DNA from: Dastarcus helophoroides
Lineage: Eukaryota > Arthropoda > Insecta > Coleoptera > Bothrideridae
Reading direction: 5' to 3'
DNA length: 64,000 nt
NCBI GenBank assembly: GCA_028583605.1
Contig: CM053329.1
Location: 17,770,455 to 17,834,454 of the forward strand
A program made the translations under genes and the position numbers. The first letter of the stretch is position 1. Each line of letters starts with the position of its first letter. The notes below the pieces were generated by a model. It made no database searches, was not told the DNA's origin, and saw only the letters and a program-made list of their open reading frames with translations. Positions 1-64,000 of the stretch are shown one piece after another.

Positions 1-110
1 CCAAGCGCCTAAGAAAACTACCTAAACTTACCTAACCTAACTTAAAAATGCATGGTCGGCAACGGGGTTCGAACCTGTGACCTCTGAAGCGTGTGAAGCT
101 TCGTTTTTTA
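1..110 (-). repeat. tRNA-like (possible SINE) relic with TTAGG-like stretch
   Basis: On the minus strand there is a good RNA polymerase III B-box, GGTTCGAACCC (plus positions about 65-75), inside a T-arm-like fold (ACAGG, seven-base loop, CCCGT with one mismatch). No convincing A-box or cloverleaf is visible, so this is not a working tRNA. Positions 30-42 read ACCTAACCTAAC, similar to the insect telomere motif but far too short to be telomeric. A decayed tRNA-derived SINE is the best reading, weakly held. Confidence 0.3.
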
Positions 111-120
111 AGATTGTAGA

Positions 121-680
121 AGGGGTGGGGGGGTGAAATGGTGTTTCGAAATTAGCATAGAACAAAGTTAATACTGCATTCTGTAAATTAACATTTTGTA
201 TTTAACAATCTGCAAGGAAAAATAATTGGATATGTCGTTGGGCGATTTTAATAATTCAACCCTTAAGGGGTTAAAAAAGGATAAAATCAAGTTTTGAATT
301 AGTATGGAACAAAATTAATACCTTTTATGATTCAATATTTGTTGGAGGTAATCTATTAAAGAGATAACTAAGCACGTATTTGACAGATTTTTACGATTTA
401 ACCTCTAAATGGGTAAAAAAATGTATTAAAGTTGATATGTAAAAAAAAAATAAAAAAACAATTTTCTTATCCTAAATTTTGTGTGAGGAATATTGAAAAT
501 AATTAACTGTGTTCACAATTAGTTCATTTTAATTTCACCCTCAAGTGGGGAAGGGGTATCACAGTTTGAATGCAATAAAATTAAAAAAGCAGTTTTTAAT
601 CTAAAACTCTAATGAATATATAAAAGCAATAACTAAACACCTACTTTAGTCATTTATTCAATATTCAATTAATACTCTTT
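121..680. other. AT-rich spacer, no gene seen
   Basis: The stretch is AT-rich with many A runs. No open frame of note, RNA gene or clear repeat was found. It ends where the inverted repeat at 681-809 begins. Confidence 0.6.
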
Positions 681-809
681 TTCACCTCCTTAGAATCTGA
701 GTCTTTAAAATAGACTTTAAAACTAGACTTTAAAATCGTTATTGAGTTAGAAACTCAACCCTAGTCGATTTTAAAGTCTCTAATTCTAAGGGGGTGAAGA
801 AGGGTATTT
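681..809. repeat. Imperfect inverted repeat
   Basis: The left arm (about 681-711, TTCACCTCCTTAGAATCTGA and on) matches the reverse complement of the right arm (about 777-809) at roughly 26 of 32 positions. The right arm also resembles the GGGTGAAAAAGGGTATT edge of the 327-bp satellite that starts at 1 kb, so this may be a satellite edge folded back on itself. Confidence 0.55.
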
Positions 810-811
810 TT

Positions 812-1022
812 TTTGGTGGAACGAACTGGTCCTTGGTTACCCTCAAAGTTTGAAAGACAAATCTTGTCCCATGAAATCAAGAAAGATTAAAAAACACAAC
901 AGAGGTTGCTCTAACGCGTTTCGATAGCAAAGCTATCATATATCATCTTCAGAGAGATACTGAGTATCTCTCTGAGTGTTTTTTAACCTTTTTTGGTTTC
1001 AAGGGACAAGATTTCTATTTCA
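812..1022. mobile_element. Palindromic pLTR-like repeat copy
   Basis: This copy runs forward from the recurring start GAACTGGTCCTTGGTTA, through AAAAAACACAACA and GCTCTAACGCGTTTCGATAG, to TCTTCAGAGAGATACT. It then turns back as a partial reverse copy ending at GGGACAAGATTTCTATTTC. The minus strand carries a hammerhead-like core: CTGAAGA, a stem GATAGC/GCTATC, GAAA, then ACGCGT. An eight-base insertion lies between CTGAAGA and the stem, so it is probably inactive. The same family recurs at 14, 17, 18, 53-54 and 57-60 kb. Confidence 0.75.
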
Positions 1023-4000
1023 ATTTAAGAAAGGTATTAAATAATAACATTGAAAAAATTCAATTTTTTTTTCATAAGCTAAAAATTAAGTTTTCAACAA
1101 CTATTCCGGTTCAACAAGACTGAGAGTCAAAATATTGAATAAAAGACGTAATTTCGGACAAAAGAATTTTTCAAAAAAAGACAAATTAGTCGAATACTTC
1201 TTGAATAGAAATTTAAAAAAAAATGTCGCAATTTTCAAAAAAAATCAAAAACTGCGGAAGTCAAAATTTTAAACAACGGTGAAATTAAAAAAAAAAACGT
1301 CGACGTTTCTAAAACTGTCGACATTAGTCGATTTTTAATACTCAAGTCCTAAGAGGGTGAAAAAGGGTATTAATTAAACATTGAAAAAATTCAAAATTTT
1401 CTTTTATAAGCTAAAACTTAGTTACTCAACAGCTATTTTGGTCCAACAAGACTGAAAGTTAAACTTTTGAATAAAAGGCGTAATTTTAGACAATAGAATT
1501 TTTCAAAAAAGAGACAAATTTGTCGAATGGTTCTTGTATAGAAATTTTAAAAAAAGATCGCAATTTAAAAAAAAAATCAAAAACTTCGGAAGTCAAAATG
1601 TTAAACAACGGTGAATTAAAAAAAAAAGTTGACGTTTTTAAAACTGTCGACATTAGTCAATTTTAAGGACTCAAGTCCTAAGGGGGTGAAAAAGGGTATT
1701 AATTAAACATTGAAAAAATTCAAAATTTTCTTTTATAAGCTAAAAATTAGTTACTCAACAACTATTTTGGTCCAACAAGACTGAAAGTTAAAATTTTGAA
1801 TAAAAGGCGTAATTTTAGACAATAGAATTTTTCAAAAAAGAGACATATTTGTCGAATTCTTGAATAGAAATTTTAAAAAAATGTCGCAATTTAAAAAAAA
1901 AATCAAAAACTTCGGAAGTCAAAATGTTAAAAAACGGTGAATTAAAAAAAAAAGTTGACGTTTTTAAAACTGTCGACATTAGTCGATTTTGAGGACTCAA
2001 GTCCTGAGAGGGTGAAAAAGGGTATTAATTAAACATTGAAAAAATTCAAAATTTTCTTTTATAAGCTAAAAATTAGTTACTCAACAACTATTTTGGTCCA
2101 ACAAGACTGAAAGTTAAAATTTTGAATAAAAGGCGTAATTTTAGACAATAGAATTTTTTTAAAAAGAGACAAATTTGTCGAATGGTTCTTGAATAGAAAT
2201 TTTAAAAAAATGTCGCAATTTAAAAAAAAAATCAAAAACTTCGGAAGTCAAAATGGCAAAAACGGTGAATTAAAAAAAAGTTGACGTTTTTAAAACTGGC
2301 GACATTAGTCGATTTGAAGGACTCAAGTCCTAAGAGGGTGAAAAAGAGTATTAATTAAACATTGAAAAAATTCAAAATTTTCTTTTATAAGCTAAAAATT
2401 AGTTATTCAACAACTAGTTTGGTCCAACAAGACTGAAAGTTAAAATTTTGAATAAAAGGCGTAATTTTAGACAATAGAATTTTTCAAAAAAGAGACAAAT
2501 TTGTCGAATTCTTCTTGAATAGAAATTTTAAAAAAATGTTGCAATTTAAAAAAAATCAAAAACTTCGGAAGTCAAAATATTAAAAAATGGTGAATTAAAA
2601 AAAAAAACGTCGACGTTTCTAAAACTGTCGACATTAGTCGATTTTTAATACTCAAGTCCTAAGAGGGTGAAAAAGGGTATTAATTAAACATTGAAAAAAT
2701 TCAAAATTTTCTTTTATAAGCTAAAACTTAGTTACTCAACAGCTATTTTGGTCCAACAAGACTGAAAGTTAAAATTTTGAATAAAAGGCGTAATTTTGGA
2801 CAATAGAATTTTTCAAAAAAGAGACAAATTTGTCGAATGGTTCTTGAATAGAAATTTTAAAAAAAGGTCGCAATTTAAAAAAAAAATCAAAAACTTCGGA
2901 AGTCAAAATGTTAAACAACGGTGAATTAAAAAAAAATTGACGTTTTTAAAACTGGCGACATTAGTCGATTTGAAGGACTCAAGTCCTAAGAGGGTGAAAA
3001 AGGGTATTAATTAACCATTGAAAAAAATTCAAAATTTTCTTTTATAAGCTAAAAGTTAGTTACTCAACAACTATTTTGGTCCAACAAGACTGAAAGTTAA
3101 AATTTTGAATAAAAGGCGTAATTTTAGACAATAGAATTTTTCAAAAAAAAGACAAATTTGTCGAATGGTTCTTGAATAGAAATTTTAAAAAAATGTCTCA
3201 ATTTAAAAAAAAATCAAAAACTTCGGAAGTCAAAATGTTAAAAAACGGTGAATTAAAAAAAAAAGAGTCGACGTTTTTAAAACTGTCGACATTAGTCGAT
3301 TTTCAATGCTCAAGTCCTAAGAGGGTGAAAAAGGGTATTAATTAAACATTGAAAAAATTCAAAATTTTCTTTTATAAGCTAAAAATTAGTTACTCAACAA
3401 CTATTTTGGTCCAACAAGACTGAAAGTTAAAATTTTGAATAAAAGGCGTAATTTTAGACAATAGAATTTTTCAAAAAAGAGACAAATTTGTCGAATGGTT
3501 CTTGAATAGAAATTTTAAAAAAATGTCGCAATTTAAAAAAAAATCAAAAACTTCGGAAGTCAAAATGTTAAAAAACGGTGAATTAAAAAAAAAGTTGACG
3601 TTTTTAAAACTGTCGAGATTAGTCGATTTTAAGGACTCAAGTCCTGAGAGGGTGAAAAAGGGTATTAATTAAACATTGAAAAAATTCAAAATTTTCTTTT
3701 ATAAGCTAAAAGTTAGTTACTCGACAACTATTTTGGTCCAACAAGACTGAAAGTTAAAATTTTGAATAAAAGGCGTAATTTTAGACAATAGAATTTTTCA
3801 AAATAGGGACAAAATTGTCGAATTTTTCTTGAACAGAAAAAAAAATGGCGAAACTTTTAAAAAAGGTCGATAACTTTGGAAGTCAAAATGTTAAAAAACG
3901 GTGAAATTAAAAAAAAGTCGATATTTTGAAAACGGTCTACATTAGCCAATTTTAAGGACTCAAGGGGGCGAAAAAAAGTATTAATTAAATATTGAAAAAA

Positions 4001-4500
4001 TTCAAAATCTTCTTTTATAAGCTAAAAATTAGTTTTTCAACAACTATTTTGATTCAACAAAAAATCAAAAACTGCGGAAGTCAAAATGTTAAAAAACGGT
4101 GAAATAAATTAAAAAAATTGACATTTTTAAAACTGTCTACATTAGTCCATTTTAAAGACTCAAGTCTTAAGAGGGTGAAAAAGGGTATTAATTAAACATT
4201 GAAAAAATTCAAAATTTTCTTTTATAAGCTAAAAATTAGTTACTCAACAACTAGTTTGGTCCAACAAGACTTAAAGTTAAACTTTTGAATAAAAGGCGTA
4301 ATTTTAGACAATAGAATTTTTCAAAATAGGGACAAAATTGTCAAATTTTTCTCGAATAAAAATTTAAAAAAACAAATTGAAAAATTTCAAGAAAGGTCGA
4401 AAACTTCGGGCGTCAAAATTTCCAAAAACGGTGAAATTAAAATAAGTCGATATTTTTAAAGCGGTCGACATTTTTAAAACGGTCGACATTTTCAAAAAGG
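1023..4500. repeat. Satellite A, tandem array of about 327-bp units
   Basis: The landmark CTCAAGTCCTAAGAGGGTGA recurs with near-identical flanks. Its starts are 1341, 1670, 1996, 2322, 2651, 2978, 3309, 3636, about 3959 and 4159, giving spacings of 323-331 bp and then a shortened 200-bp unit. Central units are very alike; the first unit (1.02-1.34 kb) and the last ones (after 3.8 kb) have drifted, as expected at array edges. The 61-codon minus frame at 1815-2000 is only a stop-free stretch of this repeat. Confidence 0.93.
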
Positions 4501-7500
4501 TCAAAATTTTTAAACCAAGGCATTTAATAAAAGGTCAAATTTTCAAATGAAAGTCGCTTTTTTCAAATAAAAGCCTAAATATGGAGCTCAATCCTGACGT
4601 TCAAAAAAAAAGTCAACATTTGGAGAACTTCGAACATTGATTAGTATTTTCAATAAAAGTAAAAATTATGAAAAAAATTAAAATTTTAGTTAACATTAAT
4701 AAAATTAAAAAAAATCAGGATAACCAAAATTTACAAGTAAAAATATCAATAATTTTAGAAAAACAAAAATTTTAATGAAAAATCGGAATTTACAAAAAAG
4801 TCAAAATTTTGAGAAAAAGTCGACGTTTAGAAAAAGTAGAAATTTTGCAAGATTTAGAATTTTAAAAAAAGGTAAAATTTTCACAGAAGTAGAATGTTTT
4901 GAAAGTCGTTATCTTCAAAAAATTAAAATCAAATCAATATTTGAAAAACGGTCGAATTTTCAGTTGTATTTACGAGAGAAGGTGGACATTTTCAAGGTTC
5001 AGGTATTGCAATAAAATCAAAAATATTAAAACATTCTGCCAAAAGGTAAAAATTTCGAACAAAATTCAAAATTGTGAACAAAAGTTGGAATTAAATAAAA
5101 AAAGTCAAAATTCTGAAAGAGGTCAAAATTTCGAACCATTCGAGCTTTCAAAGAAGTTAAAATTTTCACGAAAGTAGAATTTTTGAAAAGTCGAAATCTT
5201 CAAAAAATTAAATTCAAATTAATTTTTTGAATGAGAGTCGAATTTTCAAAAAAAAAAATGGTATATACAAGGAAAGGTCAAGTTTTTCGAGGTTGAGATT
5301 CTGCAATAAAATCAAAAATTAGAACATCCTCCCAAAAAGTAAAATTTGCGAGGAAAATTCGAAATTCTGGCCAAAAGTTGAAATTAAATAAAAAAGTCAA
5401 AATCCTGAAAAGATCCAAAGTTCGAATGACTCGAACTTTCAAAAAAGTTAAAATTTCCACAAAACTAGAATTTTTGAAAAGTCAAAATCTTCAAAAAATT
5501 AAATTCAAATCAATTTTTTGAATAAGAGTCAAATTTGGTATTTACAAGGAGAGGTCGAAATTATCGAGGTCGAGATTTTGCAATAAAATCAATAATCAGA
5601 ACATCCTCCCAAAAAGTAAAAATTGCGAGGAAAATTCGAAATTCTGAACAAAAGTTGAAATTAAATAAAAAAAGTCAAAATCCTGAAAATATCCAAATTT
5701 CGAACGACTCGAACTTTCAAAAAAGTTGTTATCCCACGAAAGTAAAATTTTTTAAAAGTCAAAATCTTTAAAAAATTAAATTCAAATCAATTTTTTGAAT
5801 TAGAGTCAAATTTTCAAAAAAAATGGTATATACTCGAATTTATCGAGGTCGAGATTCTACAATAAAATCAAAAATGAGAACATCCTCCCAAAAAGCAAAA
5901 ATGGCGAGGAAAATTCGAAATTCTGAACAAAAGTTGAAATTAAATAAAAAAAGTCAAAATCCTGAAAAGATCCAAATTTCGAACGACTCGAACTTTCAAA
6001 AAAGTTGTTATCCCACGAAAGTAAAATTTTTTAAAAGTCAAAATCTTCAAAAAATTAGATTCAAATCAATTTTTTGAATAAGAGTCAAATTTTCAAAAAA
6101 AATGGTATATACTCGAATTTATCGAGGTCGAGATTCTACAATAAAATCAAAAAAGAGAACATCCTTCCAAAAAGCAAAAATTGCGAGGAAAATTCGAAAT
6201 TTTGAACAAAGGTTGAAATTAAATAAAAAAAGTCAAAATCCTGAAAAGATCCAAATTTCGAACCACTCGAACTTTCAAAAAAGTTGTAGTCCCGCGAAAG
6301 TAAAATTTTTTAAAAGTCAAAATCTTCAAAAAATTAAATTCAAATCAATTTTTTGAATAAGAGTCAAATTTTCAAAAAAAATGGTATATGCAAGGAAAGG
6401 TCCAATTTATCGAGGTCGAGATTTTGCAATAAAATCAAAAATCACCAAATCACCCAAAAAGTAAAAATTGCGAGGAAAATTCGAAATTCTGAACAAAAGT
6501 TGAAATTAAATATAAAAAGTCAAAATCCTGAAAAGATCCAAATTTCAAACGACTCGACCTTTCAGAAAAGTTAAAAGTTCCATGAAAGTAAAATTTTTTA
6601 AAAGTTAAAATCTTCATAAAAATTAAATCAATTTTTTGAAAAAGGATCGAATTTAAAAAAAAATGGTATTTACGAGAAAAAGTCCTTATCCAAAAAAAAA
6701 TGGTATTTTCAAGAGAAGGTTGAAATTATCGAGGTCTAGATTATATATCTGAAGAATCTCCGACAAGGTTAAAATATTAAAGAAAATTCAAAATTCTGAA
6801 CAAAAGTTTAAATTAAAAAACATAAAAATCCTGAAAAAGTGAAAATTTGAAAATTCAAACGCACTTTTAAAAAAGAGCTTAAGTTAAAAAAAATCTCATT
6901 TATTCTATAAGCTTTCAGACGACAAGGTTTTTATTTCAGAATTTTTTTAGTCAGAATTTTCACAAAAATTCAAAAATTTGAAAAATAACCGAAATTCAGA
7001 ACAAAAATTGAAATTCAAAAAAGTCGAAATTTTAAAAAAGGGCTAAATTTATAAAAATCTCATTGTCTAAGCTTACAAAAACTTTGATGTCGCCGTCAAG
7101 ATTTCAAAAAACGTTGGAATTTTGAGAAAGAGTTGAAAGTTTTAAAAAGTCCAAATTTTGAAACGAATTAAAAATTAGAAAAGTCTTAATATTGGATTTT
7201 AATTTTGGTTTTAAAAATAATTCAACGACTGAAATAATGCAACAATTTTAAAGAAAAAAATCAACTTTTTGGAAAAACCCAAAATTTTCTTACATATAAA
7301 TTTAAAGAAAATCCAAAATCGTCAGAGAAGTCGAAATTTTTAAAGCAAGCCGTGATTTTCATAACCGTAAATTGTGAAGAAAATCCAAAATCTTCAGAGA
7401 AGGCGAAATTGTCAAAACAAACCGAAATTTTCAAAACTAAATTTTGAAGTCAAGCCAAGATTTCATTTTCAAAAGAAATCGAAATAATCAAATTAAAAAA

Positions 7501-8830
7501 AAATGGAAATTTCGAAAATAATGTCAAGATGTTAAAAAACAAGTCGAAATTTTGAGAAAATGGTCAAACTTTTAAAAACGACATTCTCAAAAACGACATT
7601 TCCAAAAAAAAAGTCAAAATTTTCAAAAAAACCGAACAAAAATCAAAAGTTGAAATTAAATTTAAAAAAAGTCAAAATCCTGAAAGAGGTCAAAATTTCG
7701 AACGATTCGGGCTGCCAAAAAAGGTAAAATTTCCAAAAAAAGTAAAATTTTTTAAGACAAAATCTTTAAAAAAATCCAATCACTTTTTTGAAAAAGGGTC
7801 GAATTTAAAAAAAAATGGTATTTACGAGAAAACATCCAAATCGAGATTTTGCATTATCGTTCTCTCGAAAAATAAAAATTTCGAGGAAAATTCCAAATTC
7901 TGAACAAAATTAGAAGTTAAATTAAAAAAAAGTCAAAATCCTGAAATAGGTCAAAATTTCGAATCAATTCCAGCTTTCAAAAAAGTTGAAATTTTCACGA
8001 AAGTAGAATTTTTTAAACGTCAAAATCTTCAAAAAGGTAAAATGAAATCAATTTTTTGAAAAAGGGTCGAATTTTCAAAAAAATTGGTATTTTCAAGAGA
8101 ATGTTGAAATTATGAGGTCGAGATTTTGCTATAAAATCAAAAATATCTGAAGAATCTCCGAAAAAGTAAAAATATTAAAGAAAATTGGAAATTCGGAACA
8201 AAAGTTGAAATTAAAAAAAATAAAAATACTGAAAAAGTAAAAATTTGGAATGATTTGAACTAATCAAAAAATTAAAATTTTCACAGAATTTTTAAAAAAT
8301 CGAATTTTTTCAAAAAATAAAATCAATTTTTTAAAAAACGGTCAAATTAAAAAAAAAATTGAATTTAAGAGAAAAGGTCGAATTTATGAAGGTCGAGATT
8401 TTGTAATAAAATTTAAAATTCTCTCGAACAGTAAAAATTTGAAATGGAAAATGCAAAATTTTGAACAAAAGTTGAAATTAAATTAAAAAAAGTCAAAATC
8501 CTTTCAAAAAAGTTAAAATTTCCACCAAAGTAGAATTTTACAAAAGCCAAAATCTTTAAAAAAGTAATATCAAATCAATTTTTTGAAAAAGGGTCGAATT
8601 AAAAAAAAAATAGTATCTACGAAAAAAAGTCGAACTTATTAAAGTCGAGATTTTGCAATAAAATCACAAATCAAAACATTCTTCCAAAGAGTAAAAATTT
8701 CGAGGAAAATTTAATATTCTGACCAAAAGCTCAAATTAAATTAAAAAAAGTCAAAATCCTGAAAGAGGTTAAAATTCCGAGCTTTAAAAAAAGTTAAAAT
8801 TTCCACGAAAGTTGAACTGCAATTTATTTG
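4501..8830. repeat. Satellite B1, degenerate array of about 279-bp units
   Basis: The landmark CGAGGTCGAGATT recurs at about 5288, 5565, 5844, 6123 and 6411 (277-288 bp apart), then less regularly to about 8650. Each unit also carries AACAAAAGTTGAAATTAAA and AGTCAAAATCCTGAAAA. The best-preserved units lie at 5.5-6.6 kb, where several units remain open in one frame and give small lysine-rich frames of 73-84 codons; these share their sequence only because the DNA repeats. Positions 4501-4750 are a transition from satellite A. Confidence 0.88.
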
Positions 8831-8949
8831 AAATGTCGATAGTTTTCCAAAAATTCGTTTTTTATTCACCTTCCCAAAATTATTGAAAATGTCGACCATT
8901 TTAAAAATTGAAATTTTTTTTCGAAATCCTTATTTTCTTTTGAAAATGT

Positions 8950-9021
8950 GACTTTCTATGAAAATTTCAAAATTTTTTAAAATTTGACTTTCTATGAAAA
9001 TTTCAAAATTTTTTAAAATTT
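8950..9021. repeat. Two tandem 36-bp units
   Basis: The unit starting GACTTTCTATGAAAATTTC (8950-8985) is repeated exactly at 8986-9021. A third, incomplete start GACTTTTTTT follows. Confidence 0.85.
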
Positions 9022-9573
9022 GACTTTTTTTTTAAAAATTGGACTTTTCTGATAACTATTTTTTCAAAGTGGTAATGTTTTTCTTATTGAATTTGCATTT
9101 GTTGAGAAAAATGTCAAAATAACACTCGAATTTAAAAAATTAATATCAAAACTTTCTATTTTTAAAATTGTGCAAAGTTTTGAAACAAATTTTCAACAAA
9201 AACTTTCATTTTATGTACAAATAAATTGCCAAAATTTGAATTTTAATCACAAAAAATTGATTTTTGAAATTTCTCCTGAACTTCAAAATTACCAGAAAAA
9301 AATTAAATTAGGGCAGTAAATTGTTAATGATTGAAATTTTGATTCATTTTAATTTCGAAAGGCTTCTAGAAATGTTGACTCTTTCTCAAAAATTTTAATA
9401 ATTCTCACTTTAAAAGTCGAAATTATAAAAATACTTTTGACAATTAATTTATTTCAAAAAAATGTTTTTTGTCCTTAATTCCGAAAATATTATTTTTTTG
9501 AAAAAGGTGTACAATTAAGAAATTTCAACTTTTTCTAGAAATATGATCTGCTTTATCTTGAAATTTTAAGTTT

Positions 9574-10166
9574 AAAAAATTTTGCCTTTTTTGTAATGAT
9601 ATATAATTTTTTTTTAAATTTCGATCTTTTTTTTTATCGAAATTTGAATTTTAAATTCGAACTTGAGAATTTCAAGAATAAATTTAACATTTCTAGAAAA
9701 ATTGGAAATTCCGATTCAGAATTTTCTTTGGTTCTACAATAATAGTAATTTGGAGAAATACTAAATTGTAAAAAAGATTAAAATTTACAAGGTTCGTTTT
9801 TTCTTGAAATGTCAATATTTTTCCAAAAGTTTTTTTATTTTTATTTGAAGTTTATTTTCCCTAAAGTTATACTTAATTTCAGTTTCTTAACAAAATTATA
9901 AAATAAAATGAACTTTAAAATATTAAAACGTCGTTAAAAAAACTCTTAAATTTCCAAAACAAATTAGAGAGAAATAAAAATTTCTACAAGAAAAAATATT
10001 TTTAAGACAAAATCTCCAGAAAAAGTCAAAATTTCTAAAAAAAATCTGTGTATAAAATATTTACAGGAAAACACAAATTTCGTAGGAAAAAAAGCAAAAT
10101 TTCTTAGAGAAAATATCGAAATTTAAAAAAAAATTATATATCATTACAAAAAAGGCAAAATTTTTT
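9574..10166. repeat. Perfect 52-bp inverted repeat with 489-bp spacer
   Basis: The arms are 9574-9625 and 10115-10166. The left arm begins AAAAAATTTTGCCTTTTTTG and includes TAATGATATATAA; the right arm is its exact reverse complement over 52 bases. Similarity stops sharply beyond the arms. An arm this perfect in old, degenerate DNA points to a recent inverted duplication or the ends of a small foldback element. Confidence 0.85.
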
Positions 10167-10935
10167 GTTGTTTCCAAAATGTTGAAATTTTCATAGAGCT
10201 TTCAGGGTTTTTTCCAAATATTTTTTGTCAAAACCACAAAATAAAATAAACTTTAAATTGTCAAAAAAGTCGTGACATTTTTAAAGCAAATTAGAGGAAC
10301 ATAAAGAAGAATCTGGAGAAGTTGGAATTTCTAGAAGAAATTTTAAGAACCACACTTTTAGGAAAAATGGAAATTTTGAGAAAATTTCTTTGTATAAAAT
10401 ATTTAAGAAAGATGGAAACTGCAGAAAAAATCAAAATTTCCTAAAAAAAATTGAAATATCTGAAAGACACTCAAAATTTTTATACAAAATGAGTTTAGAG
10501 GTAAAATTTCGAAGATAACCTATAAACTTATTTTTTTAGGGAAGTAGTAAAATGCGAGATGAGTTGGATTTAGATTTTTTCTTGAAATTGTTATTATTTT
10601 CTCAAAATGTTGACATTTTCAAAGAAATTTGAGTTTTTTCTTAACATTTTAATTCCTGCTCGAAATATTGATTTCTTCCTCATTTCCTTACTTCCTTCCT
10701 TACATTTACAAAAATTAGTTTTTAAAAATGTGATTTTAATAAAAATTAAAAATAAATTCGGTTTTTAAATATCGTAACTTCATGAAAAAAACCTAAAATT
10801 TCTATAAAAAGAAATCAGAGAATATTTGAAATTTCTACAAAAAATTGTGAAATGAAGTGAAAATTTTGAGAAAAAATCTCTTAGGCGAAATTGGGGGTGC
10901 TGCAGTTCCACAGTGCCTAAACGCCAGCCGCCACC

Positions 10936-11741
10936 GCATTTCGACAAGTTCTGAACAAAGCTGAAATTAAAAAAAAGAGTCCAAAACTGAAAAAGGTCAA
11001 AATTTCGATGGATTCGAGCTTTCAAAAAATTTTAAACTTTCACGTAAGAAGAATTTTTTAAAAGCCAAATTCTCCAAAAAATAAAACCAGTTTTTTGAAA
11101 CAGTTGAATTTTCATGGAATTTACGAGAGAATGTTGAAATTGTGCAGATTGAGATTTTGCAATTAAATTAAAAATACCGGAACATTCTCCCAAAAATTCA
11201 ACATTTCGAAAAGTTCTGAAAAAAGCTGAAATTAAAAAAAGAGTCAAAAACTGAAAAAGGTCAAAATTTCGATGGATTCGAGCTTTCAAAAAAGTTGAAA
11301 TTTTCACATAAGAAGAATTTTTTAAAAGCCAAATTCTCCAAAAAATAAAACCAATTTTTTGAAACAGTCGAATTTTCATGGAATTTACAAGAGAACGTTG
11401 AAATTATGGAAATTGAGATTTTGCAATTAAATTAAAAATACCGGAACATTCTCCAAAAAATTTAATATTTCGACAAGTCCTGAACAAAGCTGAAATTAAA
11501 AAAAGAGTCAAAAACTGAAAAAGGTCAAAATTTCGATGGATTCGAGCTTTCAAAAAAGTTTAAATTTTCACATAAGAAGAATTTTTTAAAAGCCAAATTC
11601 TCCAAAAAATAAAACCAATTTTTTGAAACAGTCGAATGTTTATGGAATTTACGAGAGAATGTTGAAATTATGGAGATTGAGATTTTGCAATTAAATATAA
11701 AGTACTGGAACATTCTCCCAAAAATTAAACATTTCGACAGT
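10936..11741. repeat. Satellite B2, block 1 (about 264-bp units)
   Basis: The landmark GATGGATTCGAGCTTTC occurs at 11,007, 11,271 and 11,535, exactly 264 bp apart. Units share AAGCTGAAATTAAAAAA, GAATTTTTTAAAAGCC and GGAACATTCTCC. They are recognisably related to satellite B1 (same order of motifs, different spacer length), so the two arrays descend from one ancestor. Confidence 0.9.
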
Positions 11742-12545
11742 GGCGGCTCGTAGCCAAAACTAAGGGGAGTGCTGCTTGGAGTTTTAACATTTTTAAGATT
11801 TTGATTAGAAATTTCGACATTTTCAAAACGTTACTTTTCGAAAATTTTGAATTTCTTTGAAAACTTGACAATGAAAACTTTTGATAATGTCGAGTTTCTT
11901 GAAAGGTTGGATTTTTTCCAAATTTCTACTGTATTGCAAAATTTAGATTTTTTCTTATAATCTCGACCTTATTTTAATTTTAAGTATTGACTTTTCTGAA
12001 AAACTGTGAATACTCTTTTAAAAATTTCCGTATTTTCTTAAATATTTAGACTTTTCGGTGTTCTGTCTTTTTTTTTGTAATTTTTTTGAAAGTTAGTTAT
12101 TACAATTTTTTGAATTTTTACCATTTAAAAATTCTTACTTTTTCTGAAAATGTAATTTTTTTCAAAACTGGACTTTTGACTTTTTAAATCTTCGACTTTT
12201 GACTTTTTAAATCTTCGACTGTTTTCTAAATTTCATCTTTGTTTATAATTTGTTTTTGGAACATTATAATTTTTTTATTGAAAATTTCGATTCTTAATAA
12301 CTTCGACTGGTTTTTATTTAAATGCCAACTCTTTTTCAAAATTTCGACCTTTTCTTGGAAAGTTTCGATTATTTTTTGAATTTTTTGTTGAAAATTTCGC
12401 TGCTCCTTAATTTTGGAAATTCTTTCAAAATTTCGACTTTTTAGAAAATTTTGAAATTTTATGAAATGTTTGACATTTTTTCAAAATTTTAATTTTTCAA
12501 CTTCTTAAAAAAATGTTCCACTTTGAATCAAAATCTTAGCTACCA
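11742..12545. other. Sequence interrupting satellite B2; possible insertion
   Basis: This segment starts GTGGCGGCTCGTAGCC directly after satellite text ending CATTTCGACA, and runs to about 12,545 where B2 resumes. Its composition is mirrored relative to the flanks (TTTTCGACTTTT words instead of AAAAGTCGAAAA). No coding frame is visible. It may be an insertion, or opposite-strand satellite that has degenerated. Confidence 0.5.
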
Positions 12546-13560
12546 AAAACTTCTCGAAGTCGAATTTTCATGGAATTTACGAGAGAATGTTGAAATTATG
12601 CAGATTGAGATTTTGCAATGAAATTAAAAATATCGGAACATTCTCCCAAAAATTAAACATTTCGAAAAGTTCTGAAAAAAGCTGAAATTAAAAAAAAGAG
12701 TCAAAAACTGAAAAAGGTCAAAATTTCGATGGATTCGAGCTTTCAAAAAAGTTTAAATTTTCACATAAGAAAAATTTTTTAAAAGCCAAATTCTTCAAAA
12801 AATAAAATCAATTTTTTGAAACAGTCGAATTTTCATGGAATTTACGAGAGAATGTTGAAAATATGGAGATTGGGATTTTGCAATGACATTAAAAATATCG
12901 GAACATTCTCCCAAAAATTAAACATTTCGAAAAGTTCTGAAAAAAGCTGAAATTAAAAAAAAGAGTCAAAAACTGAAAAAGGTCAAAATTTCGATGGATT
13001 TAAGCTTTCAAAAAAGTTTAAATTTTCATGTAAGAAGAATTTCTTAAAAGCCAAATTTTCCAAAAAATAAAACCAATTTTTTAAAACAGTCGAATTTTCA
13101 TGGAATTTACGAGAGAATGTTGAAATTATGGAGATTGAGATTTTGCAATGACATTAAAAATATCGGAACATTCTCCCAAAAATTAAACATTTCGACAAGT
13201 CCTGAACACAGCTGAAATTAAAAAAAGAGTTAAAAACTGAAAAAGGTCAAAATTTCGATGGATTCGAGCTTTCAAAAAAGTTGAAATTTTCACGTAAGAA
13301 GAATTTTTTAAAAGCCAAATTCTCCAAAAAATAAAACCAATTTTTTAAAACAGTCGAATTTTCATGGAATTTACGAGAGAATGTTGAAATTATGGAGATT
13401 GGGATTTTGCAATGACATTCAAAATATCGGAACATTCTCCCAAAAATTAAACATTGTGCCAAGTTCTGAACAAAGCTGAAATTAAAAAAAAAGAGTCAAA
13501 AACTGATAAAGGTCAAAATTTCGGTGGATTCGAGCTTTCATAAGAGTCAAAATTTTAAGA
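12546..13560. repeat. Satellite B2, block 2 (about 264-bp units)
   Basis: This continues block 1. Landmarks lie at about 12,728, 12,993, 13,257 and 13,523 (264-266 bp apart). The units are very close to those of block 1, which supports one array split by the 11,742-12,545 segment. The 71-codon minus frame at 13,247-13,462 is repeat DNA, since near-identical frames occur in block 1. Confidence 0.9.
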
Positions 13561-14140
13561 GAAATCTTTATCTTTCTTTCTTTATCTTGAATAAAGGGCG
13601 ACATTTTCCAAAAAAAAAGTAAAATTCTTTTAAAAACTTACGAGTTCTCTGGAAGCCCAAAAACTGAGAGAAAAGCAAACATTTTTTTAAAAAGTCATAA
13701 TTTTGAAAAACTAAAAAGAAATTTGGGTAGAAGTTTTTAAAAAACTAATGAGGTAAAATTTTTTATCAAAGTCAATACTTTTAAAAGTGACATTTTTCCA
13801 AAATTTAAATTAATAAGAAATTAGAATTTCCATAAAAAGAAAATTTCGAAAAAGTTCGCATTTTAAAAAGAAAATTTTGAATGAGTCAAATTAAACTAAA
13901 GTCAAAAGGTTAGAAAATGTCGATATTCAAAAAAGTGTAAAAACTGGAAACTTTGCAACTTTCAAAAATAGTGAATATTGGCGCCATATAGAGTGCTAGT
14001 CTGCAGCTTGGAATAAATTCAGTAAATCAAAGACAAAGACGGAAATATGCTCGGATTAATATTTTAATTTTGGCTCTTTTAATGCAGGAAAATTTTATAC
14101 AGCTTGTCCCAAATTTAAGATATGATGTCATCGACGATTT
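13561..14140. other. AT-rich spacer, no gene seen
   Basis: AT-rich sequence passing at about 13,980 into low-copy text beginning GGCGCCATATAGAGTGCTAG. No frame or motif of note. Confidence 0.5.
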
Positions 14141-14290
14141 TCTGAAACGACAGCCCTAGTTTTTTCTTGATTATTCTTAAAGAGTATCTCTCTGAACATG
14201 ATAGCTTGGCTGTCGAAACGCGTTAGAGCAACCCTTGTTGTGTTTTTTAATCTTTCTTGGTTTCAGGGAACAAAGATTGTTTTAAAAATT
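14141..14290 (+). mobile_element. pLTR-like repeat copy, reverse orientation
   Basis: The copy reads AGTATCTCTCTGAACATGAT, stem GATAGC/GCTGTC, GAAACGCGTTAGAGCAACC, then TGTGTTTTTTAATCTTTCTT and GGTTTCAGGGAACAA. The hammerhead-like core is damaged: CTGAAGA has become CTGAACA, losing the invariant G8, so this copy should not cleave. Confidence 0.75.
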
Positions 14291-16200
14291 CTAAATTTTT
14301 AATTTTTTTTGGTCCCATTTTTCTAGTTTAACTTTAGAACAGAGTTTTCCGAAGTGTGGTGGGGGTATCCCCAGAAGTACAGGAAGAGTTTGGTGGGGGC
14401 GATGCCTTAGGCGGCCTCGAGTGACACAAAAATTAAAAATTAGTTGTTTGTATAAATGTAACAAAACTAACTTAATCAGCTTGCACAGCTTTTAGTCGTG
14501 CAAATTGCAGAATGATGTTTTGCTCAAATTCGTTGATACGTTCACCAGACAGACACACTTCATCATATATTAGTTAGGATGCAATTCTTTAACGAGGGGC
14601 ACTCAACGTCGGGAAAAATGATGGAAAGGGTACATAGATGTCGAAACAGTGTGGGAATGCCTCTAACTATATTGCCATAAATACTGTATTTACATATTAC
14701 TGCATTAAAGGGTATTTATGTTCTAATACCAAGATGTTTAAACTCTCAATAACAATATATTAAAAAATAAACAATTTTCATTCGAAATTTCTTCTTCTTT
14801 CAAATTTCCAACTTGAAACACTTTAATATATTTTCCTCAATTTCGATCGCAACTGAGAACCCCCAAGATATGTTTAATAGGCTTTAAGTGTTTTTAACAT
14901 TTAAGTTTTAATTCTTTATCATTTTTGGTATCAACCACTTGGCTTGTAAAGCTTGTCCGAATATTTTTGTGTAAAGCTATCCCTCCTCATTTTATCCCTA
15001 CTTTATTATTATGTAAACGCCTCCAAATACATCCAAAGCTACCCTCTGATGGCTAATACCGTCTATTTTGAGAGCTACTGAATGAGATTTATAAACTTTT
15101 CGTAATCTATATCTATAGACGAGTTGCCAGTTCTGAGAATATTTGCTGAAAGCGAGATGATTTCAGGGGCAACAAAGTGTAAATTTGTTTGCCATTGACG
15201 GGGCCCTGTCGGATTTGGCACAATGGGCTTATTAAGGCATTAAGGGTGTTAGTTAAAATTGTCAATGGTCGACATATACAACCCATATTTACAATATTTT
15301 TAGTGCTCTATTCCAGCTGCCACGCCGGGTGAAAATGGCGAATAACCAACCTGTCGGCATGGCCGAAGCAATAAATTTCGACTTTAGTTGAACACAGGTG
15401 CAGCCAGCAGAAGTTATGTTGCATTTTTATAAGGATGCTTATTCTCGAACAAAAAAAGACGAAATCGGTTTATAAGTTTATTCACATAGAATGTCTCTTA
15501 CGCTCCATGATCAAAGCGTGTTTTACGAGCGTCTGAAAAAATTCTGAATTTGCTCTACTGTGAATAAATTTTTCAGCTTTGGATGGGAATCGACTGAAGG
15601 CTGTTTCGTTAACTCTATCACATCTAATTTAGTTAACCTGTTCAGTATCGAGTTCGACTTATTTAAATTTTTAGATTAGATTAGATGTGCCTAACTAAAA
15701 AAAAAGTATAGAAACTGCCGTCAGAAGTGAAAACTTAAAACTAGAAAATAAAGAGTGCCTGTATGCAGCGTAGTTCGAACCCACACTAGCAACCAATTTA
15801 GAATGTTGAAAATATTTGAGAATTAATTCTATCAAATTGTCATACCATTTCATATTTGTGGTTTGGATGCTTGTTTCATATGGAACCCACGCTAGTGAAC
15901 AAGTCAGAATATTGGAAATATTCTAAAATAAATCCTGTCAAACTGAGGTTCCCTTTTTATATTTGTGGTTTGAGTGTTTATCGTCCTGTGGAAGCGAATC
16001 TGATATTTATTGTCAATAAAATAAACTTAACATTGATTTTATATATTGTACGTAATATGCTCCTTCTTATTAGTTCTGTCATTTGTCATCGGGAGCATAA
16101 AATGTCACATTTTACATTTTATTAATAATACCAACCTATATTTGATTTTAAAACATGTTCAAGCAAAGGTTTCACAAGCTTCCTAAATAGTATAATATAC
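14291..16200. other. Low-copy region without a recognisable gene
   Basis: The sequence is less repetitive and more balanced in composition than its surroundings. A diverged tandem duplication of about 105 bp is present (starts GAACCCACACTAGC at 15,777 and GAACCCACGCTAG at 15,882). A block at 15,717-15,745 (CAGAAGTGAAAACTTAAA core) recurs at 55.8 kb. An 89-codon plus frame (15,856-16,125) lies partly across the duplication, has no recognisable domain, and I do not call it a gene. Confidence 0.5.
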
Positions 16201-17200
16201 TAGTTAATCTTAGAGCATGTTGGTAACGCGTGATGGTCACGCGCGATTGTCATGCGCAATAATAAGGTGATCCCATATTCAAAATCGTTCAAAGCCTCCA
16301 AAAAAGTTTTTACTTCGAAAAGTAGAATTCTTTTGAGTCAAGTAAACATGTCGGGAGGAAAGTTAAAATTTTGAGACTTTAGATATTTTCGAAAATCAAA
16401 CAGTTTTAGAATTGAAATACAGAACTTGTCCCCTGAAACCAAGAAAGACCAAAAAAAAAGTTTTAAGAATATTTATGAAAAATTGAAAGTTTCAAAATAT
16501 TAAACTTGAGAAACTTTCCCAACTTTTTACTTAAATCTTGGTTTTGAAAGTCGAAATTTTGTACCAAAAGCAAATTCTGGGATTTGTTACGTAGATACAT
16601 TTTAAAATTTTGAAAAAATGACAATGGTTTTTCAGAAGGAGTTTAAATTTCGAGTTAGTCAAAATTTTGAAAAAACAAATTAAATTTATTTCGACTTTTT
16701 TTTTAGAAATTTGGTTTGAAAGGAGATTATAAGAACAAAGCCGAGATTTTTTTATATAAATTTCGAAATTTCGAGAACTGAAATTTTTTAGAAACAGAAA
16801 ATTTTAAATCAGTCAAAACTCTTAAAATCAAACCAAATTTATTATTAAAAATAGTTGAAAATTTCTACTCTAATCTCAAAACTTCGGTTTTTTTAAATTC
16901 AACATTTTGAAATTTTGTTCCAAATGTCGACTATTCTATTATCAAAATTCGTAATTTGAAATTTCAGTTTTTAGCTTTTTTATGTCCAATTTAAATTCGA
17001 AATTCGAAGTTCGCCAAAGAAGTTATTTTCGAAAAATTCAAAACTTCTGCAAAAAATATGTATATCTAGTTACGAAATTTCGGAAAATGAATATGAAATT
17101 ACAGTTTTAGAAAATTTTGAAAAAAAACCCAAAATTTGAAAAAAATTCTCTCTATTAACAAAAACTCTCAAATTTTTGATTTTTCCTAGAAATATTCAAA
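16201..17200. other. AT-rich spacer with a pLTR-like fragment
   Basis: A short forward pLTR-like fragment lies at about 16,424-16,462 (AACTTGTCCCCTGAAACCAA, then AAAGACC). The rest is AT-rich with AAAATTTCGA-type words. Positions 16,215-16,260 contain several CGCG/GCGC words that stand out from the background but form no feature I can name. Confidence 0.5.
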
Positions 17201-17204
17201 TTCA

Positions 17205-17548
17205 AAATACAGAACTTGTCCCCTGAAACCAAGAAAGATTAAAAAACACAACAAATGTTGCTCTAACGCGTCTCGACAGCCAAGCTGTCATCTTCAGAGA
17301 GAAACTAGAGCAACCATTGTTGTGTTTTTTAACTTTTCTTGGTTTCAGGGGACAAGTTCTGTGTTTCAATTTTTGAAGATAACCAATCTCGATACCAATA
17401 ACGATCTTCTCTTTGAAGATGACATCTTGGCTGTCGAAACGCGTTAGAGCAACCTTTGTTGTGTTTTTTAATTTTGCTTGGTTTCAGGGGACAAGTTCTG
17501 TGTTTCAATTTTTGAAGATAACCAAGGACCAGTCCGTTGCATCAAATC
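17205..17548. mobile_element. Composite of three pLTR-like copies, one forward and two reverse
   Basis: A forward copy (17,210-17,305) is followed by a partial reverse copy (about 17,306-17,395) and a longer reverse copy (about 17,405-17,545) ending AACCAAGGACCAGTCCG. The forward copy carries GAGA instead of GAAA in the ribozyme-like core. The second reverse copy has TTGAAGA in place of CTGAAGA. Both should be inactive. This composite lies just beyond the 3' end of the endonuclease relic at 17,676-18,194. Confidence 0.75.
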
Positions 17549-17675
17549 AAAAGAGAAACTAACATCTAATCTTAAAATTAAACCTTATATACTAAGAATA
17601 TTCTCTTCGTGCGTGATCGGCCGCACCCGAACGCGCATGCGCATCCAATCATACACGTCGTTGTGTCACAATTCC

Positions 17676-18194
17676 TTATCTATCGACCTTAACTATTTTT
17701 AACAGAGATGAATGGCCTAAAGGTCCAACGCAACCATTTACAAGGTTGTTTCCAGCCTTAGGGATGGCTAAGCTTTCACATGCATTTAACATATAATTCT
17801 TATTAACTACTCTTAACAATTTAATATTATTATCTATCCTATGATCTAATTCAAAGGCATGTCGAGCCACACTTGACTTTTCAGTCCTTCCTTACCTCAA
17901 ATGAGCCAAATGTTCCTTCAGTCGGATTTTAAGAGATCGTCTAGTTTGCCCGACATACTTTTGAGGACAATCCCTACATGAAATTTGGTAAATATCAGAC
18001 TTATCTGTTTGCTCTACTTTATCCTTTAAACTACCCAAAAGCGAATTTAATTTTCCGTTAGAAGTATAAATAACCCGAAAGCCCTGGTTTCGTAAAATGT
18101 CACCCAAACCCTGCGTGAGCGAGGGTTCAAATGGAAATGAGACGAATTTAAAGTTTTTGTTTTCATCAGCTCGAAAAGTTGTAGTATTCACCAA
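17676..18194 (-). pseudogene. Penelope-like element GIY-YIG endonuclease domain, broken
   Basis: In Penelope-like retroelements a reverse transcriptase is followed by a C-terminal GIY-YIG endonuclease that nicks the target DNA. Here about 172 codons in one frame cover the linker and endonuclease. Residues 67-71 are DIYQI (GIY position), a Cys pair follows (C73, C76), then KYVGQT at 79-84 (YIG position), RSLKIRLKEH at 86-95, and after a break ARHAFELDHRID (residues 110-121), a typical downstream block. An in-frame TAA replaces residue 101, splitting an otherwise continuous frame. The reverse transcriptase is missing: the frame meets a stop just upstream and at 18,236 the DNA becomes a pLTR-like edge. 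This is a 5'-truncated dead copy. The family call is firm; the subfamily is not determined. Confidence 0.85.
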
Positions 18195-18235
18195 TTCACA
18201 TTTAAATGTTTACTTTTTTTCCTTATTAATAATTT

Positions 18236-18285
18236 TTCTGTATTTCAATTTTTGAAGATAACCAAGGACCAGTCCATTCATCAAT
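18236..18285 (+). mobile_element. pLTR-like edge fragment beside the endonuclease relic
   Basis: The fragment reads CTGTATTTCAATTTTTGAAG then ATAACCAAGGACCAGTCC, the outer end of a reverse pLTR-like copy. With the composite at 17.2-17.55 kb it brackets the endonuclease relic, and both read forward on the minus strand. This is the best physical link between this repeat family and a Penelope-like element. Confidence 0.7.
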
Positions 18286-18940
18286 ATTCAAATTGGGGAA
18301 AAAATTCATAAAAAGTTAGGTATACAAATAACAACATTTTGCAGGGAAAATTAGAATTTCAAAAGAAGCTGACATTGTTAACATAAACTGTTTCTGGAAA
18401 GTTCGAAGCTTTGAAGAAAATTCAGAGCAAATATGTTAAAATTTTTTTCCAAATTTTTGGTTTTTTAAGAACTCCAGTTCAATCTTGAAATTTGTTATTT
18501 TCATTTTAAAAGAAAACAGTCTAAAACAGGGGTCAATTAAGACGATGTGGACTCCGGCCCACTAGGTAAATGCATAAATATAGATTTTTTTTTTAAATTT
18601 CTGCTTTTCTTAAAACCTGAAATAATTCGATTCGAAAAGTTTCCTCGAAATCTTAAAACTTCAGAAGAAATCAAAATTTAAGGAAGGTTTTTATTAATTA
18701 AATTATTTTTTCCAAACTTTGATTTGATTTTGAGAATGTAGAAATTCTTCTAAAATCGTTGATTGATTTTTTTTTTCGAAATTTGTATTTCGATTTCTAA
18801 AACTGGACTTTTTTTAGTATTTTGAAGATTAAACTAAGAGTCTTGTAGAGCTTGAAAATGAAATTTGGAGAAAAAAAATAATAAATTTGGCGAAAATACT
18901 GGAAAGTTCCTCCAATTGTTAAATTTATTTTTTCAAATTA
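18286..18940. other. AT-rich spacer, no gene seen
   Basis: AT-rich sequence with one less AT-rich patch at about 18,530-18,570 (GACGATGTGGACTCCGGCCC). No frame or structure of note. Confidence 0.5.
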
Positions 18941-21900
18941 ACCACTGAGGCAATTTAGCAGATAAAGAGTCATTTTTTCTTTTATATTATGTTTTGCGAG
19001 GGAAACATCGAGTTTGATATTAATTGAACATTTTGATCTTAATGTCCAGATTTGATATTGAAATTTTTTAGAGAGCATGGTGCTTACGTGGTATGTTAAC
19101 CATACCAAAGACCAAACACATCTGATGTGCAAGTGACAAAAAAAGGGGGCAAAAGAATGCAAGCAATGAAAAAAGTGCCCTTTTGCATCCTGACAACTCG
19201 CCATGTTAGTCACATCAAAGACTAAACCCCTCTGTAAAGAGTGTAAAATTAAAAACTAAGATTCAAGACAGAAGACCACAGTAGCTTACGATTAGTATAC
19301 CATACCAGAGAAGAAACCTTACTGAAATAAAAGTGGAGCAAAAAAAAGAAAAGCGAAATAATGCAGGCAGTGTGATAGAGCATAACTCAGTAACAAGAAA
19401 GGGAACTTCCAAAAAGAAAATTGCACTAAATACAAGACAGACTGATGTGCAAGTGACACAAAAAGGGGGCAAAAGAATGCAAGCAATGGAAAAAGTGCCT
19501 TTTTGCATCCTGGCAACTCGCTATGTTAGCCACATCAAAGACTAAACTCCTCTGTACATGTAGTATGAAATTAAAAATTAAGACTCAAGACAGAAGACCA
19601 TGGTAGCTTACGATTAGTATGCCATACCAGAGGAGAAACCCTACTAAAGTAAAAGTGGAACAAAAAAGGAAAAGCAAAGTAATGCAGGCAGTGTGATAGA
19701 GCATGATACCTCAGTAACAAGGAAGGCAACTTCCAAAAAGAAAATTGCACTAAATACAAGACAGACTGATGTTCAAGTGACACAAAAAGGGGGCAAAAGA
19801 ATGCAAGCAATGGAAAAAGTGCCTTTTTGCATCCTGGCAACTCGCTATGTTAGTCACATCAAAGACCAAACTCCTTTGTAAAGAGTATGAAATTAAAAAT
19901 TTAAATTCAAGGCAGAAGACCATGGTAGCTTACGATTAGTATGCCATACCAGAGGAGAAATCCTACTGAAGTAAAAGTGGAACAAAAAAGGAAAAGCGCA
20001 ATAATGCAGGCAGTGTGATAGAGCATGATACCTCAGTAACAAGGAAGGCAACTTCCAAAAAGAAAATTGCACTAAATACAAGACAGACTGATGTGCAAAT
20101 GACACAAAAAGGGGGCAAAAGAATGCAAGCAATGGAAAAAGTGCCATTTTGCATCCTGGCAACTCGCTATGTTAGCCACATCAAAGATTAAACTCCTCTG
20201 TAAAGAGTATGAAATTAAAAACCAAGATTCAAGACAGAAGACCACGGTAGCTTACGATTAGTATGCCATACCAGAGCAGAAACCCTACTGAAGTTAAAGT
20301 GGAACAAAAAAGGAAAAGCCAAGTAATGCAGGCAGTGTGATAGAGCATGATAATTCAGTAACAAGAATGGAATCTATCAAAAAGAAAATTGCACTAAATA
20401 CAAGATAGACTGATGTGCAAGTGACCCAAAAAGCGGGCCAAAGAATGCAAGCAATGGAAAAAGTGCCTTTTTGCATCCTGGTAACTCGCTATGTTAGTCA
20501 CATCAAAGACTAAACTCCTCTGTAATGAGTATGAAATTAAAAATTTAAATTTAAGACAGAAGGCCATGGTAGCTTACGATTAGTATGCCATACCAGAGGA
20601 GAAACCCTACTGAAGTAAAAGTGGAACAAAAAGGGAGAAGCGAGATGATGCAAGCAGTATGGTAGAGCATGATAACTCAGCAACAAGGAAGGAAACTTCC
20701 AAAAAGAAAATTGCATTAAATACAAGACAATAAAAATTGGAAGAGCGCAGTATGTCAACCATATCCAAAGTGAAATTCTTTTTATCATCAAAGAACTACT
20801 AAAAATGTTTAACGTTTGGCCTACCATCGTAGGAAGTTTTTTCACGAGCAAAAAAAAACCATTTTTAAGAAAAACAAAGATTAGAGACAAAATACCATAG
20901 TATGTCAATCATACCAGACGAGAAAGCCCACTGAAGTAAAAGTGGAACAAAAAAAGAGAAGCGAAATGATGCAAGCAGTATGGTAGAGCATGATAACTCA
21001 GCAACAAGGAAGGAAACTTCCAAAAGGAAAATTGCACCAAATACAAGACAGTCAAAATTGGAAGAGCGCAGTATGTCAACCATATCTAAAGTAAAATTCT
21101 TTTTATCATCAAAGAACTACTAAAAATGTTTAACGTTTGGCCTACCATCGTAGCAAGTTTTTTCAGGAGCAAGAAAAAAACCAATTTTAAGAAAAACACA
21201 GATCAAAGACAAAAGACCAGAGTATGTCAATCATACCAGACGAGAAAGCTCACTGAAGTAAAAGTGGAACAAAAAAGGAGAAGCGAAATGATGCAAGCAG
21301 TATGGTAGAGCATGATAACTCAGCAACAAGGAAGGAAACTTCCAAAAGGAAAATTGCACCAAATACAAGACAGTCAAAATTGGAAGAGCGCACTATGTCA
21401 ACCATATCCAAAGTGAAATTCTTTTTATCATCAAAGAACTATTAAAAATGTTTAACGTTTGGCCTACCATCGTGGGAAGTTTCTTCAGGAGCAAGAAAAA
21501 GAACCAATTTTAAGAAAAACACAGATTACAGACAAACGATCATAGTATGTCAATCATACTATACGAGAAAGCCCACGGAAGTAAAAGTGGAACAAAAAAG
21601 GAGAAGCGAAATGATGCAAGCAGTATGGTAGAGCATGATAACTCAGCAACAAGAAAGGAAACTTTCAAAAGGAAAATTGCACCAAATACAAGACAGTCAA
21701 AATTGGAAGAGCGCAGTATGTCAACCATATTTAAAGAGAAATTCTTTTTATCATCAAAGAACTACTAAAAATGTTTAACGGTTGGCCTACCATCGTAGGA
21801 AGTTTTCTCAGGAGCAAGAAAAAAAACAATTTTAAGAAAAACAGAGATTAAAGACAAAAGACCATAGTATGTCAATCACACCAGACGAGAAAGCCCACTA

Positions 21901-23632
21901 AAGTAAAAGTGGAACAAAAAAGGTGAAGCGAAATGATGCAAGCAGTATGGTAGAGCACGATAACTCAGCAACAAGGAAGGAAACTTCCAAAAGGAAAATT
22001 GCACCAAATACAAGACAGTCAAAATTGGAAGAGCGCAGTATGTCAACCATATCCAAAGTGAAATTCTTTTTATCATCAAAGAACTACTAAAAATGTTTAA
22101 CGTTTGGCCTACCATCGTAGGAAGTTTCTCCAGGAGCAAGAAAAAAACCAATTTTAAGAAAAACACAGATTCAGAAGACCATAGTAACTTAGTATGTCAA
22201 TCACACTAGACGAGAAAGCCTTCTAAAATGAAAATTGCAGAAAAGACAAGTGAATCAAAATGGCAATAGCACGGTATGTCCACCATATCAAAGGCGAGAC
22301 TTTCTGGGTTGGTAATTAAAGAATTACTAAACATGTTTAACGACTGGTTCATCATTGCAGGAAACTTTCCCAGGAACAAGTAACAAATCAAATTCAAGAG
22401 AGAAATGAAAAACAAAGGTTCAAGACAAAGACCATTGTAACTTGGTATGTCAACCATACCAGATGAGAAACCCTTCTGAAGTAAAAATAAGAAAAGTAGA
22501 TGCGAAAGGATGCAGTCTGTATGAAAGAGCACGTTAACTCAGTAACGAAAGAGGAAACTCTTCTAAAATGAAAATTGCAGAAAAGACAAGTGAATCAAAA
22601 TGGCAATAGCACGGTATGTCCACCATATCAAAGGCGAGACTTTCTGGGTTGGTAATCAAAGAATTACTAAAAATGTTTAACGACTGGTTCATCATTACAG
22701 GAAACTTCCCCAGGAACAAGTAACAAATCAAATTCAAGAGAGAAATGAAAAACAAAGGTTCAAGACAAAGACCATGGCAACTTAGTATGTCAACCATATC
22801 AGATGAGAAACCCTTCTGAAGTAAAAATAAAAAAAGAAGATGCGAAACGATGCAGTCACTATGAAAGAGCACGTTAACTCGGTAACGAAAGAGGAGACTC
22901 TTCCAAAATGAAAATTGCAGAAAAGACAAGTGAGTCAAAATGGGAGTAGCACGGTATGTCCACCATACCAAAGGCGAGAGACTCATTTGGTTGGTAATCA
23001 AAGAATTACTAAAAATGATTAACGACTGGTTCATCATTGCAGGAAACTTTCCCAGGAACAAGTAACAAATCAAATTCAAGAGAAAAATAAAAAACAAAGA
23101 TTCAAGGCAAAGGCGCATGGTAACTTAGTATGTGAACCATACCAAAGTAGAAACTCATCCGAATTAAAAGTTGGGCATACAAAGGAGCAGAGAAAGGATG
23201 CAGTCAGTTTGAAGGCACGGTAACTCAGTAACGAAAAATGAAACTCTTGTAAAATGAAAATTATAGAAAGGACAAGTGAGTCAAAATGGGAATACCACTA
23301 TGTATGTCCACCATAAAACTCCTTTAATTATCAAAGAAGGATAAAAAGTGTTTGACGTTTGGCCCACCATCGTATGAAGTTTAAGAACAAGCAAAAAAAC
23401 TAAATTTAGAACAGAAATGAAAAACACTGATACCAGATAACAGACCATGGTAAGTTGATATGTCAACCGTACCAGATGAGAAACCATTCTGAAGTAGAAT
23501 TGGAATATAAAAAAAAAGAAGCAAAAGGATCCAGTGGCACGGTAACTTAGTAACGAAAGTGGAAACTCTTCCAAAATGAAAACTGAAGAAAAGACAAGTG
23601 ATTCAACATGGGAGTAGTATGGTATGTCCACC
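18941..23632. repeat. Satellite C, 322-bp to about 340-bp units in three subfamilies
   Basis: The first subfamily (GTAGCTTACGATTAGTAT at 19,281, 19,603, 19,925, 20,247 and 20,569) has a constant 322-bp spacing. The second (CATAGTATGTCAATCA, about 20.9-22.2 kb) keeps about 322 bp. The third (22.2-23.6 kb, with GGTATGTCCACCATA) has units of about 328-344 bp and one shorter interval. All share AAAATTGCA and GAAAC.TTCCAAAA blocks. The many minus-strand open frames of 60-194 codons here repeat one another because the DNA repeats; I do not call them genes. Confidence 0.92.
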
Positions 23633-24667
23633 GCTATGGAAAAACATGGTGAGGCTATGATTGCGGTATTGGATATCTCAAAGGCTTTCGACAGAGCCTG
23701 GCACCGATCTCTTCTCGCCAAATTAACATCTTATGGTCTTCCTCCTGGACTCTGCCATTTGATATCCAATTTTCTCGCTGACAGATCCCTTTTTGGTCGC
23801 CATCGATGGCATCTTATCCGAGACATTTGACGCAGGGGTACCCCAGGGGTCTGTTCTGTCTCCTACTGTATTTTTGTTACACATAAACGATCTCTTAGCT
23901 TCAACTTCCAATTCTACATACAGCTACGCAGATGATAGTAACCTTGTGTCATCTTTTTTCTCCGACCAACCATTATCTATCGCTGCTTCGGATCGACTAA
24001 GGGAACAGCAGATGCAGATGATTAATCGGTATCTCGAAATCATTCTGGAATGGGGTAAGAACAATTTGGTCGACCTCAACGCTTCGAAAACTCAGACCGC
24101 GGTTTTCTCTAAGAAAACATCAAGAGATAATGCAACAAACATACTAATGGATGGTAAAATCCTTCCGATGGGATCTAATCTATCTATCCTAGGAGTGAAT
24201 GCGAGCACTAACTTCTCTTGGGACGATCATGTGCGCGCCATTGCCAAATCCGCGTATCAGAAGCTAGGCTTTTTTTTAGAGCTAAAAAGTACTTCACATC
24301 TCATCAGCTATTAACACTATACGAAGCTCAAGTGGGGCCAACACTAGCCAATCCTGTTCTTATGTTTGGAGTTCAGCCCCAAAACACACTTTAGCTCTCT
24401 TGGATTCAATTCAAATAAGAGCGATTCGCCTAATTGATGACGAGAGTTTAACTGATTCTCTCGAATGCAAAAAGAATGCAACCTAGACTACAAATTCATG
24501 CAGCCCTCCAGGCGGCGTGTATAGTGAATCATAGGTAGCTGAATTACCAACAGTTGAAACACTGCCACCTAGCGAAGCGGTTGCTCTCTAGGAGAGTTCC
24601 CAGAAGACAAGGATTCTATAACGCACAGACTAATAGGTTTGAACATTTATTAGATTCGAAGTTTGGA

Positions 24668-24710
24668 AACCAAATACCGGTTTCGATCTTGTTAGATCTA
24701 GTCAGTTTGA
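24668..24710 (-). ncRNA. Decayed hammerhead ribozyme in the left arm
   Basis: This is the minus-strand counterpart of the ribozyme at 24,769. It keeps stem II GATCT/AGATC, the GAAA box and the ACCGGT palindrome, but the core reads CTGACTA instead of CTGACGA. The invariant G8 (complement of position 24,700) is lost, so cleavage is not expected. Confidence 0.75.
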
Positions 24711-24768
24711 CGCCTGTGAATGTTTTAGTACTTACTTGTCGGAACATTTATTAGCATTCGAGTTGGAT

Positions 24769-24815
24769 ATACCAAACTGACGAGATCTAAGAAGATCGAA
24801 ACCGGTATTTGGTGT
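24769..24815 (+). ncRNA. Hammerhead self-cleaving ribozyme, apparently intact
   Basis: All parts of the hammerhead consensus are present in order. Stem I strand TATACCAAA is followed by core CTGACGA (24,777-24,783). Stem II is GATCT, loop AAGA, AGATC (24,784-24,797). GAAA follows (24,798-24,801), then palindromic stem III ACCGGT (24,801-24,806), then the residue before cleavage, A24,807. The returning stem I strand, TTTGGTGT, pairs over 8 bp including one T-G. The very short self-complementary stem III is typical of retroelement hammerheads thought to work as dimers. Stem I can extend outward: GAACATTTATTAG (from about 24,742) pairs with CTAATAAATGTTC (to about 24,845). Predicted cleavage is after 24,807. 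Confidence 0.88.
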
Positions 24816-25254
24816 CCAAACTTCGAATCTAATAAATGTTCAAACCTATTGGTCTCTGCATTATAGAATTGATTCTTTCGAAACACTACAGCACAGGTGG
24901 ATGATTGATGACATCTCTTTTCTACGAGTACTATCATGGGAGATGGTCGCAGGAACTAATAGGATTGATCCCCCCAACGGCAAGATTCTTGAGGGGTACT
25001 AGACAGTCGGAGACAGCAAATCCCTGTGCGGTCCAGCTTGACACAGTGAGGACTTCTGTCTACGGAGACTATTTTTTTCTATAGAACTTCCAAGTTATGG
25101 AACTTGTTACCGAAAGGAATTTTCCCCAAGAATTACAACCTATCCTTGTTTAAGAAGGCGGTTCATTACCATCTATCTTTGTTTCCGCATTCTACTCGCA
25201 GTGCTTTGAAAACATAATGGGGTTATCCTTTGCGAGTGGATTGAACTTAAAAAA

Positions 25255-25627
25255 ATATCAAAGGCGCAACACTTTTAAAAATTGAAATAGAAAGCGAAAC
25301 TCTTTCGATCATCAAAGAAGACCTTTGGCCCACCATCGTAGGAAGCTTCATTAAGAACAAGAAAAAAATCAAATTCAAGACAGGAGAGTGTGAGGCGAAC
25401 TGACTATGTCAATTGTACCATAAGCGAAACCCTTCTGTAATCCAGGTAGCACAAAATGGGGGCAAAAGGATTCAATCAGTATAGGATTCTGTATGTCAAC
25501 TATACTAAAGATGAAGCTCATCTGCAAGGTGGAATGAAAAACTAAGATTCAAGATAGAAGACCACGGTAACTTAGCATGAGGACTATACCAAAGGCGAAA
25601 CTCTTTCGAATCTAAAATGGACAAAAT
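25255..25627. repeat. Satellite C resumes, diverged units
   Basis: Units with GGAAGC/ACAAGAAAAAAATCAAATTC and AGACCACGGTAACTTAG-type blocks continue directly after the LINE. They are more divergent than those before 23.6 kb. Confidence 0.75.
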
Positions 25628-25873
25628 ATAAGATGGTGAACAAATGACCAATTAAATGTTCTGTAATTAAACAGTTAAACGTGCTTAAAATTGAAAATAT
25701 GTACAACCGCAACCATAGACTAGTTTCGGCCTTCCTTGGCCTCATCAGCATGGTACGGTGGTTGTATACACTTCCTGTGACTTGTAACTGACTAATTGAA
25801 GCATTACTCTCTGCTGAGATAATAAGCGTTGTATATACGAATATATACAAGTTAATAATAATAAGATGGTGAA
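25628..25873 (-). mobile_element. 220-bp hammerhead-bearing element with 13-bp target duplication
   Basis: ATAAGATGGTGAA occurs at 25,628-25,640 and again at 25,861-25,873. The 220 bp between are unrelated to the satellite on either side, which marks a recent insertion with an exact 13-bp target duplication. The minus strand holds a full hammerhead (25,702-25,766). Nearer its 5' end on that strand is a perfect 9-bp hairpin TTGTATATA-TTCG-TATATACAA (25,829-25,850), and a TTATTATTAA tract abuts the duplication. No coding capacity. Size, ribozyme and duplication fit a small non-autonomous retrozyme-like element. Confidence 0.85.
25702..25766 (-). ncRNA. Hammerhead self-cleaving ribozyme, intact, with internal-loop stem I
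   Basis: Reading the minus strand: outer stem I TACAACC, internal loop, inner stem I ACCATG; core CTGATGA (25,748 down to 25,742); stem II GGCC, loop AAGGAA, GGCC; GAAA (25,727-25,724); palindromic stem III ACTAGT (25,724-25,719); C25,718 before cleavage, giving the favoured GUC triplet; then inner stem I TATGGT, internal loop TGC, and outer stem I GGTTGTA. Every conserved core base is present. The stem I internal loop opposite a six-base loop II is the arrangement used by fast natural hammerheads for tertiary contacts. Predicted cleavage lies between 25,718 and 25,717. This is the best ribozyme in the window. Confidence 0.92.
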
Positions 25874-26250
25874 GGAAAGAGGATGAACACTGAACTATAC
25901 TGGAGGCAAAACACTTCCAAAGTGAAAATGGCATAGAAACGAAGGCACTATTAATCATAACAAAGGCGAAATCCCTCTACAGAAACCATGCAATGGAAAA
26001 ACAAAACTGAAGACAAGATTGCACGATAACTCAGTATCTCAGCTATACCAGAGGCGAAACTCTCGCGAAATGAAAATGTCATAGAAGAATAGATACTCAA
26101 GGCAGAAAGCGAACGAAGATTCCAACTTTACTTGAGGGAAAATCCTTTCAAAGTGAGAATAGTCACAAAGGTCAAGACCCCTCCATATGATATACATATC
26201 AGAGGCGAAAATTCTTGTAATGGATCAATATTTTAAAAGTTGGAAACTGT
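25874..26250. repeat. Satellite C, last diverged units
   Basis: Recurrent ACTATACCAGAGGCGAAAC-type blocks and AAAATGGCATAGAAACGAA words show decayed satellite C. Similarity fades out by about 26,250. Confidence 0.65.
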
Positions 26251-26820
26251 TTAATTATCAGGATTCTCGATTTTCTACTCAAGGAGATCGCGAGTGGTCC
26301 TCTCATACTCTGTTCCTTTGGTAACAAATTTTGAAGTTGTCATTTTGATAGCTGATCTTCCTAACCTTATATTAATTGAATCACAAATTCTCGATATCTA
26401 ACGATAGGAAGTCGTTCATGAAGATGTTGACTTGATCGTTTAGGATCAATTGACGATACCAAATTAATCCTTCAGTCTTCGTTGCGTCACTTGTAAGAGT
26501 CATTTTAGACATCAAGTATTTTTGGATTATTGTCAACCTCAGTGATTTCTATTCCAGGTGAAGTGCGAGTTCTTAGTGATAAAAAAGCCTAAGAAGGAAA
26601 CGAAATCAGTCTCTATACATTTATCGTTCGTGGGAAATGTCTTCAAGAATAGAAGAATCCCATTTCTGTGGCGAAAAATAGTCTAGAACCAAATAACTTC
26701 AGGCTTATCGAACTTCATCAGTGGAAATAAAGATATTTGAAATGTTGACTCGGAATTTAATGATTTCGAAGTTCTTGACCCCTGAAGAACGCCGCCCATG
26801 ATTTTACGATAGAGGAACGC
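26251..26820. other. Low-copy spacer with a possible hammerhead relic
   Basis: No gene seen. On the minus strand at about 26,690-26,730 CTGATGA is followed by a weak stem and GAAG, with CCA/TGG at the stem I position. It resembles a decayed hammerhead but lacks a clean stem II and the GAAA box. Confidence 0.4.
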
Positions 26821-27720
26821 CCTTGTGGCACGCAAAGTGGCATAATTGCGCACAATGGAGCCGGACGTGGCTTATTATTATTTATTTATGTACGAGGCCC
26901 GCGAAAACGCCAGAGCAATCAGAGAAAACGCCACAGAAATGTAAATGCATTGGGGAAAAAACGCAGCAGCCACCGCCGCTAGTCAAAAGAGGGGACACGT
27001 CGAGGATTTACGAGTAAGCAGGAGCACCTCTCCATCCGGATATTAGAAGAGAGATCGGATCGTTCGGCATCGGCCGCGAAGTTTCGCAAAGTGTCCTAAA
27101 ACTTTTACAATCGCTAGAGCCTGGCTGTGTGCGGCGGTGTTTGATGGCCTATCTTCCAATGTGAGTAGCGGCCATAACACTAAGATGTATACGGCTGCGC
27201 TGGGGCCCCTCCTATATGCTATATGCAATCCGCATGCCACATACCTATAGGTATATCGGTTCGCCGGCATCGGGTGCAGGGTGATATCGTTGTGACACTC
27301 ATCACATTAGTCGTGCGGTTCAAACAGGACACCCTGATGGTGAGGTGAGCACCCATAATTAGCGCACTCCTCTCTCTGTAGCTGCTTGGCATGTACTAAG
27401 TGGATTGTGGATTGCATGTGCTGCGTGTGTTTTCCTTTCGCTCCTCGTTCCCATCCATCATGCTCTATGCTCGACCAACCGGCAGGTTCATTGTTTATTC
27501 ATCAGCCGGCTCATTATTAGCGGCTATACTACGCTTGGTCTCTCAATCTTCACTCGTTTTGCATGCCATTAAAGTGGCGTGGGTCGAACGACTTGACCCT
27601 GTTCCACCAGCGATGATTTGCAGTCTCCTCTAACAATTGTCGACCAATTATGTGTTGTTATGTGATGTAGACGAGTAGCTATCGCTGTACAAGTTGTAGA
27701 TTGTTATCTATGTATGTTGA
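26821..27720. other. GC-richer low-copy island, no gene recognised
   Basis: Composition changes sharply to near 50 % GC and repeats vanish. Frames of 64-77 codons occur on both strands, but none has a recognisable domain, splice context or codon pattern, and they contradict each other in direction. Features include a perfect palindrome TACCTATAGGTA (about 27,241-27,255) and many homeodomain-like ATTA/TTTAT words at 26,870-26,890. It could be a relic of single-copy DNA, a distal exon or a regulatory region; I cannot decide from sequence alone. Confidence 0.45.
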
Positions 27721-28544
27721 GGACATTCCTCTTTCGTCAGATTTACGATAACCAAAAACATGTTGTCTAGGTCTAAACTTACCACGTTTTCAATGCTATT
27801 CAAAACATGAACGAATCTGAATCAAAGCTTTATATCATTTGATTTGATAATCATAGTAATCCTTGATGTTTTGACAATAGATTATATCACTTATGTTACC
27901 AATACCATTACTTTAAACCAAGTAATCTCTTAAAATTGACTCGAATTGCAGATAAATTAAAGTATGTGTCAATACCCAATTTCTTCATCAACTTAAACAT
28001 TCGTTTTAATGGGGAATAATTTGCCAAACACTTCAATAAGTGAGATAATTTACTCCTCCAAAGCAAAAATTATCCAAAATTTTAGATCAACCATGTTTTA
28101 AATCATCTATGTTGTAAGTTGCGTATTACTTAATCTATACGTAATCGTGTAATTATTGTTAATCATCATCATCTGAAACTTTGTACCAATAATATCATTG
28201 CCCACTACCGATCTGATGAAGAGGTAAAACCTTGTTTTACAATTGAGCTAGAGGTGCATATGGTTAACGTTTTAAAGAGAACAATGTTCCTCATCAGTGG
28301 TGATATCCCAATTATTTTTATCTATGTTCTTGTAAAATGTCTCGAGGTCAACAAACAAACTTGTAATCTCTTCCCAATTATTCTTCTCTAATAAATCAAA
28401 GTGAAATATGCTAGAATTGCACTGGGAGCTTTAAAAGTGTTCAACAAACCAATAAAATCGAGAAATGCGGAGGAAGAATAAGATCACCTCCACAGATATA
28501 GAAGAGCAGCGAATGTAGGAACGTTTTAATTAAAATATCATTCG
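27721..28544. other. AT-rich spacer with two facing hammerhead-like relics
   Basis: On the plus strand CTGATGA at 28,213 precedes a hairpin GTAAAAC/GTTTTAC but no GAAA follows. On the minus strand CTGATGA (28,297-28,291) precedes GAAC/GTTC and then AAAACGTTAACC, where a GAAAC box with an AACGTT palindrome could once have stood. Both are too damaged to call ribozymes. Nothing else is recognised. Confidence 0.4.
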
Positions 28545-29145
28545 ACTATCGTTCAATACTACAAAGTTATTCAGATGGTTTCCATTTTCCTGATGAGGCA
28601 AGATAAAATAAGATACACGGACGATTACTGAGCTCCTGAAAGTTATTCAGAGCTTATTAAGAAGACGAATGAATATTAAAAGGTTAATTTGTCTTCATTG
28701 CTCTTCATTAAGAAATTGTACAGATCCCCTCAGTTCTCCTCATCAAGATACCAAGTTATCTAAACAATTTCTGATCACTAAGACAGACATTTCACCATTA
28801 TTTCTTATCAAAAACTTATTTAAATTCCTTTAGGTCTTCTTAGTAGGATAAATTAAGCCTAAAAGGTTAATTTGGTTTAGTTGCTCTTTAACAGAAAATT
28901 GTTTGAATGCTTTCAGTTATCCTCATCAAAAAAAATCAGTTATACTCATCACAAGTTTAAGTCATCGTAACAATTTCCTGAATACTGAGACAGAGATTAG
29001 ATGATCTTTTGCCATCGAGAAAATTTCAGTTCTCCTTATTGGAAGTTCAAGTCATCTCAACAGCTTTCTGATCATTCAAACAGACGATTGTTTGTCACCA
29101 AGAAGTCATTCAGATTCAAGTCTTCATAAGAAGGTATATTAACCC
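28545..29145. repeat. Satellite D, left divergent edge
   Basis: Units with GGTTAATTTG and CTCTTCAT blocks begin here but differ clearly from the core array. Part of this edge (about 28,575-28,930) is closely matched at 38,925-39,265 on the far side of the array. Confidence 0.85.
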
Positions 29146-32100
29146 CAAAAGAATAATTTGGCTCTTCATCAGGAAATTGTTTGGATTCCTTCAATTATTA
29201 TGATCAGCAGACAAAGTCATCTAAACAACTCCTGATCAATGAGACAGACATGTCGCCATCATTCCGTGTCAGGAACATATTCAAATACGTTCAAGTCGTC
29301 TTCAGAGACATAGTAATCTTAAAAGGTTAATTTGGTCTCGTTATTCTTCATCAGAACATTGTTCAGATGCTTTCAATTCTCCTCATCACGAGTTCAAGTC
29401 ATCTCAACAATTTCCTGATTACTGAAACAGACATTAGACTTTGGTTTACCATCAAAAAGTTATTCAGATCCCCCCAAGTTTTCAAAAGAAGATCACACTA
29501 ACCCTAAATAATAAATTTGGCTCATCAGGAAATTGTTTGGATTCCTTCAATTATTATGATCAGTAGACAAAGTCATCTAAACAACTCCTGATCAATGAGA
29601 CAGACTTGTCGCCATCATTCCGAGTCAGGAACATATTCAAATACGTTCAAGTCTTCTTCAGAGACATAGTAATCTTAAACGGTTAATTTGTTCTCGTTAT
29701 TCTTCATCAGAACATTGTTCAGATGCTTTCAATTCTCCTCATCACGAGTTCAAGTCATCTCAACAATTTCCTGATTACTGAGACAGACATTAGACGATGG
29801 TTTACCATCAAAAAGTTATTCAGATCCCCCCAAGTTTTCAAAAGAAGACACACTAACCCTAAATAATAAATTTGGCTCATCAGGAAATTGTTTGGATTCC
29901 TTCAATTATTATGACCAGTAGACAAAGACATCTAAACAACTCCTGATCAATGAGACAGTCATGTCGCCGTCATTCCGTGTCAGGAACATATTCAAATACG
30001 TTCAAGTCTTCTTCAGAGACATAGTAATCTTAAACGGTTAATTTGGTCTCGTTATTCTTCATCAGAACATTCTTCAGATGCATTCAATTCTCCTCATCAC
30101 GAGTTCAAGTCATCTCAACAATTTCCTGATTACTGAGACAGACATTAGACTTTGGTTTACCATCAAAAAGTTATTCAGATCCCCCCAAGTTTTCAAAAGA
30201 AGTCACACTAACCCTAAATAATAAATTTGGCTCATTAGGAAATTGTTTGGATTCCTTCAATTATTATGATCAGTAGACAAAGTCATCTAAACAACTCCTG
30301 ATCAATGAGACAGACATGTCGCCATCATTCCGTGTCAGGAACATATTCAAATACGTTCAAGTCGTCTTCAGAGACATAGTAATCTTAAAAGGTTAATTTG
30401 GTCTCGTTATTCTTCATCAGAACATTGTTCAGATGCTTTCAATTCTCCTCATCACGAGTTCAAGTCATCTCAACAATTTCCTGATTACTGAAACAGACAT
30501 TAGACTTTGGTTTACCATCAAAAAGTTATTCAGATCCCCCCAAGTTTTCAAAAGAAGTCACACTAACCCTAAATAATAAATTTGGCTCATCAGGAAATTG
30601 TTTGGATTCCTTCAATTATTATGATCAGTAGACAAAGTCATCTAAACAACTCCTGATCAATGAGACAGACTTGTCGCCATCATTCCGAGTCAGGAACATA
30701 TTCAAATACGTTCAAGTCTTCTTCAGAGACATAGTAATCTTAAACGGTTAATTTGTTCTCGTTATTCTTCATCAGAACATTGTTCAGATGCTTTCAATTC
30801 TCCTCATCACGAGTTCAAGTCATCTCAACAATTTCCTGATTACTGAGACAGACATTAGACGATGGTTTACCATCAAAAAGTTATTCAGATCCCCCCAAGT
30901 TTTCAAAAGAAGACACACTAACCCTAAATAATAAATTTGGCTCATCAGGAAATTGTTTGGATTCCTTCAATTATTATGACCAGTAGACAAAGACATCTAA
31001 ACAACTCCTGATCAATGAGACAGTCATGTCGCCGTCATTCCGTGTCAGGAACATATTCAAATACGTTCAAGTCTTCTTCAGAGACATAGTAATCTTAAAC
31101 GGTTAATTTGGTCTCGTTATTCTTCATCAGAACATTCTTCAGATGCATTCAATTCTCCTCATCACGAGTTCAAGTCATCTCAACAATTTCCTGATTACTG
31201 AGACAGACATTAGACTTTGGTTTACCATCAAAAAGTTATTCAGATCCCCCCAAGTTTTCAAAAGAAGTCACACTAACCCTAAATAATAAATTTGGCTCAT
31301 TAGGAAATTGTTTGGATTCCTTCAATTATTATGATCAGTAGACAAAGTCATCTAAACAACTCCTGATCAATGAGACAGACATGTCGCCATCATTCCGTGT
31401 CAGGAACATATTCAAATACGTTCAAGTCGTCTTCAGAGACATAGTAATCTTAAAAGGTTAATTTGGTCTCGTTATTCTTCATCAGAACATTGTTCAGATG
31501 CTTTCAATTCTCCTCATCACGAGTTCAAGTCATCTCAACAATTTCCTGATTACTGAAACAGACATTAGACTTTGGTTTACCATCAAAAAGTTATTCAGAT
31601 CCCCCCAAGTTTTCAAAAGAAGTCACACTAACCCTAAATAATAAATTTGGCTCATCAGGAAATTGTTTGGATTCCTTCAATTATTATGATCAGTAGACAA
31701 AGTCATCTAAACAACTCCTGATCAATGAGACAGACTTGTCGCCATCATTCCGAGTCAGGAACATATTCAAATACGTTCAAGTCTTCTTCAGAGACATAGT
31801 AATCTTAAACGGTTAATTTGTTCTCGTTATTCTTCATCAGAACATTGTTCAGATGCTTTCAATTCTCCTCATCACGAGTTCAAGTCATCTCAACAATTTC
31901 CTGATTACTGAGACAGACATTAGACGATGGTTTACCATCAAAAAGTTATTCAGATCCCCCCAAGTTTTCAAAAGAAGACACACTAACCCTAAATAATAAA
32001 TTTGGCTCATCAGGAAATTGTTTGGATTCCTTCAATTATTATGACCAGTAGACAAAGACATCTAAACAACTCCTGATCAATGAGACAGTCATGTCGCCGT

Positions 32101-35100
32101 CATTCCGTGTCAGGAACATATTCAAATACGTTCAAGTCTTCTTCAGAGACATAGTAATCTTAAACGGTTAATTTGGTCTCGTTATTCTTCATCAGAACAT
32201 TCTTCAGATGCATTCAATTCTCCTCATCACGAGTTCAAGTCATCTCAACAATTTCCTGATTACTGAGACAGACATTAGACTTTGGTTTACCATCAAAAAG
32301 TTATTCAGATCCCCCCAAGTTTTCAAAAGAAGTCACACTAACCCTAAATAATAAATTTGGCTCATTAGGAAATTGTTTGGATTCCTTCAATTATTATGAT
32401 CAGTAGACAAAGTCATCTAAACAACTCCTGATCAATGAGACAGACATGTCGCCATCATTCCGTGTCAGGAACATATTCAAATACGTTCAAGTCGTCTTCA
32501 GAGACATAGTAATCTTAAAAGGTTAATTTGGTCTCGTTATTCTTCATCGGAACATTGTTCAGATGCTTTCAATTCTCCTCATCACGAGTTCAAGTCATCT
32601 CAACAATTTCCTGATTACTGAAACAGACATTAGACGATGGTTTACCATCAAAAAGTTATTCAGATCCCCCCAAGTTTTCAAAAGAAGACACACTAACCCT
32701 AAATAATAAATTTGGCTCATCAGCAAATTGTTTGGATTCCTTCAATTATTATGATCAGTAGACAAAGTCATCTAAACAACTCCTGATCAATGAGACAGAT
32801 ATGTCGCCATCATTCCGTGTCAGGAACATATTCAAATACGTTGGAGTCGTCTTCAGAGACATAGTAATCTTAAAAGGTTAATTTGGTCTCGTTATTCTTC
32901 ATCAGAACATTGTTCAGATGCTTTCAATTCTCCTCATCACCAGTTCAAGTCATCTCAACAATTTCCTGATTACTGAAACAGACATTAGACTTTGGTTTAC
33001 CATCAAAAAGTTATTCAGATCCCCCCAAGTTTTCAAAAGAAGTCACACTAACCCTAAATAATAAATTTGGCTCATCAGGAAATTGTTTGGATTCCTTCAA
33101 TTATTATGATCAGTAGACAAAGTCATCTAAACAACTCCTGATCAATGAGACAGACTTGTCGCCATCATTCCGAGTCAGGAACATATTCAAATACGTTCAA
33201 GTCTTCTTCAGAGACATAGTAATCTTAAACGGTTAATTTGTTCTCGTTATTCTTCATCAGAACATTGTTCAGATGCTTTCAATTCTCCTCATCACGAGTT
33301 CAAGTCATCTCAACAATTTCCTGATTACTGAGACAGACATTAGACGATGGTTTACCATCAAAAAGTTATTCAGATCCCCCCAAGTTTTCAAAAGAAGACA
33401 CACTAACCCTAAATAATAAATTTGGCTCATCAGGAAATTGTTTGGATTCCTTCAATTATTATGACCAGTAGACAAAGACATCTAAACAACTCCTGATCAA
33501 TGAGACAGTCATGTCGCCGTCATTCCGTGTCAGGAACATATTCAAATACGTTCAAGTCTTCTTCAGAGACATAGTAATCTTAAACGGTTAATTTGGTCTC
33601 GTTATTCTTCATCAGAACATTGTTCAGATGCATTCAATTCTCCTCATCACGAGTTCAAGTCATCTCAACAATTTCCTGATTACTGAGACAGACATTAGAC
33701 TTTGGTTTACCATCAAAAAGTTATTCAGATCCCCCCAAGTTTTCAAAAGAAGTCACACTAACCCTAAATAATAAATTTGGCTCATTAGGAAATTGTTTGG
33801 ATTCCTTCAATTATTATGATCAGTAGACAAAGTCATCTAAACAACTCCTGATCAATGAGACAGACATGTCGCCATCATTCCGTGTCAGGAACATATTCAA
33901 ATACGTTCAAGTCGTCTTCAGAGACATAGTAATCTTAAAAGGTTAATTTGGTCTCGTTATTCTTCATCGGAACATTGTTCAGATGCTTTCAATTCTCCTC
34001 ATCACGAGTTCAAGTCATCTCAACAATTTCCTGATTACTGAAACAGACATTAGACGATGGTTTACCATCAAAAAGTTATTCAGATCCCCCCAAGTTTTCA
34101 AAAGAAGACACACTAACCCTAAATAATAAATTTGGCTCATCAGCAAATTGTTTGGATTCCTTCAATTATTATGATCAGTAGACAAAGTCATCTAAACAAC
34201 TCCTGATCAATGAGACAGATATGTCGCCATCATTCCGTGTCAGGAACATATTCAAATACGTTGGAGTCGTCTTCAGAGACATAGTAATCTTAAAAGGTTA
34301 ATTTGGTCTCGTTATTCTTCATCAGAACATTGTTCAGATGCTTTCAATTCTCCTCATCACCAGTTCAAGTCATCTCAACAATTTCCTGATTACTGAAACA
34401 GACATTAGACTTTGGTTTACCATCAAAAAGTTATTCAGATCCCCCCAAGTTTTCAAAAGAAGTCACACTAACCCTAAATAATAAATTTGGCTCATCAGGA
34501 AATTGTTTGGATTCCTTCAATTATTATGATCAGTAGACAAAGTCATCTAAACAACTCCTGATCAATGAGACAGACTTGTCGCCATCATTCCGAGTCAGGA
34601 ACATATTCAAATACGTTCAAGTCTTCTTCAGAGACATAGTAATCTTAAACGGTTAATTTGTTCTCGTTATTCTTCATCAGAACATTGTTCAGATGCTTTC
34701 AATTCTCCTCATCACGAGTTCAAGTCATCTCAACAATTTCCTGATTACTGAGACAGACATTAGACGATGGTTTACCATCAAAAAGTTATTCAGATCCCCC
34801 CAAGTTTTCAAAAGAAGACACACTAACCCTAAATAATAAATTTGGCTCATCAGGAAATTGTTTGGATTCCTTCAATTATTATGATCAGTAGACAAAGTCA
34901 TCTAAACAACTCCTGATCAATGAGACAGACATGTCGCCATCATTCCGTGTCAGGAACATATTCAGATACGTTCAAGTCTTCTTCAGAGACATAGTAATCT
35001 TAAAAGGTTAATTTGGTCTCGTTATTCTTCATCGGAACATTGTTCAGATGCTTTCAATTCTCCTCATCACGAGTTCAAGTCATCTCAACAATTTCCTGAT

Positions 35101-35185
35101 TACTGAAACAGACATTAGACGATGGTTTACCATCAAAAAGTTATTCAGATCCCACCAAGTTTTCAAAAGGAGACACACTAACCCT
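29146..35185. repeat. Satellite D core: 355-bp monomers in 3-mer then 4-mer higher-order repeats
   Basis: AAATAATAAATTTGGCT starts at 29,506, 29,861, 30,216, 30,571, 30,926, 31,281, 31,636, 31,991, 32,346, 32,701, 33,056, 33,411, 33,766, 34,121, 34,476 and 34,831: exactly 355 bp each. Diagnostic variants define monomer types: alpha (GACTTGTCGCC), beta (CAGTCATGTCGCCGTC), gamma (GGCTCATTAGG) and delta (CAGCAAATTG, TTGGAGTCGTC). The order is alpha-beta-gamma three times (1065 bp), then delta-alpha-beta-gamma-delta-alpha (1420-bp period). Each 355-bp unit is itself two diverged halves of about 171 and 184 bp, both with TTAATTTGG/TAAATTTGG, CATCTMAACAA, CCTGAT and GAGACAGACAT. The last monomer (34,831) is already drifting. 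Confidence 0.95.
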
Positions 35186-37202
35186 AAATAATAAATTTGG
35201 CTTATCAGGAAATCGTTCGCATTCCTTGAGTTATTCTGATTAGGAGACCAAATCATCTAAACAACTCCTAATCACTGAGATTATTTAAATTCGTTCAGGT
35301 CTTCTTAAGAGGACAAAGTAATCCTAAAACGTTAATTTGATTTTGTTGCTCTTCGGATGCGTTTAGATCTTCTTAAGAGGATAAACTTATCCTAAAAGGT
35401 TAATTTGATTTCGTTGCTCTTCATCAGAAAATTGTTCGGATGCTTGCAATTATCCTCATCACGAGTTCAAGTCATCTAAAAAATTTCCTGATTATTGAGA
35501 CAGAGATGAGATGATCTTTCGCTATCAAGAAAATGCTACAGATCCCTTCAAGTCTTCATAAGAAGCCATATTAAGTCTAAAAGAATAATATGTCTCTTCA
35601 GGAAATTGTTCGGATTCCTTTAATTATTCTTTTCAGGAGAATAAGTCATCTGAACAACTCCTGATCGCTGAGACAGACATTCCGTATCATAAACTTGTTC
35701 AAATTTATTCGGGTCTTTTTAAGAGGACAAATTAATCCTAAAGTATTAATTTGGTTTCATTGCTTTTCATCAGAAAATTGTTTGGATGCTATCAATTATC
35801 CTTATCACAAGTTTAAGTCATCTTAACAATTTTACGAATACTTAAACAGAGATTAGATGATCTTTTGCCATCGAGAAATGATTCAGATCCCTCCAAGTCT
35901 TCATAAGAAGCCATTTTAACTCTAAAGGAATAATATGCCCCTTTATCAAGAAATTGTTCGCATTCCTTTAGTTATTCTAATCAGAAGACCAAAGCATTTG
36001 AACAACTCCTTATGACTGACTAACCTTAAAAAAGTTAATTTGGTTTTGTTGCTCTTCATTAGAAAGTTGTTCGGATGCTTTCAATTGTCCTCATCACAAG
36101 TTCAAGTCATCTCAACAATTTGCTGATTATCGAGACAGAGATTAGATGATTTTTTGCCATCAAGAAGTGATTCAGATTTCTTCAAGTCTTCATAGAGATT
36201 AGATGATCTTTTGCGATCAATAAGTACATTCAGATCTATCCAAGTCTTCATAAGAAGCCATAATAATTCTAATGCCTCTTTATCAGGAAATTGTTCGCAT
36301 TCCTTCCGTTATTCTGATCAGGAACTAAGTCATCTGAACAACTCCTAATCACTGAGGCAGACATTCCGTATCTTGAACTTATTTAAATTCGTTTAAGTCT
36401 TCTTAAGAGGACAAACTAATCCTAAAAGGTTAATTTGATTTCGTTGCTCTACATCAGAAAATTGTTTGGATGCTTTCAATTATCCTTATCACAGTTCAAG
36501 TCATCTCATGAATTTCCTGATTATTGAGACAGAGATTAGATGATCTTTCGCCATCAAGAAGTGAGTCAGATTCCTTCAAGTCTTCATAGAGATTAAAAGA
36601 TTTTTCGCCATCAAGAAGTAGATTCATATCCCTTTAAGTCTTCATAAGAAGCCATATTAACTCTAACGCCTCTTCTTCAAGAAATTGTTCGCATTCCTTC
36701 AGTTATTCTAATCAGGAGACTAAGTCATCTGAACAACTCCTAATCACTGAGGCAGACATTTCGTATCATAAACTTATTTAAATTCGTTCCAGTCTTCTTA
36801 AGAGGACAAACTAATCCTAAAAGGTAAATATGATTTCGTTGCTTTTCATCAGAAAATTGTTTGGATGCTTTTAATTATCCTCATCATGAGTTCAAGTCAT
36901 CTCCTAAATTTCCTGATTATTGAGACAGACATTAGATGATCTTTCGCCATCAAGAAATGAGTCAGATCCCTTCAAGTCTTCATAGAGATTAGATGATTTT
37001 CCGCCATCAAGAAGTGGATTCAGATCCCTCCAAATCTTTATAAAAAGCCATATTCACTCTAATGCCTCTTCATCAGAAAATTGTTCGTGTTCCTTCAATT
37101 GTTCTGATCAGAAGACTAAGTCATCTAAGGAACTCCTAATCACTGAGGCAGACATTCCGTATCATGAACTTATTTAAATTCATTCAGGTCTTCTTAAGAG
37201 GA
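35186..37202. repeat. Satellite D, right divergent monomers
   Basis: The same motifs continue (GGTTAATTTG, GTCATCT.AACAA, GAGACAGA) but with many substitutions and length changes, and the 355-bp register is lost. This is the older flank of the homogenised array. Confidence 0.88.
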
Positions 37203-38042
37203 CAATATTTTTTTTAAAGTGTAATCCACTCTCAAAGGGTAACCCCATTATGCTTTCAAAGCACTGCGAGTAGGATACGGAAACAAGGATAGATGGCGAT
37301 GAACCGCCTTCTTAAACAAGGATGGGTTGTAATTTTTGGGGAAATTCCTTTCGGTAACAAGTTCCATAACTTGGAAGTTCTATAGAATAAAGAGTCTCCG
37401 TAGACAGAAGTCCTCACTGTGTCAAGCTGGACCGCACAGGAATTTGCTGTCTCCGACTCTCTAGTACGCCTCAAGAATCTTGCCCTTGGGGGGATCAATC
37501 TTATTAGTTCCTGCAAGCATCTTCCATGATAGTACTTGTAGAAAAGAGATAAGTCACCAACCATACGCCTGCGCTCTAGTATTTCGAGAGAATCTGTCAA
37601 ACTCTCGTCATCAATTAGGCAAATCGCTCTTTTTTGAATTGAATCCCAGAGAACTAAAGTGTGTTTTGGGGCTGAACTCCAAACATGAGAACAGTATTCT
37701 AATGTTGGCCTAACTTGAGCTTTGTATAGTGTTAATAGCTGATGATATGTGAAGTACTTTTTAGCTCTAAAAAGAAAGCCTAGCTTCTGAGAGGCGGATT
37801 TGGTAATGGCGCGCACATGATCGTCCCAAGAGAAGTTAGTGCTCGCATTCACTCCTAGGATAGATAGATTAGATCCCATCGGAAGGATTTCATCGTCCAT
37901 TAGTGTGTTTGTTGCATTATCTCTTGATGTTTTCTTAGAGAAAACCGCGACCTGAGTTTTTGAAGCGTTGAAGTCTACCAAATTGATCTTACCCCATTCC
38001 AGAATAATCTCGAGATCCCCATTAATCGTTTGTATCTACAGT
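37203..38042 (-). mobile_element. LINE 3' fragment inserted in satellite D
   Basis: The minus strand carries the same LINE as 23.6 kb, truncated 5' near GGAACTGTAGATAC and ending in TTTAAAAAAAATATT beside satellite sequence. Its DNA is close to the 23.6-kb copy over the shared part and lacks the 404-bp insert, which confirms that insert as secondary. Confidence 0.88.
37256..37981 (-). pseudogene. LINE reverse transcriptase C-terminal part, open for 241 codons
   Basis: This is the longest open frame in the window with a recognisable protein family. It begins after the catalytic YADD box, so it has no polymerase active site. Visible blocks are DFNASKTQVAVFSKKTS (thumb), LGVNASTNFSWDDHVRAI, TLYKAQVRPTLEYCSHVW, LWDSIQKRAICLIDD, LERRRMVGDLSLFYKYYHG and RTSKLWNLLPKGI, the usual order in the C-terminal part of CR1/Jockey-like LINEs. 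The frame stays open upstream to about 38,030, where a stop (TAG) and the truncation point lie. Without start, endonuclease or polymerase core it is a non-functional remnant, though little decayed. Confidence 0.85.
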
Positions 38043-39850
38043 TCCTTAAAGGTTAATTTGGTTTCATGGCTCTTCATTAGAAAGTTGTTCGGATACTTTC
38101 AATTATCCTCATTACGAGTTCAAGTCATCTCAACAATTTCCTGATTATCGAGACAGAGATTAGATGATCTTTCACCATCAAGAAGTGATTTAGATTCCTC
38201 CAACTCTTCATAAAAAGTCATATTGAGTCTAAAAAAATAATATTTATTTTCAGGAAATTGTTCGGATCCCTTTAATTATTAAGATCAGGAAAATGAATCA
38301 TCTAAACAACTCCTGATCATTGAGACAGACATTCCATACCATGGACTTTTCAAATTCATTCAGGTCTTCTTAGGAGGACAAATCAATCCTAAAAGGTTAA
38401 TTTGGTTTCTTGCTCTTCATCACAAAATTGTTCGGATGCTTTCAATTTTCCTCATCACGAGTTTAAGTCATCTCAACAATTTCCTGATTATCGAGACAGA
38501 GATTAGATTATCTTTCACCATCAAGAATTGATTCAGATTCCTCCAACTCTTCATAAGAAGCCATACTAAGTCTAAAAGAATAATATTTATTTTTATGAAA
38601 TTGTTCGGATTCCTTTAGTTATTATGATCAGGAGAATGAATCATCTAAACAACTCCTGATCATTAAGACAGACATTCCGTACCATGGACTTTTTCAAATT
38701 CATTCAGGTCTTCTTAGGAGGACAAATCAATCCTAAAAGGTTAATTTGGTTTCTTGCTCTTCATCAGAAAATTGTTCGGATGCTTTCAATTATCCTCATC
38801 ACGAGTTCAAGTCATTTTAAAAATTTCCTGATTACTGAGACAGAGATTAGGTAATCTTTCGCCATCAAGAAGTGATTCAGATTTCTTCAAGTCTCCATAG
38901 AGATGATATGATTAGATTTCCATTCTCCTGATAAGGCAAGATAAAGTAAGGTACACTGACGATTACTGAGCACCTGATAGTTATTCAGAGCATCTTAAAA
39001 AGACAAATGAACATTAAAAGGTTAGTTTGTTCTTCATTAAGAAATTGTACAGATGGCCTCAGTTCTCTTCATCAGAATATCAAGTTATCTGAACAATTCC
39101 TGATCACTGAGACAGATTATTCACCATCATTTCTTGTCAAAAACTTATTTAAATACCTTAAGGTCTCTTTAGTAGGATAAATTAAGCTTAAAAGGTTAAT
39201 TTGGTTTCGTTGCTCTTTATCAGAAAATTGTTTGGATGCTTTAAATTATCCTCATCAAAAGTCATCTTAACAATTTTCTGAATACTGAGATAGTGATTAG
39301 ATGATCTTTCGCCATCGAGAATTGATTTAGATCCCTCCAAGTCTTCACAAGAAATCATATTAACTCTAAAAGGAAATTGTTCGAATTTCTTCAGTTATTC
39401 TGAGCAGACCGTGATGATCTGAACAACTTCTGATCACTGAAACAGACATTCCGCAATCATTCCATATCAGGAACTTATTCAAGGTCTTCTTAAGAGGACA
39501 AATTGATCCTAAAGGAATAATTTGGCTTCATTGCTCTTCATCAAAAAGTTATTTGGATGCCTTCAGTTCTCCTCATCAGTAGCTCAAGTCTTCTCAACCA
39601 CTTCCTGATTACTTAGACTGTGGACGATGGTTCACCATCAAGAAGTCATTCAGTTCCTTTTAAGTCTTCAAAAGAAGACATATTAACCATAAAAATTAGG
39701 CCCTTCATCAAAAAACTGTTCGGATTTTTCCAGTTGTTCTGATTAGGAGACCAAGTTATCTGAACAACTTCCTTATCATCCAAATCGACATTTCACGATC
39801 ATCCCATATCAGGAATTGTAAAAAGTTATATAGATGCCGCCGCAGATTTA
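38043..39850. repeat. Satellite D, outer right divergent monomers
   Basis: Diverged monomers continue after the LINE, with a well-matched local pair (38,090-38,500 and 38,500-38,830). About 38,925-39,265 repeats the left-edge segment near 28.6 kb. Confidence 0.85.
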
Positions 39851-40710
39851 TAATAAAGATAGATTAATTAGCTTAATTAAGCTCCATAACTGATTCTCCT
39901 CATGAGGAAGTTATTCAAGATCAATGTAGATTGCCTAATGAGGAGCTGAAGTAATAAGGACAAATTCAGCCTTAAGTGATAATTTAGTGTAATGACTTTA
40001 GGCTTTCTCATCAAGAGACTTTTCGTTTTTGTTGTGCATTGCTATTGCTAGAGAAAGAGGCCAACTCTGTTGCCTCTTTCAGCACCAAGTATTACTTTTT
40101 AAGATTAAAAAGTAATCCCGTTGTAGCCTTGGAGTTTCGAATTAAAAACCAGAGCTAGTCAAATGAGAGGTAACCACACACTTGCAAAATGGAAATGCAT
40201 TATCTTTAAATCCTAGCGGAATCTCTATGAACATCTTGCTAGTCGCTTGTTCCTATAATTAGAAAACGAGAATTTGCAAAAACACGTGACAGGTGGTTAC
40301 AAATTTCAAAATAATAAATTCTTGGGTTCGCGATCCTAGAAAATGGAGTCCGAGAGGATTTTTATCATTGGCCAAATACCATGAACTTAACAATTTGACA
40401 ATTTAACCATTATGGTTCAGGTAAATATTTTGGGAAAATAAATCTTAAGACTATTTGCTGCTTCTTGCTTAACGTACAATTGTTGGATGCATGTTTACGA
40501 GAAAGTATTCATCAAATATTTTTTGCTTCCAACTTGACCTGTACAACTTTCTATGGAAAGCATTCTGTATCTTTTTGTTTAATTTTAAGGGAAATGTGGT
40601 ACAGGAATTCGTATTAGTTACGAGTCGACCTATACGTCTTTTGACTTGCTATGTAACTTCAGAAGCAATTGTTGAGAAAGGAATCATTTTGGGAAACTAG
40701 TCTTTTTTTT
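39851..40710. other. Low-copy spacer with two adjacent hairpins
   Basis: No gene recognised. Two strong hairpins lie next to each other (listed separately). A 69-codon plus frame at 40,491-40,700 shows no family features and is not called. Confidence 0.5.
40053..40116. repeat. Two adjacent hairpins
   Basis: Hairpin 1 (40,053-40,080) pairs GAAAGAGGCCAAC with GTTGCCTCTTTC around TCT, with one bulged C. Hairpin 2 (40,091-40,116) pairs ATTACTTTTT with AAAAAGTAAT around AAGATT. Neither is followed by a gene, so a terminator role is not supported. Confidence 0.7.
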
Positions 40711-40975
40711 ACTTTTTTTTTAAAGTTTAGTCCAAAGGGTAACCCCATTATGCTTTCAAAGCAGTGGGAGTAGGATGCGGAAACAAGAATAGATGGCGAT
40801 CAACCGCCTTCTTAAACAAGGATGGGTTGTAATTTTTGGGGAAATTCCTTTCGGTAACAAGTTCCATAACTTGGAAGTTCTATAGAAAAAAGAGTCACCG
40901 TAGACAGAAGTCCTCACTGCGTCAAGCTGGACCGCACAGGAACAAGAATAGGTTGTAATTTTTGGGGATAATTAC
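40711..40975 (-). mobile_element. LINE 3'-end fragment
   Basis: About 225 bp of the same LINE 3' end lie here (minus strand, 3' edge near 40,715). At 40,940 the sequence jumps and repeats part of the element again (AGGTTGTAATTTTTGGGG, as at about 40,825), which indicates an internal duplication or rearrangement. Confidence 0.82.
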
Positions 40976-42120
40976 TTTTGAAATCTCTTGACCTCGACAA
41001 AAGTTTTCAAAAAAAAAATCGTCTTGGGACATTGTAGTCTTCCATTTAAGCTATTTATTATTCGACTGAGATTTTTCAAAGACGCATCTTCTTGAGATAG
41101 TCTACCGTTCTCCGTTTAATCTACAGATCTTCTTATGAAAATTTTGGCGAAAGGATTCTTGTAGACACATTCTTCTTCACGTCCTTTGTCGTACATGTTT
41201 TTCATATTCCTTGTAGTAATTATCGTTAATAAAGTTTATTACTTATCAGTAAATGTTGGAAAAAAATCCTCTTGAAACATTTTTTTCTCCCACTACTTTA
41301 CTCCAATTTTTGGGGGAGACATATTTTTGAAAAACTAGCCCAGTTCCCACTGATAGTTCTCGATTTTAAAGAAAGAAATCTTCTTGGGACAGTCTCTAAC
41401 GTTTTATTTAAAATATATGTAAATCCATGGAAATTTTGGAAAGACAAATCTTCTTGAGATAGTCTATCACCCTCCAATTAATCTAAAGTTCTCGCTATGG
41501 AAATTTTGGCAAAAGAATTCTTCTAAGGGCATGCTATAATTTTCCAATTGGCTTCTAGTTTCTTTATATATTCTCTGTATTTTCTTTGCGAAGTAGTCTT
41601 ATTTTCATTCATGTTTTATTGGCTTATTCTTAGGCAGTTACTCCGTCCACAATTCTAGATTCTATAAGAGATTGAAAATTCCTAACAGAAGGTAACTGAA
41701 GATGTGGAATGACAAAGGCAAAGCAGTTACTCCTTCCACGATTTTAGATTCTATAAGAGATTGAAAATTCCTAACAGAAGGTAACTGGAGATGTATAATG
41801 GCAGAGGCAAAGCAGTTATTTCTGCCACAATTCTAGATCTTCAGTAACCTCCTGTAAAGGACCGGTAATCTCTTACATAATCTAGAATTGTGGAAGGAGT
41901 AAGTGACGAAGAAAAATCCATTAAAACATGAATTATTTTTGCCTTACCGTAAATTTTGGGCAAAAACTCCTCTTGAAATATTTTTTTCTCTTACTACTTA
42001 AACCTCCAAGAACAATATTTAAGGAAGTTATCTTAAGAAACCAGCTCAGTTTCCTCTTAATGGCTTACTAGACGATACACATTTTAAAGAAAGAAATTTT
42101 CTAATGTTTTACATAAGTTA
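40976..42120. repeat. Satellite E, degenerate units of about 100 bp
   Basis: Loose repetition of AAATTTTGG, ATCTTCTTGAGACA and TTAATCTA.AT blocks. It includes a local duplication and inversion at 41,635-41,912, described separately. Confidence 0.65.
41635..41912. repeat. 103-bp tandem duplication plus inverted copy
   Basis: GGCAGTTACTCCGTCCACAA and GCAGTTACTCCTTCCACGAT start two tandem units of about 103 bp, both with GATTGAAAATTCCTAACAGA and AGGTAACTG. A third partial unit follows. At about 41,868-41,910 the reverse complement of the unit start appears (TCTAGAATTGTGGAAGGAGT), so the block can fold back on itself. Confidence 0.75.
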
Positions 42121-43338
42121 TATATACTCGATAACAATTTTAAAAGGAAGGGCCTTCTTGAGACGTTGTAACATCTTCCACCTAATCTAGGCATTTTGCC
42201 ATGGAAAATTTGGTACAAGAATCCTTCTAGGGACATTTTTTTTCTGGTTGACCATTACATTGTTTGAGAAAAATTTTGGAGAAAAAAATTATTTTCAAAA
42301 ATTTTGCTCTTGCTATAACTACAAAGACAATTTTTGAAAACAAATTGTTTTGGGAAACCACCTCAGTTTCCGCGTATAACATGGAAATTTTGGCGAAACA
42401 ATTCTTTAAAGACATGTTATATTTCCCAATTGATTTATATTTTTTTGGCGTAAATTTTGGGAAAAAAATCTTCTTGAAATGTTGTTTTCTTCTTTTATTA
42501 TTTATAACTTCAAAACAATTTTAAAAAAATAATCCTGTAAAACTAGTACAGTTTTTATTTAATTCATTGCTAGTTCTCGACCACATTCTAAAAAAAGGAA
42601 TCTTCATGAGACAATTTCTAACGTTCCACGTAAGCTGTATGTGATTCGATGGGATTTTTGGAAAGAAGGGTCTTCTTAAGACATTGTATCACTTTCCACT
42701 TAATCTAGGGATCTCGTCATGGAAATTTTGGTACAACGATTCTTTTAGAGACCTTTTCCCTCTTCTTGATTGACCTTTACACTCTTTGACGAAAATTTTG
42801 GAGAAAAAATTGTTTTCAAACATTTTTCTCTTATTATAATTACAAGGAATATTTTTGGTAAGAAATCTTGGGAAACTACCTCACTTTCCGTGTATAGCAT
42901 GAAAATTTTGGCGAAAGAATTCTTTAAAGACATGTTATATTTCCCAATTGATTTATATTTTTTTTATGGCGTAAATTTTGGGGAAAAAATCTTCTTGAAA
43001 TGTTTTTTTTCTCTTATTATTTATAACTTCAAAACAATTTTAAGAAAATAATCCTGTAAAACTAGTACAGTTTTTATTTAATTCATTGCTAGTTCTCGAA
43101 CACATTCTAAAAAAGGAATCTTCTTGAGGCATTTTCTAAAGTTCCACGTAAGCTATATATGATTCGATAGGAATTTTGGAAAGAAGGGTCTTCTTAAGAC
43201 ATTGTATCACTTTCCATCTTAATCTAGGGATCTCGTCATGGAAATTTTGGTACAACGATTCTTTTAGACACCTTTTCCCTCTTCTTGATTGACCTTTACA
43301 CTCTTTGACGAAAATTTTGGAGAAAAAATTGTTTTCAA
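42121..43338. repeat. Satellite E, 518-bp higher-order units
   Basis: AATCTAGG landmarks at 42,184, 42,702 and 43,221 lie 518-519 bp apart with long matching flanks (GGAAATTTTGGTACAA, TCTTTAAAGACATGTTATAT, CTGTAAAACTAGTACAG). Each unit is built of diverged subunits of about 100 bp. The third unit is cut off at 43,338 by the LINE fragment. Confidence 0.88.
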
Positions 43339-43434
43339 ACTTGGAAGTTCTATAACTTGGAAGTTCTATAACTTGGAAGTTCTATAACTTGGAAGTTCTA
43401 TAACTTGGAAGTTCTATAACTTGGAAGTTCTATA
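43339..43434. repeat. 16-bp minisatellite, six perfect copies
   Basis: ACTTGGAAGTTCTATA is repeated six times without change from 43,339 to 43,434. The unit is part of the adjacent LINE sequence (single copy as AACTTGGAAGTTCTATAG near 37,370 and 40,868). Confidence 0.95.
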
Positions 43435-43567
43435 GAAAAAAGAGTCTCCGTAGACAGAAGTCTTCACTGTGTCAAGCTGGACTGCACAGGAATTTGCTGT
43501 CTCCGACTGTCTAGTATGCCTCAAGGATCTTGCCCCTGACGGGATCAATCCTATTAGTTCCTGCTTG
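43419..43567 (-). mobile_element. LINE fragment lacking its 3' end
   Basis: The fragment matches the LINE from the ACTTGGAAGTTCTATAG site through TCTCCGTAGACAGAAGTC and TCAAGCTGGACTGCACAGGA to CCTATTAGTTCCTGC. It has no 3' tail, so it is a broken piece and not an original insertion end. Confidence 0.85.
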
Positions 43568-44560
43568 AGAAATTCTCTTGCTTCGGTTTTGGTCTATTCG
43601 ATGAAAATTAAGAAGAAAAAAAAATTGATTCATTGTACCTAGTCTTTGCTATCTAACTCACACCCGCCGCATATATTTTAAGAAAAGATGTCCTGTTGAG
43701 ATTTTTCTCACTTTCCAGTTGATATACACAATATTTGACGGAAATTGTGTAGAAAAAATAATTCTTTTTTACAAGATTTCTAATTTCAAGAAAAAAATGT
43801 ATTAACGGAGAATTGTTGAGAAACTGGTGCGATTTCCACTTCACTATCAGCAATTTTGAGAGAATAAAATCTTCTTGAAACATTTTGTGGAAATTTGAAG
43901 AAAAAATTGTTTGTGTCCTTATATCCCTTGCTTTCTAACCTCTAAGTCGTCCTTGCAGAAATTTTGATAAAGGATATCCCACTCAAACATTTGCTTTCTA
44001 ACTAATCTATGCATTTTTTGATGGAAATTGAGAAAGCACCTTTTTGTCTTATCTAATCCCAAGAGAAATTTTTGAGACAGCAATATTCATGAGTAATTAG
44101 GTCAGTACTCTCTTAACTTCTACATCTCTAAACAGAAATGTTGAAGAAGTGAATTTTCTAGAAATATTTGGCATCCAACATACGCTAGACATAACTTAAT
44201 GGTAATTCTATCGCCTTCGATCTAACCTACAGATTTCCTGATAAAAATTTAAAGAGCAAAGTCTTTTTGGAACATTTTTTCGCTTGTTAATGTAGCCATA
44301 TATTGTTTGCCAGATTTTTGGAACAAGATGTGTCTCTTTTAAAATTATTTAAATTTAAATTCAAAATAATTTTAAATTTAAAGCCAATTCTTTTGAAACG
44401 TATTTTCTTGAAAAAGTGGCTCATTCCTGATGGGACTTCTTGAGAAAATAACCTTTCCTTTCTCTATAAAAAAAATAAATTTAAATTCTAATCAATATTT
44501 TTTGGAGCCAGAATGTTTCTTGGGACATTTTCTTGTTTCTTAGTTAATCTGCACATCTGG
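43568..44560. repeat. Degenerate satellite transition
   Basis: Loose repeats with AATTTTGA.GAAA and TTTCTAACT words lie between satellites E and F. The frames here are short and unsupported. Confidence 0.5.
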
Positions 44561-47500
44561 TAACGGATATTTTAATGTAATAATACCTTGATAACATTTT
44601 TTCCTTGAAGAAATGTTTAGATTAGGTAAGACAAAACTTCTTTTTGTAATATTTTACCTCAACACCTCTCCAAGCCTTTCTTAGAAAAATTTCTGAGAAA
44701 AAAATTCTCCGATAGATCTTCTCTTGCTTCTTGCTTAATAAGACATATTTTGAAATAAACTTCAGAAAAGATATTCCTTATCAAACATTTTCTAAATTGC
44801 TGATTAATCTAAATATCCATCAGCAGAAATGTTTGGGAAAAATCTCCTGTAACATCTGAGCTTTTTATTTAACGTAGCATCCTTCGAAGAAAATTTGAAG
44901 AAGAAAATCTGCTTCTAAGATTTTGTGGGTTTTTATTTAATTTTTGACGAAAACTTTCTGAGGAAAAAAATCTTTAGATTGTGCCCTTGCTTTTTTTTTA
45001 TAAAACATATTTCTGAGTAAATCTTAAGAGAAACAATCTGTTATGAAATATTCTATAAATTCTTGGTAAACTTAAATATCTTTCATCAGAAATATTTGGG
45101 AAAAATTCTCTTAGAACTCCCGTGCTTCTTATTTGACGTTACACCTTTCGAAGGAATTTTTCAGAAGTAAATCTGATACTGATATTTGTTTCTTTCACAA
45201 GAAATTTCTGAGAAAAAATTCTCATTTAGATTATTTTGCCTTTTGTCTAATCTAACGTATTTCTGAGTAAATCTCAGGGAAGGAGCTTCTCATCAAGCAT
45301 TCTTTGAATTCTTGGTTTACCAAAATATCTTTCTTCAGAAATGTTTGGGATACAATCTCTTGGACATCCATTCTTCTTATTTAACGTGACCTTGTCCAAA
45401 GGAATTTTTTCAGAAGAAAATCTGCTTCCGTTCGTTACTTTTTGTTTAATCTTTGGAGAAAATTTTCTGAGAAAATATAACATAACATACTTGTAAATAA
45501 ATCTCAGGGAAAAAGTTTCTCATCAGGCACTCTCTGAATTTTTGGTTAACCCAAATATTTTTCATTAGAAACGTTTGGGAAAAATCTCTTAGAGCATCCG
45601 TGCTTTCTTATTTGACGTAACAGCTTTCGGAGGAATTCTTTAGAAAAAAATCTGATTCTGATATTTTGTTTCTTTCTTAAGAAATTTCTGAGAAACAATT
45701 CTCATTTGGATTTCTTTTTGCTTTTTGTTTAATATAACATATTTCTGAGTAAATCCCAGGGAAGTTCCTCATCAAGCGTGTTCTGAATTCTTGGTTAACT
45801 CAAACATCTTTCATCAGAAATGTTTGGGAAAAATCTCTAAGCACATCCGTGCTTTCTTATTTGACGTAACAGCCTTTGAAGGAATTCTTCAGAACAAAAT
45901 CTGATTCTGATAATTTGTTTTTTCTCGAGAAATTTCTGAGAAACAATTCTCATTTGAATTTCTTTTTGCTTTTTGTCTAATATCACATATTTCTGAGTAA
46001 ATCTCAGGGAAGGAGCTCCTCATGAAGCATTCTTTGAATTCTTGGTTTACAAAAATATCTTTCTTCAGAAATATTTGGGATAAAATCTCTTGGACGTCCA
46101 ATCTTCGTATTTAATGTAACATCGTTCAAAGGAAATTTTCCAGAAGAAAATCTGCTTTTGTTACTTTATCACTTTTTGTTTAATCTTCGGAGGAAATTTT
46201 CCGAGAAAATATAACATAAGATACTTGTCAGTAAATCTCAGGGAACAAGTTCCTCATCAGGCACTCTCTGAATTCTTGGTTAACCCAAATATCTTTCATC
46301 AGAAATGTTTGGGAAAAAATCTCTTGAAAGACCTACTTTTTTTATTTAACGTGACCTGGTTCAAAGGAAAGTTGTTAGAAAAAATCTGCTTTTGATATTT
46401 TGTTGCTTTTGGCTTAATATTTGGCGGGAAATTTCCAAGAAAAAACCACTTTAGGTTTTTTCTTGCTTTTTGGTTAATATAGCATATTTCTGAATAAATC
46501 TCAGAGAGGAAGCTCCTCATCAAACATTCTCTAAATTCTTGGCTAAGTCAAAAATCTTTCATCAGTAATCTTTGGGAAAAAATCTCTTGGAACATCTACT
46601 TTTCTTATTTAACGTGATATCGTTCAAAGGAAAGTTTTCAGAAAAAATCTGCTTATGATCTTTTGTTGCTTTTGTCTTAATCGTTGACGGGAGATTTCTA
46701 AGAAAAAATCTACTTTAGATTTTTTCTTGATTTTTGGTTAATATACCATATTTCTGAATAAATCTCAGGGAAGAAGTTCCTCATCAAGCGTTTTCTGAAC
46801 TCTTGGTTAACCCAAACATCTTTCATCAGAAATGTTTGGGAAAAATCTCTAAGCACATCCGTGCTATCTTATTTGACGTAACAGACTTCGAAGGAATTCT
46901 TCAGAAGAAAATCTGATTGTGGTAATTTGTTTTTTCATGAGAAATTTCTGAGAAACAATTCTCATTTGAATTTCTTTTTGCTTTTTGTCTAATTTAAACA
47001 TGTTTCTGAGTAAATCTCAGGGAAGGAGGTCCTCATCAAGCATTCTTTGGATACTTGGTTTACCAAAATATCTTTCTTCAGAAGTATTTGGGATAAAATC
47101 TCTTGGACGTTCACTCTTCGTATTTAATGTAATATCGTTCAAAGACAATTTTCCAGAAGAAAATCTGCTTTTGTTACTTTATCACTTTTTGTTTAATCTT
47201 CGGAGCAAATTTTCCGAGAAAATATAACATATCTGTCAGTAAATCTCAGGGAACAAGTTCCTCATCAGGCACTCTCTGAATTCTTGGTTAACCCAAATAT
47301 CTTTCATCAGAAATGTTTAGGAAAAAATCTCTTGAAAGATCTACTTTTTTTATTTAACGTGACCTGGTTCAAAGGAAAGTTATCAGAAAAAATCAGCTTC
47401 TGATATTTTGTAGCTTTTGGCTCAATCTTTGGCGAGAAATTTCCAACAAAAAATTCCGCATTACGTTTTTTCTTGCTTTTTGGTTAATATAGCATATTTC

Positions 47501-48900
47501 TGAATAAATCTCAGGGAGGAAGCTCCTCATCAAACATTCTCTAAATTCTTGGTTAAGCCAAAAATCTTTCATCAGTAATCTTTGGGAAAAAATCTCTTGG
47601 AACATCTACTTGTCCTATTTAACGTGATTTCGTTCAAAGGAAAGTGTTCAGAAAAAATCTTCTTCTGATATTTTGTTGCTTTTGTCTTAACCTTTGGCGA
47701 GAGATTCCTGCGAAAAAGTTCTACTTTACAGTTTTTTTTTGATTTTTGGTTAATATACCATATTTCTGAATAAATCTCAGGGAAGAAGTTCCTCATCAAG
47801 CGTTTTCTGAATTCTTGGTTAACCCAAACATCTTTCATCAGAAATGTTTGGGAACAATCTCTAAGCACATCCGTGCTTTCTTATTTTACGTAACAGCCTT
47901 TGAAGGAATTCTTAAGAAGAAAATCTGATTTTGATATTTTGTTTCTTTCTTGAAAAATTTCTGAGAAACAATTCATAACATATTTCTGAATAAATCTCAG
48001 GGAAGAAGCTCCTCATCAAACATTCTCTAAATTCTTGGTTAAGCCAAAAATTTTTCATCAGAAATCTTTGGGAAAAATCCCTTGGAACATCTACTTTTCT
48101 TATTTAACGTGACTTGGTTCAAAGGAAAATTCTCAGAAAAAATCTGGTTGTGATATTTTGTTGCTTTTGGCTTAATCTTTGGCGGAAAATTTCTGAGAAA
48201 GAATTCTAGTTCAGATTTTTTTTTTGCTCTTTGGTTAATATACCATATTTCTGAATAAATCTCAAGGAAGAAGTTCTTCATCCAGCATTCTATGAGTTCT
48301 TGGTTAACCTAAATATCTGTCATCAGAAATGTTTGGGAAAAAATCTCTTAAAACGTCATCATATTTAAAGTGACATCTTTCGAAGTGGATTTTTCAGAAA
48401 AAAAACTTTCTCTGATTTTTTCTTACATTTTTCTTAAATTTGCCAGAAAGATTTCTGAGAAAAAGTAGTGCAACATACTTGTAAGTGAATTTTAGTGAAT
48501 TCCTTCGCAAGCATACTTTGGGTTCCCAGAAGAAAATCTGCTTCTGATATTTTGTTTCCTTTTGCTCAACCTTTTGATAGAAATTTCTGAGAAAATATTC
48601 TCCATTAGATCTTTCCTTGCTTCTTACTGGACATTACATGTTTTAAAGTAAATCTCAGAGAATAAATTTCTCATAAAGCATTTTCTGACTTCTTGTTTAA
48701 CCTCAATATCTTTCATCAGAAACTCGTGGATTAAAGAACTTGTCTACTTTCTACTTAACGTAACATTATTCGAAGAAGATTTTTCAAAAGAAAATCTACT
48801 TCTATCTACTCTTTTGCAGTTTTTGTTTAACTTGTATACGTTTCTGAGAAAAATCCGCTTCAGTTAAAAACTTCACCAAATATATTGTGGCGTGTAAACC
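44561..48900. repeat. Satellite F, about 250-bp units with a 1012-bp higher-order period
   Basis: The base landmark AATCTCAGGGA recurs about every 230-265 bp (45,269, 45,499, 45,752, 45,999, 46,233, 46,497 and on). A unique variant, CACATCCGTGCT, appears at 45,843, 46,854 and 47,867, so four base units form a higher-order unit of 1011-1013 bp present about three times. The edges are degenerate. Small minus-strand frames (60-98 codons) share sequence because of the repeat; they are not genes. Confidence 0.9.
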
Positions 48901-49740
48901 TACACTTTTTGAGTGATAAGTGAGTGCCCTACATCCAAATAAAATTTTTGAAGGGAACTTTCTATAAAGAAATCTTCGTCAAAGATCCCCAAGCTGTAAA
49001 ATTCTATGGGGGGAAAATTTAGTGACAGAACTTCGTGTGGTTCTGGCTTGATGTTGCATTTAATGAGGGAAGTTTTTGGAAAGAAAATATTCATTGAACT
49101 ATTTGGTGCTTCTTGCTTAACTCAAAATTGTTGAGAGCTTTTCAATGAAAAAGTCCATTAAATAAACATTCTCGAATTTTTTACTTAATCCATGCACTAT
49201 CCAAGAGAAATCCTTCTGAGACTTAAGTAATTCTGAGTGTGAATCAAAACTTTCGCAATCCCTCGTTTGATTTTATTAATTTTGAAGTAAACTGTTGAAA
49301 GCGAAATATGTGTCTAATATTAGCACAATGGGCCAGGAAAGGGTGGCCTAAGTGCTGGCCTAAATTTTTAGGCAACCCACAACGAATCCATGTGTCTAAT
49401 ATTTTATGGGTTTCAGCCCCGCAGGACATCTTTCAAAGAAAATTTCTGAGAGATTAAGACATTTTCTGACGTCTATCGTATTGTGTAAATTTTTCATGAA
49501 ATTACAAACAAATTAAATTGTTTCAGTTCAGAACTCTTCAGCTGTTTTAATATGAATTTAAAAAAGAATACATTTAAGTTTTTCTTTGATCAATAACAAG
49601 TTCAAATTTTGGGGAAATCTAAAAAGAATAAAAAGTTTAGTTCTCAAATCGTCCTCGAATTTGCATTGTATCAATCAGTTACTTTCGTAACCTGAAACTT
49701 TTAATGATTGATGAAAATGTTGTTTTTCTAATTGTATCGA
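48901..49740. other. AT-rich spacer with a 14-bp direct repeat
   Basis: Degenerate satellite passes into low-copy DNA. ATGTGTCTAATATT occurs at 49,308-49,321 and 49,390-49,403, framing 68 bp that are richer in GC (GGGCCAGGAAAGGGTGGCC). No gene seen. Confidence 0.55.
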
Positions 49741-50330
49741 CTGAAACGGAACAGATGGAAAAAATCTGAACCCATTTGCCAGTCCAGCAACCTCATCAAG
49801 ATAGCGCTCATCGCGCCCAATGCTCTTTCCCTTATCAGGACTCGTTCCGAGGTGGTTTCAGTACATTATCATTTAGTAGGCGCTGATGAGATCACGTGGT
49901 AAAACCGCTTGTTGCTCGGCATCCCGACCTAATTGAATAGATGCCTAAAGTCGTTGATAATATGGGGCCCCGACCAGACGTCTATATGACGCTGATTGTG
50001 TAAACGGATCCCCGATCGATGACTTCCATCGCCAACCCCTTTTCTGCAGCTTTCAGTGCACTTCCCCCACTCTCTCCGACCAACCCCGGCTGGCTGCATT
50101 TCGTGCGGCGGCCATCTTGGACCTCTAAGGACGACAAGTTCGTCGTTCTTACATTCTTGGCTTGTTGGCTTGTTTTGGTCGCAATCTAATTGCATTTTAT
50201 CGCAGTGTTTGCTGCCTCTCACTCATTGAGTTAATTAATTAACAGCGTGTCGGGATTTATTATGATTTATTGTTGGATAATTAATTTAATTGGTCATGTG
50301 GTTTAAAAGGTTAAACATATGCACAAGAGA
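49741..50330. other. Second GC-richer low-copy island, no gene recognised
   Basis: Composition rises to near 50 % GC between AT-rich blocks. A 97-codon minus frame (49,929-50,222) has no recognisable family and contains no conserved-looking motif; I do not call it. Words such as GCGGCGGCCATCTTGG (a YY1-like CCATCTT word) and TTAATTAATTAA are visible. A relic of single-copy or regulatory DNA is possible. Confidence 0.4.
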
Positions 50331-51060
50331 TTTATTGATTTTTGTTGCTTGGTACCAATTTTGTCGTTTTCTGTTGCAATAAGTATGGTACGATACGATT
50401 CGTCGATATACGATACGATATAGAATATAGGTTACTTGACGATGAGAATTCCGCTTGCAACGTCGGAAGGAAGTTATTTCATATTAAAATCTATTTCTAA
50501 ATTTTCTTGACAGTAAATTGCACTAGCTTCTGAATCTTCGGTTATCATAATTTTAGATCAGAATTATTTGGAGGAGGTTTTTTTCCAAAAGTGTACGAGT
50601 AAAAATAAATTAAACATTTTATTTCAATTCTTCATGGTAGACTCTTAAAAAAAACATTTTATTTTAACTGAAAATTTTTACTTAGCTTTCACTCAAAACG
50701 TTTTGCTAATGATTCCCTATCAGAATTATGTAATAAAATAACTATTTCAAAACTGAACATTTAAAGCAGCTTTTCTGCAATTTTAATAAAAAACTGAAAC
50801 TTTGAATCTCTGAAACCTGATTCCTGATTCAATTTGTATCATTACAATCAGAGCGATTTTTACTTTAAGACTTCTCTAACAGAAACTTGATTTTCTTCAA
50901 AAGAATTCACTGAACTACCAGAAAACTGAATTTGTTTTCAGAAGTATATAAAAAAGTCGTTTAACTGTATTAAAAGAAAGAATTGCTTATAAAATTAATG
51001 TAAAAACGCAAATAATGCGGAATATTTTGAAACGAAATGGGTATTAGTGCTGTAAAGTGG
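50331..51060. other. AT-rich spacer with short TACGATACGAT repeats
   Basis: At 50,388-50,420 TACGATACGATTCG and TACGATACGATATAG form a small degenerate repeat. At 50,629-50,650 ATTCTTCATGGTAGACTCTT matches the start of the hairpin insert at 51,823. No gene seen. Confidence 0.5.
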
Positions 51061-52300
51061 TCGGGAGATATTTTCCGACGTTTGCTTCATTTGTCTTGTC
51101 TTATTCATTTGGTTTTTGTGCTAAATTAAAACTTTTTTCAAAATTTTGACTCTTTTTGTAAATGTAATTATGGTATTTTTTTTATTTTTCTGCCTTCTTT
51201 TAAAAGTGCCCACTTTCCAATTTTGACTTTTGGTCAAAATTTTGACTAATTCTCGGAATGTTTACTTTTTTTGAAACTCTATATTTTGAAATTTTGACTT
51301 ATTTTGACATTTTGAATTCTTAACCATTTTGCCTTGCTTCAGTTTATTTGTTTAATTCATTTTGGTTTATTTGCTAAATTAAAATTTTCTTTAAAATTTT
51401 GACTTTTTTTGTAAATGTGATTATGGTAATTTTTTTATATTTCTACCCTTTTTTAAAAATGTCCACTTTCCAATTTCGACCTTTGGTCAAAATTTTAATT
51501 ATTTCTCGGATTTTTTTTTTTTTGAAACACTATATTAATATTTTGACTTATTTTGACATTTTGAATTCTTTAACCATTTTGCCTTGCTTCAGTTTATTTG
51601 TTTAATTCATTTTGGTTTATTTGCTAAATTAAATCTTCCTTTAAAATTTTGACTTTTTTTGTAAATGTGATTATTGTAATTTTTTTTATATTTCTACCCT
51701 TTTTTATAAATGCCCACTTTCCAGTTTCGACCTTTGGTTAAAATTTTAATTATTTCTCGGTTTTTTTTTTTTTTTTGAAACACTATATTGAAATTTTGAC
51801 TTATTTTGACATTTTGAATCCTATTCTTCATGGTAGACCCTTATTGACCGGAAATATTATGTTTTTTTCAATTTATTTAACATTTCTTCGGCCCAGTTTG
51901 GAAATATTTAAATTTTTCTGTTGTTTAGAAATTTGTCAACAAACCAGAAAAATTTAAATATTTCCAAACTGGGCCGAAGAAATGTTAAATAAATTGAAAA
52001 AAACATTTTGAATCCTTTCACCATTTCGCCTTGCTTCATTGGTTTTGTCTAATTCAATCGGTTTATTTGCTAAATTAAAGCTTTAAGGTGATTATGGTAA
52101 TTTTTTTTTACATTTCCACCTTCTTTAAAAATGCCCACTTTCCAATATCCACCTTTGATTACATTTTGACTATTTCTTGGAATTTTTACTTTTTTTTTTA
52201 GAAACACCGTATTTTGAAATTTTGACTTATTTTGACATTTTGAATCTTTTCACCTTTTCGCCTTGCTTCATTTGTTTTGTCTAATTCATTTGGTTTTTTC
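51061..52300. repeat. Satellite G, about 250-bp units
   Basis: GCCTTGCTTC occurs at 51,331, 51,581, 52,028 and 52,259. The spacings are 250, 447 (250 plus the hairpin insert) and 231. Units share TTGACTTATTTTGACATTTT and GCCCACTTTCCA-type blocks. Small plus frames come from the repeat. Confidence 0.87.
51823..52002. mobile_element. Hairpin insert with 62-bp perfect arms and 14-bp target duplication
   Basis: ACATTTTGAATCCT occurs at 51,809-51,822 and 52,003-52,016, where the intact satellite unit has it once. Within the insert the arms 51,859-51,920 and 51,945-52,006 are perfect reverse complements over 62 bases around a 24-base loop; the last bases of the right arm overlap the duplication. 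The first 20 bases resemble 50,629-50,650, so the element has a relative nearby. No coding capacity; a foldback or MITE-like element is most likely. Confidence 0.8.
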
Positions 52301-53640
52301 GCAAAATTAAAACTTCGTTCAAAATGTTGACTTTTTTTTGTAAATAGGATTATGGTAATTTTTGCATATTTCTACTTTTTTTAAAAATGTCTACCTTCCA
52401 GTTTCGACATTTAGTCAAAATTTTGACTATTTCTCGAAATTTTGACTATTTCTCGAAATTTTGACTTTTTTTTTTTTTTTGAAAATTTTGACTTTTTCTA
52501 GTTTTGATATTTGGGTGGTCAATTAGACTCTTATTTGAAAAATTCGACTTTTTTTAGTATTTTTCCACCTTTTTAAAAGGTTGGATGTTTTTCAAAATTT
52601 CGACCTATTTGAAATGTTCGTCATTTTTTCAGAATTTGAAAACTTCGACATTTTGTTATCAAAATTTCGACCCATTTTCGAAATGTTGATATTTTTCAAA
52701 GTTTGCACTTCCGACTTTATTTTGAAAACTCTATTTTGTTTAAATTCTGACCTTTTTAAAAAATTTTGGCTACATTTCAAAATGTTGTAAATTCGACTGT
52801 TTGAAAAATTTGGGTGTTTTTGAAAATTGCCAATTTAATTTTTAAGAATTTAACTTTTTAAATTCCAAATTTTTAATGTGTTAAATGAACTGCATAAAAC
52901 CAATTCGCTTTCATTTTAAAAATCATTTTCTAGCTCAAACTAAAAGGCCTAAATTTAAAAGAATTTTCCAGTTTTAAATCTAAACAGGACTTTTAAAAAA
53001 GCACAAATTACGAATTAAAATGCAAAATTATTAGTTGTTGCAACGTGGTTTCCATATAATCTTTGACACCTTCTTTAATATCTTTAGAAGTTGGATTTTT
53101 AAAAACCCTTTCGTAGCGGATGCCTACGTCGTATAAAGAACCCAAAATACGAAATTTCAATTTTGTAACTTTGATGCAAAATAAAGACGAAGTAATTTCG
53201 AGAAATTGGTCGAACGGTTGAAAACCTCACAATTAATGAAAAGTTTTTAAATTTCTAAAAAATGGTTAGAATTTCGAAAAATGTTTACTAAAAAAATCGA
53301 CCGTGAGTATTAAAGGCAAAATAAAAAAACTTACGGACTGAATCAAATAACATCGTTCAAAAGTTAATTAATTTTAAAATATTGGGAAAAAATTTGGAAT
53401 TTTGAGATGAATCACAATTTTGAAGAAAAAAATTAAAATAATAGAAAATGGCGAACTGTCAAGTTTTTATTATTCAAAATTTTAGTAGAAAGATAAAAGT
53501 CGAAATACTTAGAAGTAAATAAAAAATGATCGATACCTAATTTCTATTTAATCTTTAGAAATTAAAACAAATAATTTTGAAAAATTAAACTGGTATGAAA
53601 ATTCGAAAATTTAGTGGAAAATACCGGTTCAGATATTTAA
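52301..53640. other. AT-rich degenerate repeat DNA, no gene seen
   Basis: Up to about 52,830 the strand is rich in TTTTCGAC/TTTTGACTTTT words; beyond about 53,160 it switches to AAAATTTCGAAAA words. No frame or RNA recognised. Confidence 0.5.
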
Positions 53641-53880
53641 AGACTCTTTTTTTATGGAACGGACTGGTCCTTGGTTATCTTCAAAAATTGAAATACAAAT
53701 CTTGTCCATTGAAACCAAAAAAGATTAAAAAACACAACAAAGTTTGCTCTAATGCGTTTCGAAGGCCTTCTCTCTGAAGATGATAGCTTAGCTATCGAAA
53801 CGCGTTAGAGCAACCTTTGTTGTGTTTTTTAATCCTTTTTGGTTTCAGGGGACAAGATATCTATTTCAATTTTCTGAATT
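53641..53880. mobile_element. Palindromic pLTR-like copy
   Basis: A forward arm from GGAACGGACTGGTCCTTGG (53,657) to GCGTTTCGAAGG joins a full reverse arm from CCTTCTCTCTGAAGATGATA to GGGGACAAGATATCTATTTC. The reverse arm holds the best-preserved hammerhead-like motif of this family. Confidence 0.8.
53770..53812 (+). ncRNA. Hammerhead-like motif of the pLTR family, best copy
   Basis: In order: stem I CTCT (53,770-53,773); core CTGAAGA (53,774-53,780); one extra T; stem II GATAGC, loop TTA, GCTATC (53,782-53,796); GAAA (53,797-53,800); palindrome ACGCGT (53,800-53,805); T53,806 before cleavage; returning stem I AGAG. Stem I is only 4 bp and the triplet is GUU, both weak. The extra base between A9 and stem II departs from the consensus; the chrysanthemum chlorotic mottle viroid hammerhead is a known active example with an extra base at that place. 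Active folding is possible but less sure than for the two motifs near 25 kb. Confidence 0.6.
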
Positions 53881-54602
53881 TTCCTGAAATGTAATGTTAC
53901 ACACTTTCCTAAAATTTTATATTTTCAATAAAGGAGCCAAATTCTTCAAAAAAAAACAAAATAAAATAAGCCATGAGTATCCAAAAAATTTTGAAGTATT
54001 TAAAAGAAGTCGAAATTTTCAAAAAAAAAATTCAAAATTTTGAGAAAAAAATACTCCATTTTAAAACTAAATGTTAGTATCTCTCTAAAGATATTAACTT
54101 GACTATCGAAACGCGTTAAAGCAACCTTTGTTGTGTTATTTAATCTTTCTTGGTTTCAGGAGACAAGATTTGTATTTCAGTTTTTGAAGATAAACAGGGA
54201 CCAGACCGATGCAGCACAATGTTGACAAGTAAAATTTTAAAAAGAATCCATATTTTGCAAATTATGAGAATTTTGAGAAAAGTAAACATTTTCAAGGACG
54301 AAATTTTTAAAAATTTACTTTTTTTGACGTTTATCCAAAAATGTGATATTATCGAAAAAAGAGCCAAATTCTTTAAAAAACTCGAAATGAAAATAGCCCG
54401 AATTTCCAGAAAATTCGAAGTATTTAAAAGGAGTAGAAATGTTCAAAATAAATTCAAATTTTTGGAAAGAAATACATAATAAATTAGGTGTTAGTATCCC
54501 TCTGCAGATGATAACTTGACTATCGAAACGTGTTAAAGCAACCTTTGTTGTGTTTTTTAATCTTTGTTGGTTTCAGGGGACAAGATTTGTATTTCAGTTT
54601 AT
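53881..54602 (-). repeat. pLTR-like tandem array, reverse orientation
   Basis: Two reverse copies (about 54,078-54,225 and 54,487-54,602) lie in units that match, as reverse complement, those at 58-60 kb, including AAAACATTTTCAAGGACGAA-type and GAGCCAAATTCTT blocks. Ribozyme cores are damaged: CTAAAGA in the first, CTGCAGA in the second. Confidence 0.82.
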
Positions 54603-57220
54603 AAACACTTTTGTTTAACCGAACAATTCAACAACTTATTCGTTTAATCGTAATTTATAACTGATTGGTTAACTTGGGGTGCGATTGATGGCAGATATTG
54701 GTATTCCAAACATACTAGAATATTCGAATATTTAAAATTCTCGAACGCACAATTACTTATCTCTTTATAATCCCTAATTACTTCTAAACATTCGATAGAG
54801 GTCTCGACTCTGCTGCCTATCTCAGGCTGCCTATCGCCCTAATTGCTTTCTAATGATATTAATAATAATAAACCTAAAATAGTAAACATTCCCAACTGTC
54901 CACACACTTTTACTTTCATATTCGTTTACACTAGTAATATTTTTTTTTTAATCACGTTTAAAATCTAAATTGTAAGAAAAAAGCCGAATCAAAGAAGCAC
55001 GAAATTAATAGAAAATAAATGAGTACTTTTTCCAATTTTATGTGGCTTATTAGTTGTCGGTGACTTCTTTTATACATCCAGATCTCAGTTATGTTAAGAA
55101 ATAGCAATTTCTACAAATCATAACAAAATAAAAATTATAGGTAATTTGGAACTCGAAAAGATTTGAGAATCAAGGGCGATATTTAGAAATGTCTGGGTAG
55201 CTAACAATGTCGGTGTAAAAAGTTAGCCATAGAATTTTGAGTTTTAAAATTTTGGATTACAAATTTGACCTCCTTGACTCTCAATGCTAGGCAGCACAGG
55301 TAGGAATGCCCTTATAACTTTTTACCAATTTGTTTACTTTTTAATAATAAAGTCACTTCGAATTTAAAAAAACTAATTTACCTTACTTACCATGTATAGT
55401 CAGGTTTTTTCGTAAATGCAGCTCACTTGTTCTTTAATAATTTTTAAAACGTACACAAACTAAAAATGTAAAAGAATCGAATGAAGTACTCGTGAAGAAA
55501 AATGCGACGATTATCATCATTACGTTGACTGTAATTCACTGACTAGAAAGCAGCAAACAAATTCGGCTGAATCTAACTGGGTCATTTTTTGTTAGAAATT
55601 TTAGAAAGCGACGGTCAGCAACTACCATAAGATGCAAACGAGCAAACGAATTGTAAGATTTAAGAGCTCTTGTGTCATCACGTGATGGTATATTCTACCC
55701 TTGCGGCATCTTGCAACTCGTCCACCCATCCAGTTAAAGCTTCCACATAATTAATTTGAATATTCGATGTTGCTAAATACAAAAAAAAAAGATTAGGCAG
55801 TCTGGGGGCTGCCGACAGAAGTGAAAACTTAAATCTAGAAAAGAACAATTTAATTTTCAAATTAATTATATATAGTGCCAAAAATTGAATTAACATATCA
55901 TTTGTAAATTAAAATTATTTTCATACACGATCTTGTTGTGCAAACTTCTTACTCACTGTTGTAATGCACAATGATTCTAGTACAATTAAAATAATAATTA
56001 ACAATGATGCAAGATTATTGAGTTAGAGGTTGTTTGACACTAGAGGTTCACTTGACTTAATGTTTGCTTGTAAACTGCTTCAGTCATGCATGTTTCTTTT
56101 CCATATACATAATTTTTCCCATTTTTATCACAAGTTCATGATATTTAATAGTTATTCATCTTTATTTATATTAATTATTGACAGCTTACGCAAATGTCAG
56201 TCAACTATCAATTAGTTTTCATTTCAAAAATCATCCCCACGACTGCAGCAGGGTCCGAGTGATTTCTCCAAGATTTCCTTATTTAAAATCCGCGCGAAGC
56301 ATATCTCTTTATGCCGTTATTAAAAGTACTATAAAATTTCTGACAGGCGCGCCCGTAAAATGCTTTTAAAACACCATGCATAGAGTCTGCCTTCGGATAG
56401 GATACTTTACACTTTCCTTCCTGGTCGTAACAACCGACCCTCATGCCGGGGTGTGCTACAAAAGAGCTATTCCACCATGTTCGGTGGAGGGACAATTAAA
56501 AATATATTGCAAGAAGGAGGGATTTACATTTTATAGTTTCTTTCTCACCCGAGAATTTTACAAATCAGTCGCGTTTGGGAGTTTCAATTCGCTAGTTTTG
56601 CGGTTTTCCATCAGCCTTGAAAGTATGTTAGGTGTGTATATTGCGACTGTTGCTTTAACGAATTAATTTATTGCACGCCTTCGTTGCTTGTTTGTTGCAT
56701 GTGCTGTAGATTACCAATTCTTTTATCATTGTTATCTACACTTATTACATTGTTTGACAGGTCATTAGTCACTAACTGATGGTTCCTGTCATGTAAATAC
56801 TTCGGCGAGCACTCTTCGCTGTTAAGTAAAATTATGAGTTTTATCGCGATGTACATAATGGGGATGAGTAAAGAAGTATTATTATAACAATCATATACTA
56901 AAAATGATCTATTTTCTTGAAATTACATCACGTTGCATTGCAGCTCTCATAAATGTCAGTTAAGCGTTCTCTAATGAATAATTGACATACCTAAACGCAT
57001 GTCACGCCGAGGGTGCTTGTGTTTAATAGATGTTGCTGTACAACTCCTAATACAAGATATTTACCTCACTATTAGTAATATTTGCGACGTTAGTTACATA
57101 GTACATAACCTGTTTATTAATTTTATTTAACATAACCTGATTCTGAGTTATAAAGGATGTCAGAAAGAGATGCTATTATAAGGTAGCAAATTTTATGTAA
57201 TTGATTCTCCCAACTTAATC
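54603..57220. other. Low-copy region, no gene recognised
   Basis: This non-repetitive sequence sits between the two pLTR-like arrays. A block at 55,812-55,846 (ACAGAAGTGAAAACTTAAAT) repeats one at 15.7 kb. Frames of 60-96 codons occur (for example plus 56,376-56,666), but none shows a known domain, and overlapping frames on the other strand are as long. I see no tRNA, rRNA or promoter I can defend. Confidence 0.5.
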
Positions 57221-57410
57221 ATCTTGAGGCTCTTTAGAGCAACCACTAGCATGGCTATCACAACAAAAGTTGCTCTAACGCGTTTTGATAGTCAAGATAT
57301 CATCTTCAGCAGGATACTGTCTCTATTTATTTATCTCTGTGAAGATGATAACATGGCTATCACAACAGCAGTTGCTCTAACGCAATTCGATAGCCAATGT
57401 ATCTTCTTCT
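57221..57410. mobile_element. Scrambled pLTR-like fragments
   Basis: Forward pieces GTTGCTCTAACGCGTTTTGA and GTTGCTCTAACGCAATTCGA alternate with reverse pieces GAAGATGATAACATGGCTAT. The ribozyme-like cores are broken. The fragments run directly into the CCAT tract. Confidence 0.7.
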
Positions 57411-57919
57411 CCATCCATCCATCCATCCATCCATCCATCCATCCATCCATCCATCCATCCATCCATCCATCCATCCATCCATCATCCATCCATCCATCCA
57501 TCCATCCATCCATCCATCCATCCATCCATCCATCCATCCATCCATCCATCCATCCATCCATCCATCCATCCATCCATCCATCCATCCATCCATCCATCCA
57601 TCCATCCATCCATCCATCCATCCATCCATCCATCCATCCATCCATCCATCCATCCATCCATCCATCCATCCATCCATCCATCCATCCATCCATCCATCCA
57701 TCCATCCATCCATCCATCCATCCATCCATCCATCCATCCATCCATCCATCCATCCATCCATCCATCCATCCATCCATCCATCCATCCATCCATCCATCCA
57801 TCCATCCATCCATCCATCCATCCATCCATCCATCCATCCATCCATCCATCCATCCATCCATCCATCCATCCATCCATCCATCCATCCATCCATCCATCCA
57901 TCCATCCATCCATCCATCC
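57411..57919. repeat. (CCAT)n microsatellite, 509 bp
   Basis: CCAT is repeated for about 509 bp with a single visible break (ATCATCC near 57,481) that shifts the phase by one base. All long frames through it (Ser-Ile-His-Pro on plus, Met-Asp-Gly-Trp on minus) are products of the tetranucleotide read in every frame; they are not genes. Confidence 0.98.
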
Positions 57920-60290
57920 CTGAAAATGTTTGCTTTTTTGAAATTCCCATTTTTTGCTTAGAATGTATTCTGCAAAATTTATACTTGTCAAAATTTTGCA
58001 GGAACGAACTGGTTCCTGGTTATCTTGAAAAACTGAAATACAAATCTTGTCTCCTGAAACCAAGAAAGATTAAAAAACATAACAAAGGTTGCTCTAACGC
58101 GTTTCGATATTCAAGTTATCATCTTCAGAGAGATACTAACACCTAATTTTGAAATTAAGTATTTTTTTCCAAAAATTTGAATTCTTGTTGAAAATTTCGA
58201 TCTTTTAAATACTTAAATTTGTTTTTGATATTAGGGCTTTTTTATTTTGATTTTTTAAAAGAATTTGGCTCCTTTATTGAAAATATGAAATTTTAGGACA
58301 GCATGTAATGTTATATTTTTAAAAACTTGTCATTTTTAATAATTTTGTCTCCGAAAATGATTACTTTTTTAAAATTCTCATTTTTTGCATAATATGGATT
58401 CTCTACAAAATTTTAACTTGTCAAAATTTTGCTGGAACGGAGAGGTCTCTGGTTATCTTCAAAAACTGAAATATAAATCTTGTCTCCTGAAAAAAAGAAA
58501 GATTAAAAAACACAACAAAGGTTGCTCTAACGCAAGTTATCATCTTCAGAGAGATACTAACACCTAATTTTGAAATTGAGAATTTCTTTCCAAAAATTTG
58601 AATTTATTTTGAAAATTTCGACTCCTTTTAAATACTTCGAATTTTTCGGAAATTCGGGCTATTTTCATTTCGAGTTTTTTAAAGAATTTGGCTCTTTTTT
58701 CGATATCACATTTTTGGAAAACGTCAAAAAACGTCATTTTTAAAAATTTCGTCCTTGAAAATGTTTACTTTTCTCAAAATTTTCATAATTTACAAAATAT
58801 GGATTCTTTTCAAAATTTTACTTGTCAACATTGTGCTGCAACGGTCTGGTCCCTGTTTATCTTCAAAAACTGAAATACAAATCTTGTCTCCTGAAACCAA
58901 GAAAGATTAAAAAACACAACAAAGGTTGCTTTAACGCGTTTCGATAGTCAAGTTAATATCTTTAGAGAGATACTAACATTTAATTTTAAAATGGATTATT
59001 TTTTTCTCAAAATTTTGAATTTTGACTTCTTTTAAATAGTTAAAAATTTTTTGGATACTCAGGCTTATTTTATTTTGATTCTTTTGAAGAATTTGGCTCC
59101 TTTATTAAAAATATAAAATTTTAGGAAAGGGTGTAATATCACATTTTTAAAAACTCGTCATTTTTAAAAATTTTGTCCCTGAAAATGTTTACTTTTTTAA
59201 AATTCTTATTTTTTGCATAATATGGATTCTCTACAAAATTTCTACTTGTCAAAATTTTGCTGAAACGAACTGGTCCCTGGTCATCTTCAAAACCTGAAAT
59301 ACAAATCTTGTCTCCTGAAACCAAGAAAGATTAAAAAACACAACAGAGGTTGCTCTACCCGTTTCGATAGTCAAGTTATCATCTTCAGAGACATACTAAC
59401 ACCTAATTTTGAAATTGAGTATTTTTTTCTAAAAATTTGAATTTTTTTTGAAAATTTCGACTCGTTTTAAATACCTCAAATTTTTTGGAAATTCGGGCTA
59501 TTTTCATTTCGAGTTTTTTAAAGAATTTGGCTCTTTTTTCGATACCACATTTTTGGAAAACGTCAAAAAACGTCATTTTTAAAAATTTCGCCCTTGAAAA
59601 TGTTTACTTTTCTCAAAATTTTCATAATTTGCAAAATATGGATTCTTTTCAAAATTTTACTTGTCAACATTGTGCTGCAACGGTCTGGTCCCTGTTTATC
59701 TTCAAAAACTGAAATACAAATCTTGTCTCCTGAAACCAAAAAAGATTAAAAAACACAACAAAGGTTGCTTTAACGCGTTTCGATAGTCAAGATAATATCT
59801 TTAGAGAGATACTAACATTTAATTTTAAAATGGAGTATTTTTTTCTTAAAATTTTGAATTTTTTTTCAAAATTTCGACTTCTTTTAAATAGTTCAAAAGT
59901 TTTTGGATGCTCAGGCTTATTTTATTTTGATTCTTTTGAAGAATTTGGCTCCTTTATTGAAAATATAAAATTTTAGGAAAGTGTGCAATATTACATTTTT
60001 AAAAACTCGTCATTTTTAAAAATTTCGTTCCTGAAAATGTTAACTTTGTTAAAATTCCAATTTTTTGCATAATATGGATTCTCTGCGAAATTTGTACTTG
60101 TCAAAATTTTGCTGGAACGGACTGGTCCCTGGTTATTTTCAAACAAAAACTTCAAAAAAGTATTATATTTCAATTTTTCAAAAACTGAAATACAAATCTT
60201 GTCCCCTGAAACCAAAAAAGATTAAAAAACACAACAAAGATTGCTCTAACGCGTTTCGATGAATAAACTGTCATCTTCAGAGAGATAAAA
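57920..60290 (+). repeat. pLTR-like tandem array, forward orientation, about 420-bp units in an 840-bp dimer
   Basis: Six units carry the pLTR-like core starting near 58,003, 58,432, 58,846, 59,267, 59,694 and 60,113. Spacers alternate between two types: the spacer at 58,565-58,740 is matched at 59,405-59,580, 840 bp on. Each core reads GGTCCCTGGTTATCTTC, TTGTCTCCTGAAACCAAGAA, GATTAAAAAACACAAC and GCTCTAACGCGTTTCGATAG. Minus-strand hammerhead-like motifs are present but mostly weakened in stem II or lost (deleted at 58,530). Confidence 0.9.
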
Positions 60291-60870
60291 GTATTTTTCT
60301 GTATTTCAATTTTTGTCAAAATTTGTTTTATATTTTTCTGGATTTTGAAATTTTCAAAATTTTGCGTATTTGGATTATATTGAAAATTTTGTTTGAGAGT
60401 TTCAACTTTTTTAAATAATCGAATCTCAAAATTTTTGCCTTTTTGAAAATTTTGAGGCTTCCAAAATTTAGACTTATTTTTTTAAAGCTTAATTTTGCAG
60501 AAAATTTTGGACTTTTTAATAAATTAGGACTGTTGAAAATTTTAGTGTTTTTCAAGTTTTCTACATCTTTGATAATTTTGACATTTTTAAAACATTTGAC
60601 TCTTTCGAAAACTCTGATGTACCATTTTCCATATGTCCACTTTTTGAAAATATTGACCTTTGTTTAAAGTTTAGATTTTTTAAATTTTCTCTAGAAGTTG
60701 AATTTTCTTGACAATCTCAATCGATTTTCAAAACTTGGATGTTTTTCGAAATCTCGTCTTTAGGTGTGACTGATTTTGAAAAATATTGACCTTTGTTTAC
60801 AGTTTAAATGTTTTAGATTTTCCTTCAAAGCTTCGAGTTTTCTTGAAGATTTCAATTTATCTTCAAAAAT
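60291..60870. other. AT-rich degenerate repeat DNA, no gene seen
   Basis: TTTTGAAAATTTCGACTTTT words dominate. Two copies of a GACCTTTGTTTA block (about 60,654 and 60,789) hint at a short repeat of about 135 bp. No gene. Confidence 0.5.
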
Positions 60871-62290
60871 TTGGCTTTTTTTTGAAATCTCGTCTTTTAT
60901 TTTGAACGATTTTGAAAAATTCGACTCTTTTCTAAAATGTCCTTTTTTTCATTTACGTTTTTTAAAAAAATCTAACTTTTTATAAATCTCTATTTTTCCA
61001 AATTTTTTCCTTCAAAATTTCGACCATTTTTCAAATTTGAACTTTTAAAATTCTGATCATTTCTGAAAATTTCAATAATTTTTGAAGAGTTACCACTATT
61101 TTGGAAATTTGGAATTTTTGTTTGGTAATAACTATTTTTTATTACATTTCGACCTTTTAATATGTCGATTTTCTAAATTTTTTATTTTTTCAAATTCTCG
61201 GCTTTTTTTCCAAAATCTCGACTTCTTTGAACATTTCTTCTTTCAATATTTTGATTTCTTAAATATATCGTCTTTTCTGAAAATTTCGACTCCCTTTCAA
61301 CAGATTTTGTTTATTCCTAAATTTGGTCTTTTGTAAATTTTAACTTTTTTTTTCCAAATCTCGTCTTTTATTTTGATTGATTTTGAAAAATTCGACTCTT
61401 TTCTAAAATGTCCTTTTTTTCATTTACGTTTTTTAAAAAAATCTAACTTTTTATAAATCTCTACTTTTCCAAATTTTTTCCTTCAAAATTTCGACCATTT
61501 TTCAAATTTGAACTTTTAAAATTCTGATCATTTCTGAAAATTTCAATAATTTTTGAAGAGTTACCACTATTTTGGAAATTTGGAATTTTTGTTTGGTAAT
61601 AACTATTTTTTATTACATTTCGACCTTTTAATATGTCGATTTTCTAAATTTTTTATTTTTTCAAATTCTCGGCTTTTTTTCAAAATCTCGACTTCTTTGA
61701 ACATTTCTTCTTTCAATATTTTGATTTCTTAAATATATCGTCTTTTCTGAAAATTTCGACTCCCTTTCAACAGATTTTGTTTTTTATCAAATTTAATCTT
61801 TTCTAAATTTTAATTTTTTTTTCGAAATCTCGTCTTTTAATTTGATTGATTTTGAAAAATTCGACTTTTTTCTAAAATGTCCTTTTTCTCATTTGCGTTT
61901 TTTTAAAAAATCTAACTTTTAAGAAATCTCTTCTTTTTCAAATTTTTTCCTTCAAAATTTCGACCATTTTTCAAATTTGAACTTCTGAAATCCTGATCAT
62001 TTCCGAAAATTTCAACAATTTTTGAAGAACTACCACTATTTTGGAAATCTGGAATTTTTGTTTGGTATTATCTATTTTTTCAACTTCGATTTTTTAAAAA
62101 TGTCGGTTTTCCAAATTTTCAATTTTTTCAAATTTTCCACGTGTTTTTTAAAATCTCAACTTTTTGAACATTTCTTCTTTCATAATTTTGATTTCTTAAA
62201 AATATCGTCTTTTCTGAAAATTTCAACTCCCTTTCAACAGATTTTGTTTTTTCCTAAATTTGATCTTTTCTAAATTTTGACTTTTTCTTG
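60871..62290. repeat. Satellite H, three units of about 470 bp
   Basis: GATTTTGAAAAATTCGAC occurs at 60,908, 61,379 and 61,848 (471 and 469 bp apart). Units one and two are almost identical across the whole length; unit three has drifted. Matching small plus frames (61,082-61,336 and 62,022-62,273) reflect the repeat. Confidence 0.9.
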
Positions 62291-62828
62291 AAATTTAGGT
62301 TTTCAAATTTTTACTTTTCTCAAAAGTTATTATTCCTTTCTATATTTCGACTTTTTATATAAATTTCGGCTTTATTTGAAAAATTCAACTTTTTTTTAGA
62401 AAATTTCGACTTTTAAATGAAAATTTGAAATTTTTGCCCTTTTTAAATTTGAGTTTTTTCAAAATTTCAACCATTTTATAAACGACCTTTCTCCATATTT
62501 TGACTTTTTCTGAAAATTTCGAAATTTTTTGAAGAATACGACTTTTTTTTGAAAAGTTAGAATTTTATATTGACTTGAATTTAATATTCATCGACTTTAT
62601 AAAAATTGAAACCCTTGAAAATGTCAAGTTTTTGAAATTTTGGAGTTTTTCAAATTCTCGATTTTATTCAAAAGTTTTACTTTCTTAAAAAAGTTGACTA
62701 AATTTTGGCTCTTCCTAAACTTGATCTTTTACCTAAACTCCCAAAATTTAATTTTTTTGAATATTTCAATGCGGAGTGGACATTTGGGAAAAAGTTAGAT
62801 GGACGTTTTCAAAAAAGTAAAATGGTTT

Positions 62829-62918
62829 AAAAATGTCGAAATTTTCAAAAATGTCGAGATTTTCAAAAATGTCGAGATTTTCAAAAATGTCGAAATTCTC
62901 AAAAATGTCGAAAATTTC
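62829..62918. repeat. 18-bp minisatellite, five copies
   Basis: AAAAATGTCGAAATTTTC and close variants (GAGATTTTC, GAAATTCTC, GAAAATTTC) are repeated five times. Because 18 is a multiple of three, the minus strand stays open as repeated NLDIFE codons; this is not a gene. Confidence 0.93.
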
Positions 62919-63810
62919 AAAAAAATTAAAATTTTTTATAGTCCCAATTAAAAATTCTAAAATTTGCTTTACAGAATTAACCTTCAAAAAATAAGTTTAA
63001 ATTTTGAAAAGGTCTAAATTTTCAAAAAGGCAAAATTTTGAGATTCGAATTATTTGAAAAAGTCGAAACATTCAAAAAAATTTTTCAACAAAATCCAAAT
63101 CTTGACTCTTTCTAAAATTGATCGTTTACCTAAATTTTGGCCTCCAAAATTTAAATTTTTTTCAAAAAAAAAAGATGGTTTGTAAAATGGTTGAAATTCT
63201 GAAAAAAAACCCAAATTCAAAAAGGGTAAAAATTCCAAATTTTCATTTAAAAGGCGAAATTTTCTAAAAAAAAATTGAATTTCTTAAATAAAACCCAAGT
63301 TAAATAAAATATAGAAATATAGAAATATAAATTAAATATAGAAAAGAATAATAACTCTTGAGAAGTCAAAATTTGAATTTTTTTCAAAATTTTTATTCGA
63401 AATTTCGACTTTTTTTGGGAATTATTATTTTGCCCTACATTTTGGCTTTATTGATTTTTCGATTTTTTTAAGCATTCTATTTCTTTTAGAGCATTTCGAA
63501 TTCTCTAAATTTTTTTGAAAATCTTCGTTGCGAGCTTTTTCAAATTTTCCACTCGTTTAAATTTCGAACTATTTTTCTTGACAATTTCAATTTTTTTTCC
63601 AATTTTTGGCTCTCTTTTTTTTGTTTTTTGTACTTTTCGATTTCGATGGTCCCAAAAATCCTCGAAATTTTACCCTTAAAGCTAAATTGTGGAGGTTGAA
63701 GCCAATTTAGTGCCAAACTGTGTGAAAAAAAATCCGAGTTTCTAGAAAAATGCTTCTCGAACTTTTGGGTTTAAAGTAGAGTACTGAACTAAACGCTGTG
63801 GCTTATGATT

Positions 63811-63860
63811 AGTCGATAGAAGGTTTTACCCCTTTAAAAGGGTTAAGCCTTCTATAGACT
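63811..63860. repeat. Near-perfect 50-bp palindrome
   Basis: AGTCGATAGAAGG and CCTTCTATAGACT are the outer ends and TTTTACCCC/AAGGGTTAA the inner part; arms of about 25 bp pair with few mismatches and almost no loop. No gene is nearby, so I assign no function. Confidence 0.75.
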
Positions 63861-64000
63861 TAATTATTTTGAGTTTAAAGTTGAAATTGGAAGACACGTG
63901 TAAAAATTTCCAAGAAAAGCTTTGAAAGCTCTAAGATAAACGTTTCTCTCAACAGCATACAAATCGAAAATTCCATCTTGAGGCCAAAATCAGTTTAAAC

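Follow-up and report, generated by a model that had tools for sequence, protein, structure and literature searches.

Hammerhead-bearing, retrozyme-like insertions with two recurrent ends in the beetle Dastarcus helophoroides and their possible link to Penelope-like elements

The 64-kb stretch of Dastarcus helophoroides DNA analysed here, which we call the window (C5:17770455-17834454 of a genome searched as 538,885,228 bases in 50 contigs), carries on its minus strand a 220-bp insertion, element 1 (25641..25860), bounded by unit tiling and by an exact 13-bp direct repeat, ATAAGATGGTGAA, whose copies are read directly at 25628..25640 and 25861..25873 on the plus strand. Within it lies HHR1, a type I hammerhead on the minus strand at 25702..25766, identified by direct reading, by a motif descriptor and by its match to Rfam family RF02275. 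The 5′ strand of stem I occupies 25766-25749 (UACAACC, ACCGU, ACCAUG) and is followed by CUGAUGA from 25748, GGCC-AAGGAA-GGCC, GAA and A-CUAG-U; C17 is at 25718, and UAUGGU-UGC-GGUUGUA at 25717-25702 completes stem I, whose 6 + 7 pairs include one G.U. The type I core, an N-U-H triplet and three helices open at helix I are thus all present, with helix III reduced to one pair, and cleavage is predicted at the 25718/25717 bond of the minus strand. The initial annotation had described a complete hammerhead here, and each part that it named, including the GUC triplet, the scissile bond, the stem I split by an internal loop and the six-base loop II, can be read directly where it had placed them. 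Elsewhere in the window are a 355-bp satellite (29166-35280; 17 copies, 96% alike), a (TCCA)n run of about 128 copies (57410-57919), a mir-7-like match scoring 38.7 bits against a gathering threshold of 51.8 (51885-51980), and a LINE reverse-transcriptase-like frame (37256-38035, minus strand) whose named relatives are beetle proteins and which has related pieces, including 3′ pieces, at 40716-40978 and 43345-43564.

Element 1 is an internally deleted, one-armed copy of a 460-nt non-coding repeated unit, F1 (GC 0.374; longest ATG frame 34 aa in the tripled unit). With units numbered from the predicted cleavage site, u403-460 and u1-78 tile 25775-25640 and u230-294 tiles 25856-25792; about 16 bp of other sequence separate the two pieces, and u295-402, about 108 nt, are absent. 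The 220-bp element of the initial annotation is therefore a real insert between 13-bp direct repeats, but one that holds a single arm lacking about 108 nt and not the 460-nt unit. Its end at 25640/25641, near u78, is the one called site A below. The insertion interrupts a degenerate satellite, the joined flanks being about 70% identical across the join to 26022-26160. The genome holds 69 matches to element 1 among those listed (best 40 of 1,442 candidates scored), of which 26 are identical over query positions 86-220, and 48 of the 57 F1 hammerheads in the sampled loci are identical copies with an intact core. We considered and rejected a SINE with a plus-strand (AAT)n tail, since it is the site A end that the copies share, and on the (AAT)n side they have 5′ stops at varying places.

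A second canonical hammerhead, overlooked by the initial annotation together with the two-ended structure of the insertions, lies within a kilobase. HHR2 (24759..24830, plus strand; found with RF02275 and the descriptor) is of type I, with its core starting at 24777, predicted cleavage after 24807 and a stem III of A-CCGG-U. It belongs to element 2, a two-armed insertion of 404 bp (24466..24869, both strands) delimited by tiling and by an empty site, which is supplied by the LINE copy at 37205-37745. The host, also a LINE copy, is split by element 2 into an RVT_1 fragment (43 bits within 23763-24314) and a 3′ part (23763..25258 overall, plus strand). The arm ending at site A (u~59; 24710..24869, plus strand) holds HHR2, and the arm ending at site B (u~212; 24466..24709, minus strand) holds a decayed core, CUGACUA, without a stem I partner. 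Target duplications of 13 bp, differing by one mismatch, flank the pair at 24453..24465 and 24870..24882 on the plus strand. The corresponding unit, F2, is 377 nt long (GC 0.424; longest ATG frame 25 aa in the tripled unit), and a genome search lists 82 matches (best 40 of 837 candidates scored). Kinship between F1 and F2 was rejected, their best local alignment score of 21 falling inside the shuffled range (mean 19.75, maximum 31). Also rejected was a host or PLE coding origin for the 146 bp to the left of the palindrome in element 2, which contain a 33-aa frame without a Pfam match and are part of the F2 unit. At another locus, L091 (C11:11722000-11726600), a two-armed F2 insertion stands in tandem at least 8 times with a period of about 513 bp, and there a retrozyme insertion seems to have turned into satellite DNA.

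Penelope-like elements (PLEs) are abundant in the same genome. A search for the GIY-YIG domain (PF01541) gave 91 matches (best 150 of 1,070 candidates scored), and one locus, L112, has a 417-aa open frame that matches both RVT_1 (45.2 bits) and GIY-YIG (29.2 bits), its nearest named relatives being longhorn beetle proteins. The window also contains a third repeat, with copies at 53774 (+), 17297 (-), 17414 (+), 58128 (-), 14192 (+) and elsewhere, and 57 genome matches among those listed (best 40 of 1,485 scored). It has a minimal hammerhead-like core, CUCU-CUGAAGA-U-GAYAGC...GCURUC-GAA-ACGCGU-U-AGAG, with an extra U after A9 and a stem II that differs on both sides between copies. Because this repeat occurs in 13 of 20 GIY-YIG loci, it is probably the pLTR of a PLE. 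Fragments of the repeat tend to stop at one of two places, a short end (query 98-106) or a point some 30-35 nt further on (132-134); among 19 head-to-head pairs, seven combine a short with a tailed fragment, 10 have other palindromic flanking sequence and two are unclassed. Duplications of 8-13 bp accompany five of the seven short/tail cases and neither unclassed pair. Two such short-plus-tailed pairs lie in the window, at 812..1026 (12-bp duplication with 1 mismatch) and at 53644..53878 (no duplication found), each spanning both strands. Rfam microRNA-like matches below the gathering threshold at 17204-17367 and 670-809 overlap head-to-head PLE fragments and are likely to be PLE palindromes, not microRNA genes. 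A further canonical hammerhead family, F3 (L113-L128), accounts for 57 listed RF02275 matches, the best of them at 45.9 bits. Its stem III is a ten-base palindrome (ACAUCGAUGU), and its head-to-head arms, about 475 nt long, have alternative ends that lie about 39 nt apart, one of each being found in L116, L121 and L126. F3 was rejected as a circular retrozyme, as no wrapping of its arms was seen and most begin at a single 5′ point. Pieces resembling the F1 unit occur in 3 of the 20 GIY-YIG loci, strongly in L097 (91% over 482 columns) and weakly in L095 and L101; the F2 unit has no match within these 20 loci.

The evidence that HHR1 is a hammerhead is of several kinds. The descriptor (CUGANGA, stem II of at least 4 pairs, GAA, a closed stem III, H17 and a stem I of at least 5 pairs), which was composed after both window sites were known and which accepts a one-pair stem III with a tetraloop, matches the 64-kb window twice, at 25748 minus (HHR1) and 24777 plus (HHR2). 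Dinucleotide-preserving shuffles of the window gave 2 matches in total over 4,525 windows, which bears out the earlier judgement that chance assembly of these parts is unlikely. The exact core pattern had no match in the viral contigs searched. The initial annotation had proposed a covariance scan and named a low score as evidence against the ribozyme, and in part such a score was obtained: neither HHR1 nor HHR2 matched any member of the Rfam hammerhead clan at its gathering threshold. The best match of HHR1 is RF02275 (Hammerhead_HH9), at 25.5 bits against a gathering threshold of 52 over 25695-25767, with E = 0.0012 when 1.5 kb is searched and 0.052 when the 64 kb is searched; by itself this score is unconvincing. 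HHR2 reaches 31.4 bits (E 6.5e-4 in 64 kb). RF02275 has its core and topology in common with HHR1, HHR2 and F3 and is the best Rfam match of all three, yet with scores of 25.5, 31.4 and at most 45.9 bits, all under 52, we do not claim membership; the same search at E ≤10 also finds matches in 11 of 14 control genomes, none above the cut-off. The assignment of HHR1 therefore rests on its anatomy, its genomic copies and covariation over three families.

Covariation was assessed in 11 hammerheads chosen from 29 distinct ones (4 of 9, 4 of 16 and 3 of 4 for F1, F2 and F3), a list in which L116 and L117, which overlap, are counted twice. Pairing holds in 93.4% of the cells of this set, both sides vary at 8 of 11 pairs, and the covariation is 0.602 vs 0.242 for shuffled and at most 0.081 for slid alignments. 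Further pair types in the same 11 sequences do not exceed shuffles (196/500), and the covarying changes lie mostly between the three families and so represent few events. Sequence constraint on the ribozymes within families was rejected as an argument: divergence is 0.0072 vs 0.0221 in F1, where 11 of 460 windows are as low, and 0.0239 vs 0.0334 in F2, where 78 of 377 are, and in both families the loci had been chosen by likeness in that very region.

In both HHR1 and HHR2, helix III consists of a single A-U pair capped by a palindromic tetraloop (CUAG and CCGG, respectively). In computed folds the six-base stem III stretches alone formed no hairpin, and as dimers they pair at -4.8 (CUAG) and -8.3 (CCGG) kcal/mol. 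The axolotl ribozyme HHR_Amex1, as described in PMC7229834, likewise has a weak helix III with a palindromic tetraloop, and cleavage by this form, with its one-pair stem III, is poor in the monomer and improves in the dimer. Given the one-pair helix III of HHR1, by analogy with HHR_Amex1 we would expect it to cleave as a dimer. An alternative stem I register without the internal loop has equal computed energy (-20.0 vs -19.7 kcal/mol), and contact between loop I and loop II is uncertain for that reason. The fast-type architecture ascribed to HHR1 in the initial annotation is not upheld, both because the one-pair form is a poor cleaver as a monomer in the axolotl and because of this rival register. 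Minimum free energy (MFE) folds of the isolated HHR1 strand favour other core pairings.

The most distinctive property of these insertions is the arrangement of their ends. We tiled the units along 39 F1 loci, 37 F2 loci and the window copies, merging tiles at most 60 bp apart into one insertion. The sampled loci are the best-scoring ones (40 of 1,442 F1 and 40 of 837 F2 candidates scored), and since the locus queries contained the ribozyme and site A, arms having only B are under-sampled; end counts exclude the L091 array and 3 F1 and 2 F2 entries cut by the end of a locus. Two recurrent edges emerge, A at u~81 in F1 and u~59 in F2, and B at u~272 in F1 and u~209 in F2, so that A and B are separated by about 191 and 150 nt; the zones were defined after the tilings and span 38 of 460 (F1) and 36 of 377 (F2) positions. 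Joined arms lie head to head with their RNA-sense 3′ ends outward, and no tail-to-tail pair was seen inside clusters of tiled F1 and F2 loci, L091 aside. Uncut two-arm insertions have one end of each kind in 41 of 49 cases (A/A 1, B/B 0, other 7), comprising 17 of 20 in F1, with 3 other, and 24 of 29 in F2, with 1 A/A and 4 other. When both ends fall in a zone, 41 of 42 two-arm insertions are mixed, where independent ends predict at most half. One-arm insertions account for 18 of 38 uncut F1 cases (13 A, 4 B, 1 other) and 9 of 38 in F2 (5 A, 3 B, 1 other). Exact duplications of at least 11 bp flank 33 of 75 insertions compared with 6 of 402 random intervals, the commonest length being 12 bp; 21 of 76 uncut insertions (10 of 38 F1, 11 of 38 F2) have no duplication of 7 bp or more. 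Circular MFE folds are no more than suggestive of A and B lying close together, as 70 of 460 (F1) and 27 of 377 (F2) same-spaced pairs are equally close.

The copies also bear on the form of the template RNA. Among arms that are not truncated at a locus end, 49 of 62 in F1 and 61 of 70 in F2 cross the cleavage junction; starts no more than 3 nt away from the junction number 2 of 62 and 3 of 70. Arms longer than one unit number 21 of 65 in F1 and 18 of 72 in F2, with maxima of 979 and 959 nt, although element 1 itself has no more than one unit in a row. As most arms cross the junction, the template would for the most part have been not the cut linear monomer but circular or uncut multimeric RNA. 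Two same-direction hammerhead motifs occur in only 9 of 41 F1 and 4 of 40 F2 entries, and because such entries are few we prefer the circle, which is probably the template of both families. Uncut multimeric RNA would fit the template data equally well.

F1 and F2 look like animal retrozymes. The metazoan non-LTR retrozymes described in PMC7229834 similarly combine a type I hammerhead with a short, AT-rich, non-coding unit, have more than one unit in a row and are flanked by target duplications longer than 4 bp. The initial description, a type I hammerhead whose stem III is palindromic, set in a short element of the animal-retrozyme kind, with PLEs as the other known setting, thus agrees with what the genome contains. 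The sampled beetle insertions differ from the metazoan retrozymes of that account in being mostly head-to-head pairs with two fixed ends, not plain tandems, and the 460-nt F1 unit, known from DNA copies, is longer than their 170-400 nt RNAs. Plant LTR retrozymes, as presented in PMC7761336, are hammerhead-bearing non-coding retroelements for which movement through RNA circles has been proposed, but they have a type III hammerhead, LTRs and 4-bp duplications. With PLEs as described in PMC3846280 and PMC11167929, F1 and F2 share a head-to-head arrangement of arms, a choice of two 3′ ends of which one bears a tail, short duplications of the target, a type I hammerhead and AT-rich insertion sites. 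Unlike PLEs they lack an RT-GIY-YIG frame, neither unit having an ATG frame above 34 aa, their hammerheads are full and not minimal, and their ends lie 150-190 nt apart as opposed to 30-40.

What the copies themselves display is the fixed ends, the rule of one end of each kind, arms placed head to head, target duplications and the passage of arms across the cleavage junction. The matched pair of ends suggests PLE-type spread as RNA circles, and we regard it as fairly probable, judging from sequence, that element 1 is a hammerhead retrozyme-like element whose RNA circle PLE machinery copied into the two strands at a break in the target. The protein, the circle, cleavage and the order of steps we infer as follows. 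A locus with two same-direction hammerheads would be transcribed, and the ribozymes, probably acting as dimers through the palindromic stem III, would release unit-length RNA, which a host ligase could close, as the account in PMC7229834 leads us to suppose. A PLE protein would then make cuts about 12 bp apart in the two target strands, and of the resulting DNA ends one would prime reverse transcription from site A, the other from site B; both cDNAs would extend to variable stops and be joined head to head. For the more specific proposal that this is double-ended target-primed reverse transcription on one RNA circle, with a stagger of about 12 bp, the sides starting at A and B and both copying the same RNA sense, we see the case for and against as evenly balanced. 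The further identification of such double-ended insertion with a PLE reaction acting on rolling-circle RNA could equally prove right or wrong. In favour of a PLE reaction, PLE insertions have pLTRs arranged head to head, one of which may carry a tail (PMC3846280), and in the work reported in PMC11167929 a purified PLE, PAc, cuts and extends both strands, with two internal start sites that bound a 30-40-nt tail. Against it, the A-B spacing of about 191 and 150 nt is far wider than this tail; F1 and F2 resemble each other no more than chance would predict, so that no common PLE binding site is shown; and the PAc study describes the two strands as alike in start site, when the rule of one A and one B would seem to call for a difference. 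The one-arm insertions, those with no duplication of 7 bp or more and the 12 PLE head-to-head pairs outside the short/tail class also count against it.

The same retrozyme might instead have been moved by a LINE, whose protein would prime on the RNA and, through twin priming, produce inverted arms. LINE copies are present in the window, and LINE insertion can give rise to inverted 5′ ends and to duplications of such size. In twin priming, however, the second copy is expected to start at scattered places, whereas both ends of F1 and F2 are fixed in most two-arm copies. Nor was a poly-A or simple-repeat tail common to site A seen in the tiled copies, as judged by eye and uncounted, and the short/tail pattern is found in PLEs of the same genome too. 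LINEs have been named as possible retrozyme partners (PMC7229834), but on these grounds we consider movement by a LINE unlikely.

Another idea is that F1 and F2 are leftover solo pLTRs of PLEs, equipped with full hammerheads, and not independent circle-forming retrozymes. The pLTR-like third repeat, with its ends about 30-35 nt apart and its presence in 13 of 20 GIY-YIG loci, lends this some weight, as do F3, which joins a canonical hammerhead to ends about 39 nt apart, and the F1-like pieces in 3 of the 20 loci. What makes it quite improbable is that F1 and F2 arms reach lengths of 979 and 959 nt by wrapping around closed repeats of 460 and 377 nt, that the tripled units hold no ATG frame longer than 34 aa (F1) and 25 aa (F2), and that the F2 unit is unmatched in the 20 loci. 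A still more basic objection, that HHR1 is an inactive or accidental hammerhead-like fold within repetitive sequence, could draw on the low Rfam score and on the preference of the isolated strand for other core pairings in MFE folds; set against the 2 descriptor matches per 4,525 shuffled windows, the covariation and the intact core in 48 identical copies among 57 F1 hammerheads of the sampled loci, it has very little likelihood. Of these explanations we favour copying of a retrozyme-like RNA circle by PLE machinery.

The question of which enzyme moves animal retrozymes gives these insertions a wider interest. Insects have already been said to hold retrozyme-like repeats, and PLEs have been put forward as a strong candidate partner of animal retrozymes (both in PMC7229834), whose repeats, according to PMC7761336, contain no motif betraying the partner enzyme. 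We found no report of two fixed head-to-head retrozyme ends, or of beetle retrozymes, in open-access titles and the openings of abstracts. If insertion proves to be a PLE reaction on rolling-circle RNA, the identity of the enzyme would be settled, and the PLE-like insertion fingerprint is one that can be searched for in any genome with retrozymes. Two-strand priming has been demonstrated for one purified PLE (PMC11167929), and F1 and F2 provide two RNAs, short and defined, whose predicted start sites would allow direct tests of such priming.
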